A stretch of DNA of 64,000 nucleotides from Acidobacteriota bacterium (GTDB lineage: Bacteria; Acidobacteriota; Terriglobia; UBA7540), in contig SCRD01000001.1 of the NCBI GenBank assembly GCA_004298155.1, forward strand, positions 124,001-188,000, read 5' to 3'. Positions 1 to 64,000 of this stretch are shown in pieces. Position numbers and translations under genes: made by a program. The notes under the pieces were generated by a model. It saw only the letters and a program-made list of their open reading frames with translations, was not told the DNA's origin and did no database searches. Every line of letters starts with the position of its first letter. Position 1 is the stretch's first letter.

Positions 1-2856
1 CCGGACCGAGTTGCGAGTGTCGCCATTGTTTGAAGGATTAAAACTCAGCTGCGGCGTAAAGGGAAAGCCGGACCGCGCCGTTACGACGGCGTCCAGCATC
101 CAGCCGCTTGCCAGATTGCCCCTCCAGCCGGTCTCCGCAACGAGAAACCGGTGTCCCTCCCCGAACGGAAGCTGATAACTGCCGCTGAGTACCGCAATAT
201 GTCGAACGTCAAACGTGGAGAGACCGTAATCCATAGACAGGTTTTGAGGATTCATGGCGAGCCCGGGAGCATTTGTGGCGGCGCTAGGATTCAGCGTGTC
301 ACCGTTGTCGAGGCTCTTCGACCACGTATAAGCTCCGCGGAATTCAAGTCCGCGTGAAAAACGCTGTCGTATTTCAGCGTTCAGCCCGTTATAAAAACTA
401 ACGCCTTCCGAAAACCACGTCCACGTATTCGCCAGTTCCGGGTTGGCCCGTCGTGCGCCCCGCGGCGTGTAAATCGTTCCTGCAGGCAATGTCGCCGGGC
501 AGGGTAGCGCTGGGCATATAACCGGAACCGGGATGTTAGCGTCGATACTGACAATTTCGTGATAGCTGTGCGACCCTACGTAGCTTGCCCGTATGACCGT
601 GTTGCTGGCGAGGGCATGTTCAATTCCGAGGCTGTAGACCTCCACCATGGGTGTTTGCAGGCTGGGCTGGACGCCGGCCGGTTCGACCAGGGCCGTAGCA
701 GGCAGGGAGCTGCCGGGAACCAGCGGAAATGACGCCAGAGGTACATTCTTCATGTGGAGGGTCGTGTTGAATGGAGCATTCTGGTCCAGCCGGTAGCTCA
801 AAGCATCCTGGAGATGGGCGTACAATCCGAAACCGGCGCGGACAACCGTCTTTTCGTTTCCGAACGGGTCCCAGGCAAGCCCGACGCGCGGCTCCGGAAG
901 AAATTTGGCGCGGTTGAGGGTGAAGGCGGAGTGTGCGACGCGCGGGCTGGTTTCAATGACTCCCTGAGAATCGAAAACGAAGTTTGCGGCCCTGTCTCTC
1001 GCTTCGTTCCAGCCGTTGGTGAATTCGTCCCTAAATCCGAGTGAGAAAGTCAAATTGCGCCGGAGCCGCATGTTGTCCTGCACGTACAAGGCGCCTTCCA
1101 GCGACCTCCAGGCCATTGCTGTCGGGGAGGGAACGGCGACGAAAGTCGAAACGTTTCCTTCGAGAAAATCCTGCAAGCTCGAAAACGACGCCTGGCCGTA
1201 CTGGGATAGCGCCAGCCTGTCGTTCGACTGGACCTGCTGGAACCACACGCCACCTGTAATCTGGTGGCGGCCTTCGTGAACAGCCAGCCGGTCCTCATAG
1301 GTGAACAGGTTTCGGTTGATGAACAGATTGCTTCCAATATTGGTTCCCGCCTGGCTGATCTGCGTTGCCGCGTTGGGCGACGCGCCGCCCCCGATTACGA
1401 CCGAGCCGATGGGCCTGCCCTGTATGAAACCGGGCAGATCGACGGCCGAAGTTCCCGTAAAGAAGTAAGCAGCGCGCGAAAAGCCGATGCGCGCAACGTT
1501 CAGTGCCGTGGGTGAAATCAGGTGCGTTTCTTCCAGGCTTGCCACCTGCTCCCGCAAGCTCTCAACCTCCACGCTGAGCGGGTTGGCGCTGGGGGTGACA
1601 TCGTCGCTGTCATCGATAGTGTAGATAGCGCTCATCGAATCCCTGGCCGAGAACTGCCGGTCGAGTCTTGTTGTACCGAAATCCTCGTGGATGGTCTGGA
1701 GAGGATGGCTGAATGCCTCGGCGATCCCGCTGCCCAGTTCAGGGCCATTCGCTTGCGGCCAAAGTGAAAGCAAAGGCGCTGCTCCTGGCGCGACCCCAAC
1801 ATAAATGGGCACGCCGCTCGGTCCAGGCAGGTATCCCTGGCGCGCCTCGTTGTCCGGGACAAGCGCCACGTTGCTTAGCCGCAGGTGCTGGCGGTAGCCT
1901 TCATAATTGCCAAAGATGAAGGTTTTGTTCCTCTGGATGGGGCCGCCAAGCGCCCCGCCGAACTGATTCCTTTGAAATGACGGCTTGGATCCCCGATCGA
2001 AAAAGTTCCGGGCGTCAAGAGCGCTGTTCCTCAAAAACTCGAAGATCGTTCCATGCCATTGATTGGTTCCCGAGTCCGTCAGGATGCTTACCTGCGCGCC
2101 AGGCCTCTTTCCGTATTCCGCGCCATACGCGCCGGTGACAACATTGAACTCCCGGATGGCATCGACGCCCAGCAACTGTCCGCTGGTTGCGGCCGGTTGC
2201 ATGTTGATTTCGGCTGCGCCGGTGTATTCAACGCCGTTCAGCAGGAACAGGTTCTCCTGCGGCCTGCGGCCGAGCACCGCGAACATGTTTCCGACCGCTG
2301 AATTCGAGCCTCCAACGCCGCCGCGCTTTTCGGATGTGTAGTCCACGATGCCAGGATTCAGCGTGAGCAGTTCATCGTAACTGCGGCCGTTGAGGGGCAG
2401 GTCCTTGACCTCCCGCGTACCCACCATGCCCGCATTAGAACTGGCGGATAGGTTGACGAGGGGCGCCTGGCCTCTGATCGTGAGTTGCTGGCGAAACTCG
2501 CCCAGCCGGAGAGAAAAATTCATTACTGCCTGTTCCGCTGCGGTCACCACAATGCTTGTGTGGACGGCTGTCCGAAAGCCTTCCTTCCGGACAGTTACCT
2601 GGTACTGTCCGGCTGGCAGCGCAGCCAGGTCGTATCGGCCTTCCTCGTCGGTCACGGTCGAGCGGACGAATCCGGTTCGCTGTTCTTCTGCCTCGACCTG
2701 CGCATTTGCAACGGCTCCGCCCGACGGGTCCATAATGGTCCCAAGAATTTCAGCCGTAACCTGCGCCCGCGCCGGCGGGGCGAGGAATACAGCCATGAAA
2801 ATCAGCAGCACGAGTGACCTTAATGATCTTTGTCCCGAGGACGCCAAAAATCGCAT
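1..2856 (-). CDS. Oar-like TonB-dependent outer-membrane receptor (3' end outside window)
   Basis: 952 codons are open from the ATG to the window edge. Residues 1-31 form a signal peptide ending in ARAQ. A carboxypeptidase-regulatory-like beta-sandwich follows (about residues 33-115, with the typical GTIMDPSGGAVANAQV start). Next is a plug domain with the PLNGRSYDELLTLNPG segment, then a long beta-barrel region containing typical Oar sequence such as GTIFEFLRNSALDARNFF and GGALGGPIQRNKTF. Family members are outer-membrane, TonB-linked proteins, common in Acidobacteria and Bacteroidetes; the substrate is usually unknown, and nothing here identifies it. An AAGGAG site lies 5-6 bases before the ATG. 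The gene is transcribed alone from the 3.0 kb region, and its C-terminus is beyond base 1. Confidence 0.9.
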   Translation of the reverse strand, partial: MRFLASSGQRSLRSLVLLIFMAVFLAPPARAQVTAEILGTIMDPSGGAVANAQVEAEEQRTGFVRSTVTDEEGRYDLAALPAGQYQVTVRKEGFRTAVHTSIVVTAAEQAVMNFSLRLGEFRQQLTIRGQAPLVNLSASSNAGMVGTREVKDLPLNGRSYDELLTLNPGIVDYTSEKRGGVGGSNSAVGNMFAVLGRRPQENLFLLNGVEYTGAAEINMQPAATSGQLLGVDAIREFNVVTGAYGAEYGKRPGAQVSILTDSGTNQWHGTIFEFLRNSALDARNFFDRGSKPSFQRNQFGGALGGPIQRNKTFIFGNYEGYRQHLRLSNVALVPDNEARQGYLPGPSGVPIYVGVAPGAAPLLSLWPQANGPELGSGIAEAFSHPLQTIHEDFGTTRLDRQFSARDSMSAIYTIDDSDDVTPSANPLSVEVESLREQVASLEETHLISPTALNVARIGFSRAAYFFTGTSAVDLPGFIQGRPIGSVVIGGGASPNAATQISQAGTNIGSNLFINRNLFTYEDRLAVHEGRHQITGGVWFQQVQSNDRLALSQYGQASFSSLQDFLEGNVSTFVAVPSPTAMAWRSLEGALYVQDNMRLRRNLTFSLGFRDEFTNGWNEARDRAANFVFDSQGVIETSPRVAHSAFTLNRAKFLPEPRVGLAWDPFGNEKTVVRAGFGLYAHLQDALSYRLDQNAPFNTTLHMKNVPLASFPLVPGSSLPATALVEPAGVQPSLQTPMVEVYSLGIEHALASNTVIRASYVGSHSYHEIVSIDANIPVPVICPALPCPATLPAGTIYTPRGARRANPELANTWTWFSEGVSFYNGLNAEIRQRFSRGLEFRGAYTWSKSLDNGDTLNPSAATNAPGLAMNPQNLSMDYGLSTFDVRHIAVLSGSYQLPFGEGHRFLVAETGWRGNLASGWMLDAVVTARSGFPFTPQLSFNPSNNGDTRNSVR

Positions 2857-2998
2857 CACTGTCTCCTTCTTCCGATGTCCGTCCGGAAGGCGGGGGCCTT
2901 CTGCCCGTAAAATTCAATGCGGGGAAACAAAAGTGAATCATGGGGGCTGTATCCTGAATAAGTCAAATAATATGCGGCATGTAATATGAGTATGAGCG

Positions 2999-3004
2999 AT
3001 TATA
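2999..3004 (-). promoter_or_regulatory. candidate -10 box upstream of the Oar-like receptor gene
   Basis: Read leftward, the hexamer is a perfect TATAAT about 140 bases before the receptor ATG. No good -35 hexamer is seen at 16-18 bases. The rest of the 270-base gap between bshA and this gene shows no coding sequence. Confidence 0.3.
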
Positions 3005-3125
3005 TGCGAGTTGTTGCAGGAGAAAGAGGCTGCTAATCTGCGATCCATCTGTTGCTTTCTGCGCGCGTCAATTGCAGATTGCCGTAGCCGGATCTTTCAA
3101 TCTGTCTGCGGGGAGGGAAATGCGG

Positions 3126-4250
3126 CTAGCTGTTTTTCAGAGTGCGTTGGTAAAGCTTTTCGTATTGCGGGATGATTTTGGAGGCGCAGAACTGGGACAG
3201 GGCACGCCGGCGGCCTGCCTCCCCCATTTTACGTTGAAGGCTGGGGTCAGTCAGAATATCCAATGCGCGGGCAGCCATGGTGTCCACGTCTCTTGCCGGC
3301 ACAAGAAAACCTTCCACGCCATCTTGCACGACTTCAGGAAGTCCGCCCACTTTGGAGCAGACGCAGGGAACCGCGCACGCCATGGCTTCCAGCGCCACCA
3401 GCCCGAAGGACTCCTGGTCACTTGGCAGCAGCACCACGTCGACGCAGCAAAGCAGGTCCTGCACCTGGTTCTGTTTGCCCAGGAAGAGAACATCATCCGC
3501 CAGGTTCTTGTCTCGCGCCAGCCACTCCGCGGAGGTGCGATCGGGCCCGTCGCCGATCATCAGCAGCTTGGCTGGAATCTTTTTACGGACACGGGCAAAA
3601 ATCTCCACCACATCCATAACGCGCTTTACGGGGCGGAAATTGGAGAGGTGCGCGAGTATCTTTTCGCCGTGCTTCGCAAAATCGTGGTGGTGGCCCTTCT
3701 TGTCCTGGGGTTGAAACACGTCGCAGTTGACGAAGTTGTGGATCACGTCGATGGGGCCAGCAACGCCGAATTCACGCAGCGTCGTCTGCCGGAGGTATTC
3801 CGAGATGGCGGTGACCGAGTCACTCTGCTCGATGGCGAACCTAGTGATCGGCAGATAGGAACGGTCCGAACCCACCAGCGTAATGTCGGTGCCATGCAGC
3901 GTCGTGACCATGGGAATTCCGCGCTCTCCCATCATGGAGCGGGCCAGGTAAGCGCTTACGGAATGAGGAATGGCATAATGGACGTGGAAAATATCAAGCG
4001 ACTCGTTGACGGCCACATTGTACATCTGCGAGGCCAGCGCCAGCGTGTAAGGCGGATGATTGAAAAGCGGATAGTTCATCACTTCCACTTCGTGGAAGTG
4101 GATATGTTCAGAGAGTTCCGGAACCCGCACCGGAAGTGCGTAGCTGATAAAGTGGATATCGTGCCCGCGCGCGGCCAGTTCCAGACCGAGTTCTGTGGCC
4201 ACAACGCCGCTTCCGCCATAGGTTGGGTAACACGTGATTCCGATTTTCAT
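3126..4250 (-). CDS. bshA: N-acetyl-alpha-D-glucosaminyl L-malate synthase BshA
   Basis: A 374-residue GT4-family, GT-B-fold glycosyltransferase. BshA transfers GlcNAc from UDP-GlcNAc to L-malate, the first step of bacillithiol synthesis in the cytoplasm. The N-terminus carries the glycine-rich GGSGVVATELG loop (12-22). HVHYAIPHS (89-97) and TTLHGTDITLVG (116-127) are highly characteristic of BshA. The EX7E nucleotide-sugar motif is E280-SFGLVAL-E288. Length matches the family (about 375). The ATG has only a weak ribosome site. No bshB or bshC is in the window. A long antisense reading frame over the same bases is a GC-driven shadow. Confidence 0.9.
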   Translation of the reverse strand: MKIGITCYPTYGGSGVVATELGLELAARGHDIHFISYALPVRVPELSEHIHFHEVEVMNYPLFNHPPYTLALASQMYNVAVNESLDIFHVHYAIPHSVSAYLARSMMGERGIPMVTTLHGTDITLVGSDRSYLPITRFAIEQSDSVTAISEYLRQTTLREFGVAGPIDVIHNFVNCDVFQPQDKKGHHHDFAKHGEKILAHLSNFRPVKRVMDVVEIFARVRKKIPAKLLMIGDGPDRTSAEWLARDKNLADDVLFLGKQNQVQDLLCCVDVVLLPSDQESFGLVALEAMACAVPCVCSKVGGLPEVVQDGVEGFLVPARDVDTMAARALDILTDPSLQRKMGEAGRRRALSQFCASKIIPQYEKLYQRTLKNS

Positions 4251-4288
4251 GGAGTGTTGCAGGAGGCCAGCCGGTTCCGGCGCGATAC

Positions 4289-4807
4289 CTAAGAGGAAGG
4301 CGCGCGCTTGCCTTTTGTCTGCTCTTTACCGGAACTCAGAACAACAATATTTTTGATTGTGCGTTCCCCGGATTTCTGGTCAAAGTAGATCAGGACGGCC
4401 GTTCCCGGGGTCAGCGCGCTGAGGTCCATCCTGCCCCCATTAAGATTTTCAACGCGCACATTTTTTTTAAAAGGGAATATTTCGCTGTCACGGCCTTGAA
4501 TCGGATTGACGTTCAGAACACCCTGTTTCGCATCAAGCGATTGAATCTTTCCACTGTAAGCAGCCGGGCGATTGTCCGATGTCAGCTTGCCAACGATGGG
4601 GACTTTGGTCCTGTGTTCCTGGCCGTGAAGCGGCGCAACCTGAAAGAAAAGACACAAGCAAGCCCCCAGCAACGCTCCCAGAAGTCCCGGTGAACATCTG
4701 GCGGCGCCGACCCTCTCGCCGCTGCTAAAATCCCGGCGGGGCGAGCTCCGAATTACGGCCGATGTTTGCAAATAATTCACGGAAGTATTCTGGCAATAAG
4801 CTTCCAT
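4289..4807 (-). CDS. secreted hypothetical protein with small beta-type C-terminal domain
   Basis: 172 residues as drawn. The real start is uncertain: no clear ribosome site precedes the ATG, and the hydrophobic export segment lies unusually deep (about 39-62, ending near PLHGQEHR). The mature part (about 64-172) reads YSGKIQSLDAKQGVLNVNP and later LTPGTAVLIYFDQKSGERTI, a short OB/SH3-like beta pattern resembling DUF5666-type periplasmic proteins; that assignment is inference. It lies 38 bases upstream of bshA on the same strand and may be co-transcribed. Function unknown. Confidence 0.6.
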   Translation of the reverse strand: MEAYCQNTSVNYLQTSAVIRSSPRRDFSSGERVGAARCSPGLLGALLGACLCLFFQVAPLHGQEHRTKVPIVGKLTSDNRPAAYSGKIQSLDAKQGVLNVNPIQGRDSEIFPFKKNVRVENLNGGRMDLSALTPGTAVLIYFDQKSGERTIKNIVVLSSGKEQTKGKRAPSS

Positions 4808-5005
4808 CTCATGCTAGGAAGACTCGAAGGCCTATGTCAAGAGATTTCATCCGTGCGCCGGAAGCACGGGCACTCACAATCGCGGCTGTGCCTTCGGGGC
4901 AAACTGTTATGCAGTTCAGCGAGTACCAGGGTTTCTGTCTGGCACGACATGTTATTTTACAAGAAAAAGGTGCAATCCCGGAGTCAGGTCCCAGTCCGAC
5001 GCAAA

Positions 5006-5344
5006 TTATTCTACTTCAAGATCGCTACCGTAAGAACCGTTGCCGTTGCTGCTGGCATCGGATTCCTTGTACATATAGCGAATACAACTTTTCATAATCA
5101 GCAGATTAGGCTCGTTGGCACGATGCACTTTAATGCACTGCCTGTCGTACCACTCGATTACACCATGGACAGTTTCCCCCTGGTCCAGCACCACAACCAT
5201 AGGCGTCCGTGACTGCATCTGCTTGAGGTAATAGAAGTTTTCAGCATTGGTTTGTTCGGGCGGCGCTGGTTTCTTTCTCTGCACCCGCCCGGACATTTGT
5301 TCTTGAACATCTGAGAGTGAAGGGCGTATAAGTTTTCGATTCAC
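5006..5344 (-). CDS. hfq: Hfq-like RNA chaperone (GTG start)
   Basis: 112 residues. The Sm core (about 41-90) includes NAENFYYLKQMQSRTPM, VVVLDQGETVHGVIEWYD and CIKVHRANEPNLLIMKS, matching the Sm1/Sm2 pattern of Hfq. The classical YKHA of Sm2 is replaced by an MKSCIRYMYK sequence. The reading frame stays open upstream, but GTG at 5342-5344 is preferred: AAGGAG lies 9 bases before it and the product then begins VNRKLIRPSL, as remembered for acidobacterial relatives. A basic N-terminal tail (about 40 residues) and a glycine/serine C-terminal tail flank the core. Expected role: sRNA/mRNA pairing and post-transcriptional control. It is a divergent Hfq, so RNA-face residues should not be assumed. 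Confidence 0.75.
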   Translation of the reverse strand: MNRKLIRPSLSDVQEQMSGRVQRKKPAPPEQTNAENFYYLKQMQSRTPMVVVLDQGETVHGVIEWYDRQCIKVHRANEPNLLIMKSCIRYMYKESDASSNGNGSYGSDLEVE

Positions 5345-5649
5345 TGCTTGATACTCCTTGTGCTGCTCCTGTTTAGTGCAAGGCCCACAGAGTCTTGCCA
5401 GAGGATGCATTGCGTAAAGTCCTGTAGTAGTAGATGAGAAAATTTGCTTTCCGGTTTCTTCGCAATTGAAAAATTGACCAGAAGAAATAGGACTTACGTC
5501 TGGAACATTTATAACACAATTGGATGCAGAGGACAACTTTGCCAGCCTTCATAGCTTTTTGGCTGGAGGGCAACCCACTGTGTTGCTTCTCAGATTAAAG
5601 GCGTTGAAAGGAGTGAAGTCTTAAGGGCCAAAGGAAGTGCAGTCTTGCC

Positions 5650-6744
5650 TCAACCACGGTGCAGGGAACTGAGCACTTCTACAGACAGAGAGTCGTAGGT
5701 GAGCTGCTGGTTCACGTTGCGGTTTTGCAGGCTGTGGGCGCGTTCCAGGCCCTCTTCGAGCTTCCGGATGCCCTCCAGGCCGAGGGCTTGCGCCCACGCT
5801 TTAAGGCGCGGCAGCAGATCGATGTTCGTCAGCGTGCTGCTCTCCTCGCCCACAAGTGCGTGCATCACGTCGCGCAGGAGGATAGACCCGATCTTGAGCG
5901 ATTCCTCGACATGGTCCCGGTCATCGGCCAGTTGTTTTGTGGCATCGAACAGAGTTTTCCACTGTGCTGGCGCCAGAGAGCGGCTGGACGGGCGGGCTAC
6001 CGAATCCAGCAGTGTCAGCCACGATTTCCGCTTTTCCACGTAGGCATTGAGGTCAAGGCTTCTGGCCGCTGCAATGCTTCCGTTCGCCACCCGTACTGCC
6101 AGAGCAAGATCGTTCTTTCCGGTCCGGCGCTCTTCCTTCAGCACGCGTTCGATCACGGCTGTTTCCACCCGCACGAATTGCAGCACCTGGCAGCGCGACC
6201 GGATCGTTGGGCGCAGCTCGTAGGCGTTGGGACAGATCAGAATAATGATGGTGGTTTCCGGCGGTTCTTCGAGCACCTTCAGCAGCAGGTCGGCAGCCTG
6301 CCAGTGGATGGCGTGTGCCTGGTCTACAATCATGACCCGTTGACGAAAGGTGAATGGACGTGTATAGGCGGTGGCGCGGAGTTGTCGGATCTGTTCGATC
6401 AGAATATAGCGCGTGATCGGCTCAATCAGTTGCAAGTCAAGGTAGACCAGTCCTTCCGTGCGCTTCTGTGCGTCCTTGATGTCGCGCCGCCGCGCCAGGT
6501 CTTCTGTGCCAATGGCAATAAACTCATCGGCTTTGCGGCAATGGCTGCACTCGCCGCAGAAGTCGTTGTGCCCCGGGCCGCGCCGTTCGCAGTTCAGGGC
6601 CTTGGCCAGCATCAGGGCAAGCGTCTTTTTTCCGACCCCTTCCGGTCCCGCAAACAATAGCGAACCCGGCACGCGGTCGCGTCCCAGCATGTCACGGACC
6701 GATTGGACCGCCCGCGCATTCCCCAGGAAAGAGTCAAATCCCAT
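5650..6744 (-). CDS. holB: DNA polymerase III subunit delta' (clamp loader)
   Basis: 364 residues. The AAA+ P-loop GPEGVGKKT is at 33-41. The zinc-binding cysteines are C52, C63, C66 and C69 (CGECSHC), and the SRC sensor motif appears as TIRSRCQVLQF. LLKVLEEPPETT is typical of delta'/gamma subunits. In the clamp-loader complex delta' is the stator that helps load the sliding clamp. A roughly 40-residue insertion with LARRRDIKDAQKR after the zinc module is also seen in acidobacterial relatives (from memory). It lies 75 bases downstream of tmk on the same strand; tmk-holB pairing is common in bacteria. A long opposite-strand frame is a shadow. Confidence 0.92.
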   Translation of the reverse strand: MGFDSFLGNARAVQSVRDMLGRDRVPGSLLFAGPEGVGKKTLALMLAKALNCERRGPGHNDFCGECSHCRKADEFIAIGTEDLARRRDIKDAQKRTEGLVYLDLQLIEPITRYILIEQIRQLRATAYTRPFTFRQRVMIVDQAHAIHWQAADLLLKVLEEPPETTIIILICPNAYELRPTIRSRCQVLQFVRVETAVIERVLKEERRTGKNDLALAVRVANGSIAAARSLDLNAYVEKRKSWLTLLDSVARPSSRSLAPAQWKTLFDATKQLADDRDHVEESLKIGSILLRDVMHALVGEESSTLTNIDLLPRLKAWAQALGLEGIRKLEEGLERAHSLQNRNVNQQLTYDSLSVEVLSSLHRG

Positions 6745-6819
6745 GGTTTGTATTTCGTACCCCTGACGGAGTTTTTCGGAGCCCGGGCCGGCACAAGTCT
6801 GGTAATGCCTGTCGCAACC

Positions 6820-7503
6820 CTACATTCGACGCGCTCCGCCATTCGACCTCACGCGTACGTGGCGCCGGGCCAGCAGCGCATCCACGATCTTACGGATGTC
6901 GGCCTCAATTTCGGCGGCGGGCTGGTCCGCCTGGATCAGCTTGATTCTCCGCGGCTGCTGCCGCGCTAGCGCCAGGTAGCCCGCGCGGACCCGCTTCTGG
7001 AATTTTAGCCCATGGTTTTCAAAGCGTGTATCCCTCACTCGCTTGCGCATGTTCCTTTTTCGCGCACGGTCTAAAGCCAACTGTGGGTCGAGGTCCAGCA
7101 AAAGGGTCAATTCGGGTTGGGTCCTTCCGCAGATAATCCGGTCCAGCGCCCGAACCTTCTGTGAGCCGAGCATCCGACCGTAACCCTGGTAGGCGAATGA
7201 CGCGTCATTGTAACGATCGCTGATTACCACCTGCCCCCGCGCCAGGGCCGGCCGCACGACTTCCTCCAGGTGCTGTTCTCTGGCGGCATAGATCAGGGTC
7301 AGTTCAGCCAGCGCTGACAGGTGGGTAATTTTGGGATTCAGCAGCAGGCGGCGGATCTGCTCACCCACTTTGGTTCCTCCGGGCTCGCGCGTCACCACCG
7401 TAGCGATCCCGCGTTTGTGAAGGTAAGCTGCAAGGCGGCGCACGTGCGTGCTTTTTCCTGTCCCGTCAATTCCCTCAAGCGTGATAAAAATCCCGTGGGA
7501 CAT
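6820..7503 (-). CDS. tmk: thymidylate kinase
   Basis: 227 residues from ATG 7503. It phosphorylates dTMP to dTDP in the cytoplasm. Motifs: P-loop EGIDGTGKST near the N-terminus, DR-type motif ISDRYNDASFAYQG in the middle, and LLLDLDPQLALDRARKR before the LID region. The start is ambiguous. A TTG three codons upstream (7512) is also in frame, and an AGGGGG sequence sits 11 bases before the ATG but only 2 before the TTG, so the ATG is preferred. Transcribed toward holB and divergently from yggS across a 250-base gap. Confidence 0.92.
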   Translation of the reverse strand: MSHGIFITLEGIDGTGKSTHVRRLAAYLHKRGIATVVTREPGGTKVGEQIRRLLLNPKITHLSALAELTLIYAAREQHLEEVVRPALARGQVVISDRYNDASFAYQGYGRMLGSQKVRALDRIICGRTQPELTLLLDLDPQLALDRARKRNMRKRVRDTRFENHGLKFQKRVRAGYLALARQQPRRIKLIQADQPAAEIEADIRKIVDALLARRHVRVRSNGGARRM

Positions 7504-7759
7504 TCCTTCCAAATCCCCCTAACTTGAAACATCTGACCTTGAATTATGTTCCAGGATACTCTTTCTCGTGGCTGTGGAAGCGGGAATGACGTTCCGCTTT
7601 GCCAGGATGCGGATTGCAATACTAACATCGGACGTTCCTCCGCCACAAGACGAAAACTTGGCGTAGCACGATGGTAAAATAACGGCCTTGCGCAACATGT
7701 TGCAAGGCGGCAGGTTGCATAACGGTTGGAATAAGAATTAATTTTCAGGATGGTCCATC

Positions 7760-8452
7760 TTGAGCGTTGCTGAAAATATCGAGAGCCTTCAGGACCGCAT
7801 CCAGCGCGCGTGCCAGCGGTCAGGCCGGGCCGTTAAAGACGTTCGGTTGATCGCAGTCTCCAAAACCAAGCCGGCGGAGGCCATCCGCCAGGCGTACGGC
7901 GCGGGTTTACGCGAGTTCGGTGAAAACCGAGTGCAGGAGGCCGCGGCCAAGCGCCATGAACTCGAAGACCTTGACATCATTTGGCATCTGATCGGCCACC
8001 TGCAGTCCAACAAAACAAAACAGGCCTGTCGGCTTTTTGGCTGGGTCCACTCCGTCGATTCAGTGCACCTTGCGGAAAAAATCGACCGGGAAGCCACAGC
8101 CCTCGGGCGAAAAATGTCCATCCTGATTGAGGTCCATCTGGGTCAGGAAGCCAGCAAGTTCGGCGTGGAGGAAGATGATCTGTTGCGGATGGCGGAGAAG
8201 ATGGCGACGATGCCGTCGCTTGAGTTGCGGGGCCTGATGACCCTGCCGCCACTTTTCGATGACCCACAGGACGTGCGGCCCTTTTTCCGCCGTCTGCGCG
8301 AGCTGGCCGAGCGCGTTGACGCCCGGAAACTACCGGGAGTCGGCATGCGGGAGCTTTCCATGGGCATGAGCCACGACTTTGAGATTGCTATCGAAGAAGG
8401 CGCCACTATCGTCCGGGTGGGCACGGCGATCTTCGGCGAGCGCCAGCGGTAG
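7760..8452 (+). CDS. yggS: YggS-family pyridoxal 5'-phosphate homeostasis protein
   Basis: 230 residues of a single-domain PLP-binding TIM barrel. The PLP lysine lies in AVSKTKP (K35), followed by FGENRVQEAAAK and HLIGHLQSNKTKQ, and the C-terminus has LSMGMSHDFEIAIEEG, which binds the PLP phosphate. The family buffers PLP and influences amino-acid metabolism; it is not a racemase. The start codon appears to be TTG, since the nearby ATG at 7749 is in another frame. Short AGGA sequence 9 bases upstream. First gene rightward of the divergent tmk/yggS gap. Confidence 0.9.
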   Translation: MSVAENIESLQDRIQRACQRSGRAVKDVRLIAVSKTKPAEAIRQAYGAGLREFGENRVQEAAAKRHELEDLDIIWHLIGHLQSNKTKQACRLFGWVHSVDSVHLAEKIDREATALGRKMSILIEVHLGQEASKFGVEEDDLLRMAEKMATMPSLELRGLMTLPPLFDDPQDVRPFFRRLRELAERVDARKLPGVGMRELSMGMSHDFEIAIEEGATIVRVGTAIFGERQR

Positions 8453-8748
8453 GCCTGTCGATCTTTGCGCCTCCGCGCCATTGGGAGAGAGAAGCATGAA
8501 TCTTTTGTTCCTGAGCAAGATTTTCCCTGCGGCCTCCATGGAAGGGAAAGATTGAACACAGAGGCCACAGGGAAGAAAACGCCGAGCACAGAGACCACAG
8601 ATTCGCCCTTTGCACTCTGTGTTAAAGTCTTTAACCCTCTGGGCGCATCGAGGCATAGACCAGCGGACCTACGAGCGGCTTTTCTTTGTTTCTTGTGAGA
8701 GGAACAATTTCCTGCGGGGCACCTGAGACGGTTTTGCAGGGAAGCCTT
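8453..8748. other. intergenic region with low-complexity acidobacterial-type repeat
   Basis: No credible gene is seen in these 296 bases. Around 8551-8600 two near copies of an 'ACAGAG-CCACAG' unit occur, of the dispersed low-complexity type often found between genes in Acidobacteria (from memory). No clear terminator hairpin follows yggS. Confidence 0.3.
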
Positions 8749-9057
8749 ATGGCTGATTTCATCATCGATGGCAACACGGTTAAGTTCTGGCTTAAAATCA
8801 AGCCACGCTCCCGCCGCCGGCGCCTGCTGCGGAATTCTTCCGGGGAACTTTGCCTGGAACTTACCGCACCGCCTGTGGAAGGCCAGGCAAACGAAGCCGC
8901 AGTCGACTTCCTTGCGGAATCGCTTCGCCTGCCGCGCCGCTCAGTTGAAATCGTAACGGGGGCGAATTCACGCCGAAAGCTCTTCCGCATCACTACAGGC
9001 TCTTCCAGGGAAACTATTGCGCGCCTCGAAGCCCTGGCGCGGCCGGGAGGAAGTTAG
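8749..9057 (+). CDS. DUF167 (YggU-family) protein
   Basis: 102 residues. The family signature is present: KIKPRSRRRRLLR, LTAPPVEGQANEAAVDFLAE and SVEIVTGANSRRKLFRI. YggU proteins are small alpha/beta proteins of unknown biochemical role, often linked to yggS/yggT loci, and yggS is 300 bases upstream here. ATG 8749 is chosen over an upstream in-frame start because GCAGGGAAG lies 5-6 bases before it and the product then starts where the family does. Only 3 bases separate it from the next gene, so translation is probably coupled. Confidence 0.88.
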   Translation: MADFIIDGNTVKFWLKIKPRSRRRRLLRNSSGELCLELTAPPVEGQANEAAVDFLAESLRLPRRSVEIVTGANSRRKLFRITTGSSRETIARLEALARPGGS

Positions 9058-9060
9058 CCG

Positions 9061-10482
9061 ATGATTTACGCTGTCAGTCTGGTTTTGATTGTGTTGGCAC
9101 TACTGGCTGTCAGCATCGTACGGTCGTTCAAGTTGAAGACCCACAAAGACTTTATGGTGGCCGACCGGCAGCTTTCGGTCTGGGTGCTGATCTTCACCCT
9201 TCTCTGCTCCTGGATCGGTGCAGGAAGCCTTTTTGCAGGGGCTGAATTCGCCTACAAGCAGGGTCTGGCATCGCTGTGGCTGCCGGCGGGTGGCTGGGCC
9301 GGACTAATCGTCATTTACTTTATTGCCGGCCGAGCACGGTCCTTTGCGCAGTACACCATTCCCGATCTGCTGGAAGTTCGCTACAACCCAATGGCGCGCG
9401 TGCTGGGCACTATCTGCATCGTCGTCTCTTACACGGCTATCGTGAGCTACCAATTCCGCGGCGGCGGGCGCATTTTGGAGCTTGCCTTTGGAATGAGCGA
9501 AACTGCGGGAACCATTATCCTGGCGGTGTTTGTCATCCTGTTCACGGCGCTGGCAGGGATGTCGTCGATCGCCTACACCGACCTCGTGATTGGCCTGGTG
9601 GTGACGGTCGGCTGCCTGTTTGCGTTGCCCGCCATGCTCGGCCACGCGGGCGGCTGGAGTAGGGTAGCCGGGGCGCTGCCCGCGAGCCATCGGACCGTAC
9701 TCGGAACCATGACCTGGGAAGAGGCGCTCGGCTATTTCCTGCCCACCTTCACGCTGATGCTCGGTAACCAGGCAATGTATCAAAAGTTCTTTTCCGCCCG
9801 AAGCGAACGCGACGCGCGACTGTCTGTCGTGGGATGGGTGGCTGGCACCGTCGTGCTGGAGACGGCGATCGTTCTGCTGGCCATTGTAGGCGGAGTCATG
9901 TTCCACAATCGGGTCGAGTCAGGCCGGTTGCCTGCCTGGGGCCTCATTCCCTATACGGCGCGCTACGGCGTCTTGCCCCTCATCGGGGCGATCTTTCTAG
10001 CGGCGATTTTTGCCAAGGTCATTTCCACCGGCAACAATTATCTTTTTTCGCCGGCCAGCAGCGTGGTGCACGACGTGCTGCAGCGCTTTTTCATGAGGAG
10101 GTCCAGCGACCGTGGCCTGGTACTGATGTCGCGCATCGTGGTTGTGGCGCTGGGGTTGCTGGCGCTGGCCCAGAGCTTCCAGCCCTCTATATTGCGCACA
10201 GCCGTTTATGCTTACGACGTTTACGGCGCCGGAATTACCCCTGTGGTGGTGGCGGCGTTTTTCTGGAAACGGACGACCACTGCTGGCGGCCTGAGCTCGA
10301 TCGTGGCAGGAACGGTAGTGGCTGTGGTCTGGAAAATCTTCTCGCTGGACGCAACCGTACCCATGATTTTCCCCGCGCTCGCCGCTTCGCTTGTCAGTCT
10401 GGTCGGTGTCAGCCTGCTGACTGCTCCCCCACGCCCCGAGCAATGGCAGCCGTTTTTCCGCAAAGGCGGCGAGGCTGGATGA
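9061..10482 (+). CDS. sodium:solute symporter family transporter
   Basis: 473 residues with about 13 predicted membrane helices. The pattern is typical of the SSS family: a first helix, then KTHKDFMVADRQLSVWVLIF, CSWIGAGSLFAGAEFAY, and GMSSIAYTDLVIGLVV in the middle. TM8-equivalent sequence SPASSVVHDVLQRFF includes the serines that often bind sodium. SSS proteins couple sodium entry to uptake of solutes such as sugars, amino acids or carboxylates; the substrate cannot be read from sequence. It follows the DUF167 gene by 3 bases and is followed by an M24 peptidase on the same strand, so a peptide or amino-acid substrate is possible but unproven. Confidence 0.88.
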   Translation: MIYAVSLVLIVLALLAVSIVRSFKLKTHKDFMVADRQLSVWVLIFTLLCSWIGAGSLFAGAEFAYKQGLASLWLPAGGWAGLIVIYFIAGRARSFAQYTIPDLLEVRYNPMARVLGTICIVVSYTAIVSYQFRGGGRILELAFGMSETAGTIILAVFVILFTALAGMSSIAYTDLVIGLVVTVGCLFALPAMLGHAGGWSRVAGALPASHRTVLGTMTWEEALGYFLPTFTLMLGNQAMYQKFFSARSERDARLSVVGWVAGTVVLETAIVLLAIVGGVMFHNRVESGRLPAWGLIPYTARYGVLPLIGAIFLAAIFAKVISTGNNYLFSPASSVVHDVLQRFFMRRSSDRGLVLMSRIVVVALGLLALAQSFQPSILRTAVYAYDVYGAGITPVVVAAFFWKRTTTAGGLSSIVAGTVVAVVWKIFSLDATVPMIFPALAASLVSLVGVSLLTAPPRPEQWQPFFRKGGEAG

Positions 10483-10493
10483 GGCGCGGCACA

Positions 10494-10517
10494 CGTCATC
10501 CTGAGCGCAGCGAAGGA
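10494..10517 (+). repeat. dispersed intergenic repeat unit (CATCCTGAGCG type)
   Basis: The sequence CATCCTGAGCGCAGCGAAGG lies just after the symporter stop. This unit and near variants are familiar from intergenic regions of many Acidobacteria and other bacteria. Only this copy was noticed in the window. Confidence 0.4.
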
Positions 10518-10613
10518 GCTGCTTCTGTGGTTTTACAGGGGCTGCAGCGGATGCTTCGCTGGGCCCCGCCTGACGAGCAGGGAGCTCTTTAGAGGTATGA
10601 GGGAGAATCCACC

Positions 10614-11795
10614 ATGGACCTGGAAGCCATTCAAGCCGAACTCCGCAAAGCTAATCTCGATGGCTGGCTCTTTTATGACCACCATCATCGTGATCCTATT
10701 GCCTATCATGTGCTGAAGATTGTCGCTCCGATGTGCACTCGCCGCTGGTACTGCCTGATTCCGGCGTCAGGCAACCCCTCCCGGCTTACTCATCGCATCG
10801 AACGCGGAAATCTCGACGGCGTTCCCGGCGTCCTGCATCTTTATTCTTCCTGGACCGAACAGCGAGATTGCCTGCGGCGGATGCTCGAAGGCAAAAATCG
10901 TATTGCCATGCAGTATTCGCCGATGAATGATATTCCTTATGTCGGCCTGGTGGACGCCGGGACGGTTGAGCTGGTCCGAAGTTTCGGGGTCGAAGTGGTC
11001 TCTTCGGCCGACCTTGTGCAATTGTTTGAGGCCCGCTGGTCTCCGGCCGCGCTGGCCTCTCACCTTGAGGCAGGTAAGATCGTCCATGCCGCAATCGACG
11101 GGGCTTTTGCGGCCATCAAGTCGGCTATCCAAGCGGGAAAGACCGTCACTGAGTACGACGTGCAACAGGGAATTTTGGGTGTTTTTGCGGCGAACGGCGT
11201 TGAGACGGACGAACCACCCATCGTGGCCGTCAACGCCAACGCCGCCAATCCCCACTACGGTCCCACCAGGGATTTGGCGATGCCCATTCGCGGAGGTGAC
11301 TTTGTGGTGCTTGACGTTTGGGCAAAACAGTCAAAACCCGGTGCCGCCTACTTTGACGTCACTTGGACGGGTTTTGCGGGTGAAACCGTGCCCGAGCGCT
11401 ACACGCAAATTTTCAACATCGTCCGCGAGGCGCGTGATGCCGCCGTCAGTCTCGTGAAAGGCGCCATGCAGCAGGGAAGACTGCTTTACGGGTACGAGGT
11501 TGACGACGCCGCGCGCGGTGTGATCGAACGGGCGGGCTATGGCGACAAGTTTATCCACCGCACCGGCCACTCCATCGGCGAAGATGTCCACGGCAATGGC
11601 GCCAATATGGATAATCTGGAGACCCACGACTCGCGCCAGGTACTGCCCGGCACGTGCTTCTCTGTCGAGCCTGGAATCTATCTTGATGATTTTGGCGTCC
11701 GCAGCGAAGTGAACGTCTACGTCGAAGAACACGACGCCCGTGTCACCGGCGAAGTCCAGCAGGCCATCGTTCCAATCCTGGGCCGGGAACGTTAG
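10614..11795 (+). CDS. M24-family metallopeptidase (Xaa-Pro aminopeptidase-like)
   Basis: 393 residues: an N-terminal creatinase/prolidase-like domain (about 1-150) and a C-terminal pita-bread catalytic domain. Metal ligands can be followed: D in FVVLDVWAK, D in AYFDVTWTG, H in RTGHSIGEDVHGNG, E in FSVEPGIYL and E in FGVRSEVNVYV. These five match the dinuclear metal site of aminopeptidase P/prolidase. Probably cytoplasmic, as no signal peptide is seen. The substrate could be X-Pro peptides, but related M24 proteins have other roles. It starts 131 bases after the symporter gene. Confidence 0.88.
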   Translation: MDLEAIQAELRKANLDGWLFYDHHHRDPIAYHVLKIVAPMCTRRWYCLIPASGNPSRLTHRIERGNLDGVPGVLHLYSSWTEQRDCLRRMLEGKNRIAMQYSPMNDIPYVGLVDAGTVELVRSFGVEVVSSADLVQLFEARWSPAALASHLEAGKIVHAAIDGAFAAIKSAIQAGKTVTEYDVQQGILGVFAANGVETDEPPIVAVNANAANPHYGPTRDLAMPIRGGDFVVLDVWAKQSKPGAAYFDVTWTGFAGETVPERYTQIFNIVREARDAAVSLVKGAMQQGRLLYGYEVDDAARGVIERAGYGDKFIHRTGHSIGEDVHGNGANMDNLETHDSRQVLPGTCFSVEPGIYLDDFGVRSEVNVYVEEHDARVTGEVQQAIVPILGRER

Positions 11796-11998
11796 TCCTG
11801 TGCTATAGCGGCCTCGTTGATCTAAAAGTCGGTTTGTGTTCGCTTTCCCTCTGCACCAGGAAAGCCCGCGACGGGAAGATTTTTGATATGGGCGCCCGCC
11901 GCGGGACTCGACACAAGCTCCCGGACAGAAAACTGCCCCTGTGGAGTCTTCAGGTCAACCCACGTCGCAGTGCTGCGCCTGAAGGCGCGTTTGCGTTG

Positions 11999-12385
11999 TC
12001 AGGATGCAAGTTCGATGTTAATCACGTGAAGTATCATGGTGTGGGTATCAAGCGTTGCCACAACCTTCACATTCTTCTGATCGAATTTCTGAGCAGCTTC
12101 CTGATTGTCCAGGAAGAAGCCCTTTCCTCGCTGTGGATCGGTCAGTAAAGCGAACTGGCCGTTCTTTGCTTTGATGATTTTGCCAACATATGTCCGAGCC
12201 TGTTTTGTGTCGTTGGGGGATTGTTGCTCAGACCCTGGCGGTTGTTGCTGAGCGGTAGGAGAGTTACGTCTTTGCTGATTCGGGTCCTGGTTCTGATTTT
12301 GAGCCCCAAAGGACTGTGAAAATGGGACCATCCCTGCAGCCAGGGCCAGAGTAATGACCCATGACCGAATGTTTAGCTTTTTCAT
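11999..12385 (-). CDS. secreted Gln/Asn-rich protein with DUF5818-like domain
   Basis: 128 residues. Signal peptide at 1-28 (MKKLNIRSWVITLALAAG, then ending near SFGA). A low-complexity Gln/Asn/Pro linker spans about 29-62, followed by a small beta domain: TYVGKIIKAKNGQFALLTD, KFDQKNVKVVATLD, ILHVINIEL. This pattern resembles DUF5818 periplasmic proteins of Acidobacteria (recognised from memory, not searched). AAAGGGGG precedes the ATG by 6 bases. Single gene, convergent with the M24 peptidase. Function unknown. Confidence 0.72.
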   Translation of the reverse strand: MKKLNIRSWVITLALAAGMVPFSQSFGAQNQNQDPNQQRRNSPTAQQQPPGSEQQSPNDTKQARTYVGKIIKAKNGQFALLTDPQRGKGFFLDNQEAAQKFDQKNVKVVATLDTHTMILHVINIELAS

Positions 12386-12795
12386 TCGTGCCCCCTTTAG
12401 ATTTTGGGTTTCTGCCGCGCACTAGGGGGTTGCAACGACTTTGCCATAATCTCTGCAAAATTTATTTGGTGATATAAGGCGAGTTACTGGTCATCAGGTA
12501 AACATTGCCCGGTAAATTTTTCCTGCTCCCCTGTCGATTATTCGTATCCAAAAAGCAACGATCTAATAGTACTCGGCCTGCTTGAACGCAGGACCTACAG
12601 GCGAAGGAAATGTTCGATAGCATTTTTTGCGACTGAACAACCAGACGGAGACGACCCAAAACGGCCTTCCCGAGAGCGAAATACAGGCCTCACCGCAGGC
12701 CGACCGACTGCTGGTCCAGCCCATATGAGCCGCCGGACCAGTCCTCGATTTGCCACCACATTCCTGACCTTGCAACGGCGTCTTTTAATCGTTGA
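12386..12795. other. intergenic region, no gene seen
   Basis: 410 bases between two leftward genes. It must hold the promoter of the secreted protein gene at 11999-12385 and the end of the Gfo/Idh transcript. Short reading frames here (for example 12462-12659 on the minus strand) have no ribosome site, no recognisable domain and an unnatural composition. AT-rich stretch around 12455-12520. Confidence 0.4.
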
Positions 12796-14163
12796 TCACG
12801 CGGAAGTGAGCTTGCGCTCTTCTGCATTCCACACGGCCAAAGCATTGTTGAAGTAGGAATAATTGGCCATGTGGCAGGCGATGGCGGCGTTGTTGCCGAA
12901 CTCGGCGTCTTCGACCGAAGGCCGCCGAGTCCTGACAGACTGGAAGAAATTCCACAGGTGCTCACGCGTGTCATTGTAGTTGGGCGGAGCGTAGTATCCT
13001 GCGGCTTCAATAGGCTTGGCCTCGCCCGGCTGAGTGTCGTGCTCGGCGTGCCACCTCTTCGCATACGTACTTGACATCGGCTGCGGCCACGCGGGCGTGC
13101 AAGGGCTGTCGTTCTTGCCGTCCTGTGGCCAGATGGTGAACCCGCTGGGATTCTCAATGCCGTGGATTTCCATAATCCCGCGTGTGCCCATGAAGCGGTA
13201 GATCTCGTCGTCGCTGGTGTTGAGCGTCACCCTGAGCGTGGCTCGGAAATTAGGGTATTCGTAAAGAGTGGTGATGACATCGGGAACGTCGCGGCCTTCC
13301 TTCCAGTGGAACAGGCCACCCATAGTGGCTGCTCGTTTGGGAGGAGCGGTTACGTCCAGCGCGTAATGGATGCCTGTGAGTGAGTGAATGAACAGGTCGC
13401 CGGAAGCGCCTTCACCGTAATCCTGCCAGTTGCGCCAGCGCGTAAACCGCTGCGCCGAGAAGGGCCGCCTTGGAGCGGGGCCCAGCCACGTTTCCCAGTC
13501 GACGGTCTTCGGAGAAAGGTCTGGTGGAACAGTGTAGTTCCAGGCTCCACAAGGACTGTTGCGTCCGAGCGACGATTCCACCAGGCAGACGTCGCCAATT
13601 GCGCCCTGACGAAGCAGTTCGCGGGCCTTCTGGTAGATCACGGAACTTGGTTCCTGGCTGCCGACCTGCACAATCCGGTTGTGCTTTTTAGCAGCCTCAA
13701 TCATCGGAAAGCCCTGTGCTACTTCGTGTGTCATCGGCTTCTCGACATAAACGTCCTTTCCGGCCTGGCAACACTCCAGCACAATGCGTTGGTGCCAGTG
13801 GTCGGGCATGGGAGCGATGATGCAATCGATGTCCTTGTTTTCGAGCAGTTCCTGGTAACGTCCTGTCACCTGGATGGGCTTGTCGACAATCTGTCTGGCC
13901 AGTTCCTGCCGGCCGGTGTAAAGCTCGCACGCCGCGACGCATTGAACACCAGGCAGCGAGATAGCGTCGCGCAAAAGGCCCGAGCCGCGCATGCCAACGC
14001 CGATGATGCCGAAGCGTATCGTGTCGCTGGGAGGGACTGGCCGTGCCGGTGTTGTGTCTGGCGCCGATGCCTCCAGGCGAATGGTCCGTCCCGCCAGCAT
14101 GCCCCCTGTGGCTCCCGCGGCACGTCCCATAAAGCTGCGTCGAGAGATCCTTTTGCTGTCCAT
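12796..14163 (-). CDS. Tat-exported Gfo/Idh/MocA-family oxidoreductase
   Basis: 455 residues. It starts MDSKRISRRSFMGRAAGAT, a twin-arginine signal (RRSFM), so it is probably folded with its cofactor before export to the periplasm. The Rossmann motif is GIIGVGMRGSG (about 54-64), EKPMTHEVAQG is the family's EKP motif near the active site, and the C-terminal GFO/IDH domain includes SGDLFIHSLTGIHYALD. These enzymes oxidise or rearrange sugars or inositols with NAD(P), sometimes with the cofactor held permanently. AGGAGGAAA lies 7-8 bases before this ATG, so the upstream in-frame start is rejected. Confidence 0.9.
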   Translation of the reverse strand: MDSKRISRRSFMGRAAGATGGMLAGRTIRLEASAPDTTPARPVPPSDTIRFGIIGVGMRGSGLLRDAISLPGVQCVAACELYTGRQELARQIVDKPIQVTGRYQELLENKDIDCIIAPMPDHWHQRIVLECCQAGKDVYVEKPMTHEVAQGFPMIEAAKKHNRIVQVGSQEPSSVIYQKARELLRQGAIGDVCLVESSLGRNSPCGAWNYTVPPDLSPKTVDWETWLGPAPRRPFSAQRFTRWRNWQDYGEGASGDLFIHSLTGIHYALDVTAPPKRAATMGGLFHWKEGRDVPDVITTLYEYPNFRATLRVTLNTSDDEIYRFMGTRGIMEIHGIENPSGFTIWPQDGKNDSPCTPAWPQPMSSTYAKRWHAEHDTQPGEAKPIEAAGYYAPPNYNDTREHLWNFFQSVRTRRPSVEDAEFGNNAAIACHMANYSYFNNALAVWNAEERKLTSA

Positions 14164-14265
14164 TGTGAAATTTCCTCCTGGATAAAAACGAGAATGATGT
14201 TTCGCCCCGCCTAGCCTGGGGACGCATGAGTCTATCGCCGTCAACGCGCATGCGCAATCGTTTCT

Positions 14266-15828
14266 TTAGAAATTTGTATGGGCGTTATGGGTCGTAACCT
14301 GGCTCTTTGCATAAATTTTGACCCACTGCCCGCGCCGCTCGAAGGAAGCGACTTCGCGCAACTGGTATCGAAAGGCCAGAAAGGCCGGACGGATGGGTGG
14401 CATGTATCCACCTGCCCGCGCGAGCAGCGGCATCTTGCGAAGCCAGTTGTCCGGCGGGTCCCATTTGCGCGAATAGAGATAAACCAGATCGAACGAGCTG
14501 CCGGGAACATTCCTGAAGTTGGGAGGCACAAACCCCGGAACACCGACCACGCGCAACGGTTTTTTTACGTATCCCAATTCAGGATGTCGCAGTTCATCGG
14601 TGGCGGGCCACGCTGTGAGAATCCGCGGGTTACCCTGCTGCGCTGAAAGCCATTCCGCCGCCTGGTGGTGCAATTGGATGAAGTCCGCATAAGAGAGATT
14701 GTTTTCATACGCGAACGGATAGTTTGGGTTGATGAACCACGCCGCCACAAATCCCGCCGCAACAAGGACAAATGCGGCGCGCATCACTGGGCGTGGCAAT
14801 GCTTCCACGAGCATTACAAGTGCAAGATAGAAGCAGGGAATCATAGGAAGTAGATAACGTGCCAGAACCGCGCCGCCCACAAGGCTCAGCATGGCAAGAT
14901 AAGCTACCGCCAGGGCTGCAGCAAGAAAGATGAATTCCGTACGACGTCTTGCAGGGCGTTCCTTGTTCCACGCGGCGCCCTCTGCGACGTTCTGTTGTTG
15001 GCCGGCCTTGATCCGTCGGTAACCCAGCAGCCCTGCGCCAACAAGCAACCAATTGAATCCTGCAATGAAGACCTGGTAGAGGCGGCGCAGAAGGCTGGCT
15101 GCGATCCTGGCGGGTTCGAGGGTAGAATAGAGGTTGTACTGGAGATACTCCGCGTTGCCTGTCCAGAAGCCCGTGTGGTGATGGTAGTAAACAGCCCAGG
15201 CGCCCAGCGTAACAGCCGGCACCGCCAGCCACGACCAGACGCTCCTGCCCAGATCCTTTCGGAATCGCCAGATGAAAAACATTGCCACCGGAACGATGAC
15301 GACAGCGGTTTCCTTGGTCAGAACTGCAAGCGACGCCGCTACCGCAAACCACGCCATGCGGCGGCGAAGCAGCGCCCACACAGCCAAGGTAGTGGTAAAA
15401 GCTGCTGGAAGGTCCAGAAAGGCCAGCGTACTTTGCGCAAAAAAAAGAGGCGATAGCGCCAACAGGATGCAGGCCCAGAGCGCAATTTCGCGGCCAGCGA
15501 CAGCGCGGCCCAGCGCGTAGAGCACGACAAGCGTTCCAGCCCCAAACGCTACCATCGCGAGCCGTGTGATCAATGGAGAAAATCCCAGCAGCCACCATAC
15601 CAAAGCAAGACAGACGGAAATCAGCGGCGTGTGCCCTGTCGCCAGCGTGCTCTGTGGAACAAGGAGCCCGTGCCGGAAGAAGTCGAGCGCTGCCGGGACG
15701 TAGTATCCGGCCTCGTCCCAGAAATAAGGCAGTCGCAGAAGCGGGTAATGTGCCAGTGCTACTACGCTGAAAGTTCCAATGAATCCCAGACTAAAGGCGA
15801 AGCGGGGGTTTACTGTAATCTTGTTCAT
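14266..15828 (-). CDS. GT39-type membrane glycosyltransferase (ArnT/PMT-like)
   Basis: About 520 residues with an estimated 11-12 membrane helices and a soluble C-terminal tail. The first periplasmic loop has LPYFWDEAGYYVPAALDF, matching the acidic catalytic loop (D/E) of GT-C polyprenyl-phosphate glycosyltransferases. Such enzymes move a sugar from a lipid carrier to protein or lipid A-like acceptors at the outer face of the inner membrane. The ATG chosen gives MNKITVNPRFAF; an in-frame GTG eight codons upstream is possible and neither has a strong ribosome site. It lies upstream of the Gfo/Idh gene on the same strand with a 102-base gap. Confidence 0.85.
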   Translation of the reverse strand: MNKITVNPRFAFSLGFIGTFSVVALAHYPLLRLPYFWDEAGYYVPAALDFFRHGLLVPQSTLATGHTPLISVCLALVWWLLGFSPLITRLAMVAFGAGTLVVLYALGRAVAGREIALWACILLALSPLFFAQSTLAFLDLPAAFTTTLAVWALLRRRMAWFAVAASLAVLTKETAVVIVPVAMFFIWRFRKDLGRSVWSWLAVPAVTLGAWAVYYHHHTGFWTGNAEYLQYNLYSTLEPARIAASLLRRLYQVFIAGFNWLLVGAGLLGYRRIKAGQQQNVAEGAAWNKERPARRRTEFIFLAAALAVAYLAMLSLVGGAVLARYLLPMIPCFYLALVMLVEALPRPVMRAAFVLVAAGFVAAWFINPNYPFAYENNLSYADFIQLHHQAAEWLSAQQGNPRILTAWPATDELRHPELGYVKKPLRVVGVPGFVPPNFRNVPGSSFDLVYLYSRKWDPPDNWLRKMPLLARAGGYMPPIRPAFLAFRYQLREVASFERRGQWVKIYAKSQVTTHNAHTNF

Positions 15829-16117
15829 CGAAACTGGAATGTTACAACACACACCCCGCCCAGTGCCTCGAATTCATCGGAAAAGGCCGATGAGCTCCGT
15901 CCTTGCCCGTCGAGCCGGGGGCATTGTCATCGTACGCCTTGTCAGATTAGGATGAACAATGCATTGATTGTGTCGTATGGGCCTGGGTAAACAGCTTCCC
16001 GGAGTTTTACTCGGCCCCGCTCCTGCGTATTTTGAATTGAGCGGGAATTTGCTGGTGCTTTGAAGAAATATGTCTTGAAACTGTGTGCCGGATATCAGCA
16101 TGCAGATGGAGGTCAGA

Positions 16118-16360
16118 ATGATTCGGATTTATACAAGGAGTTGGTGTGAAGATTCCTCCGCAGCAAAGGAGTTCCTAAAGGACCGCAACCTACGCTTCGA
16201 CGAGATCGACATCGAGAAAAATCCTGAGGCTCTCGAATTTGTTATGCGGGCAAACGAAGGCAAGGAACGAACTCCTACTTTCGATGTTGGCGGGCGCGTT
16301 TTCCATTGCTCGCCGTTTGATGTTCAGAAACTGATTCGTGAATTAGGCTTGGAGAAGTAA
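16118..16360 (+). CDS. glutaredoxin-like protein (CEDS active-site variant)
   Basis: 80 residues with a thioredoxin-fold, glutaredoxin-like layout: MIRIYTRSWCEDSSAAKEFL, then FDEIDIEKNPEA, RTPTFDVGGRV (the cis-Pro loop) and a C-terminal helix. The usual CPYC is CEDS, so only the first cysteine (C10) remains, implying monothiol chemistry or thiol exchange with a low-molecular-weight thiol. bshA in this window suggests that thiol could be bacillithiol (inference). ATG 16118 is chosen because GGAGG lies 5 bases upstream; the longer frame adds an unconserved tail. Confidence 0.8.
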   Translation: MIRIYTRSWCEDSSAAKEFLKDRNLRFDEIDIEKNPEALEFVMRANEGKERTPTFDVGGRVFHCSPFDVQKLIRELGLEK

Positions 16361-16484
16361 GCAGTAGCGCCCCGATACGCGCGTGTGAGGCCGGCACGCA
16401 GGCGGCCTGGAACGGGATCAGGTTTTAGCTCAGCTGCAACCGATGGCTGTCGTCAGGACAAATCAAAATGCTGAAGGGAACACG

Positions 16485-17456
16485 ATGAGATACCGAAAGT
16501 TTGGACGGGCAGGCTGGATGGTGAGCGAGATGGGATACGGCATGTGGGGCATGGCAGGCTGGACGGGTTCAGACGATGAAGAATCGCTCAAATCTCTTCA
16601 GTGTGCGGTGGACTTGGGCTGCAACTTTTTTGACACGGCCTGGGCCTATGGCGATGGCCGCAGCGAACAATTGCTGGGCAGGATCATCCGGGCAAATCCA
16701 GGCAAGAAGCTTTATACAGCAACAAAGATACCGCCGAAGAACCTGCAGTGGCCGAGCCGGAGGGAATACACCCTGGACGACTGCTTCCCCCCCGACCATA
16801 TTGAGGAATACGTCCATAGCAGCTTGAAGAATGCCGGGCTTGAAAGTTTTGACCTCATTCAATTCCATACATGGGAGGATTCCTGGGTGGGAGACACCCG
16901 ATGGTCCAAAAAGATGGACGATCTGCGCAGGCAGGGATTAGTCCACGCCGTAGGGATCAGCATCAATCGCTGGGAGCCGTGGAACGGTGTACGCGCTGTA
17001 AGGAGCGGCCTGATTGATGCTGTGCAGGTCATCTACAACATCTTCGATCAGAACCCCGAGGATGAGCTTTTCCCGGCCTGCCGGAAGATGGACGTTGCTG
17101 TCATAGCGCGGGTCCCGTTTGATGAAGGCACGCTGACCGGCACCCTGACGCTCGATACCAGATGGCCCAAAGGCGACTGGCGCGGAACGTATTTCGTATC
17201 GGAGAACCTGAAGAGCAGCGTGGAGCATGCCGACGCGCTCAAGCCGCTGGTGCCCGTGGGTATGACAATGCCGGAAATGGCGCTGCGGTTTATCCTGGGC
17301 AATGCCTCAGTCAGCACCATTATTCCGGGAATGCGGAAGCTTCACCACGTCAAGACGAATATTGCTGCCAGTGATAGCGGATCACTCCCGCCGAAACTCC
17401 AGGCAGAACTGATCAAGCATCGCTGGGTGCGGCAGGTTACCGACTGGTCACAGTAA
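16485..17456 (+). CDS. aldo/keto reductase
   Basis: 323 residues with a TIM-barrel AKR pattern. The tetrad can be seen: D and Y in FFDTAWAYGDGRSEQLLG, K in LYTATKIPP and H in IQFHTWED. The C-terminal NAD(P)-binding part includes STIIPGMRKLHHVKTNI. The family reduces carbonyls with NADPH; the related YajO/Tas-type members act on varied substrates. No neighbour reveals the substrate. The start at MRYRKFGRAG has AAGGGAA upstream and fits the family N-terminus; the longer frame is unlikely. Confidence 0.9.
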   Translation: MRYRKFGRAGWMVSEMGYGMWGMAGWTGSDDEESLKSLQCAVDLGCNFFDTAWAYGDGRSEQLLGRIIRANPGKKLYTATKIPPKNLQWPSRREYTLDDCFPPDHIEEYVHSSLKNAGLESFDLIQFHTWEDSWVGDTRWSKKMDDLRRQGLVHAVGISINRWEPWNGVRAVRSGLIDAVQVIYNIFDQNPEDELFPACRKMDVAVIARVPFDEGTLTGTLTLDTRWPKGDWRGTYFVSENLKSSVEHADALKPLVPVGMTMPEMALRFILGNASVSTIIPGMRKLHHVKTNIAASDSGSLPPKLQAELIKHRWVRQVTDWSQ

Positions 17457-17634
17457 AGCGAGCTAAGAAAATCGCTTGCCGCGTCTTGTGGGAAAAGAGC
17501 GGCTTAAGGGATAATTGAACTGTAGGGGGCCAAGTCATGGCTTGCAGGTGGTTCCGCGCCGGGCTTTGAGGCAGGGCATCTTCGGCTGGATTTTCAGCTT
17601 CAAAGTATCGACAAATGAAGCAAGGAGGCTGTGT

Positions 17635-18462
17635 ATGGAGTTTTTCAGGACACGAAACTTATGGGCGGTGGCAATCGCTGTTTGCTTCCTTGCCCCACTC
17701 TTACATGCTGATAGCATCAAGTTCAAGAATGGGCAGACTGTCCAGGGCAAATACCTGGGCGGTACGGATTCTCAAGTAACCTTCTACACGAACAATCAAC
17801 TCATGCATTATGCGATTGCTGACATCGATTCCTTGACGTTCGGCGGGCAGACCTCCACTTCGTCTGCTCCTGCACCAACGCCGGCTCCTGTTGTTAGAGA
17901 AGCCCAGACAACTGCTCGAACAGCAAGCGCTGCAGCTGGCGCAAACGTTCTGGTTCCTGCCGGGACGCACCTTGTGGTGCGGATGATTGATGGTATCGAT
18001 TCGAATCAGAACAAGGTGGGCGACACTTTTCAGGCAAGCCTGGAAGATCCTCTGATCGTGGACTCGACGCAGGTTGCTCCGAAAGGGACAATCGTGTACG
18101 GCAAACTGGAACAGGCTAAGTCCGCTGGTCGCATCGAGGGGCGATCTGAACTTCGGCTCGTGCTGACGGGTATTGTGCTGAACGGCTCAACGTACAATAT
18201 GGTGACGGGCGATTACACGGTTCAGGGTAGTTCGCGGGGCAAGCAGACAGCCGAGCGCGCCGGAATTGGTGCGGGGCTTGGTGCGATCGTCGGGGCCATA
18301 GCTGGCGGAGGCAGAGGGGCAGCCATTGGGGCTGGAGTAGGCGCAGGCGCGGGGACTGCCGTACAGGTGATGACCCATGGTCAACAGGTCCACGTCCCCA
18401 GCGAAACCGTGTTGAATTTCTCGCTGGAACAGCCAGTGCAGCTTCCAATTTCGAATGGCTAG
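17635..18462 (+). CDS. secreted/envelope protein with glycine-zipper segment
   Basis: 275 residues. Signal peptide at 1-24 (ends PLLHA). A short SH3-like repeat follows (SIKFKNGQTVQGKYLGGTDS), then an Ala/Pro linker, a beta-rich domain starting LVPAGTHLVVRMIDGID, and a C-terminal glycine-zipper region rich in GAxxG repeats (GAIVGAIAGGGRGAAIGAG). Glycine zippers often insert into or associate with membranes. The DSIKFKNG start resembles proteins that bind or modify the envelope, but no function is known. AAGGAGG is 6 bases before the ATG. Stands alone. Confidence 0.78.
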   Translation: MEFFRTRNLWAVAIAVCFLAPLLHADSIKFKNGQTVQGKYLGGTDSQVTFYTNNQLMHYAIADIDSLTFGGQTSTSSAPAPTPAPVVREAQTTARTASAAAGANVLVPAGTHLVVRMIDGIDSNQNKVGDTFQASLEDPLIVDSTQVAPKGTIVYGKLEQAKSAGRIEGRSELRLVLTGIVLNGSTYNMVTGDYTVQGSSRGKQTAERAGIGAGLGAIVGAIAGGGRGAAIGAGVGAGAGTAVQVMTHGQQVHVPSETVLNFSLEQPVQLPISNG

Positions 18463-18839
18463 GCGGTGCTCGGATTCGACTGCGCAACGGGGCCTGCAAC
18501 AGGGTGGCACCCAGCGATGAAGAGTCTGGCGCGGATTGAGGGAGTAGGGCATGATTTGGTTGAGGATTTAATGGGCCTTCTCCGGGTGCTTCAGTTTACT
18601 TCCGAATGAAGGCCCCGAATTTTTTGCGATTCATCCATGGCGTGCCTAATGGCTTCCAGACGTGCTTCCTTCCAACTATCATTCGAATCGGCGTGCTCAA
18701 AACTCCTGTGATTCCGGTGCGCCTTGACAGGAGAAGCCGAGCAGGCCTTCCTGCTCTTGTCGCAAACAGCCGGTAAACTGTCTCGCTCGAAGTGTTGAGC
18801 GGTTCCTGATATAAAGTACTGCAAACGCGGGGTGACCGC
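18463..18839. other. intergenic region, no gene seen
   Basis: 377 bases. Neither strand shows a convincing reading frame with a ribosome site, and no strong terminator hairpin was found after the glycine-zipper gene. Confidence 0.4.
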
Positions 18840-19385
18840 TTGCTGACGATAAAGATTCATTACAGCCTTACCGTGGAGGACTACCTCGAGTATCAGGAAT
18901 TGTATCTCACAAGAATTGCAGGATTCTGGCAGAAATATCACTACAGGATTTTTGTGATTTTCGGAATTATTGTGTTTGTCGCGGGCATCAATTGGATTTT
19001 TTTCGAGCACCGCCACACATATCGTGGATGGGTTTCCATTCTCGGCGGCATGTACCTGGTGTTTGTCGGAGTGTGGGGCAGATGGAAGTGGAGGCGGTGG
19101 TTTCGTAAAAATGCGCATCTATATCAGAACCTCGAAGGCGAGATTACAGATGAGGACCTGACGGTGCGGAGCAGAACCGAAGATACTCGAGCAAAATGGG
19201 GACATTATTCAGGTTTTGCTGAATCTCGAAACCTGATTATCTTGCTGGATCCACAAGGGAATTGGCTGATCCTGCCAATGCGGGCTTTCGAGCCAGCCGA
19301 TCTGGAATCCTTCTTGAAATTGCTTCACACGAAGCTGGACATTTCGCCGGCAGGGACAAATCGGCCATCGGAGGCATCAGGCTGA
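18840..19385 (+). CDS. YcxB-like membrane protein
   Basis: 181 residues. An N-terminal amphipathic part (YSLTVEDYLEYQELYL) resembles the YcxB start. Two membrane helices follow at about 40-58 and 65-82, then a cytoplasmic PH-like YcxB C-terminal domain: ITDEDLTVRSRTEDTRAKWG, IILLDPQGNWLILPMRAF and LESFLKLL. The role of this family is unknown. The start is TTG at 18840 with a GGGGTGA sequence nearby. It is convergent with the MOSC gene. Confidence 0.72.
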   Translation: MLTIKIHYSLTVEDYLEYQELYLTRIAGFWQKYHYRIFVIFGIIVFVAGINWIFFEHRHTYRGWVSILGGMYLVFVGVWGRWKWRRWFRKNAHLYQNLEGEITDEDLTVRSRTEDTRAKWGHYSGFAESRNLIILLDPQGNWLILPMRAFEPADLESFLKLLHTKLDISPAGTNRPSEASG

Positions 19386-19455
19386 GGAGGGGAATTACAT
19401 AAGCACATCTTGAAAACCTACGGTTCAAAGTGTCTCTTGCCTTGAAAACGAGAGC

Positions 19456-20121
19456 CTACGAAGGAAGTTCATCTTCCTTTCGGTGATCGAGACTCATAAG
19501 CAGTCGCTTTCGCCAGTTTGGTGACAATGCCTCGACATTCAATGCCTTCTTGAAAAGCTCCGGGTCCTGAGGCTCATGATCGTAGAGCAGGTGAAGTATA
19601 TCCTTGACACTGATCCCGTTAACATCCTGATGGATCGGTGCAAGATTATCGCCTTTGCCGAGTTCGCCTTCTTCGACAACCGCGAAATAAAAACCGGTAC
19701 GCTTGCTCGAAAGGAATCGTTCCGGCATGTCGTCTCGCCCGAACTTGATTCCGAGCTTGTAACACGGCAGGCGTGGCTGGGTGACCATTAGAATGACCGT
19801 TCCCATACGGAAGCGGTCGCCAATATGTGCGTTATCCTCCAATAAGCCTGTTAGGGTCAGATTTTCTCCAAACGTGCCCCACGGCATTTTTACACCGGGA
19901 AGCTCTCGCCTCCAATATTCGTAATGCTCGGAGGGATACGCGGAAACAGCTTTATTGGGTCCACCATGCGCCGAAAGGTCCGCCTGGCGGTCGCCTTCGA
20001 TGTTAAGCACGGTCGTTTTGACTCGCCCATGGACGGGAGATTTGTAGATCCCCGTCGTAACATCATGGTGATCCGAAAACACCTTACGTGGAAGGCCGAC
20101 ATTAACCGATAGGATCTTCAT
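19456..20121 (-). CDS. MOSC-domain protein (YiiM-like)
   Basis: 221 residues. The MOSC signature is present: SAHGGPNKAVSAYPSEHYEYW, GTFGENLTLTGL, GDRFRMGTVILMVTQPRLPC with the conserved cysteine, then a 3-alpha C-terminal tail (about 165-221). YiiM-type MOSC proteins use the molybdenum cofactor to reduce N-hydroxylated compounds. The molybdenum theme recurs in the nitrate reductase further right, but the genes are not linked in one operon. The start at MKILSVNVG fits the family; an ATG 8 codons upstream is less likely. Confidence 0.88.
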   Translation of the reverse strand: MKILSVNVGLPRKVFSDHHDVTTGIYKSPVHGRVKTTVLNIEGDRQADLSAHGGPNKAVSAYPSEHYEYWRRELPGVKMPWGTFGENLTLTGLLEDNAHIGDRFRMGTVILMVTQPRLPCYKLGIKFGRDDMPERFLSSKRTGFYFAVVEEGELGKGDNLAPIHQDVNGISVKDILHLLYDHEPQDPELFKKALNVEALSPNWRKRLLMSLDHRKEDELPS

Positions 20122-20250
20122 CGTGTTCAACGTCGCGGCACGCAAGCTGCATTTTTGAAACTAAACCCGCGGCAGGGTACAGAGGATAGCAACCGGCCGT
20201 TTTCTGCGATAAGTTTTCAACCTTCGCACGCCTGATTATAATGGATGAGC

Positions 20251-20335
20251 GCGAAAGTGGCGGAATTGGCAGACGCGCCAGACTTAGGATCTGGTCCCGC
20301 AAGGGGTGGGGGTTCGAGTCCCCCCTTTCGCACCA
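20251..20335 (+). tRNA. tRNA-Leu (anticodon UAG), CCA encoded
   Basis: Acceptor arm GCGAAAG pairs with CTTTCGC before A-CCA at the end. The D arm includes GGCGGAATTGGCAGACGC. The anticodon stem CCAGA/TCTGG encloses the loop CTTAGGA, giving anticodon TAG. A long class II variable arm and the T arm GGGGGTTCGAGTCCCCC follow. 85 bases in all. Confidence 0.97.
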
Positions 20336-20732
20336 TTAAGTTGCTGACACGTATCTGGTATTTTCTTGCACTTCGAGCGATACTTTCGCCACTTTAGTAC
20401 CAGGCTCGAACTCCTGTTAAATACCTTCCTCATTAGCAACGTCCTTCACCTTCGCCGAAGCGTAGTGCTTGTCTCGGACCGTCAAGTTGTCAGACTTGCC
20501 TAACACAACAGGTGTGTTAAGGCTCGATGCGCCCACACCGCCACTTTCTGAACGAGGGCTAAGCACCGACCGCCTATAGTTCTTCTTCTCAAATCATTGA
20601 CTGGCGACTCCTCATCAGCTGGGTTGTCTGAATGGACGGCCTCTGAATCATAAGCTTTTATCGAGCGATTAAGAGCCACAATTGAAGCACGCTACAGGGC
20701 ACCGATTCGCGGGGGAAGGCAACCATGTCGAT
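20336..20732. other. region downstream of tRNA-Leu, mostly non-coding
   Basis: 397 bases between the tRNA 3' end and the end of the porin gene. Apart from the possible integrase tail listed separately, no gene is seen. No repeat of the tRNA 3' end, as an attachment site would give, was noticed in the following kilobases. Confidence 0.4.
20417..20533 (-). pseudogene. possible remnant of a tyrosine-recombinase C-terminus
   Basis: Read leftward, the frame ends with VVLGKSDNLTVRDKHYASAK followed by about ten residues and a stop. The spacing resembles the end of tyrosine recombinases (LGHS-type motif, then a catalytic Tyr in a KHYA context). The box-III histidine is Lys here and nothing upstream is recognisable, so it cannot be a working enzyme. 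Its place beside a tRNA 3' end, the usual integration target, supports the reading. The match is short and could be chance. Confidence 0.3.
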
Positions 20733-22244
20733 TCAGAGTGAGGCATTGAATTCAACATAACCGAACTGGCCGTTTGTTCCATTAGGATAAATTTGCCTGA
20801 TCACATCGGAACCCCATGCCCAGGCATAGTAGGTGGTGAAGCTAAACCTCGTTGTGAGCTTATAGTCAACGCTCAAGTCCCATACGTTGCCGAGCTTAGT
20901 GTTCCCTCCACCAGGTCGCCCGACGTACCCGAACGTCTGGGGTTGGTATGGCCCTCCGCCCAAATACCAGAGATCATTTCGTTCGGCCAGTGAAAGCGAA
21001 TGTCCTTCAGTCCTCAATAGTACCTTCCGGTGTGGGCGCAGATCGAGAGTAGCATACAGGTCTTTATTGTTTTGCATATTGTAGAAAGGAAATCGCGCAT
21101 AAGGCCGGGGAGTTGGCAAGAGTTGTGAAAATGTGGTGTGCTTGCTGTCATTGGGATTGCCGTCGCCGCTGCCATAGGAATACCCTGCGCTAAGCCAGGG
21201 GGTGAGACGCTGAACGGGAGGCTGCCAGCCAAACTCGCCCACAAGGGCTCCCGCACGATCCGATTGCAGTCCCCATGACCCGGCCTGGAAAACACCCCAG
21301 ACCAGAAAATCGAATTTCCCCGAAGTTGCCGTATTGAAAACCTGAAGATAATCGGCCCCAAACGTCGCTAGTAGAATGTCCTGATTATCTACCCGCCGCG
21401 CCGCCAGCGGACGGTTATCCGTCTTCAACACGGCTCTGCGGGGGTCATCGTAACCGATGCCGAAAATCCGCAATTCCGAGTCGCCTCCTTTTCTCGAGAT
21501 CGGCACCGTGTAACTGCCGTAGACGAAGCCGACATCCAGTTCACCCATTCCTTGAGCCTGGTAAACGCCCTGCGTCGCGCGCGCAGCGACGAAGGTTAAA
21601 TTATTCTTTTCCCAGTCTTGTATAAATTGGATTCCATCATAACTACGGCCGACGGCTGACCACCCGAAGTTGCCGATCAGGCGCTGGGTGATGCGAGTCT
21701 TTTCCATCACGGCCAGTGTCGGATCTCTTGGAGTGACCTCGCTTCCGTCCAGAAATTCGAAGCGCCCAAGCCGCAAGCTGCGCCTGTCGCCGGCTTTGAA
21801 GCGGATAAAACCTTGCTTAAGAAAAATCCGAACCACGTTCTGGCGCGCTCCGTTAGCTGCATAATAGGTGGCGCCAAGGCCGAGCTGACCCTGCGGAGCG
21901 GGCGCAATGGCATCATTGGGAAGCGCGAACTGCATGGGAACCGCCGCTTCAGCCTGCCAATCCAATCTGCTCCGGTTCTGTCCGATACTCAGGCGGAGGA
22001 GAGAATGAGTAAGAGCGTACGTAGAGGAAGCGGTATCAGCCTCAAACCAGTCCCATGATTCTAGACGTGTCCGCCAACTGCCCGAAATATCGAACGGGCC
22101 AGCCGTTAGAGTGGCCGAACTTTTACCGCCGTCGGGCCGTGAAGGGATCTGACACAGCACGCTGCCCACGAACAGAAGATCTACCGCAGAGGATAAGAGG
22201 ACTGGCAAAAACAGGCTGCGAAATTTCAAAATACACGGATTCAT
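20733..22244 (-). CDS. outer-membrane alginate-export-family (porin-like) protein
   Basis: 503 residues from ATG 22244; a TTG 12 codons upstream is also possible. A long hydrophobic signal region (about 8-33, ending VLCQIPS) precedes an all-beta domain with the alginate-export family pattern: NVVRIFLKQGFIRFK, RRSLRLGRFEFLDGSEV, YDGIQFIQDWEKNNLTF, and a C-terminal strand ending in aromatic/hydrophobic residues (GQFGYVEFNASL). Family members form 16-18-stranded outer-membrane barrels for anions and polyanions. It starts 49 bases after the narK stop on the same strand, so it probably belongs to the nar transcript and may pass nitrate or nitrite (inference). Confidence 0.82.
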   Translation of the reverse strand: MNPCILKFRSLFLPVLLSSAVDLLFVGSVLCQIPSRPDGGKSSATLTAGPFDISGSWRTRLESWDWFEADTASSTYALTHSLLRLSIGQNRSRLDWQAEAAVPMQFALPNDAIAPAPQGQLGLGATYYAANGARQNVVRIFLKQGFIRFKAGDRRSLRLGRFEFLDGSEVTPRDPTLAVMEKTRITQRLIGNFGWSAVGRSYDGIQFIQDWEKNNLTFVAARATQGVYQAQGMGELDVGFVYGSYTVPISRKGGDSELRIFGIGYDDPRRAVLKTDNRPLAARRVDNQDILLATFGADYLQVFNTATSGKFDFLVWGVFQAGSWGLQSDRAGALVGEFGWQPPVQRLTPWLSAGYSYGSGDGNPNDSKHTTFSQLLPTPRPYARFPFYNMQNNKDLYATLDLRPHRKVLLRTEGHSLSLAERNDLWYLGGGPYQPQTFGYVGRPGGGNTKLGNVWDLSVDYKLTTRFSFTTYYAWAWGSDVIRQIYPNGTNGQFGYVEFNASL

Positions 22245-22293
22245 GGGAGTGTGCTGCAATTTGACGTCTGGTTGATGCAAGTGCCTTTCCGGA

Positions 22294-23622
22294 CTAAGTG
22301 TGTCTGCTGGCTTCCGGCTTTAGCAGCGACGATGGTACTGGCGGAATTTCCTGCGCATATTTGAGAATCCATACCATTGAAAGAGAGAACAGCGCCAGAA
22401 AGACGAAAACTACAAAACCGATTGGATAGCCACGCGTGCCAAGGTTGTGAACTGCAAACCCCATCACCGGCGGGATCACAAATCCACCCAGCGCCCCAAG
22501 GCCGCCAACCCATCCAGCCGCACCGCCCACGGCGTGCGGCACCGCCTGAGGAACAAGCTTGAATACGGCTGCGTTGCAGACTCCCATGCCGATGGCCAAC
22601 AGAATTTCACCCGGGATTGCGAGCTCAAACTGGGTAGTCCCTGTCATGACGATCGCACCCACCAGCATGATCAGCAGAGCAAGAATGGCGGTGTTTTCTC
22701 CGCCCTCACGAAGATGATCTGATAGCACACCTCCCGCGATGCGAATCGAAGAGGCTAGAATCGAGTAGAGCGCGGTGAGGCCGCCTGCGGCAATAATGCT
22801 TACGCCGTAGTAGGAGTGCCAGTAGGTAGGCAGCCAGGCGGTCAGGGCGATAAAACCACCGAATGTTGTGAAGTAGAGCCAGACCAGCGCCCATGTTCTC
22901 CACACTCGGGCAGAAACGCGCAGACTTTCCTTCAGCCCGCCCGCAGGAAAGAGGGCTTGGCCGCGTGCAGCAGCCACGCCTCGGGCTGTATCAGGATCCA
23001 TTCCCTCGCCGCGGAATTGGAAATACCAGGCGTTCCGCCCATAGCCAACATAAAATAGTGTTCCCACGGACAGAAAGGCCAGCCAAGCCAGGTAGGAACC
23101 GGCCAGGCTGAGGGCCACCAGCGCCGCCGGAAGAAGGATCGAGAAGATGCCAGGCGCAAGGTTACCGACACCGGCAAATATGGCGAGGGCCCTTCCTTGC
23201 CGCTCCTGAGGAAACCAGTAGGAGACCTGGCTGATACCAACAGAGAAGGTCGCGATGCCGCATCCAGAGAGCACGCCAAGAATTAGCAGTATGGGATATA
23301 AACTGGCGGTCAGATGATCGGGATAAAAAATGAAAATCACCAACAGCAAACCGGACATTCCGATAACAGAAAGAACTAAGAGCACTATGAATGGCTTTCG
23401 CCCACCCGTGGTGTCGACCCAGGCTGAAAACGGAATTCGGAGCAACGAACCTGACAACGATGGGGCAGCGACAAGAAATCCCACCATTAGTGGACTCAAG
23501 TGCATCACTTCCTGGAAGCGGCTGGCCGCGGGGCCAAACAATGCCACGGCAGCAAAGCCCACAAAGAATCCCACTGTTGCTGCCAATAGGGCCCGGATGG
23601 GTGTTCCTTTAATTTTTGCCAA
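22294..23622 (-). CDS. narK: nitrate/nitrite transporter, MFS NarK family
   Basis: 442 residues with about 12 membrane helices. NarK-family features: RIPFSAWVDTTGGRKPF in the loop after helix 2, GIGMGVCNAAVFKLVP and GAAGWVGGLGALGGFVIPP near the nitrate-signature helices. It moves nitrate in, or exchanges it for nitrite, at the inner membrane. The start is taken as TTG 23622 because AAAGGAGA lies 5 bases upstream and the protein then begins LAKIKGTPIR; an in-frame TTG at 23646 directly after the narI stop is the alternative. It is the sixth gene of the nar operon, 25 bases after narI. Confidence 0.9.
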   Translation of the reverse strand: MAKIKGTPIRALLAATVGFFVGFAAVALFGPAASRFQEVMHLSPLMVGFLVAAPSLSGSLLRIPFSAWVDTTGGRKPFIVLLVLSVIGMSGLLLVIFIFYPDHLTASLYPILLILGVLSGCGIATFSVGISQVSYWFPQERQGRALAIFAGVGNLAPGIFSILLPAALVALSLAGSYLAWLAFLSVGTLFYVGYGRNAWYFQFRGEGMDPDTARGVAAARGQALFPAGGLKESLRVSARVWRTWALVWLYFTTFGGFIALTAWLPTYWHSYYGVSIIAAGGLTALYSILASSIRIAGGVLSDHLREGGENTAILALLIMLVGAIVMTGTTQFELAIPGEILLAIGMGVCNAAVFKLVPQAVPHAVGGAAGWVGGLGALGGFVIPPVMGFAVHNLGTRGYPIGFVVFVFLALFSLSMVWILKYAQEIPPVPSSLLKPEASRHT

Positions 23623-23647
23623 GCATTCTCCTTTCTCCCCAGTCAAC

Positions 23648-24346
23648 TTATTCCCCGGCCAGCGGTGCCACTTTCCGGTACCAACGCACCAGCTGCGGTT
23701 TTCGCCAGAAGTATGGATTGGGAGCTACAAGGATATGAACCAGGCGTGTAAAGGGGAAAACTCCAATTAACAGATAGAAATTGATGATATGAAATTTGAC
23801 GACCAGGGGCATCGTTGCGAGGAAACTGATGTTCGGATTAAATTTTAAAAGCGACCACAGGTAGGGCGCTAGTGAAGCCGCAAACCATGAAGAGCCCCAG
23901 GCATGAAAGACGGCAATATAAATCCCGCTGACGAGCTGGAATAAGAGGAGAATATCTACCAGCCAGTCCACTCCTGTCGTTACGCTAGAGACCTTGGAAT
24001 CGATCAGCCTTCTCCTCACAGCACCCAGCAGTCCCAGCGTCGCCAGCAAAGCAAAACTGAGGCCGGTGATTTCCAACGCATACAACCGCAGCGGACGACT
24101 ATTCCACAACAGGATTTCTCCGGGGATCAGGAAGGCGACAAGGTGCCCTGTCAGGATCGCGACAATGCCGAAGTGAAAGGGCGCTAGCCCCCAGAAGTGC
24201 TTGCGGTTTTCGAGAAACTGCGAGGAGAGGCTTGAATAGGTAAAAGTCTCCGAACGGTAGCGATGGATGGTAAAGACAAAAAAGTTGAGAAAAACCGCGT
24301 AGGGCAGCACACCAAACAATATCGGTTCCAGATATTGGCTAATCAT
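23648..24346 (-). CDS. narI: respiratory nitrate reductase gamma subunit (cytochrome b)
   Basis: 232 residues with five membrane helices. It anchors NarGH and takes electrons from quinol through two b hemes. Histidines suited to heme binding occur near HFGIVAILTGHLVAF (helix 2) and in MPLVVKFHIINFYLL (helix 5). It starts MISQYLEPILFGVLPYAVF; the longer frame is rejected because AAGAGG lies 6 bases before this ATG and NarI proteins start here. The first 8 bases overlap the end of narJ, indicating coupled translation. Confidence 0.92.
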   Translation of the reverse strand: MISQYLEPILFGVLPYAVFLNFFVFTIHRYRSETFTYSSLSSQFLENRKHFWGLAPFHFGIVAILTGHLVAFLIPGEILLWNSRPLRLYALEITGLSFALLATLGLLGAVRRRLIDSKVSSVTTGVDWLVDILLLFQLVSGIYIAVFHAWGSSWFAASLAPYLWSLLKFNPNISFLATMPLVVKFHIINFYLLIGVFPFTRLVHILVAPNPYFWRKPQLVRWYRKVAPLAGE

Positions 24347-24896
24347 GACTTGCCTCTTGCGCTGAATCTCTCCACACTGATTCAAGAACACGGCTGAGCG
24401 CCTTCAGCACTTTTTCATAGGGACTATCCTTGCCCGCAATAGCTGCCAGCATCTTGCTCAATGCCGGAATCACGCTTTCCCTGGCAAGGCTCCCGGCTGT
24501 CGCGCCATTCATGCGGGCAAGCAGAGGAAGTACGTGGCTGATGTGGTCAGGGAGTTCACTGTTCTCCGGAACTCCGCAGCGCTTGAGTTCCTGGCGCATG
24601 TTCACCAGAAAGTTTCCGCGTTCATAGTTGTCGCCGTAAAGCTGCCAGCCGACTTCCAGCGCACAGATGGGATTGAGGTCAAAAGTCTGGACATAGACTT
24701 CCTGCACCCCTTCGATCGTCAGGTCGCAAACGCAGGCGCTGAAATCACGAAGGTCCTTAGCCGCCTCTCGATCGATTTCCCCTGTGAGACTCCGGCATGC
24801 ATCAACTCGTTGCAGATAGTCGTCGCGGGGGTAGCTTAGAATTTCGCTGAATTGTTCCAGGATGCAGAAGCAGTTCGTTCTCGTGCTGACCTGCAT
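24339..24896 (-). CDS. narJ: nitrate reductase assembly chaperone
   Basis: 185 residues of the TorD/NarJ all-helical family. Family sequence: LEQFSEILSYPRDDYLQRV at the start, VQEVYVQTFDLNPICALEVGWQLYGDNYERGNFLVNM in the middle (quoted in part here as YVQTFDLNPICALEVGW) and LPDHISHVLPLLARM. NarJ binds the NarG N-terminus while the Mo-bisPGD cofactor and Fe-S clusters are inserted. AGGAGGGGA precedes the ATG, and the ATG overlaps the narH stop (TAATG). Confidence 0.92.
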   Translation of the reverse strand: MQVSTRTNCFCILEQFSEILSYPRDDYLQRVDACRSLTGEIDREAAKDLRDFSACVCDLTIEGVQEVYVQTFDLNPICALEVGWQLYGDNYERGNFLVNMRQELKRCGVPENSELPDHISHVLPLLARMNGATAGSLARESVIPALSKMLAAIAGKDSPYEKVLKALSRVLESVWRDSAQEASHD

Positions 24897-26386
24897 TACA
24901 TTCCCCTCCTGGGCCCGGCAACGAACCCAAAGCCGGAACTCTGTTTGTTAACCAGCGGGTCTTCCAACATCTGGAGAGCTTCTTCGCGGTGCATGGGAGG
25001 AATAACGAACCGGTCCTCAAAGGTACAGAGCGAAGTGAGCTGGTAGATTGCTTCTGCTTCCTCGACGGAACTGTCTGCTTCCTTTAGCATTCGCCCGGCA
25101 AGCTCCATTGTTACATCACCCACGGTGAGCGCGCGGCGGTACCACCGCACGGCCTTCTGCTTGCGAAGTGCGTAACGCACCATCTCTTCGTTTCCGGCGC
25201 CAAACAGGTTGGCCAGGAACTTAAGCGGCAGACGGCATTGATCAATGTCATGGAACAGGCCGTCCGCCGCATGAGAAATGGTGTTGCCGTTCTGGTTTGC
25301 CATCACAGGCGACATGGGCGGGACATAGAACAGCATGGGCAGCGTGCGATACTCGATGTGCGGCGGGAGGGCGATTTTCCATGTCTTCACAAATTTGTAG
25401 ACGGGTGACCGCTGGGCCGAATCAATGACGGAATCGTGAATTCCATTCCTGCGCGCCGCATCGATCACCACAGGGTCATGCGGGTCGAGGATCAGCGATC
25501 GATGAGCTTCCACCAGTTCCTCATTTGGGCGCCGCGCGGTTTCCTCAATTCGCTCGGCGTCGTAAAGGATTGCGCCCAAATAGCGGATGCGTCCTACACA
25601 CGAATGGAAACAGGCCGGCGCCTGGCCTGTTTCAAGACGCGGAAAACAAAGAATGCATTTTTCCGATTTGCCGGTGGACCAGTTGAAATAGACTTTCTTG
25701 TACGGGCATGCTGCCACGCAGGCACGCCAGCCGCGGCACCGCTTCTGATCGAGCAACACAATGCCATCCTCGCCCCGCTTGTAAAGTGCGCCCGAAGGGC
25801 ACGCAGCCACGCAGGATGGATTCAGGCAGTGATTGCAGATGCGGGGGAAATAGAAGTACACGAGCCGCTCCACGGCGGAAAGCTGAGCCTGCTGGTCTGG
25901 GGTGAGGCCCTTGAGATTGAGATCATGCTCGGCGTATATGGGCGAGCCACCGAGATCGTCGTCCCAATTCGGCCCCGCTTCGATGTCCATGGGCTTTCCC
26001 GTCACCATGGAAAGCGGCCGTGCTGTCGGCTGGTCGTCACCCTGGGGAGCGTTGAACAGCGTCTGATAATCGTAAGTCCACGGCTCGTAATAGTCGTCCA
26101 TGGTCGGCATGCTGGGGTTGTGATAGATATTGAAGACTGTCCGGAGCTTGCCAGTGGACTTCAACCTTAGCTTGCCATCCTTTACTTCCCAGCCGCCGTG
26201 ATAGTTTTCCTGGTCTTCCCAACGTGTCGGGTAGCCGGTGCCGGGCTTGGTTTCCACGTTGTTCCACCACATGTATTCGGCGCCCTTGCGATCTGTCCAG
26301 ATGTTCTTGCAGGCGATGCTGCACGTGTGGCAGCCGATGCACTTATCCAGGTGGAAGACCATAGCGATTTGCATTCGAACATCCAT
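24896..26386 (-). CDS. narH: respiratory nitrate reductase beta subunit
   Basis: 496 residues. Four ferredoxin-type Cys groups carry electrons from NarI to NarG: CIGCHTCSIACKNIW, CNHCLNPSCVAACPSG, CRGWRACVAACPYKK and CILCFPRL...CFHSC. In the third group a Trp replaces the second Cys (CRGW), the mark of the [3Fe-4S] cluster in NarH. There is no signal peptide, so the reductase faces the cytoplasm. The start at MDVRMQIAMVFHLDKC has AGGAAGGA 5 bases upstream; an earlier GTG in frame overlaps the narG stop region and is less likely. 11 bases separate it from narG. Confidence 0.94.
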   Translation of the reverse strand: MDVRMQIAMVFHLDKCIGCHTCSIACKNIWTDRKGAEYMWWNNVETKPGTGYPTRWEDQENYHGGWEVKDGKLRLKSTGKLRTVFNIYHNPSMPTMDDYYEPWTYDYQTLFNAPQGDDQPTARPLSMVTGKPMDIEAGPNWDDDLGGSPIYAEHDLNLKGLTPDQQAQLSAVERLVYFYFPRICNHCLNPSCVAACPSGALYKRGEDGIVLLDQKRCRGWRACVAACPYKKVYFNWSTGKSEKCILCFPRLETGQAPACFHSCVGRIRYLGAILYDAERIEETARRPNEELVEAHRSLILDPHDPVVIDAARRNGIHDSVIDSAQRSPVYKFVKTWKIALPPHIEYRTLPMLFYVPPMSPVMANQNGNTISHAADGLFHDIDQCRLPLKFLANLFGAGNEEMVRYALRKQKAVRWYRRALTVGDVTMELAGRMLKEADSSVEEAEAIYQLTSLCTFEDRFVIPPMHREEALQMLEDPLVNKQSSGFGFVAGPRRGM

Positions 26387-26397
26387 ATCGATCCTTC

Positions 26398-30045
<3,648 letters not shown>

Positions 30046-30053
30046 CGTCTCCC

Positions 30054-30929
30054 TCAGATTCCCAGCCTTCCGTCAACCAGCGCCCTCCTGATGCCGCGTA
30101 TTCTTCGTTTCCATATCAGGCCCAGGATCACCAGACCGACGGCCGTGCCACCAAGACCGAACAGGAAAAACCGAAGGCGATAAACGCCCGCGTTCTCCAT
30201 GCCAGTCTCCTTCGAGGCCTGCTCGAAAAATGCAGTGAGGGCGATGATCTCAGCCTGCTTGAGCGGGCGCTTTGTGAAGATGGGCTTCATAGTGGCGCTG
30301 GCCGGGCTCTTGAGCCACGCCTCAACACCCTTCCGGCCATTTAGCCGGACGTATGCCTGGGTCAGATCCGGCCCAAGCTGCCCACCGCCCAGCGCCCCAG
30401 CCACACCCTTCACAGCGTGGCACGAAACGCATGACGGCCCACCGTCCAGAAGCTGTTTGCGGCCCAGAAAGAGCGACTTCCCTTCTGCAACCTGTTCCTG
30501 CGTGAAGGGTGGTTCCTGAGCTTCAGCGGCAGGTGCACCCAAAGCCTCCTCGGACTGCTTGGCGATAAAGGTCAGCAGCGACTCCGCCATCTGCGGTATC
30601 ATACCCGGCACGGAAGGCATGACGATGCCGCCGTATTCCTGCTTCAGCTTGAGCGCATAGGGATCGCCGCTGTCGATGACGGCTTGCGGATTCATGAGCC
30701 ATCCTTCCAGCCAATCGTGATCCCGCGCCTTCGTGACGCCTCTCAAGTCCGGACCAAGCAGCTTGCCGCCGCCAATGGTGTGGCAGGCAGCACAGTTCTG
30801 CTGGAAATAGGCTTTTGCGTCCTGCTGGGCGCGGGCCGTCAGGGGATTCAGGAATGCAACCCCGGACACCGCGCATAGCACAAGCCCAACTACGTTTGAT
30901 TGTTTACCCCACCATGCGTTCACGATCAT
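30054..30929 (-). CDS. membrane-anchored diheme cytochrome c (NarC-like), first gene of the nar operon
   Basis: 291 residues. N-terminal signal (about 12-35, ending TARAQQ), two c-type heme motifs (CAACH about residue 46-50; CVSCH about 165-169), each in a cytochrome c domain with a Met ligand candidate, and a C-terminal membrane helix (about 252-272) followed by a basic cytoplasmic tail. Thermus has a diheme cytochrome NarC encoded directly before narGHJIK (established knowledge), and the order here is the same. NarC there helps NarI assemble and connects to electron donors. The ATG overlaps its GGAG closely; GTG two codons later is an alternative. Confidence 0.88.
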
Positions 30930-31027
30930 ACTCCGAGAGTTTCGTTCGTACTTTCCTTCCTTGCTTCGAGCTGTTTTTCAACCACTTATAGAATCCTTTT
31001 TTGCCTCCGCGGCTGCCGATGCAGCCC

Positions 31028-31528
31028 TCACGCAGAAGGCTTAGTGGATAAAGAAGTCGATTGGTCTTTGAAACCTGATGTCTCCAGGCGCTTGTGTTCG
31101 GCAGGGTCGCTTTGCTGGTTCAAGCGCGTCCGAACCAGGTTCGCCAGCGTCTGAGTTTCAAGAAAATGCATGAGCTGATTTCTCAATTCAACCCACGAAT
31201 CGTGCAATGCACACTGTCCATGAACGGAACATTGGCCTTCCTCCAGGATGCACTCGGTGAGTGTCATCTCCCCCTCGATACATTGCACGATCATCAGGAG
31301 ATTGATCTTATCGGGCGGCAGCGCCAGCTCGTAACCGCCGCCAATTCCTTTGTAAGAGCGGAGCATCCGCTTGCGTCGCAGATCGAGCAAAATCTTGCAT
31401 AAGAAGGAACTGGGAATATCCTCCTGCTCAGATATCTCGCGGCTGCCGCAAAGCTTTCCTGGAGGTTGCATCGCCAGATAGCTCAATGCCCGGATTGCGT
31501 AAGCCGATGACTTGGATAGCATCAGCAT
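31028..31528 (-). CDS. Rrf2-family regulator, NsrR/IscR-like
   Basis: 166 residues. Winged helix at the N-terminus (LSKSSAYAIRALSYLAMQ, then FLCKILLDLRRKRMLRSYKG-GGGYELA as the recognition helix and wing). Three cysteines, C-X6-C-X5-C (CILEEGQCSVHGQC), lie where NsrR and IscR bind an Fe-S cluster; X6/X5 spacing occurs in some NsrR proteins, which lose repression when NO destroys the cluster. The gene sits 98 bases upstream of the narC-like gene on the same strand, so it may control nar, itself or the divergent PAS-LuxR gene. The start is either of two ATGs two codons apart. Confidence 0.85.
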   Translation of the reverse strand: MLMLSKSSAYAIRALSYLAMQPPGKLCGSREISEQEDIPSSFLCKILLDLRRKRMLRSYKGIGGGYELALPPDKINLLMIVQCIEGEMTLTECILEEGQCSVHGQCALHDSWVELRNQLMHFLETQTLANLVRTRLNQQSDPAEHKRLETSGFKDQSTSLSTKPSA

Positions 31529-31538
31529 TGACTCAATC

Positions 31539-31558
31539 AAAGGACTTTCTTATCCTTT
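31539..31558. promoter_or_regulatory. inverted repeat in the rrf2 / PAS-LuxR divergent gap
   Basis: AAAGGA and TCCTTT flank an 8-base spacer directly upstream of the Rrf2-family gene. It could be an autoregulatory operator. A related AAAGGAT sequence occurs upstream of the narC-like gene around 30998-31004 when read leftward. Short and AT-rich, so chance is possible. Confidence 0.25.
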
Positions 31559-31641
31559 AGTCATGTATTTTCCACTTCTGCTCAAGTCCAGCAATCGTCC
31601 GTTTATCCCGGTTTCTGGTACATTTGTCACGGAGGCATAGA

Positions 31642-32295
31642 GTGCTCGAAAGAGAGTTGTTTGCCATTCTGGAGGGCACGGCTGACGGGGCTTTTGCCGT
31701 CGATGAGCATGGCCTCGTGAGATCGTGGAACCGCGCGGCAGAGAAGCTCTTTGGATATAAGCAATCAGAGGTCTTGGACAAACCGTGTGCAGACCTTTTC
31801 CAAGGCAAAGGAAGTTTGGGTAACCAAGTTTGCGTGGAGCCCTGCAGCGTAATTGAGTGTGCAATCAATCATCGTGAGGTTTCCAACTACGACATGGAGG
31901 TGCAGACCCGGTCTGGGAAAGGAATCTGGGTCAACGTTTCTATTCTCGCCTTTCACGATCAGCGGACGCATCGCCATCTGGTGGTCCACCTCACTCGCGA
32001 CGTCACGGCGCGGAAGAAGTCCGAAAAGCTCTCTCAGAAGTTGATGAACGTGGCCAGGGAAATTTCCGCGCTTCCCGATGACTCGGAAGGCCTGCCTCCG
32101 GTTTCACCGCTCACTGAACAGGAACGACGGGTTCTTGAGTTGCTAGCGAAAGGGAAAAGCCCATCTCAGGTCGCACGGGAGCTCGGAATTACTCCCCGAA
32201 CTTTACGCAACCACCTCCATCACGCCAACCAGAAGCTTCACACCCGCAACCGACTGGAAGCAGTAATGCAGGCGGCGCGGCGCGGGCTGATCTGA
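31642..32295 (+). CDS. PAS-LuxR one-component regulator with four-cysteine PAS domain
   Basis: 217 residues from GTG 31642 (CGGAGG lies 6 bases upstream; an earlier TTG is in frame). One PAS domain (about 5-120: FAILEGTADGAFAVDEHG, WNRAAEKLFGY) carries C49, C64, C68 and C73, spaced C-X14-C-X3-C-X4-C. A short linker leads to a GerE/LuxR DNA-binding domain: LTEQERRVLELLAKGKSPSQ, ELGITPRTLRNHLHHANQKL. There is no receiver or kinase domain, so sensing and DNA binding are in one protein. The clustered cysteines suggest a metal or Fe-S redox sensor (inference). Divergent from the Rrf2 gene and adjacent to nar, so nar control is likely. Confidence 0.85.
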   Translation: MLERELFAILEGTADGAFAVDEHGLVRSWNRAAEKLFGYKQSEVLDKPCADLFQGKGSLGNQVCVEPCSVIECAINHREVSNYDMEVQTRSGKGIWVNVSILAFHDQRTHRHLVVHLTRDVTARKKSEKLSQKLMNVAREISALPDDSEGLPPVSPLTEQERRVLELLAKGKSPSQVARELGITPRTLRNHLHHANQKLHTRNRLEAVMQAARRGLI

Positions 32296-32335
32296 TCACC
32301 CACTGGGATGGGCCGGGAGTCGAGGGTTGGTTTGG

Positions 32336-34066
32336 TCAGTATTCAATTATCGTCAGCACCTGATCGATACGCGGATTTTCAATCACCTGGCTCTTGCTGC
32401 CGAGCCACTGCACCTCCACCTTTTCCACACGATCGATCTGGCCCAGCCCGAACCACGCTTCCGGAGCGGACTGTGAAAGGTAGGAACCTGCTGCTCCGTA
32501 TTCACGAAACTGCCGCTTGCCTCCAGCATCGAGATAGACCTTTGCGCCGTAGCCGGAACGGTTTGTCCGCCTGCCTGCCAGGTGAACCGACAGCCAGTGG
32601 TTGCGGTTGCCACCGTCGTTTCGCAACAAAATGGGCCGGCCGTAATTCGTCATTACAATCACGTCCAAGTCGCCGTCACGGTCGTAATCAGCGAACGCAG
32701 CCCCGCGACCCACAATCGGCTGCTTGAGAGCGCTGCCTGCGGCTCCCGAGCGAGCCAGATCGTAGTAGCCGTTCTGCCCCTTGGACCAAAAGAGAAAAGG
32801 CTGGCCCGGAATCAGCTTGGCCGTGTCGCCCTTGTCCTCGATCGTGGAGCCGTTGACGGCCATCAGATCCAGTTGTCCGTCGTTGTCGAAATCGAAAAAG
32901 AATGCGCTCCAGCCGGCATCCCCCATGGCGATCTCACCGCAGCCGAAGATGTCCGCAGCATCGGAAAAATGCAGTTTGTCTTTCCTTTGCTGTTCCTGCC
33001 AGAGATTTTGATAGAGCGCGTAACCCTGGCCTATCCAGTGAGTCAGGAACATGTCTATGTCGCCGTCGCCGTCGAAATCTCCCAGCGCGATTCCCATCGT
33101 CCCGCGGTTCTCCTCGGTCCATGACGAGGCGCTGATATCCTGGAAGTGGCCGTGTCCCAGGTTCTGATACATGCGATTGGATGAGATATCATTCCCAATG
33201 TAAAAATCCATCCAGCCATCCAGGTTGAAATCGCCAAAGGCCGCGGCGAGGCTCCTACCGTCAGAATTCGCGATGCCCAGCCGCGCTGCAACATCGGTAA
33301 ACGTTCCATCGCGGTTATTGTGGTAGAGGCGGTTTGGAACCGGGTCAAACGAAGAAGGGTTTAGGGTAAAGGGAACGTTGGTACCGTATTCCTGGGATGT
33401 GGCGCCGGAAGGAACGCCACGAAGGTCGTAATTCACATAATTGGTAACGTAAAGGTCGAGGTAGCCATCGTTGTCATAATCGACCCAGACCGGTGTCATG
33501 CCCCATCTGTGATTGCCCACGCCCGCACGGTCCGTCAAGTCCGTAAAGGTGCCGTTGCCATTGTTGTGGTAGAGGACTGACCGCCCGTAGTTGGTTACGT
33601 AAAGGTCGAGGTGGCCATCGTTGTCATAGTCACCCCAGGCAGCCCCCATTCCGTAACCGCCCAGGTTGCCCACGCCTGCCTGGGTCGTCACATCGGTAAA
33701 GGTACCGTCACGGTTGTTGCGGTAGAGATGGCTGTAGGGCGCATCGGCGCCAGGCTTTGTTCCCCAAGGGCCAGGTTGATTTACCAGGTAGAGATCCGGC
33801 CATCCGTCGTTGTCGTAATCGCCCCATGCCACGCCGGGCCCCATATCCTCAGGAAGCTGGTGCGTCCGAGCGCCCTTCGAGTGGATAAAATCGATTCCAG
33901 CCTGCCGGGTGACATCAGTAAAACTAATTGCGGGATGGTCCGAAGGCAGATTCCGCGCCGCGCTATCAAACACCTGCGGTTTGCGGTTTGAATTAGACCG
34001 CGAGCATGCCGTCGCAAACCCTGTAAGAGCTCCGACGCCTGAAAGCAGTATTTCCCGGCGCGTCAT
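32336..34066 (-). CDS. CRTAC1-family FG-GAP/VCBS repeat protein with ASPIC/UnbV domain
   Basis: 576 residues. A short export signal MTRREILLSGVGALTGFATAC ends in a possible lipobox cysteine (residue 21). Several FG-GAP/VCBS calcium-binding blades follow, each with a D-Y-D-N-D-G type loop (WGDYDNDGWPDLYLVNQ, WVDYDNDGYLDLYVTNY, LGDFDGDGDIDMFLTHW). The C-terminal ASPIC/UnbV domain (about 500-570) reads GYGAKVYLDAGGKRQFRE and FGLGQIDRVEKVEVQW. It is an extracytoplasmic beta-propeller of unknown activity. Its ATG overlaps the stop of the upstream multiheme cytochrome gene by 4 bases, so the two proteins are made together. Confidence 0.88.
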   Translation of the reverse strand: MTRREILLSGVGALTGFATACSRSNSNRKPQVFDSAARNLPSDHPAISFTDVTRQAGIDFIHSKGARTHQLPEDMGPGVAWGDYDNDGWPDLYLVNQPGPWGTKPGADAPYSHLYRNNRDGTFTDVTTQAGVGNLGGYGMGAAWGDYDNDGHLDLYVTNYGRSVLYHNNGNGTFTDLTDRAGVGNHRWGMTPVWVDYDNDGYLDLYVTNYVNYDLRGVPSGATSQEYGTNVPFTLNPSSFDPVPNRLYHNNRDGTFTDVAARLGIANSDGRSLAAAFGDFNLDGWMDFYIGNDISSNRMYQNLGHGHFQDISASSWTEENRGTMGIALGDFDGDGDIDMFLTHWIGQGYALYQNLWQEQQRKDKLHFSDAADIFGCGEIAMGDAGWSAFFFDFDNDGQLDLMAVNGSTIEDKGDTAKLIPGQPFLFWSKGQNGYYDLARSGAAGSALKQPIVGRGAAFADYDRDGDLDVIVMTNYGRPILLRNDGGNRNHWLSVHLAGRRTNRSGYGAKVYLDAGGKRQFREYGAAGSYLSQSAPEAWFGLGQIDRVEKVEVQWLGSKSQVIENPRIDQVLTIIEY

Positions 34067-36183
34067 CGGCCTGGCCTCGGCTCTGGCATCGCCGCAAGCG
34101 AGGTCGCTTTGCGCTGTTTGATTGAAGACACCGCCTGAACCTGTTCATGGCCGGAGAGAGGCACTTGAACGCGGTCTGAAGAGAGATCTGTGACCGGCGT
34201 GTGAAGATGCTTGCCCGGATAAGCGAAATCCATGAAATACTGGTTCGCCTTGCGGTAGCGCAGCCGTGCCGTGATGGTCAGCGGGCCTTTGGCGTTGCGA
34301 GGTACGGTGAACTTATACTCGTACATGTCCGAATAGCCTGGGAAGATCGCTCTCTTCCACTTGGCGCCTACATAGTGCCAAAGGTCGTGTCGCACGATCT
34401 CCTGACCTTCAGCATTGACCCCTTCGGCTTTCAAGACGAACGTACCCGGCTCCAGATGGCCGTCCGGCAGCAGTGCTCCAGAGTGGAAAATGTCGCGCCC
34501 ACTCTGGTCGCTGACCTTCACCTCCACCCATGCGCGGATCAGATCCAGCGGGCCGGAGGGAAAGCTGTGTCCGGCTTTGTTGTTCGAAATCACTGTACGA
34601 AATGCTGCCTTCTCGCCCGGCCTGACCGGCAGGGGAGGAACAATTCTGACAGGCAGCACGGGACCCTTTGGCCATACATTGGCGATTTCCGGAATGTATT
34701 TTTCTCCGCGCAGCCAGTGGACTACACGCTCGGTTTGTTCCTGGGCGTCGGGTGCATCGATTACTGCCGGCATCCACTGGTTGCCGGCGGCAAACCAATG
34801 GTTGCGGTGTTTGAGCTCCAGGCCTGTCTTCAGGTCATAGGGATCGGCCAGCGCCCGGTTGGGCGCACTCTCATAATACATGTGGCATTGTTGGCAGCGC
34901 AGACGATGCTCGGGATTCGGGTCCGTATTCCATTTTCCGTGTTTCCAGTCATCGTACTGGTTCTGGAGTTGCACCCAACCGACGTGGTTGATCTCTTTAT
35001 CGATGAACTGTTTATGGCAGGCGCCACAGGAAGCGGTGTCTTTGGCCAGCGTCAGGTCGTAGTCCGCGTCGTGTTGGCGTGGAAAAGCGCGAATCAGGAA
35101 ATGTGTGATGGCGGATGTTCGCCCTGCGCCGGCGTATTCAAACAGGTAGGGTTTTGCCGGCGCCCAGACGTAATTTCCGTTTCCCTGAACATCCACGCGC
35201 CGCATCGCATGGCAGATCACGCAAGACGCGCCCTCCTTGAACCCCGGGGCTTCAATGCTGGTACTGGCATTCTTATAGCCCGAAAGCAGTGAAACAGGAT
35301 CATGGCATCCCGCGCAATAGCGCGCCGATGGAGCGCCCTCTGCATGGATCAGCGCCGTCTGTACGGCCTGGAAGGCCTGGTCTTCCGACGACCAGCGATG
35401 AGTATTGGCGTTCCACTCCTTGTAGATCTGCGTGTGGCAGCCCGAAGCGCCGCACGATTTCGACCCGGCCAGCAGCTGCGGCGCCACCGGCCCGCCGCTC
35501 ACTGTCTTTGCCATACTGGGAGCAAAGATGCCTTTGCCGTAAGGCATCTTATAATCTGCCGGCAGCCTGTAATTGCTGAAATCCGGCGCGTAGGCTTCGT
35601 ACGCCGCCGCCAGGACACCCACCACAGCGAGCAAACCAAAAACGGTGAACCCGCAAGAGCGCCACATGCGGCGTCGCGCCGGGCTGAAATCCGGTAGCAC
35701 AAACCTGCCATTCAGTCCGTTCTCATCGTTGTGGTTCATCGCCTTTTTGGCACGCGGCCAGACGTGATATGCGATAAACGGCACGGCTGCAATCCCGCTC
35801 CACAAATGTACCTGGTCCCAAAAGCCCCTGATAAAGAGCCCGAACATCGCCTGCCAGGTAAGAACGAGTCCCGAGGCTAACACCACCGACATCGTCCAGA
35901 ACCCCGTGTAGGCACAAATCTTCCGGAACGACCGGCGGGTCTTACGCGTGGCCAGCCAGTGGCTCAGTTGCCACAACGTGATTGGAATCACAACCACGAG
36001 GCCCAGCACCGTATGAATAAGTACCGAGACTTGAATCGGCACACTGAAGGGTAGCAGCCACATCGCGAGTCCCGTCAGTGCAAGAAAAATCAATACTCCG
36101 CTGAGCAGGCTGAAACGAAAGATTCCTCTTTCGTGAACAAACGTATGCCGGATGGGTAACGGGCCATAAGCAGATTGTTCCAT
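34063..36183 (-). CDS. membrane b-type cytochrome domain fused to pentaheme c-type cytochrome
   Basis: 706 residues. About five membrane helices (near 22-44, 53-75, 92-118, 122-143, 176-197) include histidines in pairs (H57, H75, H126, H140), the layout of a quinol-oxidising b-type cytochrome. The exported part has one unusual CX4CH (244-250, CGASGCH) and four CXXCH sites (290-294, 321-325, 386-390, 430-434), then a beta-rich C-terminal domain (about 500-680). This would carry electrons from the quinone pool to periplasmic c hemes in one chain. The terminal acceptor or donor is unknown. It lies between the nar and NO-response genes and is translationally coupled to the CRTAC1-type gene. Confidence 0.87.
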   Translation of the reverse strand: MEQSAYGPLPIRHTFVHERGIFRFSLLSGVLIFLALTGLAMWLLPFSVPIQVSVLIHTVLGLVVVIPITLWQLSHWLATRKTRRSFRKICAYTGFWTMSVVLASGLVLTWQAMFGLFIRGFWDQVHLWSGIAAVPFIAYHVWPRAKKAMNHNDENGLNGRFVLPDFSPARRRMWRSCGFTVFGLLAVVGVLAAAYEAYAPDFSNYRLPADYKMPYGKGIFAPSMAKTVSGGPVAPQLLAGSKSCGASGCHTQIYKEWNANTHRWSSEDQAFQAVQTALIHAEGAPSARYCAGCHDPVSLLSGYKNASTSIEAPGFKEGASCVICHAMRRVDVQGNGNYVWAPAKPYLFEYAGAGRTSAITHFLIRAFPRQHDADYDLTLAKDTASCGACHKQFIDKEINHVGWVQLQNQYDDWKHGKWNTDPNPEHRLRCQQCHMYYESAPNRALADPYDLKTGLELKHRNHWFAAGNQWMPAVIDAPDAQEQTERVVHWLRGEKYIPEIANVWPKGPVLPVRIVPPLPVRPGEKAAFRTVISNNKAGHSFPSGPLDLIRAWVEVKVSDQSGRDIFHSGALLPDGHLEPGTFVLKAEGVNAEGQEIVRHDLWHYVGAKWKRAIFPGYSDMYEYKFTVPRNAKGPLTITARLRYRKANQYFMDFAYPGKHLHTPVTDLSSDRVQVPLSGHEQVQAVSSIKQRKATSLAAMPEPRPGR

Positions 36184-36409
36184 GCTCCACTCCTTCCTTT
36201 CTTTTCGGCGCCTGTCTCACAAGCTGGAGAAAATCTGTCTCAGCCCGACGATTTGCTCCTCATTGCCAGGAACAAATAAAAAGAGGCGCAACAGACCCAA
36301 CTATCCGCTCCTCAGCCAAGAGGGATGGCCTGTTTGCGCTCACACATTCCCGGTCCTGAATTGGGGCCGTCAGACGTCCTTTTTTCAGTCACGCTATCCG
36401 CAGTTGCGG
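36184..36409. other. intergenic region upstream of the multiheme cytochrome gene
   Basis: 226 bases containing the presumed promoter of the cytochrome/CRTAC1 gene pair. No TGAC-N4-GTCA palindrome like those near nnrS and ric was found here. Confidence 0.35.
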
Positions 36410-36736
36410 TCAGAACTTCCGTGCCGCATCATCCACTAGCAGATTACTTAGCCGCTTGCGGAGCGCCTCCAGTTGTTTGGATATGAAGGCTCGATGCGTT
36501 TCTTCTATCGCTTAGATTGCATCCATGACCGCAACCCGATATTTCTCGCGTGGACCGCAATTGACCAGAGGGCAATAGTCTATGCTCTGTCCGTTAGCAC
36601 GCCTCTCACCAACAACCTTCAGGAGGACTTCGCGCTGTTGTTCAATTCTCTCCGTTAACTGGTCGGCGATCTCGCTCACGTACTCACAAAGATTAACTTC
36701 TTCAGGCCTGATTGCGGCCTCTATGAGTTCAAAACC
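36410..36736 (-). pseudogene. small cysteine-containing protein gene interrupted by an in-frame stop
   Basis: Leftward, a clean frame reads IADQLTERIEQQREVLLKVV, then SIDYCPLVNCGPREKYRVAV and MDAI, then TAA (36512-36514). It continues without frame change as AIEETHRAFISKQLEALRKR and ends at 36410. Coding character on both sides of the stop, with helical heptad-like content, argues for a real gene broken by one nonsense change. A start is also unclear (GTG at 36679 or further up). A palindrome like the nnrS/ric operators lies about 80 bases upstream. Function unknown; the family is remembered from similar genomes but not named. Confidence 0.5.
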
Positions 36737-36814
36737 TTATAGGCGACACCCTTTAAGGTCAATCCTCGCAACCAACTACCTATTGGTTTTTAATATATGA
36801 GGTCCCGTAAGGCT

Positions 36815-36828
36815 ATGACTTTGGTCAT
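36815..36828. promoter_or_regulatory. Dnr/NnrR-like palindrome ATGAC-N4-GTCAT
   Basis: Perfect 5+5 palindrome with a 4-base spacer. It is part of an 18-base block (GGCTATGAC...) that matches, on the opposite strand, the site at 40656-40673. Fnr/Crp-superfamily NO regulators (Dnr, NnrR) recognise TTGAC/TTGAT-type half sites with this spacing (established). It could serve the leftward broken gene or act as a distal site for nnrS. Confidence 0.6.
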
Positions 36829-36872
36829 GAATTGCAAGAGGTATCTCTCCAGGAAATGCTGTCACTCACCGT

Positions 36873-36886
36873 GTGACAAAAGTCAT
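36873..36886. promoter_or_regulatory. Dnr/NnrR-like palindrome upstream of nnrS (class II position)
   Basis: GTGAC-AAAA-GTCAT, core TGAC-N4-GTCA. A TATCCT hexamer at 36910-36915 predicts a start near 36922, placing the centre of the palindrome about 41.5-42 bases upstream, the normal class II activating position for Fnr-type proteins. This also argues that translation starts at 36972 rather than at the far upstream in-frame codon lying inside the site. Confidence 0.65.
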
Positions 36887-36971
36887 CGTCTTAAGCGCGG
36901 GGTCCGCCCTATCCTTTACCACTGGCGGCGTAATCGAAATTCACAATCGTGAGAACAAACAGAGGTTGAGC

Positions 36972-38522
36972 ATGAAAACCATTACAGGATCCACCAGCAT
37001 CGTTGAGATCTTGAAAATATGCCCCTCTGCACGGCGAATTTTCGATCAGCATGGCCTCCACGGTTGCGGCGGTGCGAACGGGCCGGCGGAGCCTCTGGAG
37101 TTTTTTGCCTCGGTGCATGAGGCCGATCTCGAGGCTCTCCTGCGCGACCTGAATGCAGAGATGAAGGACCCTCAGAAGGAGCCATCCGGTTACCAGGAAT
37201 CGCTGGGCGATTATATTTACCGGCGCTTTTTTAAGGCAGGCATTGTGATTATGCTGAGCCTTGGAGGTTTGTGGGGAGTTATCGCGCTGCTGGAAATCTC
37301 ATTCCGTAAGGAACTGCTTCAACCTCAATTGCTGCCGTTTATTCATGCGCACGGCCACGCCATGATTTTCGGGTGGGTGGGTCTGTTTGTGATGGGCTTT
37401 GCGTACCAGTCGTTTCCACGTTTCAAGGTGACAACGTTGTGGAGACCGCATCTGGCGAATCTTACGTTGTATCTGATGCTGTTCGGCATATTGACCCGCG
37501 CTGTTGGTGATCTGCTCCCGCACGGCGCGCTGGCGCTGGTGTTCGGAGCGATTTCCGTAGTTGTCGAGGTAGCCGCTATCGTGCTGTTCATTCTGATTAT
37601 CTTCAAGACGGCGTCACAGTCCATCTCTCCCCGCAGCCCCTATGAGCGCTTGATCATGGCTTCGCTCACTTGGTTTCTGATTCAGGCCGTTTTCAGCGGC
37701 ATTTTCTTCTTTGCGGAATCCACTGCGACAACGCCCGACCAATCTATCTTTCGCATCGCGCTGCTCGACGGCCCCCTGCGCGATATGCAATTGTTCGGCT
37801 TTGCCGCGCTGATTATCGCCGGCGTGAGCCAACGATTTGTTCCCGTGGTGTACGGACTCGGAAAGGCAAAGCATGACTTTCAGCGGCTGATTTTCTGGCT
37901 GATCAACGGCAGCCTGGTGCTCGATGTTATCAGCTATATGGCCCTATTCCTTACTGGAAATCCCATTGCGGGCGTCTGCCTCGAAATTTCATACCTTTTG
38001 ATGCCACTCTGGGCTGTATTGCTGGTGCTTCAGCTCGGCGTTTTCAGGCGTCCCTCTATATCCGACCGTAGCTGGAAATTTATTCGCGCAGCCTATGTGT
38101 GGCTGTTAATTGCAATGGGAATGGTGCCGCTGCTGGTTCCGTACAGCAGTTGGATGGGCGAAGCGTTCTCACATGCCTTCTGGGGTGCACAACGGCATGC
38201 TTTCACGGTGGGCTTCGTCAGCATGATGATTCTGGCCGTCTCCTCGCGCGTTGTCCCAATCCTTGCCGGCGTGGACTCGAAGCGGCTCCCGTCGCTTTGG
38301 GCCCCATTTATCCTGCTGAACACAGGATGCGCCGGGCGTGTGAGCCTCCAGGTGCTGACGGATTTTGCCCCGCATTTCGCTTATTCCCTGATCGGCATTA
38401 CCGGCATCATGGAACTTACCGCAATTACATGGTGGGGTGTTGGATTGTGGCAGGTGATGAATCTTGCGAAAACCCATCGGGCCAGCCTCTTTAATGTGCC
38501 AGCGCCTCTCGGAGTTCGCTGA
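36972..38522 (+). CDS. nnrS: NnrS-family membrane protein with N-terminal DUF1858/ScdA_N-like domain
   Basis: 516 residues. Residues 1-60 form a small helical domain (STSIVEILKICPSARRIFDQ, HGLHGCGG) like the DUF1858/ScdA_N module seen at the start of Ric. After a linker come about 12 membrane helices of NnrS type: FIHAHGHAMIFGWVGLFVMG, AGVSQRFVPVVYGLG, FWGAQRHAFTVGFVSMMIL and SSRVVPILAG, with conserved histidines. NnrS is a heme- and copper-containing membrane protein that relieves NO stress (established for Rhodobacter and Vibrio). AGAGG lies 6 bases before the ATG. The Dnr-like site upstream implies NO control. Confidence 0.87.
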   Translation: MKTITGSTSIVEILKICPSARRIFDQHGLHGCGGANGPAEPLEFFASVHEADLEALLRDLNAEMKDPQKEPSGYQESLGDYIYRRFFKAGIVIMLSLGGLWGVIALLEISFRKELLQPQLLPFIHAHGHAMIFGWVGLFVMGFAYQSFPRFKVTTLWRPHLANLTLYLMLFGILTRAVGDLLPHGALALVFGAISVVVEVAAIVLFILIIFKTASQSISPRSPYERLIMASLTWFLIQAVFSGIFFFAESTATTPDQSIFRIALLDGPLRDMQLFGFAALIIAGVSQRFVPVVYGLGKAKHDFQRLIFWLINGSLVLDVISYMALFLTGNPIAGVCLEISYLLMPLWAVLLVLQLGVFRRPSISDRSWKFIRAAYVWLLIAMGMVPLLVPYSSWMGEAFSHAFWGAQRHAFTVGFVSMMILAVSSRVVPILAGVDSKRLPSLWAPFILLNTGCAGRVSLQVLTDFAPHFAYSLIGITGIMELTAITWWGVGLWQVMNLAKTHRASLFNVPAPLGVR

Positions 38523-38541
38523 CACCAATTCCTTCATGAAT

Positions 38542-38949
38542 TTATGATGGTCGAGTCAGGAATAACACTGCGATAACTCCCAAGGCGGTCAGCACCAGCG
38601 CCTCTACAGAATCGAATACGATAATGATTTGGTTCAAGGACGGTGATGTTGTAAATGCAGGTTTCTTTTTCCTGCCGGCCGTGAGCTCGCCTGCGGCCCA
38701 GATCCCCAGGTGAATCAAAGCAAAGAGGACCACTACAACCTTCCACCCCAAGGCGTGCCATAGAGGCCAGGCGGCGAGAGCCAGAAGCCAGTACATGCCC
38801 TCGATCCGCAGCGCCCGCTGCGGTGGGAGCCGCCGGCTGATCCACGAAGTCGGATGCTGGTTCCATGCTCTGAGAATCTTCGAAGTTCCCACGTGGATCA
38901 GGAGCATCACCGGTGTGTAAACAACGATAAGAAGCCCAAGTATTTTCAT
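38542..38949 (-). CDS. small membrane protein of unknown function
   Basis: 135 residues with four likely membrane helices (about 3-21, 52-68, 70-87, 112-132) and a basic loop with AGRKKKPAFTT. It lies between the two nnrS genes, convergent with the first and in the same direction as the second (58 bases downstream of it), so it is probably co-transcribed with the second. No family recognised. A role in the NO response is inferred from position only. Confidence 0.7.
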   Translation of the reverse strand: MKILGLLIVVYTPVMLLIHVGTSKILRAWNQHPTSWISRRLPPQRALRIEGMYWLLALAAWPLWHALGWKVVVVLFALIHLGIWAAGELTAGRKKKPAFTTSPSLNQIIIVFDSVEALVLTALGVIAVLFLTRPS

Positions 38950-39007
38950 GGAAGATCAGCCTTGAAAACTAGAAATCGTGAAGCCACAAAGGACTGCTGT
39001 TCTGCTG

Positions 39008-40582
39008 TCATTGGTTCCTGCCCACCCTTCGAGGCTGCCGTTCGTTGAAGAAAGCATTCAGCTGGACCACGAGATGGTCCAGGTCTGCGTGGTCGGCCGC
39101 GGCCGCCTCGGCAAGGCTCAAGGATCGCGGAGCCTTTCGCGTTTTTGAAAGCGTCTTTAATCCGGCCTGGATCAATACCGTTCTCGTTTTCGGAAAGCTC
39201 GTGAGATACCAGTATAAGGGCAACTGGGCGCTGATGCCTTGTGCCGAGAACCAGGCTGGGAGCGGCTGCGTCATCGTTGCGGCCATATTGATAACGAAGG
39301 CGAGGACGCCCGCGAATTCAAGATACGCTGAGATTGGCAGCAGGTTCCAGGCGTTTCCGCCAAAAGAATAGGCGACGGCCTCGCTGGATACTCTCAAAAA
39401 GCAACCTGTACTCAAAAGCCAAAGACTGGCTGCCATCCATCGCGTGCTAAAGAGTTCACGGCCATTGAGAAACGATGGGAGCATTCGAGGGCCGATCGAG
39501 AGAATTAAAACGCCGATAAAGCCCACCGTAACGGCATGACGGGAGGCTCCAACGAGGCCTGTGGCGCGAGGCATCAGGTCAGCGGCGACGCCCAATATTG
39601 CTCCAACGATAAGCCAGGCATAAGCGAGACGAATAAAAGCAGGGTAATGCCGGTACGCTCCAACCAGCTTTGCGGGGCGCGCCGGCTTTTGAAAAACGCG
39701 CAAAGCCCAAACCGCATAAATGGCAAGAGCCAGGACGAGCAGGTCGGCCAAAAGGTACCGGCGTGCCAGGGCCAACACCAGAAGAGCGACAATACCCATG
39801 CCGAATTGCCTGGCCGCCTGGTGATGCGGAGGCTGAAGACCGAGGAAAATCGTAACAAATCTCGTGCTGAACCCCCATGCCGTCACCACCACGAATCCCC
39901 ATATCATAAGTATCAGAAAAGTGTTGTCCCACTCCGGCGGAAACAAGGGCAACCGGCCAACAAGAGCCAGCCAAACGGAAAGCCCCAGATTCAGCAGAAG
40001 TGCCACGCCTAGGGATGAAAACCCCCAAATGCCAAGCCATGACCCCAGGTCATCGGGTTTTTTCTTAGCCGACCCGCCAAGAATCAGGATCTTCTGGGTC
40101 AGTACATACGCAGCGAATTCCAGAATCGCGGAGGCAGGCAGGCCGAATCTCCACGCTGTCTGCTCAATGCCAATCCACCACCGGAGGGCTACACCCGTGG
40201 TCCACAATGCCCAGATCGTCCAAACCAATGAAAAAGACCTCAATGGCCGCCCGCGGAATTTCGGCAGAATGTAGAGTGAAATACCGAGGATAAAACTGCC
40301 CACCCATCCGAATAACTGGGCGTGGCCATGCGCCTGAATCCAGGCGGCACTGGCAGCAGTGTGAGATCGATGGACTGAGATTTGAACTAAATTCCAAACG
40401 CCCAGAAAAGTACCCGGAAGAGCAAGGAAGAAAGTTCCTGACAAGATAAAGGCGGCAAGAGCTCTGGCAGCCCTTCTTTCCCATGCAGGATCAGCGTAAT
40501 CTACCTTGCCCTGAGCGTCGCGTTCGTAGGCGCGCACCCACTGTTCCGGCAAGCCGGCCTTTTCAAGGTCGTTCATGCTCAT
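39008..40582 (-). CDS. NnrS-family membrane protein (second copy)
   Basis: 524 residues with about 12 membrane helices. NnrS-type sequence: WIQAHGHAQLFGWVGSFILG (helix with conserved His), AWGFSTRFVTIFLGLQPP, GASRHAVTVGFIGVLILSIG and PRMLPSFLNG. It has no DUF1858-type domain, but a hydrophilic N-terminus (about 1-35) and a soluble C-terminal extension (about 460-524). The ATG at 40582 has GGGGAA 6 bases upstream. Divergent from ric; a palindrome at 40656-40669 between them could serve both directions. Confidence 0.82.
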   Translation of the reverse strand: MSMNDLEKAGLPEQWVRAYERDAQGKVDYADPAWERRAARALAAFILSGTFFLALPGTFLGVWNLVQISVHRSHTAASAAWIQAHGHAQLFGWVGSFILGISLYILPKFRGRPLRSFSLVWTIWALWTTGVALRWWIGIEQTAWRFGLPASAILEFAAYVLTQKILILGGSAKKKPDDLGSWLGIWGFSSLGVALLLNLGLSVWLALVGRLPLFPPEWDNTFLILMIWGFVVVTAWGFSTRFVTIFLGLQPPHHQAARQFGMGIVALLVLALARRYLLADLLVLALAIYAVWALRVFQKPARPAKLVGAYRHYPAFIRLAYAWLIVGAILGVAADLMPRATGLVGASRHAVTVGFIGVLILSIGPRMLPSFLNGRELFSTRWMAASLWLLSTGCFLRVSSEAVAYSFGGNAWNLLPISAYLEFAGVLAFVINMAATMTQPLPAWFSAQGISAQLPLYWYLTSFPKTRTVLIQAGLKTLSKTRKAPRSLSLAEAAAADHADLDHLVVQLNAFFNERQPRRVGRNQ

Positions 40583-40655
40583 CAAACATTCCCCTTTAAG
40601 ATGTCCGCATATGGAACAAGTATAACCATTTAATCGAAAGTGCCACTATGTTTCC

Positions 40656-40669
40656 GTGACTTTTGTCAT
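40656..40669. promoter_or_regulatory. Dnr/NnrR-like palindrome in the nnrS2 / ric divergent promoter
   Basis: GTGAC-TTTT-GTCAT. For ric, TAATAA at 40695-40700 predicts a start near 40705, 41-42 bases from the palindrome centre (class II). Leftward, TATACT (reverse strand of 40619-40624) predicts a start near 40612 for nnrS2, about 50 bases from the centre. Its flank (reverse strand GGCTATGAC) is the same as at 36811-36819. Confidence 0.62.
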
Positions 40670-40776
40670 AGCCTTGTCCCCGAGCTATACCGTGTAATAA
40701 ACGTAGTGAGCGGGGATCTGTGGGGCTGGGTGGTACTCAGCAATCGTTCACGTGAAAGGCCGATGAAGGAGGATTG

Positions 40777-41502
40777 ATGGCTATCGATACTCAAAGGACC
40801 GTTGCGGAAATAGCACTTGAGAAGCCGCAAGCTGCAGCGGTGTTTGAAAAATTAGGAATTGATTACTGTTGTGGTGGGGGCAAGCCTTTAGCGGTTGCGT
40901 GCGAGGAGGCAGGCATTGATGTGAACGCCGTGGAAGGGCTGCTTGATGAAAAAGGCAAAGATGGACCTGGAGGCGAGAATTGGAGCGAGCGATCTCTTGC
41001 CAGTCTCGTCACTCACATCGTGGAAAAGCATCACGCCTATTGCCGCGAGGAATCCCATCGGTTGCAGCCGTTATTGGCAAAGGTGATTTCAAAGCATGTC
41101 GAGCGCCATCCGGAACTCTCTCGAATCGAGGAACTGTTCACTTCGCTGCGTAACGAGCTCAGCATGCACATGATGAAAGAAGAGCAGATGCTGTTTCCCT
41201 ACATTGTTCGTTTGGAGGAAGCTGCAAGCCAGAAGGCTCCTGCTCCGCGCGCACCTTTTGGTACAGTTCAAAATCCGGTGCGCATGATGCTCGCGGAACA
41301 CGATGACGCTGGCCACCTGGTCAAAGAGATCCGCGACTTAAGCGGGAGTTTCACGGCGCCCGAAGACGCCTGCACCAGTTTCAGGACGCTCTACCAGAGT
41401 CTGGAAGCATTCGAGGCGGACTTGCATCTGCACATTCATTTGGAGAACAATCTGCTCTTCCCAAAGGCGATCGATCTGGAAAACGCGGCACAAACGGAAT
41501 GA
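40777..41502 (+). CDS. ric: iron-sulfur cluster repair di-iron protein (Ric/ScdA/YtfE)
   Basis: 241 residues. The ScdA_N domain (1-60) reads TVAEIALEKPQAAAVFEKLG and IDYCCGGGKPL. The hemerythrin-like domain follows, with histidine/glutamate ligands in LVTHIVEKHHAYCREESHRL, LSMHMMKEEQMLFPYI, MLAEHDDAGHLVKEI and LHLHIHLENNLLFP. The protein repairs Fe-S clusters damaged by NO or oxidants and can react with NO. ATG 40777 has AAGGAGG 4 bases upstream. A Dnr-like site in its promoter joins it to the nnrS genes as an NO-response unit. Confidence 0.94.
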   Translation: MAIDTQRTVAEIALEKPQAAAVFEKLGIDYCCGGGKPLAVACEEAGIDVNAVEGLLDEKGKDGPGGENWSERSLASLVTHIVEKHHAYCREESHRLQPLLAKVISKHVERHPELSRIEELFTSLRNELSMHMMKEEQMLFPYIVRLEEAASQKAPAPRAPFGTVQNPVRMMLAEHDDAGHLVKEIRDLSGSFTAPEDACTSFRTLYQSLEAFEADLHLHIHLENNLLFPKAIDLENAAQTE

Positions 41503-42009
41503 GGCATGCGCCATCAGGGCCCTAAGTCTTGCTTGCCATCCGATTAGTTTTCCAGCCAGGATGCCGCGGGAGACCAACACGCTGGTTCCGGCCACATCAG
41601 TCTGGCGCCCTGACAGTTCCCCCAATGTCGGGTTTCTTTCCTGATAGGACATAAAGTGCGAATAGTACATCAAAAGATGTTCCAACGATTGAAGGCGAAG
41701 GAAAGTCTGCGTCTGGGCAGGAATACGCGGCTATAGCCGAGCCGAACGGTCGGGACGAACCGAAGCTGTAACTGCGAATCGCTTTTGGTCGCCGGGCTCA
41801 GGATCTACCTGTTCGAGGCGTGGGGCCCATGTCCCTCTTTCTAAACTTCTGACGTCTCATTCCCCCTTTTTGACAGACAATTTGTTCCGTTCGATCGTGT
41901 TGTCTGGCGGTATTTTCCCTCAATAGAGTTCGTCGGCGGGCAGGCGCAGCCGAAGGTTCCTTTCAAGTCGAGCTTGCGGATTCTGTGAAGCTCACATACA
42001 CTGCTTGCT
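41503..42009. other. intergenic region, no gene seen
   Basis: 507 bases between ric and the GMC oxidoreductase gene. No reading frame with a ribosome site or recognisable product on either strand, and no obvious TGAC-N4-GTCA site. Confidence 0.4.
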
Positions 42010-43710
42010 ATGCAACACAGGATTGATCATCGAACAACCTACGACGCGCTGGTTGTAGGCTCCGGAGCGAGCGGCGGATGGGTGGCCAAGGAATTGACGG
42101 AAGCCGGGATGCGGGTGCTTATGATCGAGGCCGGGCCCCCGCGAATTCCGTCGCGTGATTTCACCGAGCACGTCTGGCCTTACCAGTTGAAGTACCGTGG
42201 CTTTGATGACCAGCAGGCCCGGCTGACAGACCAGCCGATCCAGCGGCTCTGCTATGCTTGCGATGAATACAGCCATCAGTTCTTCGTCAAAGACGCCGAG
42301 CATCCGTATACGTTTCCCATCGACAAACCGTTTATGTGGATCCGGGGACGTCAGATTGGCGGCAAGACCTTCTGCTGGGCGCGGGAAAGCTATCGTTACA
42401 GTGATTACGAATTTAAGGCTGCCAGCCGCGACGGTTACGGCCAGGATTGGCCCTTCAGTTATAAGGATCTTGAACCCTATTACGACAAGGTGGAAAGTTT
42501 TATAGGAGTGAGCGGCTCGCATGAGGGGCTCGAACAGATGCCCGATGGAAAGTTTCTGCCTCCGATGAACCTCTCCTGCGGCAGCCTGCAGGCCAAACAG
42601 ATTATTGAAAGCAAGTTTGGCTGGCGGGTGATGCCGGATCGCGTAGCCAATCTGACGGTTGCTCACAATGGCCGTCCACCATGCCATTATTGTGACGAGT
42701 GCCAGCGCGGTTGCTATACGGCCTCATATTTCAACAGTCCCGCCGTCACACTGCCCGCAGCGGCAAAGACGGGCCGGTTCACGTTGCTAAGCGACGCCGT
42801 AGTCAGCCATGTGATCGTCGATAACGAAGGCCGGGCGAGCGGCGTCCACTATATCCATCGCACGACGCATGAGCATCGTGAGGCCCAGGCGAAGGTCATT
42901 GTTCTTGCGGCAAGCACGTTGGAATCAACGCGCATCCTGCTGAATTCCACCACGCGCCGCTATCCCAACGGGCTGGGAAATTCCAAGGGAGTGCTGGGCC
43001 ATTACCTGATGGACCACTTCACGCTGGAAGGCGCAGGCGGGATTATGGTGGGCCTAAGTTCTTCTGTCCGGGAAGCGACCGGCAACCCCTGCGGATTCCT
43101 GATCCCCAAATATGCCAACGTAGGTTCCAACAGGAACAAGAATTTCGTCCGAGGTTACCGGTTTGACGGTGACGGAAGCCAGACGCTTTATGGGCATGCG
43201 TTTTCGACTTCGGGATACGGCAAGGCCTTTCGGGAAACGGTCCGGAAGAACATCCCTTACCATTACGGCATGATGGTCCAGGGTGAAACGCTCCCCCGTT
43301 ATGAAAACTACGTGACACTCGACAAGGAAAAGAAGGATGCTTGGGGAATTCCGGCTTTGCACATCAATGCCAGTTACGGAGAAAACGAACACGCCATGGC
43401 CAAGGCCATGAGAGAAGACGTGGTGGCAATTCTTGACGCCTTGAAGCTGGAGGATGCGCATCCGCCCGGAGAAAAGCTGAGTGTGTTCGGCAAAAATATT
43501 CACGAGTGCGGCACCGCGCGCATGGGCAACGATCCCAAAACCAGCGTAATCGATCGCTTCAACCGGTTGCATGATGCAAGGAACGTCTTCGTTGCTGACG
43601 GCGCCTCCTTTGCCACCAACAGTTGTTATGAGCCGACGCTGACCATCATGGCCATTGCAACACGTGCCGCCGACTACATCGCGGACGCTTATCGCAAGGG
43701 CAATCTATAG
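42010..43710 (+). CDS. GMC-family FAD oxidoreductase
   Basis: 566 residues. N-terminal FAD motif ALVVGSGASGGWVAKELTEA, the GMC signature around RQIGGKTFCWARESYRY, and the C-terminal catalytic region with HECGTARMG (active-site His) and CYEPTLTIMAIATRAADYI. Similar to large subunits of membrane-bound gluconate/2-ketogluconate or sorbitol dehydrogenases, which oxidise sugars or sugar alcohols in the periplasm. There is no export signal of its own; the partner encoded next has a Tat-like start and may carry it across. The substrate is unknown. Confidence 0.9.
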   Translation: MQHRIDHRTTYDALVVGSGASGGWVAKELTEAGMRVLMIEAGPPRIPSRDFTEHVWPYQLKYRGFDDQQARLTDQPIQRLCYACDEYSHQFFVKDAEHPYTFPIDKPFMWIRGRQIGGKTFCWARESYRYSDYEFKAASRDGYGQDWPFSYKDLEPYYDKVESFIGVSGSHEGLEQMPDGKFLPPMNLSCGSLQAKQIIESKFGWRVMPDRVANLTVAHNGRPPCHYCDECQRGCYTASYFNSPAVTLPAAAKTGRFTLLSDAVVSHVIVDNEGRASGVHYIHRTTHEHREAQAKVIVLAASTLESTRILLNSTTRRYPNGLGNSKGVLGHYLMDHFTLEGAGGIMVGLSSSVREATGNPCGFLIPKYANVGSNRNKNFVRGYRFDGDGSQTLYGHAFSTSGYGKAFRETVRKNIPYHYGMMVQGETLPRYENYVTLDKEKKDAWGIPALHINASYGENEHAMAKAMREDVVAILDALKLEDAHPPGEKLSVFGKNIHECGTARMGNDPKTSVIDRFNRLHDARNVFVADGASFATNSCYEPTLTIMAIATRAADYIADAYRKGNL

Positions 43711-43746
43711 GTGGGTCCGGGAACTGCGAAGAGCAGGTGACGACTG

Positions 43747-44631
43747 ATGGAAGAGAAGGACAAAAAGAAGACGGCAGGCGGCGATGAAGAAAGGATAGGC
43801 CTCTCCCGCCGTGAGTGGCTGATTGACATAGGGAAGGCCGCTGCGCTGGCTGGAATCGCGGGGAAGGCGGCGCCTCTCAGTGCGGAGGATCTGGCCGGGA
43901 TTCCGGCTTCCGAAACAGGCTCGGAAGCTCTTCCACCGGGACTTTATCGTCCTTCTTTCGACCATCTCGGCCATGCACTGGGTAATGATACGCGGTACCA
44001 TCCGGTCCCGCCGGGATGCGAGGTTGATTTCATTCGGCCGCGTAGAGGGCCTTCCGAGCCGCAGTTCTTTTCTCGTGACGAATACAAAGTGATTCACCGG
44101 CTGACCGCCTTGATGCTGGGCGAGCCTCCGGGTTCATCCGGAAAGGGCAACAAACCTTCAGACGGTAACATCGTGGACGAAGTGGCGGAGTGGGTTGATC
44201 TTCACACTTATAGTTTCGCCGGAGTTCGCGAGGCGGCTGAGCGGCTGACTCCGGAGCAGGTTTCGCTGGCCAAAGCGTACGATGGCGCCACCCTCCTGCG
44301 GCGCGTCAAAACCACGGACCCCCAGAAAACTTATCGTGCCGGTCTGGCGTGGATGGCCGGGGAAGCAAAGCGGCGGCACGAGCACGGTTTCATCGAGCTT
44401 AACGAGGAACAGCAGGCTGCCCTTCTGGACTTCATCAGTGACGCCAGCTCCACCAATCGAGCCGAAAATGATGGTACGCGCTTTTTCCGCCAGCTCAAGG
44501 ACGACATTATTTCCGGCTTCTATACTTCAAAGATTGGCTTGAAAGAACTTGATGACAAAGCCAACCGATTTTACGCAGAATCGCCCGGCTGCACGTCCTC
44601 TACCGTTAATCAGCCGAAGCCTCAGCGTTAA
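43747..44631 (+). CDS. gluconate 2-dehydrogenase subunit 3-like protein
   Basis: 294 residues. The N-terminus has LSRREWLIDIGKAAALAGIAG, a Tat-type RR motif plus hydrophobic stretch. The core (about 110-270) matches the subunit 3 family: FSRDEYKVIHRLTALMLG, DEVAEWVDL, FIELNEEQQAALLDFISDA and FFRQLKDDIISGFYTSKIG. Subunit 3 supports export and folding of the GMC-type large subunit. It lies 36 bases after the GMC gene. The third usual partner, a cytochrome c subunit, is absent nearby. Confidence 0.87.
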   Translation: MEEKDKKKTAGGDEERIGLSRREWLIDIGKAAALAGIAGKAAPLSAEDLAGIPASETGSEALPPGLYRPSFDHLGHALGNDTRYHPVPPGCEVDFIRPRRGPSEPQFFSRDEYKVIHRLTALMLGEPPGSSGKGNKPSDGNIVDEVAEWVDLHTYSFAGVREAAERLTPEQVSLAKAYDGATLLRRVKTTDPQKTYRAGLAWMAGEAKRRHEHGFIELNEEQQAALLDFISDASSTNRAENDGTRFFRQLKDDIISGFYTSKIGLKELDDKANRFYAESPGCTSSTVNQPKPQR

Positions 44632-44899
44632 GTTGCTCGAAGATTACCTTTTTGCCACATGCCAGTTCTGGATCTTAGCGCTGCATCGCGCTCTGCTCGA
44701 ATAGCGGGCTTGCGGGAGTCAGCCGCAGGACGAGTTTCTGGGCTTCGCCGACAGGCACATAAAGCCTCGATGAATTGGCGTGTCGCAGTTCTCCGGCCCT
44801 GCAATTCATGGTGGCTTGCGGTCTCTGCATAGTTCAGGGCGACTGTCAGTCTATTGAACCCTCGCGCCTCATCTGCTAACCTGTCAAATTGCTCTTCTT
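44632..44899. other. intergenic region, no gene seen
   Basis: 268 bases with no gene or clear terminator recognised. Confidence 0.3.
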
Positions 44900-45271
44900 A
44901 TGGCTACACCGTGCAGGAAATGTGGGGCAACGAAGACGGAACGGACATCTCACGGCGTTCTGTACTCAATAGCTTTAAGGTGCGGCTATCGTTTGCGATT
45001 GTGTTCCCGGTGCCGCAGGCGGCGCTTCTTGCAGCTTGACGAACATACAGATGCTCCTGTTCCGTTCCGCGATGGCGGTTTTTTCAGGAAGCTAAGGCCT
45101 TTGCCCGCGCCGGGTCCATCTGGCAACGGATCAACGCTTCGCAAATGTCCGCGTTGTGGCGGACTTAACTATCAAAGGTCGAAGCGCCGATGGCATGAGC
45201 GAGTTTTACGCCGCCCTCCGATGGCTCGATGCCTGCGCTGCCGTAATCGATTTCCAAGTCCTGCCATTTAG
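44900..45271 (+). CDS. small double zinc-ribbon-like protein
   Basis: 123 residues with Cys pairs CRKCGATKTERTSHG ... CSRCRRRRFLQL and CPRCGGLNYQRSKRRWHERV ... CLRCRNRF, two CXXC...CXXC knuckles in highly basic sequence. Zinc-ribbon proteins with GGxxxxRS-type loops and a hydrophobic or basic spacer are common in Acidobacteria (from memory). It may bind nucleic acid or be a membrane-proximal ribbon protein. Ribosome site weak; the cysteine pattern is the main support. Confidence 0.62.
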   Translation: MATPCRKCGATKTERTSHGVLYSIALRCGYRLRLCSRCRRRRFLQLDEHTDAPVPFRDGGFFRKLRPLPAPGPSGNGSTLRKCPRCGGLNYQRSKRRWHERVLRRPPMARCLRCRNRFPSPAI

Positions 45272-45390
45272 CCGGTTCGCAGCAACCATGGCAGAATTTG
45301 CTACGCACCTCTTCGAGGGCCTTTTTTCGACACCGACAGCCTATGACGGGCCATAGTGGACCAAATCGCCGTACATCATCGCCCATCTCG

Positions 45391-46968
45391 ATGCGTTCCT
45401 TAAATCAGCGCATTGCAGCCTCAACCGGCATTGTCATGGCCAGCATTCTTGCAAGCCGGCTGCTTGGTTTTCTGCGTGAGTGGGCTGTGGCCCACCAGTT
45501 TGGCTCGAGCGCGGTTACCGACGCCTATTACACGGCTTTTACGCTCCCTGATTTTGTCAATTATCTGGTTGCCGGAGGCTCGCTCAGCATCACCTTTATT
45601 CCCGTCTTTGCTAAATATATGGCAGAGGAAAACGAAGAAGAAGGATGGTACGTCTTCTCGACCGTTATCACTTCGATGGTGATTCTGCTGCTGACCCTGG
45701 TTGTGGTGGGAGAGTTCTTTGCCCCAGCGCTCCTTCACGTGATAGCGCCGGGGTTCAATCCGGCTGAAAAAGCTCACACGGTCTTCCTGACCCGCCTGAT
45801 GATGCCGGCCCAGATCTTCTTTTACCTAGGCAGCATCTTGAGCGCCGTGCAGTACGCCAAGGGACGTTTCCTGATTTCTTCCCTTGCTCCTGTTGTCTAC
45901 AACGTAGGAATCATCCTGTGTGGCTTCCTGCTTGCTTCCACAATGGGCATTACCGGCTTTTCGGTTGGCGTGTTGATCGGCGCTTTTGCCGGGAACCTTC
46001 TCCTTCAGATCTATGGCGCCCGGGGCGTGGGAGCCCGGTTTAGACCCAACCTCGATGTTGGGCATCCGGGCTTTCGGCTGTTTATCAAGCTCGCCATTCC
46101 CGTCATGCTGGCCTTGTCGGTCGTATACTCGGACGACTGGATTATCCGCTGGTTTGGGTCATACCTGGTACCCGCCTCGATTACCTGGCTGAGTTATGCC
46201 AAAATCCTGATGCGCGTCCCTATCGGCGTGATTGGGCAGGCAGTGGGAGTGGCGTCATTTCCATTTTTAGCTCAACTCTACGCGGAAAAAAAATACGACG
46301 AACTCAACCGTACTTTCAACACAACCTTGAAGGGGTTGCTCCTGATGATCGTGCCGGTCTCAGCGCTCACCATTGCCATGAACCGGCCGCTGGTTTACTT
46401 CGTCTTTTCCCACACGCGTCTTCGTACTCCTGATCTGAACGCCACGGCCGCGGCGCTGGCCCTGTTCTCGATCAGCATGTTTGCCTGGGGAGCTCAAGGT
46501 ATCCTGGCGCGGGGATTTTATGCCGGACGCGACACGCTTCGGCCTGCGGTGTTTGGCACTGCCATAACTTTCCTGAACCTGCCTGTTTACTGGCTGCTGG
46601 TGAGGCCCATGCAGTTCAAGGGGCTTGCTCTGGCCAGCTCCATCGGCATATCAGTTTACACTGTTGTGCTTTTTGTCTCGCTTTACCGCTCTACAGCCAA
46701 CAAGGCAACCTTGGAAATGGTGGGGTTCTTCCTGAGGATCATTGCGGCCTCAACCGTCGGGGGAGTCGGCGCATTTGAAATTGTCCACTGGCTCGAAGGC
46801 ATGACCAATTGGCACAACACGTCGGGGGCGCTCATCGTTCTCATTGTGGCCACTCCGGTCGGATTGGCTCTTACCGCGTTTTCCGCAAAACTTCTACGTA
46901 TCCACGAAATGGACCACTATCTAAAGTCCATCCCGTCGTTCTCCCGTATGCGCCGCAGCCTCGGCTGA
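45391..46968 (+). CDS. murJ: lipid II flippase MurJ
   Basis: 525 residues, about 14 membrane helices, MATE-like/MVF family. Typical sequence: SILASRLLGFLREWAVAHQF, FNPAEKAHTVFLTRLMMPAQ, and PIGVIGQAVGVASFPFLAQL in the middle. It moves lipid II across the inner membrane for peptidoglycan synthesis. ATG 45391 gives MRSLNQRIAASTGIVM, the expected N-terminus; the upstream frame extension is not family-like. Convergent with mnmE across a short hairpin. Confidence 0.92.
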   Translation: MRSLNQRIAASTGIVMASILASRLLGFLREWAVAHQFGSSAVTDAYYTAFTLPDFVNYLVAGGSLSITFIPVFAKYMAEENEEEGWYVFSTVITSMVILLLTLVVVGEFFAPALLHVIAPGFNPAEKAHTVFLTRLMMPAQIFFYLGSILSAVQYAKGRFLISSLAPVVYNVGIILCGFLLASTMGITGFSVGVLIGAFAGNLLLQIYGARGVGARFRPNLDVGHPGFRLFIKLAIPVMLALSVVYSDDWIIRWFGSYLVPASITWLSYAKILMRVPIGVIGQAVGVASFPFLAQLYAEKKYDELNRTFNTTLKGLLLMIVPVSALTIAMNRPLVYFVFSHTRLRTPDLNATAAALALFSISMFAWGAQGILARGFYAGRDTLRPAVFGTAITFLNLPVYWLLVRPMQFKGLALASSIGISVYTVVLFVSLYRSTANKATLEMVGFFLRIIAASTVGGVGAFEIVHWLEGMTNWHNTSGALIVLIVATPVGLALTAFSAKLLRIHEMDHYLKSIPSFSRMRRSLG

Positions 46969-46969
46969 T

Positions 46970-46992
46970 GCGAGGTCTGGTATTGACCTCGC
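46970..46992. terminator. hairpin between convergent murJ and mnmE
   Basis: GCGAGGTC and GACCTCGC form a perfect 8-base stem around a 7-base loop. No long T run follows on either side, so it may slow or end transcription weakly in both directions. Confidence 0.45.
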
Positions 46993-47006
46993 CCATTTCG
47001 GCGCTA

Positions 47007-48407
47007 TTACTTTCCAATACAAAAACGGGAGAAGATGATGCCTAGGATGTCTTCGACGTCGGTTGACCCGGTTACTGTGTCCAGCGGCCGCAGCGCGTCA
47101 TAGAGATCGATGAGGAGCATCTCGTGGTGTATCCGCTCCCCAGCCGCCTGGCGACACCGCTCGATCGCCTGAAGTGATTCCTGAAGAAGTTGCTGGTGCC
47201 TGAGGTTGGTGACCAGTTCGCCCTCCGAACCGGGGCCGTTTGCGGCTCCAGCGGCCCGCAGAATTCTGTTGCGCAATTCCTCGATGCCTTGTCCGGTCAG
47301 AGCGGAAGTCACAAGGATTTCCACAGGCCCTGGCCCCCCGCCATCATCGGCCAGGATTGCCTGCTCGATGGCGGTCGCGCAAGTGCGTGCGGGCAGGTCG
47401 GACTTGTTGGCAGCCACCAGCATGGATCCCATCCGGCGCGTCTTGAGGAGCAGTTCGGAATCCTCTTCGGTCCAGTCCTGCGAAGTATCCACCACCAGCA
47501 GCCGCAGGTCGGAATCAGCCATGGCCTGGTGCGTCCGCTCAACACCGATCTTTTCGACTGCGTCCGCCGTTGCCCGGATGCCGGCCGTATCCACCAGGTG
47601 CACAGGAATGCCGCCAATCGAGGCGCTTTCAGTCACCAGGTCTCTTGTTGTGCCGGGGATATCGGTTACAATGGCGCGGTCCATATTCAAAAGGCGGTTG
47701 AACAGGCTGGATTTGCCAACGTTCGGGCGGCCTATAATGGACAGGCTCAGCCCCTCGCGAACAATCCGGCCGTAGGCATAACCCTGGACCATCTTCTCAA
47801 GATTGGCCTTTACGCCATCGAGATGGCTGAGCAGGTCATTCAAGTCCACCACCTCAACGTCATCGTCGGCAAAATCTATTCCTGCTTCCAGCCTGGCAAT
47901 CAAGTCCAGCAGGGCCTGCTTGTGCGGTTTCAGCCAGGCAGAAAGCGAACCTCCAATCTGAGTGGCGGCAACGCGGGCCTGGTAAAGCGTTCGCGATTCT
48001 ATCAAATCTCGAATGGCCTCGGCCTGGGTGAGATCGATGCGGCCGTTCAGGAAAGCGCGCATGGCAAACTCGCCTGGTTCTGCCGCCCGTGCGCCGCGCT
48101 CAAGGCAGCATTCCACCAGATACCGCAGGACCACCGGAGAGCCGTGGCAGGAGATCTCGACGACGTCCTCGCCGGTGTAGGAATGCGGCTTGCGGTAAAA
48201 CGTCAGGACAACTTCATCCAGTACCTTTCCTGTCTGGGGATCCACGAATTTTCCCAGCGTTGACCGCTGCGCTTCGGGCGGCAGCTTTGCCGGCCGAACC
48301 AGTTGCGAGCTGACTTCCATGGCCTGCCCGCCTGACAGGCGCACGACACCGATGCCCCCGCGGCCCGGTGGAGTGGCAATAGCCACGATGGTGTCTTCTT
48401 TCATCAT
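47007..48407 (-). CDS. mnmE: tRNA uridine-5-carboxymethylaminomethyl modification GTPase MnmE
   Basis: 466 residues. The N-terminal THF-binding domain starts DTIVAIATPPGRGGIGVVRL, the G domain carries GRPNVGKSSLFNRLLNMDRA with the switch sequence DIPGTTRDLV, and the C-terminus ends FCIGK, the conserved Cys-containing tail. With MnmG it modifies wobble U34 of several tRNAs. Last gene of the rpmH-rnpA-yidD-yidC-jag-mnmE cluster, 19 bases after jag. The long antisense frame is a shadow. Confidence 0.95.
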   Translation of the reverse strand: MMKEDTIVAIATPPGRGGIGVVRLSGGQAMEVSSQLVRPAKLPPEAQRSTLGKFVDPQTGKVLDEVVLTFYRKPHSYTGEDVVEISCHGSPVVLRYLVECCLERGARAAEPGEFAMRAFLNGRIDLTQAEAIRDLIESRTLYQARVAATQIGGSLSAWLKPHKQALLDLIARLEAGIDFADDDVEVVDLNDLLSHLDGVKANLEKMVQGYAYGRIVREGLSLSIIGRPNVGKSSLFNRLLNMDRAIVTDIPGTTRDLVTESASIGGIPVHLVDTAGIRATADAVEKIGVERTHQAMADSDLRLLVVDTSQDWTEEDSELLLKTRRMGSMLVAANKSDLPARTCATAIEQAILADDGGGPGPVEILVTSALTGQGIEELRNRILRAAGAANGPGSEGELVTNLRHQQLLQESLQAIERCRQAAGERIHHEMLLIDLYDALRPLDTVTGSTDVEDILGIIFSRFCIGK

Positions 48408-48426
48408 GTTAAAACCTGTGGACGTT

Positions 48427-48942
48427 TCAGGAGGGAGATGCGGCAGGGTAGATAACCACTTTACGGGATGGGCCCGCGCCTTCGCTCACCGTTTTCACCG
48501 TAGCTTCGTCCTTCAGAGCCAGATGAACAATTCGCCGCTCGCGTGAACTCATGGGCGTCATGTGAAACGGGCTGCCGGTTTCTACGGCCTGGCGGGCCGC
48601 CATCAGGGCCGTCAATTTAAGCTCCTCGGCCCGGACCTGCCGCCAGTCCTGGCAGTCAAAACTGATCCTGCCGTAAAGATCATCAACGATATGCACGGAT
48701 TTCAGGACGACATATTCAAGAGCATCCAGAAGAGCTGCGTTTTTCTCAAGAAGCAGATCGGAGTCAGGGCCGTCGAAATCTACAACGATATATGGCCCGT
48801 CGGGATCGAGTGCAGGGGCATCGCATTTCCGCACTGTCGACCTCAGTTCGAACCCGCCGTGCTGGATGATCTGTCTCACAAGAGAATCAATTGCAGCCAG
48901 ATAGCTGTCTGCGGGTTCATCGGATGAAAATGGTGTCGTCAT
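48427..48942 (-). CDS. jag: Jag-family R3H/KH protein
   Basis: 171 residues. KH-like first part (about 20-95: LVRQIIQHGGFELRS, LLEKNAALLDALEYVVLKSV), then an R3H domain with MSSRERRIVHLALKDEATVKT. Jag/KhpB proteins bind RNA and in Firmicutes work with YidC and cell elongation. It lacks the N-terminal Jag_N domain of longer members. Set 12 bases after yidC in the classic order. Confidence 0.85.
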   Translation of the reverse strand: MTTPFSSDEPADSYLAAIDSLVRQIIQHGGFELRSTVRKCDAPALDPDGPYIVVDFDGPDSDLLLEKNAALLDALEYVVLKSVHIVDDLYGRISFDCQDWRQVRAEELKLTALMAARQAVETGSPFHMTPMSSRERRIVHLALKDEATVKTVSEGAGPSRKVVIYPAASPS

Positions 48943-48954
48943 AATTTCCGCTCG

Positions 48955-50667
48955 CTATGCCTTTGCCTCAACTACCTTTTCAGGCCGCAGTGGCGGCTGC
49001 TTGGGAGTAATAAAACGGTTGATGATAAGCTGCTGCACAATGCCGACAATGTTCGCCGCCAGAAAGTAGAGAACCAGCCCGCTGGCCAGGTGGAAGAACA
49101 TCAGGCCGAAAACCAGCGGCATAATCATCATCATTCGTTTCTGGTTCGGATCAGTGATGGCCATGGGCGTCATCTTCTGCTGTATGAACATGGTCACGAT
49201 CATGATTGTCGGCAGAAGAGGAACCGGCAGACCCATGATATGGGAAGGATCGGGCATGGACAAGTCCTTTATCCACCCGATCCACGGAGCATGGCGAAAC
49301 TCGAAGGGTGTCTCCAGTGACTCATAAAACCCATAAAGTATGGGCAACTGCGGCAGCATGGGTAAACACCCGCCCAGCGGATTGATCCCGTGTTCCTGGT
49401 AGAGCTTCATCACCTCCTGGTTCATCCGCGCCTTGCGAGGGTCGTTGAACTTATACTGTTTGTAGCGGTCCTGGATACCTTTCACGAGGGGCGCGATCCG
49501 CTGCATTTCCTGCGCAGAGCGAATGCTTTTAAGCTTCAGCGGGAACAGGGCCATGTTCAGTATGATTGTGAGGATCACAATCGCCCAGCCGTAATTGAGC
49601 ACCCAGTGCTCATAGATGTAACGCAGGGCGAGAAACAGCGGCTTGGCGATGATGCTGAACCAGCCGAAATCCACCAATCCGGTCAGTGAAGGGTGAGTTG
49701 TCTCCAGCACATCCAGGGACTTGGGCGCAACAAACAGGCCGAACTTCAGAGGTTGCGCCACCGAGCTTCCCAGTTCCGCATAGCCTGCTTTGGGCAGGTC
49801 TTTTTCCTTCCAGTTTTCGGGTGTCCAGGTTGTGTGCCCGGCGCCAAAAACCTGGTCAGAAGATTCAGGAAAGAAAATGCCGGCAAAGTAACGGTCTTGA
49901 AGTCCGGCGAAACCAAAAGGGCCGGCCTTTGTCAATTCACTGTTTACCTTGCGGAGATCGATGGATTCCAGCTTGTCGTTGGTTTCGTAGGCCACTTTAC
50001 TTTGCGCGAATTCATCCTGTTCGGGTAACGAATGGTCGCCGAACCCTCCAACCCAGGCCACCCGAACAGGAACGTAATTCTGGTCCCGTGCCACGCTCAC
50101 GCTCGCCCGCACCATATAATCCGACCCGAAAGTAAACATCTTCTGGACCTGGACATGACCATCGCTGTATGTGAATTCAAGCGTTGCGGGGGCTTTCAGG
50201 GTGGTCCCCGAAGGCCGGGCAGCATAGAATGCCTGGTTCACTTTCTGGTTGAGCGAATCGTCCGCTGTCCTGATGCTTATCGGATAGCCCAACTGTTTGC
50301 ATGCTGCGGGGTCCACCAGGTCGAGTGGTTTGCCTCTGGCATCGTCGTATTTCTTGAGGATCCAACTCTTCACCACGCCTCCCTGCGTGGAAAATGTAAT
50401 CCGGTAAAGATCATTTTCGACGGTGATATCCTCGGCCTGCCGGCCTTCTACGACCGGAATCTGTGGAGCGGGAGGAGCCTTGAGAGCTTCCGGTTTTGAA
50501 GCCGTTTGCTCTGTCCCTTTCTGTCCCATGGCCTGCTGGGCTGTGGCCTGCGCGGCGCCAGAAGGTTTTGGGGCAGGGGGCGGCGTCTTGACAAACATGA
50601 CCCGCCATATCAGCAGCAAGACAAATGACAGGGCGAACGCTATCATTACCCTTTTTTCGTTGTCCAT
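48955..50667 (-). CDS. yidC: membrane protein insertase YidC
   Basis: 570 residues. N-terminal helix (about 6-23), low-complexity Ala/Pro/Gln linker (about 28-70), periplasmic YidC domain (about 75-345), then the conserved five-helix insertase core (about 350-555) with HWVLNYGWAIVILTIILNMA, MNQEVMKLYQEHGINPLGGC and PILYGFYESL. The positive groove Arg of the core lies in LKLKSIRSAQEM. It inserts membrane proteins alone or with Sec. 49 bases after yidD. Confidence 0.94.
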   Translation of the reverse strand: MDNEKRVMIAFALSFVLLLIWRVMFVKTPPPAPKPSGAAQATAQQAMGQKGTEQTASKPEALKAPPAPQIPVVEGRQAEDITVENDLYRITFSTQGGVVKSWILKKYDDARGKPLDLVDPAACKQLGYPISIRTADDSLNQKVNQAFYAARPSGTTLKAPATLEFTYSDGHVQVQKMFTFGSDYMVRASVSVARDQNYVPVRVAWVGGFGDHSLPEQDEFAQSKVAYETNDKLESIDLRKVNSELTKAGPFGFAGLQDRYFAGIFFPESSDQVFGAGHTTWTPENWKEKDLPKAGYAELGSSVAQPLKFGLFVAPKSLDVLETTHPSLTGLVDFGWFSIIAKPLFLALRYIYEHWVLNYGWAIVILTIILNMALFPLKLKSIRSAQEMQRIAPLVKGIQDRYKQYKFNDPRKARMNQEVMKLYQEHGINPLGGCLPMLPQLPILYGFYESLETPFEFRHAPWIGWIKDLSMPDPSHIMGLPVPLLPTIMIVTMFIQQKMTPMAITDPNQKRMMMIMPLVFGLMFFHLASGLVLYFLAANIVGIVQQLIINRFITPKQPPLRPEKVVEAKA

Positions 50668-50716
50668 GGATAAAAGGCTTTCTGTTTAACTCTTATGCCC
50701 CGATGCTGCCAGACCG

Positions 50717-50926
50717 TCAGGGAACCGGATCATAGCCGTGGCCGCCCCAGGGCCGGCAGCTCAACAGCCGACGGAGCGCCAGCCGCGTTCCATCCCACGC
50801 GCCCCACTTTGCCACCGCTTCATACGCGTAAGCTGAACACGATGGGTAAAAGCGGCACGATGAGGGAATGACGGGTGAAAGACAAATCTGGTAGAAGCGA
50901 ATGGATCCCAGGAGCAGCAGCCTCAG
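50717..50926 (-). CDS. yidD: membrane protein insertion efficiency factor YidD (probable CTG start)
   Basis: 69 residues from CTG 50926. Core SIRFYQICLSPVIPSSCRFY, PSCSAYAYEAVAKWGAW and RRLLSCRPWGGHGYDPVP match YidD along its full normal length. No ATG, GTG or TTG is in frame near the expected start; the next upstream start lies far inside rnpA. CTG at 50924-50926 overlaps the rnpA stop as CTGA, and GGAGGAG lies 6-7 bases before it, so translation by coupling from a non-standard codon is the best reading. The long frame starting at 51202 is not family-like. Confidence 0.82.
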   Translation of the reverse strand: MRLLLLGSIRFYQICLSPVIPSSCRFYPSCSAYAYEAVAKWGAWDGTRLALRRLLSCRPWGGHGYDPVP

Positions 50927-51303
50927 GCCGTAGGCTCCTCCGCAGAAGACGCTTCGGGCGGCGCGGAAGGGAAAAGGCGTAACAGTTCCCGCTCCAGAAC
51001 CGGATAGGCGACCCTGGCGGCAGCCGGGCGAGGGTTCAACACAATATCCCAACCCGCCGGCAATTCCTGGCGATGCAGCCGGAAAATTTCCCTGACTCGC
51101 CGCTTGATGCGGTTCCGCAAGACGGCCGTACCCAGACGCCTTGGCACAGTGATGCCCAAGCGCGTTTGGGCCAGCCCGTTCGGTCGATAAAAGATTGTGC
51201 ATAGCGATGCACTTCGGCGCCGCCCCTGTTCGTAGACCCGCTGAAATTCCAATCGACGGAGCAGCCGATATTGCTTGGGGAAAGCAGCCGAATCAGGATT
51301 CAC
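50923..51303 (-). CDS. rnpA: ribonuclease P protein component (GTG start)
   Basis: 126 residues from GTG 51303. RnpA features: [20 protein letters not shown] at the start, [19 protein letters not shown] and [16 protein letters not shown] (the RNR basic motif). It binds RNase P RNA for tRNA 5' processing. The GTG overlaps the rpmH stop (GTGA). The same frame stays open a further 85 codons upstream, right through rpmH; in Thermus an extended rnpA encloses rpmH, so a longer RnpA cannot be excluded. Confidence 0.9.
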
Positions 51304-51434
51304 GGAGTCAGGCGATGGCGCCCCTTCTGGCGGCGCCGCTTTAATGTCTGGCGCCCTCCCGGTGTTCGCATTCGAACGCGGAATCCATGTGTCTTGGCAC
51401 GCCGACGCCGATTGGGTTGGTAAGTCCTCTTCAA
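51300..51434 (-). CDS. rpmH: 50S ribosomal protein L34 (TTG start)
   Basis: 44 residues. It reads [20 protein letters not shown] then [20 protein letters not shown] and ends LTP, a clear L34. The first codon is TTG at 51432-51434 with GGGAG 7-8 bases upstream; no ATG is available. It is the first gene of the leftward cluster and overlaps rnpA by 4 bases (GTGA). Confidence 0.95.
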
Positions 51435-51657
51435 AGCTCTGACTCCCTGTTAAGTTCGTGTCTATAAAGCCTAAACGTTTACGATAACCTGCCGCTTCCA
51501 GCCAAGTCAAGCTTTGGACGATCTCAACGCCTGCAGGTTTTGGGTGGCGAAGCCGCACGCCAATGGCGAAAGCTCATTTATAGCGATCGGCGGGTTGGCT
51601 AAAAGCGCAGGGAATTAAAGATCACTGTCTCAGCGGCGTCGAGCCCGCTGCTGGTGG
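51435..51657. other. rpmH promoter region
   Basis: About 220 bases upstream of rpmH. The reading frame of rnpA continues here to 51558 in another phase, without recognisable sequence. No TTATCCACA-type DnaA boxes and no dnaA gene are seen, although rpmH is often near oriC. Confidence 0.35.
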
Positions 51658-51686
51658 TTGCGTCCAGGCAGCCTCATCCCTTATAT
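51658..51686 (+). promoter_or_regulatory. candidate promoter of the lactonase gene
   Basis: TTGCGT at 51658-51663 and TTATAT at 51681-51686 are 17 bases apart. The predicted transcript start lies about 35 bases before the ATG at 51727, which has GAAGGA upstream. Confidence 0.45.
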
Positions 51687-51726
51687 ATAACGCTGGTGTT
51701 AACACTTGCTTTGAAGGAAGGACGAC

Positions 51727-52863
51727 ATGAAGCCAGAGCCATCTCCATCACCACGCACTCTCAAAAAGGCTGGCCGGTCTGATGCCGGCAATGAGTTTCT
51801 CGCCTACGTTGGCTCCTACAACACGTCCAGAGGGAAGGGCATCCACGCGTTTCGATTTGATGCTGCTGCCGGCCGACTCGAATCGATGGGTCTTGCAACT
51901 GAATCGGTGAATCCCACTTTCCTCACTGCCAGCAAGGATGGCAGGTTCCTTTATGCGACGAAGGAAGTTACACGGCACGCGGGGAAGAGGGGCGGTGCGG
52001 TCAAAGCGTTTGCCATCGACCGGCGGACTGGGAAACTCCGCTTCCTCAATGAAGTTCTCTCCGGCGGCACCATCCCGTGTTATGTCAGGCTGGACAACAC
52101 GGGCAGGTACGCGATGGTCGCCAACTATGGCAGCGGCAGCGTGACGGTCATCGAGGTGCGCAGAGACGGCCGCCTCGGCAAGGTGACCGCGTTCGAGCAG
52201 TACTCCGGCTCCAGCGTCAATCCACAGCGGCAGGAGGGCCCGCACGCGCATTCCATCAACGTGTCGCCCGACAATCGCTTCGTGATTGCAGCAGACCTCG
52301 GGCTCGATAGGTTGTTCGTTTATCGCTTTGATGAAAAGTCTGGCACGCTTGCGCCCAACCGCCCTGCGTATGCCACGGTCAATCCAGGCTCCGGGCCGCG
52401 GCACATTGCGTTTGCGCGCAACGGCCGGTTTGTTTACGTCATCGGCGAGATGAAGTCCAACATCACGACATTCGCGTACGATGCCGCGCGCGGGACGCTG
52501 CGTAAACTGCAGACCATCTCCACGCTGCCGAGGGGCTACAAGGGGCAAAGTGATTGCGCCGAGGTTGCAGTGAGTATGTCCGGGAAATTCGTCTACGGTT
52601 CGAACCGTGGTCACGACAGCATTGCGGTGTTCGCCGTCGACGTGAAGAAGGGAACCTTGACCCCGGTCGAGCGCGTGCCGAGCGGCGGCAGAACGCCACG
52701 CCACTTTGCCATTGATCCGACGGGCGCCTGGCTCCTCGTGGCCAACCAGGAATCAGACACCGTCGTCGTCTTTGCCATCGACAGGAATACCGGGCGGCTC
52801 GTTCCCACCGGCGAAACGGCAGTTGTGAGCTCTCCGGCCTGCGTGCGATTTGTGGCTTCCTGA
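51727..52863 (+). CDS. lactonase-family beta-propeller protein (6-phosphogluconolactonase-like)
   Basis: 378 residues of a seven-bladed propeller. Family segments: FLAYVGSYNTSRGKGIHAFR, NPTFLTASKDGRFLYATKE, GPHAHSINVSPDNRFVIAAD, LGLDRLFVYRFDEKSGTL, GSGPRHIAFARNGRFVYVIG and a closing blade with TPRHFAIDPTGAWLLVANQE. Family members include YbhE/Pgl, which opens 6-phosphogluconolactone, and muconate cycloisomerase-like proteins. No signal peptide, so likely cytoplasmic. Single gene; the antisense frame is a shadow. Confidence 0.85.
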   Translation: MKPEPSPSPRTLKKAGRSDAGNEFLAYVGSYNTSRGKGIHAFRFDAAAGRLESMGLATESVNPTFLTASKDGRFLYATKEVTRHAGKRGGAVKAFAIDRRTGKLRFLNEVLSGGTIPCYVRLDNTGRYAMVANYGSGSVTVIEVRRDGRLGKVTAFEQYSGSSVNPQRQEGPHAHSINVSPDNRFVIAADLGLDRLFVYRFDEKSGTLAPNRPAYATVNPGSGPRHIAFARNGRFVYVIGEMKSNITTFAYDAARGTLRKLQTISTLPRGYKGQSDCAEVAVSMSGKFVYGSNRGHDSIAVFAVDVKKGTLTPVERVPSGGRTPRHFAIDPTGAWLLVANQESDTVVVFAIDRNTGRLVPTGETAVVSSPACVRFVAS

Positions 52864-53235
52864 CAAACAATGCAATTTTTACCCGCTGTTTCAGAAATGC
52901 ACAACTTTTCCGCAAGGGTGAAATTGGCAGGCTATAAAAATCATTAAGTATAACATAACAATGCACTTATAAATTTTATATTTTGGAACCTGGAAAATCC
53001 CATACGTCTCATTTCAGGGGTGTCAAGCGTATTGTAGGCTCTGAATAGAGGCTCGGCACGGTGATTATCAATGATGGCTGTGGCGTGACGGCAAATGCCT
53101 GCGGATGGTATAGCCGGAAGGACAAAAACTCGCGCGCAAGTGATGAGTGAAAAGTAGCGGCAGCTACGAACTATGAAATCCAGGCCCTGGATTGGGGAAG
53201 CGCGCCAGCGTCGGGACGGGCGAGCGGGCGCGTTC
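52864..53235. other. intergenic region, no gene seen
   Basis: 372 bases. AT-rich around 52930-52990, unlike the surroundings. No coding sequence is seen; the following kilobase holds dispersed repeats. Confidence 0.4.
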
Positions 53236-53284
53236 GTAGCGGCGACTTTATGTCGCCAACGTGGCGGGATAAACCCGCCGCTAC
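53236..53284. repeat. branched palindromic repeat, copy 1
   Basis: 49 bases. Outer stem GTAGCGGC/GCCGCTAC encloses two small hairpins, GAC-ttta-tGTC and GGCGGG-ataaa-CCCGCC. An identical copy in the same orientation is at 54660-54708, on the other side of the gene at 53797-54558. Both copies are preceded by a GGGACGGGCGAG sequence. Confidence 0.85.
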
Positions 53285-53392
53285 AGGGCGGCATGTGGCG
53301 GGCGGGACGCATCAGCGGCAGCCTGTGCGCCGAAGGTGTGGGCCGTGTCTTTCGCCCCTCAGGGGCTTGCGGGGTTTTAGCTCGGATTGAAC

Positions 53393-53443
53393 CCCACGTC
53401 TCACGACGTGGGCTAAAGTCTTTCGGCCCTCCGGGCCTTGGCT
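53393..53443. repeat. CCCACGTC-hairpin repeat with following GGCCC-CCGGGCC stem
   Basis: CCCACGTC-tcac-GACGTGGG then GGCTAAAGTCTTTCGG and a GGCCCtcCGGGCC hairpin. Further copies are near 58625 and 58826, a variant is near 58210, and a degenerate one with CCATGGC-type arms is at 53466-53483. Interspersed non-coding element. Confidence 0.8.
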
Positions 53444-53796
53444 GGCATTTTGCTACCGCGCCGTTCCATGGCTTGCGCCATGGGCTAAATTCTTCCGCCC
53501 GCTCCGGGGGCTGGTTGTAGTGCGTAGCGCAGGCCGCCGCATTTGCGGTCTACAGCTTTTGATATTGTTCGTTCAAGCAACCGCGGACCTCAAATCTGGA
53601 GGAGCGGGCTACCAGTTTCCTGTAAAGAATGTCGGTCAAAATGCAAGATTCCGCATCCCAGGCGGGTTTGATGCATTTTAATTGACGGCGCTATCGAAGA
53701 GAGTATAGTGGACGCAACCCAACCAGAACCGACCTGAATTTTGGTCCGGGGAGCCGTGGTGTGCGACACCACGAAAAATACAAGGAGGGGGTGCCT

Positions 53797-54558
53797 ATGT
53801 ACAAGCGTCTTTTAGCGGTAGCGTTCGCGGCCTGCGCGGTGGTGCTGAGTCCGGTTTTGCTTCCGGCGCAAGCTGCTGCGCAAGACCAGGGCCACTATAC
53901 ATACGTGTCTTTCTGGGCTGTGCCTCGAGGCGATTGGGCGGCATTTGAGCAACAGCAAAAGTCCCGGGAGGCGACCATGCACAACCTTGTCGCCGACGGG
54001 ACAATCGTCGCCTGGGGAGACCTCGCCACCAGGGTCCATCAGGAGGGCGGTTATACCCATTCCGACTTCTTTACGGCCACAAGCCGCGCCAACCTGCTGA
54101 AGGCCCTTGAAATTGTCTGGGCGGGCGCTACAAATGCAGCTTTCGTGGCAACAACCAGGCATTCCGACGTGTTTCACCACACGATAGCCCACGGCGGGAA
54201 AACGGTTTCCGAGGCCACCGGCTATCTCCGCGTAACCCATTGGCAAGCCAGGCCCGGGGCGGAACGCGCGCTCCAGGCGTACGTGATGAAGAACATCAAG
54301 CCGATGCTGGATAACAATGTCGCGGATGGCACGATCTTGATGTACAACTTCGACGAGGAAGACATTCACACCAATCCGCCCGGCGCTTTCGATCTCGCCG
54401 TTGCTTTTCCGGACGGCGCAGCCATCGATAAGTTCTTTGCCGAAGTAACAGCAGCCGAGAAAGCGGATCCCTCGGTCGGCCAGGTCTTGGAAAACCTCAC
54501 GGTGGCCAAGGCACACCACGACAGTTTAAATCGAGTTATGGCCTTCGAACACAAGTGA
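53797..54558 (+). CDS. secreted protein with two dimeric alpha/beta-barrel-like repeats
   Basis: 253 residues. Signal peptide at 1-29 (YKRLLAVAFAACAVVLSPVL, cleavage near AAAQDQ). Two related halves follow: YTYVSFWAVPRGDWAAFEQQ with VADGTIVAWGDLATRVHQ, and YLRVTHWQARPGAERALQAY with VADGTILMYNFDEEDIHT. Each resembles a ferredoxin-like dimeric barrel unit (ABM/NIPSNAP-like); this is inference. AAGGAGGGGG is 6 bases before the ATG. It stands alone between two copies of a palindromic repeat. Function unknown. Confidence 0.78.
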   Translation: MYKRLLAVAFAACAVVLSPVLLPAQAAAQDQGHYTYVSFWAVPRGDWAAFEQQQKSREATMHNLVADGTIVAWGDLATRVHQEGGYTHSDFFTATSRANLLKALEIVWAGATNAAFVATTRHSDVFHHTIAHGGKTVSEATGYLRVTHWQARPGAERALQAYVMKNIKPMLDNNVADGTILMYNFDEEDIHTNPPGAFDLAVAFPDGAAIDKFFAEVTAAEKADPSVGQVLENLTVAKAHHDSLNRVMAFEHK

Positions 54559-54659
54559 CCGTCTGGCCGCCGCTGGCCACTTGGTGCGCGGGATTCAAAC
54601 AGTGGCACGGGCGTCCCGCCCGTGTCCGGCCACAGCCGGGACGGGCGAGGGGCATCTTT

Positions 54660-54708
54660 GTAGCGGCGACTTTATGTCGCCAACGTGGCGGGATAAACCC
54701 GCCGCTAC
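54660..54708. repeat. branched palindromic repeat, copy 2
   Basis: Same 49 bases and orientation as the copy at 53236-53284, about 1.4 kb away, so the two form direct repeats around one gene. Confidence 0.85.
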
Positions 54709-54728
54709 AAGGCTCCCAAAAATTAAAG

Positions 54729-54777
54729 CCCTCTCCCCTGGGGAGAGGGTGCCGTAGGTAGGACGGCGAGTGAGGGG
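54729..54777 (-). repeat. reverse copy of the CCGCCGT-CCTCTCC repeat
   Basis: Contains CCCTCTCCCCTGGGGAGAGGG, an inverted repeat, followed by GTGCCGTAGGTAGGACGGCG. Read on the other strand it matches the unit found five times between 57829 and 58800. The remainder of the gap up to the AAA gene (about 54780-55139) shows no gene; an in-frame extension of the AAA gene from 55020 is not supported. Confidence 0.7.
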
Positions 54778-55139
54778 TGTCTCGCAACTGGTAACCCCTC
54801 ACACTTGATTTATATTCTTGCATTTCAATTACGTAAGCGGTATACAGTGGGGATCATATTTTGGGGTGACCGTTCGCCGCGCCGCCTGCAGGAGTCAGTT
54901 GATATGCACCATCCCCGAGGGAATCATGATCAGCTTTCTTACCGTAATACCCCGCACCGCGCCTCTCGCTCAGGTTAGGTACCAATTTCTCGCGCTGAAA
55001 TTCGCGCAATCCAAAACAGGTGGCCGTGGTCAGTCCCGTTCTGAATGTGGGTCGTTGCAGGATCGAGGGGCCACGGACAGGAAGGCACTCTTCGTCGCCA
55101 CCATTTGCCGGCTTCACCGACCTGACGGAAAGGCGTAAG

Positions 55140-57719
55140 GTGTCCGCCTTCAATTTCGACGATTTGATTTCTTGGTCACAAAAGCTCCCACTCTGGCAGC
55201 GCGATGCACTCCGTCGCATTCTATCCGGCAAGATAACGGCGACAGACATTGCTGACCTGTGCATGATGGCGAAATCAGTGCAAGACCTGCCGGTACCCGC
55301 AAAGGTTTCCCCGGATCCCGCAACTAAGAATCATATCCGCGCTTCTGGAGGGCCTTCGCCTCCCGTTGCTTTGACCGCAGTGCGCCAGATAAGTTGCGTG
55401 AATGCTCTTGCACCCGGTCCGATAACCTTCGCACCCGATGGTCTTACCGTAGTATATGGTGATAATGCCTCCGGTAAATCTGGAATCGCCCGCATTCTAA
55501 AAAAAGCTGGCCGTGCCAGGGAGCCTGGCGGACAAATTCGTCCCAGTGTCTTCGAGCCCGATCCCGGCAAACCCGCCAGCGCCGTCATTGAATTTCGCGC
55601 TGGAACAACGGATATCTCATTCCATTGGGTCGATGGTGAGCCCACGAACGCCGAGTTGACGAGAATCAACGTATTCGACGCGAGCTGTGCTGCGGTTCAA
55701 GTAGAGCAAGATAACCGCCTGGCCTATACGCCGGAAATCCTTCTGGTATTCCAAGACCTAGCCGAGATATGCCGTGCCGTTGCCGCAACCCTCAAGGCCG
55801 AAAAGGAAGGACTCGAAAGCCAGCGACCTCCCCAAATTAGTCTGCTCTCCCTCCGGCCACAAACGGCAGCCGGTATCCTAGTACGCCACCTCACACCCCA
55901 AACGAAAACAGAGGACATCGATGCCATCTGTAACGTGAATGATGAGGATCGCGAACGTCACAAGATTCTTGTGCGCGCATTACAGGACAGTCCCTCCAGC
56001 CAAGCCGACCTCCTTGAGGCGCGCGCCCGTCGCTTGAAGGAGCTTGACGACCTCACCTTGAAACTTGAAAGGTCCTTTCGCGAGGCCGCCCTGAAAAGTT
56101 TTGAAGAACAAATTTCTGAAGCCGACGCTGCCGAAGAAGCAGCCAAAGCCGCCCGCCAATCCTTTGCTTCCAACTCCTCCCTCGCGGGACTCGGTGCTGA
56201 TGCTTGGAAACAACTCTGGGAATCTGCCCGCCGGTATTCCGAAACAGTGGCGTATCCTTCTGAACCTTTCCCTGTTACGCGAGCAGAAGCGCGCTGCCTT
56301 CTCTGTCAACAGACAATTGACAAACGTGCTGCTGAACGCTTGACCAAGTTCGAGCAGTTCGTTCAAGATGACGTTCAGCAGCGTGCCGACACGGCTCGTG
56401 CTCACGTCGCTACTCAAGGAGTCCAACTTCAGCATCTCAAGATTCCGCTCTCTGGTACCCAACTGCGCGAATCGGGCCTGCAAGGTACGCCCTCAGCACA
56501 GACTGTTAGGGCTTTTATCGTGGCCGCAGGGCTCAGGCGGCGTTACCTGATTCACAGAGTCAGAGGGGCGCGTCCAAATCAGCCTCCAAGCCTCCCACCG
56601 CGCCCAGACCTTGGCAACATTCGCAGCGCACTGGCTGAAGAGATCAATAGCCTTCGCGCCGCCGCGCAAACTGATGAACGGCGGAACATACAACGTGAAT
56701 TTGAGGAACTGGACGACCGTATCAAGCTTTCCCCCCTAAAAGGCATACTCAAGCAGGAGGTAGCGAGGCTCTTGTACTGTGCCCTTCTCGACCTCGCCAG
56801 GAGCGATTGCGATACTACTGGGATAACCCGCAAAGGCGGCGAAGTAGCACAGCTTGTTGTAACCGCACGTCTCCGAAGTGACTTTGCAGCTAAGCTCAGT
56901 CAGCTCGGGTTCGCTGCGCCTCCCGTCGATATTAAACTTGGAGCAGGTACTGTCGGCCAGCACCCATATCGTATCTCATTGATTGCCAAGGAAGACGTCC
57001 CCCCTTCGGAAATCCTAAGTGAGGGGGAAAAAAACTGTGTCGCCCTCGCTGGATTTCTGGCTGAGCTGGAAACAACGAATAGTGGATCCGGCATTATTTT
57101 TGACGATCCTGTATCGTCCCTCGACCATCACTACCGTCTCAAGGTTGCCCGCGTGCTCATCGAGGTGGCTAGGCACCGGCAGGTTGTGGTCTTTACCCAC
57201 GACATAGTTTTCCTTCTTATGCTTACAAAATATGCTCGAATAGCTGGCATACGGCTCGCCGAAAGAAGCCTGAGACGCGGCAGCCCGGGCCACGGAGTCC
57301 CGGAAGAAGGCCCACCTTGGGTTGCCATGTCAGTCGCTAAACGCATCGGCGTGCTTCGTAACGAACTTCAAACCGCAGCGGCAATTCTGCGCAAGGGTGA
57401 CCAACCTGCTTATGAACAAAAGGCCGAATGGATTTATAACCGTCTGCGCCAATCTTGGGAGCGTACCGTCGAGGAACTGCTGCTGAATCAAGTTGTTGTC
57501 CGTTTTGGAGATGGCGTGTCAACACAGCGACTCAGAGCACTAACCGATATCACAGAAGCTGATGTCCAGACTGTCGATTCCGAAATGACGTATTGCTCCA
57601 GCTATGTCCACGACGAATCAGTTGCCGTGAATACGGGCATCCCGAGTCCGAGTGTCGTCGAAGCAGACATCCAGCGCCTCGACGATTGGGTTACCATCCT
57701 TCGGAAGCGACGAAAATAG
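55140..57719 (+). CDS. AAA_13-type ATPase, Rad50/RloC-like, possible anticodon nuclease
   Basis: 859 residues from GTG 55140 (GGAAAGG 6 bases upstream; protein then starts SAFNFDDLISWSQKLPLWQ). A helical N-terminal module with LWQRDALRRI precedes the ATPase: Walker A GDNASGKS (about 107-114), two coiled coil-like segments around a CXXC hook (C386-LL-C389), ABC signature LSEGEKNCVALAG (about 627), Walker B IIFDDPVSSLD (about 652) and H-loop VVFTHD (about 686). In the C-terminal part R770-X3-E774 and H824 could form an Arg-Glu-His triad like that of PrrC/RloC nucleases; this is inference, and spacing differs from PrrC. A stand-alone defence gene is likely. Surrounded by repeats, no partner genes. 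Confidence 0.78.
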   Translation: MSAFNFDDLISWSQKLPLWQRDALRRILSGKITATDIADLCMMAKSVQDLPVPAKVSPDPATKNHIRASGGPSPPVALTAVRQISCVNALAPGPITFAPDGLTVVYGDNASGKSGIARILKKAGRAREPGGQIRPSVFEPDPGKPASAVIEFRAGTTDISFHWVDGEPTNAELTRINVFDASCAAVQVEQDNRLAYTPEILLVFQDLAEICRAVAATLKAEKEGLESQRPPQISLLSLRPQTAAGILVRHLTPQTKTEDIDAICNVNDEDRERHKILVRALQDSPSSQADLLEARARRLKELDDLTLKLERSFREAALKSFEEQISEADAAEEAAKAARQSFASNSSLAGLGADAWKQLWESARRYSETVAYPSEPFPVTRAEARCLLCQQTIDKRAAERLTKFEQFVQDDVQQRADTARAHVATQGVQLQHLKIPLSGTQLRESGLQGTPSAQTVRAFIVAAGLRRRYLIHRVRGARPNQPPSLPPRPDLGNIRSALAEEINSLRAAAQTDERRNIQREFEELDDRIKLSPLKGILKQEVARLLYCALLDLARSDCDTTGITRKGGEVAQLVVTARLRSDFAAKLSQLGFAAPPVDIKLGAGTVGQHPYRISLIAKEDVPPSEILSEGEKNCVALAGFLAELETTNSGSGIIFDDPVSSLDHHYRLKVARVLIEVARHRQVVVFTHDIVFLLMLTKYARIAGIRLAERSLRRGSPGHGVPEEGPPWVAMSVAKRIGVLRNELQTAAAILRKGDQPAYEQKAEWIYNRLRQSWERTVEELLLNQVVVRFGDGVSTQRLRALTDITEADVQTVDSEMTYCSSYVHDESVAVNTGIPSPSVVEADIQRLDDWVTILRKRRK

Positions 57720-57728
57720 TTGGTAGCC

Positions 57729-57751
57729 ACAGTCAGTGAAGTTCTGACTGT
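57729..57751 (+). terminator. hairpin just after the AAA_13 ATPase gene
   Basis: ACAGTCAG-tgaagtt-CTGACTGT, a perfect 8-base stem starting 10 bases after the stop codon, followed by AGGTTCTTCC. Only a weak T run, so a moderate terminator at best. Confidence 0.5.
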
Positions 57752-57808
57752 AGGTTCTTCCCGGCCAAAAGGCCCATGGACAGGAGGACGTTGTCCGGGC
57801 CTACCGAC

Positions 57809-58880
57809 TACAAATGCCCCCTCACCCGCCGTCGTACCTCCGGCACCCTCTCCCCGTGGAGAGGGCTACAACGTCGAAGACGACGCGTGGACGCCGACCT
57901 ATCCCCACAGAGAGGGCTGGAACGTCGAAGACGAGGCGTGGGTGCCCACCTCTCCCCCTGGAGAGGGCTCCAACGTCGAATGATGACGCGTCCCGCCCAC
58001 CTCTCCCAACGGAGAGGGCTGGAACGTTGCGGGCTGCTTGCGAAGTGAGTCGTTACAAGAACCAGCCTGCTTGGAATTCACTTTGCCGCATACATTCCGA
58101 ACTGCGGAACGTATGCGCTACCCACCTAAAAAACGCCCCTTACCCGCCGTCGTACCTCCGGCACCCTCTCCCCATGGGAAAGCGCTTGGAAGATTTGGGA
58201 CGGCTGAATCCCACGGCTTGCGACGTGGGCTAAAATCTTTCGGCGCGCCGGGCCGAGGAAGGGGCGGAAGGCAGAAGACGGCGGCAGAGGAAAGCGGGAA
58301 GCAGAGAAAAAGGTGAAGGCCTGGGGTGAAAATACCCCCTCACCCGCCGTCGTACCTCCGGCACCCTCTCCCCCTGGAGAGGGCTACAACGTCGAATGAT
58401 GACGCGTCCCGCCCACCTCTCCCAACGGAGAGGGCTGGAACGTTGCGGGCTGCTTGCGAAGTGAGTCGTTACAAGAACCAGCCTGCTTGGAATTCAATTT
58501 GCCGCATACATTCCGAACTACGGAACGTATGCGCTACCCACCTAAAAAACGCCCCTCACCCGCCGTCGTACCTCCGACACCCTCTCCCCCTGGAGAGGGC
58601 TTGGAATATTTGGGGCGGCTGAATCCCACGTCTCACGACGTGGGCTAAAGTCTTTCGCCCCTCCGGGGCTGAGGAAAAGGCGGAAGGCAGAAGGCGGCAG
58701 CAGAAGGAAGTGGGAAGCAGAGAATAAGGTGAAGGCCAGGGGCGAAAATACCCCTCACCCGCCGTCGTACCTCCGGCACCCTCTCCCCCAGGGGAGAGGG
58801 CTTGGAAGATTTGGGGCGGCTGAATCCCACGTCTCACGACGTGGGCTAAAGTCTTGCGGCCCTCCGGGCCTTGGCGCATG
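57809..58880. repeat. mosaic of interspersed repeats with a 416-bp tandem duplication
   Basis: The unit CACCCGCCGTCGTACCTCCG followed by a CCCTCTCC...GGAGAGGGCT palindrome occurs near 57834, 58141, 58341, 58557 and 58757. The block from 57961 to about 58376 is repeated at 58377 to about 58792 with few differences, and a shorter third copy of the end follows. CCCACGTC hairpins close the units at 58210, 58625 and 58826. Reading frames here are repeat-derived and not genes. Confidence 0.88.
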
Positions 58881-59162
58881 GCGACGCCCTCCGCGCAAGT
58901 CCGAAATTACCTGTTGCGCAGGTAACAATGTTCAGGGGTCGAACGCGGCGGGCAATGGAAGAGTTTATGAAATTATCGGCAGATCAGGCGTTATCCTGCT
59001 TCGTTGCTGAGAGATGCATTGCCGTTGTGAATTTTGGCACGCCGGTTGCTAGGATGCATAGCGCGGGCAAGATTTGGACTGCAGAACGTTTTCTCCGGCT
59101 CCTGGCAAACTTCTTTGCAGGAGGCCCATGCTGAATACTGGCTGCAGAGCAAGGAGCGCCTT

Positions 59163-59309
59163 ATGTGTCCGAGAACTGAGATTGTTGAAACCCGGGTTTA
59201 CCGTCGCGAGAGAGGCAAGGATGTTCTTTGCCGATTGATTTATGAAGTGACGCCGTTTCGGGATAATTTGCTGCGTTGGTTTTTGCTTGGCATCGAGGAA
59301 CTGGAATGA
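59163..59309 (+). CDS. possible small protein
   Basis: 48 residues starting MCPRTEIVETRVYRRERGKD, then VLCRLIYEVTPFRDNLLRW and a short acidic end. AAGGAG lies 6 bases before the ATG, the main support. No family recognised. The surrounding 58881-59482 region is otherwise non-coding. Confidence 0.35.
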   Translation: MCPRTEIVETRVYRRERGKDVLCRLIYEVTPFRDNLLRWFLLGIEELE

Positions 59310-59482
59310 TAGTAGATTTCCGCAAGTGGTTTCCGGGGCCTCAGCGCTTCGAGCATCTCATAGTTAAGTTCTTCTCTGAACTGCCGGCACCAAACTCCCG
59401 TGTTGAAGATTGAGACGCCCGCCTGGGGCGACGCCCTCCTCCCGGCGCGATTTCGCCTCCCGAAGAAACGACAACCAGAAAA

Positions 59483-60244
59483 TCACGGACCGTGGCGCGG
59501 GCCGTGGGCGGTGAGGCTCATCAATTTGCCGCCGGACGTTCTGGTGAGGCCGCGAAGGGCCTTCAGGTCCGCGGCGGTCTTTCGCAGTTCCAGACCTTTC
59601 AACAGCCAGTACGCTCCGAAAAAGAGAATTCCTGCCGCCTCCACCCAGAAGGTCCTGAACTCCGTCTTCATCACAGTATTCAAAGCGTACGCCACGACCA
59701 TTGAAGCGATCATCGCCCAACCGATCAGCTTGTAGGCCAGCTTGAGATGGGCGATGACTTTAGCCGGGTTGCGCATGTCTGTGTCTTTGATGAGGTCCAG
59801 CGTGTTGTCTGCGCAAAACAGGGCCACAAACGCGATGCAGAGGAACAGGCCCACGGCGCACAATCCGTGCAGCGTAATCCAGGAGGGGGAAGCCGCCTCG
59901 GGAAAAATAGCGACGCCTACGGCCAGCAATCCGGCGATGTTCAGCGCCCAGTTTTCGGCGCGGCCGAAACCTTTATAGAGGTAGAGAAAGATGCCTTCCA
60001 CAAACAACAGCCCGACAAACCAATCCCGCATGGACCGGCTGTCGAACCCCATTGCGTGGTAGTAGGCGCTCATCGAAGGCTGGAGCGGCAGCCGGGCATA
60101 AAGTCTTCCGCCAAGCCACAGCAGGAAAGGAAAAGCGATGCCAATGACAGCGATGCCCACGCGGATGTTGATGTAGGTGCTGAAAATGTGCTGCTGCAAT
60201 TCTTCCGGCGTCAGGTCAGGTTCTGGGATTAAACGGAAGGCCAT
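59483..60244 (-). CDS. polytopic membrane protein of unknown function
   Basis: 253 residues with about six to seven membrane helices (from about 28-45, 72-90, 98-115, 124-146, 170-188 and 196-214). Sequence such as PSMSAYYHAMGFDSRSMRDW and LCIAFVALFCADNTLDLI has polar residues inside or next to helices. A cytoplasmic basic C-terminus (about 220-253) follows. GAGGA lies 4 bases before the ATG. No neighbours in operon. Recalls DUF998-like or frpC-type membrane proteins only loosely, so left unnamed. Confidence 0.78.
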   Translation of the reverse strand: MAFRLIPEPDLTPEELQQHIFSTYINIRVGIAVIGIAFPFLLWLGGRLYARLPLQPSMSAYYHAMGFDSRSMRDWFVGLLFVEGIFLYLYKGFGRAENWALNIAGLLAVGVAIFPEAASPSWITLHGLCAVGLFLCIAFVALFCADNTLDLIKDTDMRNPAKVIAHLKLAYKLIGWAMIASMVVAYALNTVMKTEFRTFWVEAAGILFFGAYWLLKGLELRKTAADLKALRGLTRTSGGKLMSLTAHGPRHGP

Positions 60245-61012
60245 CGGTTCCTCCTGTCAAAACAAAATTGCGCCATCGCACTTTGTTCTGGTTTGGCAGC
60301 CGCAGGCGCGGCCCTTCAATGCCGTGGGTCGTCGGTCGAAATCCCTGAAATCCTGCTGCTCTACCCGTGCGCCGACGGTGAGCCAGGCAACGACGAGCGC
60401 GGATCCAAAGGCAGGCTTGGGCATAAAATCCGCCCCTGACAGGCCGCAATCGCCCGAGGGCGTAGTGTGCAGCGTCGTAACACTGGTGATTGCTGAGCCC
60501 GGAATCACCGATGTGTAGAACTCGGCTGCCTCCTTCGCCTATTTATCGAACTACGAATGCGGAGTGATTTTTTGCACGCCGCTATTTTATCACTCCCTCG
60601 AACCGCGCCACGAGCGGTCCATGCGGGCTACGGATATGTTGGCAAGGACTGGAGTGAGTTGGAAAGATATGCTTACAACTGAGATTATTTTTCGCCTTCC
60701 CAACTCTTTTTTGTCTCCTCCGGTGTTTGCGGTCAAGGATAAGCGCACCATGTTGCACCAGTAATTACTGTGCAGCCGCCCTTCCACGCGCATCAGGCCT
60801 CGTGTTGACGAGTATGCTCTTTGTAATCATTGGCATGCAACGATAGGTCGAGGTCACAAGCAGGTGCGGCGCAGCGCACTGAAATTTCCATCCAGGCGCG
60901 GTAAAGTGCGGGTTGTCAGGTGTATTGCTGCGCAGCGGTCGAAACGTGAAGTTTACTGTACGTTAACCCTTGCCGGCCACCCGCGGCAATCTGCTGTATG
61001 GAGGTGCCTGCG
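60245..61012. other. intergenic region, no gene seen
   Basis: 768 bases between divergently placed genes. Short frames on both strands have no ribosome site and no recognisable product. It must contain the promoters of both flanking genes; no distinct hexamer pair stood out. Confidence 0.4.
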
Positions 61013-61498
61013 ATGAAGACACTACGAAGTATGATTATCCCGGCCTCGGTGCTGATGATGTTTCTCGGCTTGGCGGCGGGAATGGAAGCACAGACTCTCA
61101 GGGTAACCAGTTTTGCAGGGAAATTTACTCTCCCCTTTATGGCCCAGTGGGGAAGGATGACCCTGCCTCCCGGCAACTACAATCTCTACTACGGAAATCT
61201 CGGCATGAGCGGGCCCCGCATGGTAGAAGTAGCTAATGAGGATTTGGGAGTCCAGCGTGGCTTGATTCTTCCCGTGGGGGAGGATATCCGTAAAGCGACG
61301 CGGAGCGTTCTGGTTTGCGTTCTCGAGGGCGACAAAGCATATGTCCGTTCGTTGGAGATGGCAGAGATTGGCCAGTCCATAAACTTTGAAAGGCCACACG
61401 GCGTGAGCGTTGATGCATGGATCGTGGCCGGCGAACAGATCCCCAACACAAACAGAGAGCTTGCTGAAGCACGCATAGCGATTGTGCCGGTGAAATAA
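61013..61498 (+). CDS. secreted protein of unknown function
   Basis: 161 residues. Signal peptide at 1-27 (KTLRSMIIPASVLMMFLGLA, cleavage near GMEAQ). The mature part is a beta-rich domain: FAGKFTLPFMAQWGRMTLPP with GNYNLYYG, then VLVCVLEGDKAYVRSLEM. The 'LPPGxYxL' segment is seen in small secreted acidobacterial proteins (from memory). GGAGGTG lies 6-7 bases before ATG 61013. Single gene; no function assigned. Confidence 0.75.
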   Translation: MKTLRSMIIPASVLMMFLGLAAGMEAQTLRVTSFAGKFTLPFMAQWGRMTLPPGNYNLYYGNLGMSGPRMVEVANEDLGVQRGLILPVGEDIRKATRSVLVCVLEGDKAYVRSLEMAEIGQSINFERPHGVSVDAWIVAGEQIPNTNRELAEARIAIVPVK

Positions 61499-61693
61499 GG
61501 AGTGTAATTCCAGACGAAACTCTTCGCTCCGAGTGGGGCCGAACTGCAGAGCTTGCTCTGACAAAGACGGCCCCTTCCTTGCTTTTTTGCTGCCGCCCCT
61601 CTCTTACGGAAAGAGCATGTGTTGCCGTCATCAGCCTTCGGCTCCTCCATATCTCAAACTTCTACCCGCCAGTTGCTCTGAAACCTTGAATAT

Positions 61694-61882
61694 TCAATCT
61701 TGAATGAATGCCGCCCCCTGCCGCTGGCCGCCCGTCGGGCCAGGCGGTGAGAGCAGCCCATAGACGCCAATCGCGCCCTTGACGCCCACGTAAACGCGCC
61801 CGTTGACAACGGTAGGAATGTTGAAGTGCAGCCCCATGCCTGCGCGGTCGCTCGAAGCCTTCATCTTCACCTGCGAAGCGTT
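61694..61882 (-). pseudogene. C-terminal remnant of a PQQ-type beta-propeller protein gene
   Basis: Leftward, the last 60 codons read ASSDRAGMGLHFNIPTVVNG, RVYVGVKGAIGVYGLL and a short tail. This is the closing blade of PQQ/quinoprotein-like (BamB-type) propellers, in which FxIPTVxNGxVYVG...VYGLL is a hallmark. Upstream sequence is not propeller-like, so only the tail of a 400-600-residue gene remains. Confidence 0.6.
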
Positions 61883-62220
61883 ACGTGGTTTCATAAGGTC
61901 CTTTCGTTCCGCCTTGATTGCCGGCCTGCGTTGGGACGTTTCGCAGTTTCCGGATCGGCAAAGCGTCAACTTGCCGGCGTAGCGTTCATGCGATTCGAAG
62001 TTGGGTGCTTTTCCAATGGGTTCGACCAGAATTTGGGACGGGCTATACAAGACGCGATATTCCATGCATGGGAAGGCTGCATCAGTCAGCCCGGGAGCCA
62101 GGCTGAGATTTACGTAAAAACAAGGCTCAATGATTTCGATAAGATAATTCAAGTCAACAGGTTATGAGCCCAAATGGCCAGCCCTAAGGCTATAGAGCCA
62201 TGCGTAGCGAATTGCGTTTT
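61883..62220. other. non-coding region
   Basis: Frames open in this stretch do not resemble proteins. Probably leftover sequence from the same decayed locus as the PQQ-type remnant. Confidence 0.35.
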
Positions 62221-62247
62221 GGGTTTCGGACGGATGTCCGGAAACCC
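62221..62247. other. strong hairpin upstream of rpoD
   Basis: GGGTTTC-GGAC and GTCC-GGAAACCC pair around GGAT with one bulged base. No T run on either side. It lies just before the candidate rpoD promoter and may insulate it from transcription coming from the left. Confidence 0.4.
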
Positions 62248-62287
62248 CTGGTGTATAGAGACTTGTTCCTTAGTATGTGTTAACTTG

Positions 62288-62317
62288 TTGATTTTGCTTT
62301 ACGTATTGCGGTAAGAT
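62288..62317 (+). promoter_or_regulatory. candidate rpoD promoter
   Basis: TTGATT (62288-62293) and TAAGAT (62312-62317) with an 18-base spacer. This would leave an untranslated leader of about 275 bases before the rpoD ATG, in which no gene is seen. Confidence 0.3.
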
Positions 62318-62598
62318 AATGGATGAGTCTGCCGTGAATGGCCCATACAGATCAGGGTCCGCCTGCAAGAGCATAGTTCCCGAACAATGGCGGAATGTTT
62401 GAATCCATTTGGCTTTTCTTTGCATCCTAAATATTGAGCAGGGGAGCCTGGTAGGGAATGGGCCAAATTTTGGACAGGGTACTGACCTTCTGCACTATCT
62501 AACTTCCACCACTTCTTTAAAGGTTACAGGGGGAAAGGTCTTGGGGAAAGGTGATCCCCAGTGGCTGCCTGAATTTGTGACCCTGAGAAGGAACCAAT

Positions 62599-64000
62599 AT
62601 GTTGGACGTCAAACTTAATTTTCGTCATCCGAGTGATACGGATGTTGTGGACGACGAGGAGCGTGATCTGCTCTCGGAGGAAGAGCCCGAACTGTCGCTG
62701 CGCGGCGAGGCGGATTGGGAAATTTCAGCCGAGGAAGAAGACACCGAATATGACCTGACGCCGGGGCCGCTGGAAGGCTCCATCGATCCCGTACGGACCT
62801 ATCTGCGGGACATGGGCCGAGTGCCGCTGCTGAACCGCGCGGGCGAAGTACGCCTGGCGCAGCGGATTGAGCGGGGCCAGATTGTCGCCCGGCGCGCCAT
62901 GTCGCGTTCGCCGCTGGTGCTGAAGGAGCTGATAGCTACCTCCAAGGCCTTGCGCGCGGGCAAGATATTGATCCGGGACATCGTCAATTTTGACGCGGAG
63001 GAGCTGGCGGAGCCAAAGCAACTTGCCGCGAAGACCCGCACAACCTTGAAGTCGCTTGATGAGCTGTGCAAATTATATCGACTGGCTTTGAGACAGGCTT
63101 CGGCCTTCGAGCGCGCTCCGAAATCGAGGAAGCGGGCTGTACTGCACGCTCGCTACCGCCTGGCGCGGACGCGCGTCCGCATGTCGCGGCTGGTAATGCA
63201 GCTTGACTTGAACACCCAGGAAACCGACCGGCTGATTGGCGTGGTCTCGCACGCCAGCCATCGCATGCAGGAGCTGCGACACCAGATTGACCGGCTGAAG
63301 ACGCACAGCTCAGCACGCGGCCGCACTCCAGCCGGCGCGCGGAGCGAGCTCCGCCTGCACCAGCAGCGGCTGAAAGTGCTGGAAACTGAATCAGGTGTAA
63401 CCGCACTCGAGATGAAGCGCACGTGGGACAAAATCCAGATTGGACAACTCCACGCCGAGCAGGCCCGCAAAGAACTGACCGAGGCCAACCTTCGGCTGGT
63501 GGTTTCCATCGCCAAGAAATACATCAAGCGAGGGCTGCATCTTCTCGATCTCATCCAGGAAGGGAACCTGGGGTTGATGAAGGCAGTGGAGAAATTTGAC
63601 TGGAGGCGTGGTTACAAGTTTTCAACCTACGCCACGTGGTGGATCCGGCAGGCGATCACGCGCGGCATCGCGGACAAGGCCCGCACCATCCGCGTGCCGG
63701 TGCACGCCAACGACACCATCAACAAACTGGCCCGCGCGCGCGGCGAACTGACGCGCGAACTGGGCCGCGACCCCAGCATTGCTGAGGTTGCGCGGCGGGC
63801 GCAAATTACCGTGGCCAAGGCCCGCCAGGTGATGAAGATCGCCCAGCAGCCGCTTTCTCTGCATACTCCCATCGGCGATGACGGCGAATCGCAGTTGAGC
63901 GACTTTTTGGAAGACAAGCACACGCCCTCTCCTTCGGATTCTGCCATCCATGTGAACCTGAAGGAGCAGACGGCTTCCATGCTGAAAACGCTGACGCCGC
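62599..64000 (+). CDS. rpoD: primary sigma factor RpoD/SigA (3' end outside window)
   Basis: 467 codons to the window edge. Region 1.2 starts near residue 64 ([20 protein letters not shown]). A long spacer (non-conserved region, about 110-290) precedes region 2 (about 294-365) with [40 protein letters not shown] and [20 protein letters not shown]. Region 3 follows ([34 protein letters not shown]). Region 4 lies beyond base 64000. The N-terminal region 1.1 is short and acidic ([16 protein letters not shown]). AAGGA is 6 bases before the ATG. It directs general transcription. Confidence 0.93.

What the first reader, a model, noticed from the sequence alone, without database searches (positions are those of the whole stretch)
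36815..40669. Three matching TGAC-N4-GTCA palindromes define an NO-response regulon
Sites at 36815-36828, 36873-36886 and 40656-40669 share one core and spacing. Two lie about 41.5 bases upstream of the start sites predicted from TATCCT (nnrS) and TAATAA (ric), the class II position of Fnr/Dnr/NnrR-type activators. The first and third also share the flank GGCTATGAC in opposite directions. The regulated genes are two nnrS genes and ric, all NO-linked. No such site was seen before the nar operon, so the two systems seem separately controlled.
Basis: partly seen in the sequence, partly recalled or inferred. Interest (0 to 1): 0.7.

Follow-up and report, generated by a model that had tools for sequence, protein, structure and literature searches.

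The report
Nitric-oxide response regulon in Acidobacteria
Three short palindromes in a soil bacterium's DNA look like the landing sites of a switch protein that sits in front of genes for coping with nitric oxide, and the same arrangement recurs in many relatives among the Acidobacteria, a major soil group.

Summary
In detail: three TGAC-N4-GTCA palindromes lie where stated. The 12-base core alone is not rare in this genome (72 places against 51 for the reversed control); the A/T-centred 14-mer is (12 places against a control of 1 match per strand). The sites look like real operators. Upstream of ric the exact core occurs in 25 of 32 Acidobacteriota loci and 1 of 32 other loci; all 20 nnrS1 loci examined have a site. 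A -10 hexamer recurs 23-24 bases past the core, so the class II position (about -41.5) is supported comparatively. The likely regulator is a Crp/Fnr protein (TFD, outside the window, G000:C18), whose RELVSR-type helix fits GTGAC half-sites and whose gene adjoins ric in 16 of 32 loci. Targets are NO- or nitrogen-oxide-linked: ric, both nnrS, a radical SAM gene, a second nar operon, probably qNor; in relatives also nirK, hcp, hemerythrin. Corrections: site 1 appears to face left, away from nnrS1; nitrate reduction is not wholly separate. Binding by TFD, activation, and NO as signal are inferred. In kind it matches HcpR, DNR and NnrR regulons; this clade and motif variant were not found described for Acidobacteriota.

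The parts
36815..36828 (-). Operator site 1 (ATGACTTTGGTCAT); conserved flank and -10 face left
36787..36792 (-). Candidate -10 (TAAAAA) for a leftward promoter, 23 bases from the core of site 1
   Evidence: score 3.7, equal to the 99% background quantile
36419..36697 (-). Small ORF, 48% identical over 93 residues to an intact 102-aa protein of G084 that also has a site upstream; in-frame stop at 36512-36514 here
34063..36183 (-). DUF4405 / multihaem cytochrome gene downstream of site 1; possible leftward target, homologue in the same place in G084
36873..36886 (+). Operator site 2 (GTGACAAAAGTCAT), upstream of nnrS1
36910..36915 (+). -10 (TATCCT) of nnrS1, 24 bases from the core
36972..38522 (+). 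nnrS1: DUF1858-like part (below the Pfam cut-off) fused to NnrS
38542..38949 (-). 135-aa protein without family match, next to nnrS2 also in relatives
39008..40582 (-). nnrS2
40656..40669 (.). Operator site 3 (GTGACTTTTGTCAT), placed to serve both ric (+) and nnrS2 (-)
40628..40633 (-). Candidate -10 (TTAAAT) of nnrS2, 23 bases from the core
40693..40698 (+). -10 (TGTAAT) of ric, 24 bases from the core
40777..41502 (+). ric: iron-sulfur cluster repair di-iron protein (ScdA_N + hemerythrin)

Best explanation
The palindromes are operators of a Crp/Fnr-type dimeric regulator, most likely TFD (234 aa, G000:C18, locus L089:10527-11231, outside the window). It binds RTGAC-N4-GTCAY centred near -41.5 and activates sigma-70-type promoters of nnrS1, nnrS2 and ric, a leftward promoter at site 1, and elsewhere in this genome a TIGR04053 radical SAM gene, the neighbouring Crp/Fnr gene TFC, a cytochrome c-narGHJ operon and probably qNor. 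Shown by comparison: conservation of the sites, their spacing to a -10, linkage of TFD genes to the targets, and agreement of TFD's recognition helix with the motif. Inferred: that TFD is the protein that binds, that it activates rather than represses, and that the signal is NO or a related nitrogen oxide.
For: Footprint: exact core within 350 bp upstream of ric in 25 of 32 Acidobacteriota loci against 1 of 32 others, that one overlapping the start codon; matrix sites (>=12 bits) in 28 of 32 against 0 of 32 others and against 6 in the other 325,645 bp of the Acidobacteriota loci (matrix trained on ric sites). nnrS1: 20 of 20 loci that hold its start. qNor: 12 of 30 loci within about 400 bp. 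Promoter: in 22 of 28 ric promoters no other offset of 38 scores higher than 23/24; 0 of 20,000 offset permutations reached the mean; score >=1.5 at 23 or 24 in 19 of 20 nnrS1 promoters. Regulator: a TFD-type gene lies within 556 bp of ric in 16 of 32 loci, 15 of them upstream on the same strand; tree clade of 33 rows, support 99/99. TFD relatives at E<=1e-35 in 25 of 27 genomes whose ric has an exact or one-base-off core and in 0 of 4 without a site >=12 bits; one more genome has TFD and a degenerate site (Fisher p 0.002, not corrected for relatedness). Helix GTVRELVSR: Arg180/Glu181 predict a GTGA half-site by the rule of PMC1274295 (passages).
Against: No binding, expression or NO data. Four other intact Crp/Fnr genes were found in this genome; TFA, TFB and TFC also carry RE in the helix. 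In this genome TFD is not next to nnrS or ric. Two genomes with a ric site show no TFD at E<=1e-20 (L034, L040; in L040 the contig starts 68 bp before ric). nirK has a close site in only 2 of 8 loci over the cut-off, a third having one about 640 bp before the match. 18 of 30 qNor loci lack a site within 400 bp; the own qNor site is imperfect (14.8 bits) with a weak -10 (2.0). 8 of 23 nnrS2 rows have no site in the locus. TFD's nearest solved relatives by sequence are cAMP-type CRPs, not NO sensors. Some strong matches in this genome (C13, 18.0 bits; C28:137117, 19.7 bits) have no fitting target.
Confidence: 0.82

Rival explanations
1. Same operators and regulator, but the signal is low oxygen or redox state rather than NO; NO-linked genes are switched on as part of a move to nitrate respiration.
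For: The second nar operon and an ACIII-like respiratory cluster (C25) have sites; Fnr-type proteins with the same architecture sense oxygen (established knowledge).
Against: The most regularly marked genes are NO-linked (ric, nnrS1; also nnrS2, qNor, hemerythrin). The aligned TFD-type proteins show no Fnr-like N-terminal cysteine quartet (by eye).
Confidence: 0.28
2. Another Crp/Fnr protein of this genome (TFC, beside TFD, or TFA, TFB or TFE) is the one that binds.
For: TFA, TFB and TFC have RETVTR, RETISR and RETVSR helices, which also predict GTGA half-sites; TFC lies next to TFD with a site between them whose -10 faces TFC.
Against: In the 32 Acidobacteriota ric loci no ORF had TFA, TFB or TFC as its best match (E<=1e-8); TFD was best in 19 loci (16 adjoining ric), TFE in 2 (L040, L049). 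Among the loci examined TFC was seen only in this genome and G154.
Confidence: 0.1
3. The sites belong to an Rrf2/NsrR-type repressor, such as the Rrf2 gene at 31028-31540 in front of the window's nar genes.
For: NsrR controls dnrN (ric) and nnrS in proteobacteria (PMC1274295, passages); an Rrf2 gene is in the window.
Against: Rrf2 homologues (E<=1e-5) are in 13 of 32 non-Acidobacteriota ric loci and 0 of 32 Acidobacteriota ones, the reverse of the motif's distribution; the published NsrR motif gATGyAT-N5-ATrCATc differs; a site at fixed distance upstream of the -10 fits an activator.
Confidence: 0.04
4. Chance palindromes, or repeats of a mobile element.
For: The 12-base core alone is only mildly enriched. 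In relatives at least 4 hits are GCATGACTTTAGTCATGC repeats, two of them around an IS200-like transposase gene.
Against: The window's sites lack those GC arms, keep a fixed distance to -10s and recur with orthologous genes.
Confidence: 0.02

Closest known systems
HcpR regulons (Crp/Fnr; delta-proteobacteria, cyanobacteria, Clostridia and others)
   Same: Crp/Fnr protein, nitrosative-stress genes, inner half-site GAC-N4-GTC (published consensus TTGACnnnnGTCAA in part of the delta-proteobacteria and in cyanobacteria, PMC1274295, passages); in G103 hcp has a site and a TFD-type gene about 0.7 kb away.
   Different: Here the half-site is GTGAC/ATGAC with an A/T centre, the helix has Arg at position 180, ric and nnrS are the regular targets, and hcp is nearly absent (2 of 151 genomes). 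TFD scores 42 bits to solved HcpR (9day_A) against 99 for M. tuberculosis CRP.
DNR regulons (beta- and gamma-proteobacteria)
   Same: NO-responsive Crp/Fnr activator of nir and nor genes, in places of nnrS, from Fnr-like sites; TFD model against DNR 3dkw_A: TMq 0.62, rmsd 5.4.
   Different: DNR consensus CTTGATnnnnATCAAG (PMC1274295, passages); TFD is not specifically close to DNR by sequence (62.7 bits).
NnrR regulons (alpha-proteobacteria)
   Same: Crp/Fnr control of nnrS, nir and nor (PMC1274295, passages).
   Different: Consensus ctTTGcgnnnncgCAAag, a different half-site.
M. tuberculosis CRP, GlxR, E. coli CRP
   Same: Best sequence hits of TFD; RE helix and GTGA half-site; same fold.
   Different: The Arg of M. 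tuberculosis CRP's GPRTS stretch (recalled as the cAMP-phosphate Arg) aligns with Tyr in TFD, inside a Tyr-Pro-Ala that is invariant in the 11 aligned TFD proteins, so cAMP binding is unlikely.

Membership tests
Crp/Fnr superfamily (TFD) | cNMP-binding-like domain plus Crp-type HTH | tested here: met
   PF00027 79.6 bits, PF13545 58.8 bits; model of the L030 relative pLDDT 87.4, pTM 0.64, full-length matches to Crp/Fnr structures
Crp/Fnr class II promoter | site centred near -41.5 with a sigma-70 -10 | tested here: met
   -10 at 23-24 bases in ric and nnrS1 sets; transcript starts not mapped
HcpR | published HcpR motif (TTGACnnnnGTCAA, TGTGAn6TCACA or GTAACnnnnGTTAC) | tested here: not met
   consensus here RTGACTTWRGTCAY, no T before TGAC in any of 32 sites; inner GAC-N4-GTC shared; the flank TGTGA is not required here
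HcpR | hcp as core target | tested here: not met
   hcp in 2 of 151 class genomes; own genome none
HcpR | orthology to HcpR | tested here: inconclusive
   42 bits to one solved HcpR, TMq 0.67 to the same; no reference tree built
HcpR | haem-dependent NO sensing | not testable with these tools
   no biochemistry
DNR | TTGAT-N4-ATCAA site | tested here: not met
   TTGA-N6-TCAA not found within 350 bp upstream of ric in any of the 32 Acidobacteriota loci (68 bp available in L040)
DNR | orthology to DNR | tested here: inconclusive
   62.7 bits to 3dkw, similar to other Crp/Fnr proteins; no reference tree built
NnrR | TTGCG-N4-CGCAA-type site | tested here: not met
   consensus
NnrR | orthology to NnrR | not tested
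   no NnrR sequence was compared
NsrR (Rrf2) | Rrf2 gene linked to targets | tested here: not met
   0 of 32 Acidobacteriota ric loci; in the window an Rrf2 gene lies about 9 kb from ric
cAMP-CRP | cAMP-phosphate Arg in the binding pocket | tested here: not met
   Tyr in its place in TFD, Tyr-Pro-Ala invariant in 11 of 11; the role of the Arg is recalled

The most novel reading that the evidence does not exclude
Acidobacteriota, above all Terriglobia, use a dedicated, lineage-specific NO sensor, the TFD clade, in place of NsrR, DNR or NnrR. It has its own half-site (GTGAC, Arg180 type) and a sensor domain that has lost the cAMP-phosphate Arg but keeps two near-invariant cysteines (Cys52, Cys121), which may take part in sensing. 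It links NO defence, qNor, nirK, nar and an uncharacterised TIGR04053 radical SAM enzyme, which would then be an NO-response enzyme, in one regulon.
Probability: 0.45. Interest if true: 0.62.

Novelty: new variant of a known kind. Interest (0 to 1): 0.5.

Why it matters
Acidobacteria are abundant in soils (PMC5900883, abstract start), and qNor reads and transcripts from them were reported at relatively high abundance in two soils (PMC8692524, passages). How they control NO-handling and N2O-forming genes was not found in print with searches (listings and abstract starts only, apart from the papers named). The result gives a candidate regulator, a motif, transcript-start predictions and a target list that can be tested directly, and it ties two gene families of unclear role (NnrS, TIGR04053 radical SAM) to one predicted switch.

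Tried and rejected
Core motif alone as a genome-wide predictor: rejected, 72 against 51 control.

Sites as mobile-element repeats: rejected for the window, though such repeats exist in relatives.

Rrf2/NsrR as binder: rejected.

Own-genome matches without a fitting target: C6, C7 and C13 lie inside ORFs (C13 despite 18.0 bits), C12 at the start of one, and C28:137117 (19.7 bits) has no convincing target. The ACIII-like cluster site (C25, 23.2 bits) has only a weak -10 (2.1) and the HPF/cold-shock-like gene site (C17, 14.1 bits) has none facing the gene; both are left as possible.

Fold search pdb_via is dominated by cyclic-nucleotide domains of channels and kinases and gave no sensor assignment; HcpR 9day_B is at Z 18.7 and the DNR sensor domain 2z69_B at Z 17.9, the whole DNR chain is not among the rows shown.

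Papers: some searches failed on a disallowed character; one found none; one found three papers: the 2005 study, an E. coli paper not opened, and a P. aeruginosa katA Anr box (passages). PMC8510549 was seen in passages (0 occurrences of 'acidobacteri').

Full report
Observation. The three palindromes are exact and are the only TGACNNNNGTCA in the window. By count alone the core is weak evidence: 3 of 100 shuffles of the window reach three sites, and the genome has 72 places against 51 for the reversed pattern. The A/T-centred 14-mer RTGACWWNNGTCAY has 12 places (16 strand matches) against 2 strand matches of the control. So what carries weight is the position relative to genes and its conservation.

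Genes. 36972-38522 is an NnrS protein with a DUF1858-like N-terminal part; 39008-40582 is a second NnrS; 40777-41502 is RIC/YtfE-type.

Footprint. A scan of genome contigs with Ric gave 64 loci; by record title 32 are Acidobacteriota and 32 are from other groups (the split is mine). The exact core lies within 350 bp upstream of ric in 25 of the 32 and in 1 of the other 32, where it overlaps the start codon (L040, L048, L070 and L075 have less than 350 bp). A matrix from 31 of 32 sites (29 from ric loci, 3 from the window; one cut by a contig end left out) gives consensus RTGACTTWRGTCAY plus a one-sided flank. With it 28 of 32 Acidobacteriota ric upstreams pass 12 bits, 0 of 32 others, and 6 hits fall in the remaining 325,645 bp of the Acidobacteriota loci. 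This is circular for ric, not for the gene sets below. In the genome's family (39 genomes) nnrS1 was found in 19, with 21 matches; the 20 loci holding its start (own included; the 3'-end piece L214 dropped) all have a site >=12 bits within 700 bp, and 14 have a second site >=10 bits upstream. For nnrS2, 15 of 23 rows have a site in the locus; in two of these it lies before ric, and two are pieces of one gene. For qNor, 12 of 30 loci (of 43 listed matches in 40 of 151 genomes) have a site within about 400 bp. For nirK, 8 of 151 genomes pass the cut-off and 2 of these 8 have a close site; L112 is the same gene as L063. hcp occurs in 2 of 151 genomes, one with a site. In 41 relatives RTGACTTWRGTCAY has 54 strand-counted matches against 7 for the control (sums are mine; perfect palindromes count twice); 16 of the 41 have none, and some matches are repeats of a mobile element or lie in coding sequence.

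Promoter architecture. In 28 ric promoters (27 loci plus the window) the mean -10 score peaks 23-24 bases after the core: no other offset scores higher in 22 of 28, and none of 20,000 permutations matches the mean. With a usual -10-to-start distance this puts the site centre near -41.5 or -42.5. In the nnrS1 set the proximal site has such a -10 (>=1.5) facing nnrS1 in 19 of 20; among loci with two sites the mean for the distal site peaks at 23 in the opposite direction. The divergent gene in relatives is often a hemerythrin (PF01814 tested for L199; the others by eye) or a homologue of the TIGR04053 radical SAM protein. In the own genome 24 sites were tested, out of at least 73 places. At or above the 99% background quantile (3.7) are nnrS1, ric, nnrS2 (reverse), site 1 (leftward), the radical SAM gene, the cytochrome c-narGHJ operon on C28 (5.2 facing it, 3.7 the other way) and TFC; the other 18 of 24 sites did not reach it (L098 was dropped because its site was off centre).

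Site 1. Its flank and -10 face left. There a small ORF with an internal stop (36419-36697) matches an intact 102-aa protein in G084, which also has a site upstream and is likewise followed by a homologue (40%) of the multihaem cytochrome gene 34063-36183. Site 1 may therefore drive the leftward cytochrome genes. Whether that transcript reaches narG is open: an Rrf2 gene (31028-31540, minus strand) and a PAS-LuxR gene (plus strand) lie before the cytochrome c-narGHJ genes, and the gap has no site better than 5.7 bits.

Regulator. Nine hits to the Crp HTH family in the own genome include five intact Crp/Fnr genes. TFD (L089:10527-11231) is the one whose relatives adjoin ric: in 15 of 32 loci upstream on the same strand at 88-556 bp, in one convergent at 51 bp, often as TFD-[site]-ric-nnrS2. 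TFD-type genes also lie next to nnrS1, nnrS2, the radical SAM gene and ric-qNor, and near hcp. In the tree (52 rows; proteins under 180 aa left out) the main clade of 33 rows has support 99/99 and holds own TFD twice; L051, L186 and L187 form a more distant group, and L160, L191 and TFE fall outside it. The helix is GTVRE(L/I)(V/I)SR in the main-clade rows; L275 is cut before it. By the published rule Arg180 goes with G at the third site position (PMC1274295, passages), as seen here (G in 29 of 32 left half-sites, A in 3; on the right C in 19, T in 13). TFD in genomes: 25 with site and TFD, 2 site only, 1 TFD only (its ric has a degenerate site), 4 neither. The cut was E<=1e-35, set by hand; L049, L052 and L072 genomes have weaker hits of 27-31% identity, and L032, L038 and L051 count as TFD at 38-42%. 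The structure prediction (first row L030; 11 sequences, pLDDT 87.4, pTM 0.64) gives a Crp/Fnr fold; among Foldseek's 50 rows the highest TMq are to HcpR 9day_B (0.67) and DNR 3dkw_A (0.62), but ranks by E-value favour GlxR and M. tuberculosis CRP, and the difference may only reflect domain orientation.

Sensor. The Arg of M. tuberculosis CRP's GPRTS stretch aligns with Tyr in TFD, in a Tyr-Pro-Ala invariant in 11 of 11. Cys52 and Cys121 are nearly invariant and absent in the divergent L051 protein. What TFD senses is not shown; NO is inferred from the targets.

Other phyla. Rrf2 homologues occur in 13 of 32 non-Acidobacteriota ric loci and in none of the 32 Acidobacteriota ones, which suggests that the regulator of ric differs between lineages.

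Literature. No paper on this regulon in Acidobacteriota was found with the searches named (31, 32, 36, 65, 66, 70, 71; listings and abstract starts only, except passages of PMC1274295, PMC8510549, PMC4974557, PMC8692524 and PMC5900883); the library lacks most subscription papers. PMC5900883 (passages) notes norBC and norZ homologues in Acidobacteria, including strains without dissimilatory nitrate or nitrite reductases, and a suggested detoxification role.

Noticed in passing
31028-31540 (-) and 31624-32295 (+): An Rrf2 (NsrR/IscR-like) regulator with three closely spaced cysteines directly before the cytochrome c-narGHJ genes, and a PAS-LuxR regulator on the opposite strand: perhaps the window's own nar control.
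   Followed up: partly
36419-36697 (-): Small gene disrupted by an in-frame stop, between site 1 and a multihaem cytochrome gene; a homologue is intact in G084.
   Followed up: yes
L089:10527-13338 (G000:C18): Two divergent Crp/Fnr genes (TFD, TFC) with a weak site between them, then a TIGR04053 radical SAM gene with its own strong site; the TFD-TFC-radical SAM order is kept in G154 (L164).
   Followed up: yes
L239:4064-18284 (G000:C28): Second nar operon (about 62% identical narG and narH) behind a c-type cytochrome-like gene (one CXXCH by eye, no Pfam match) and a site, and a second ric (51%) nearby without its own site.
   Followed up: partly
L241:870-6748 (G000:C25:150871): Strong site about 275 bp before an alternative-complex-III-like cluster (multihaem cytochrome, molybdopterin protein, NrfD, ActD).
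   Followed up: partly
L155, L159, L135 (G020, G015): GCATGACTTTAGTCATGC palindromes, two flanking an IS200-like Y1 transposase gene in L155: mobile repeats that mimic the operator.
   Followed up: partly
L271 (G000:C16): Own qNor gene with an imperfect site (TTGTGACAAAAATCATAA, 14.8 bits) and a second radical SAM/SPASM gene next to it.
   Followed up: partly
L049 (Vicinamibacterales): ric next to a different, TFE-like Crp/Fnr gene and without the motif: perhaps another regulator-site pair.
   Followed up: no
L242:8007-9630 (G092:C120): nnrS2 of a same-genus genome has an in-frame stop and is read as two pieces, though its upstream site scores 24.3 bits.
   Followed up: no
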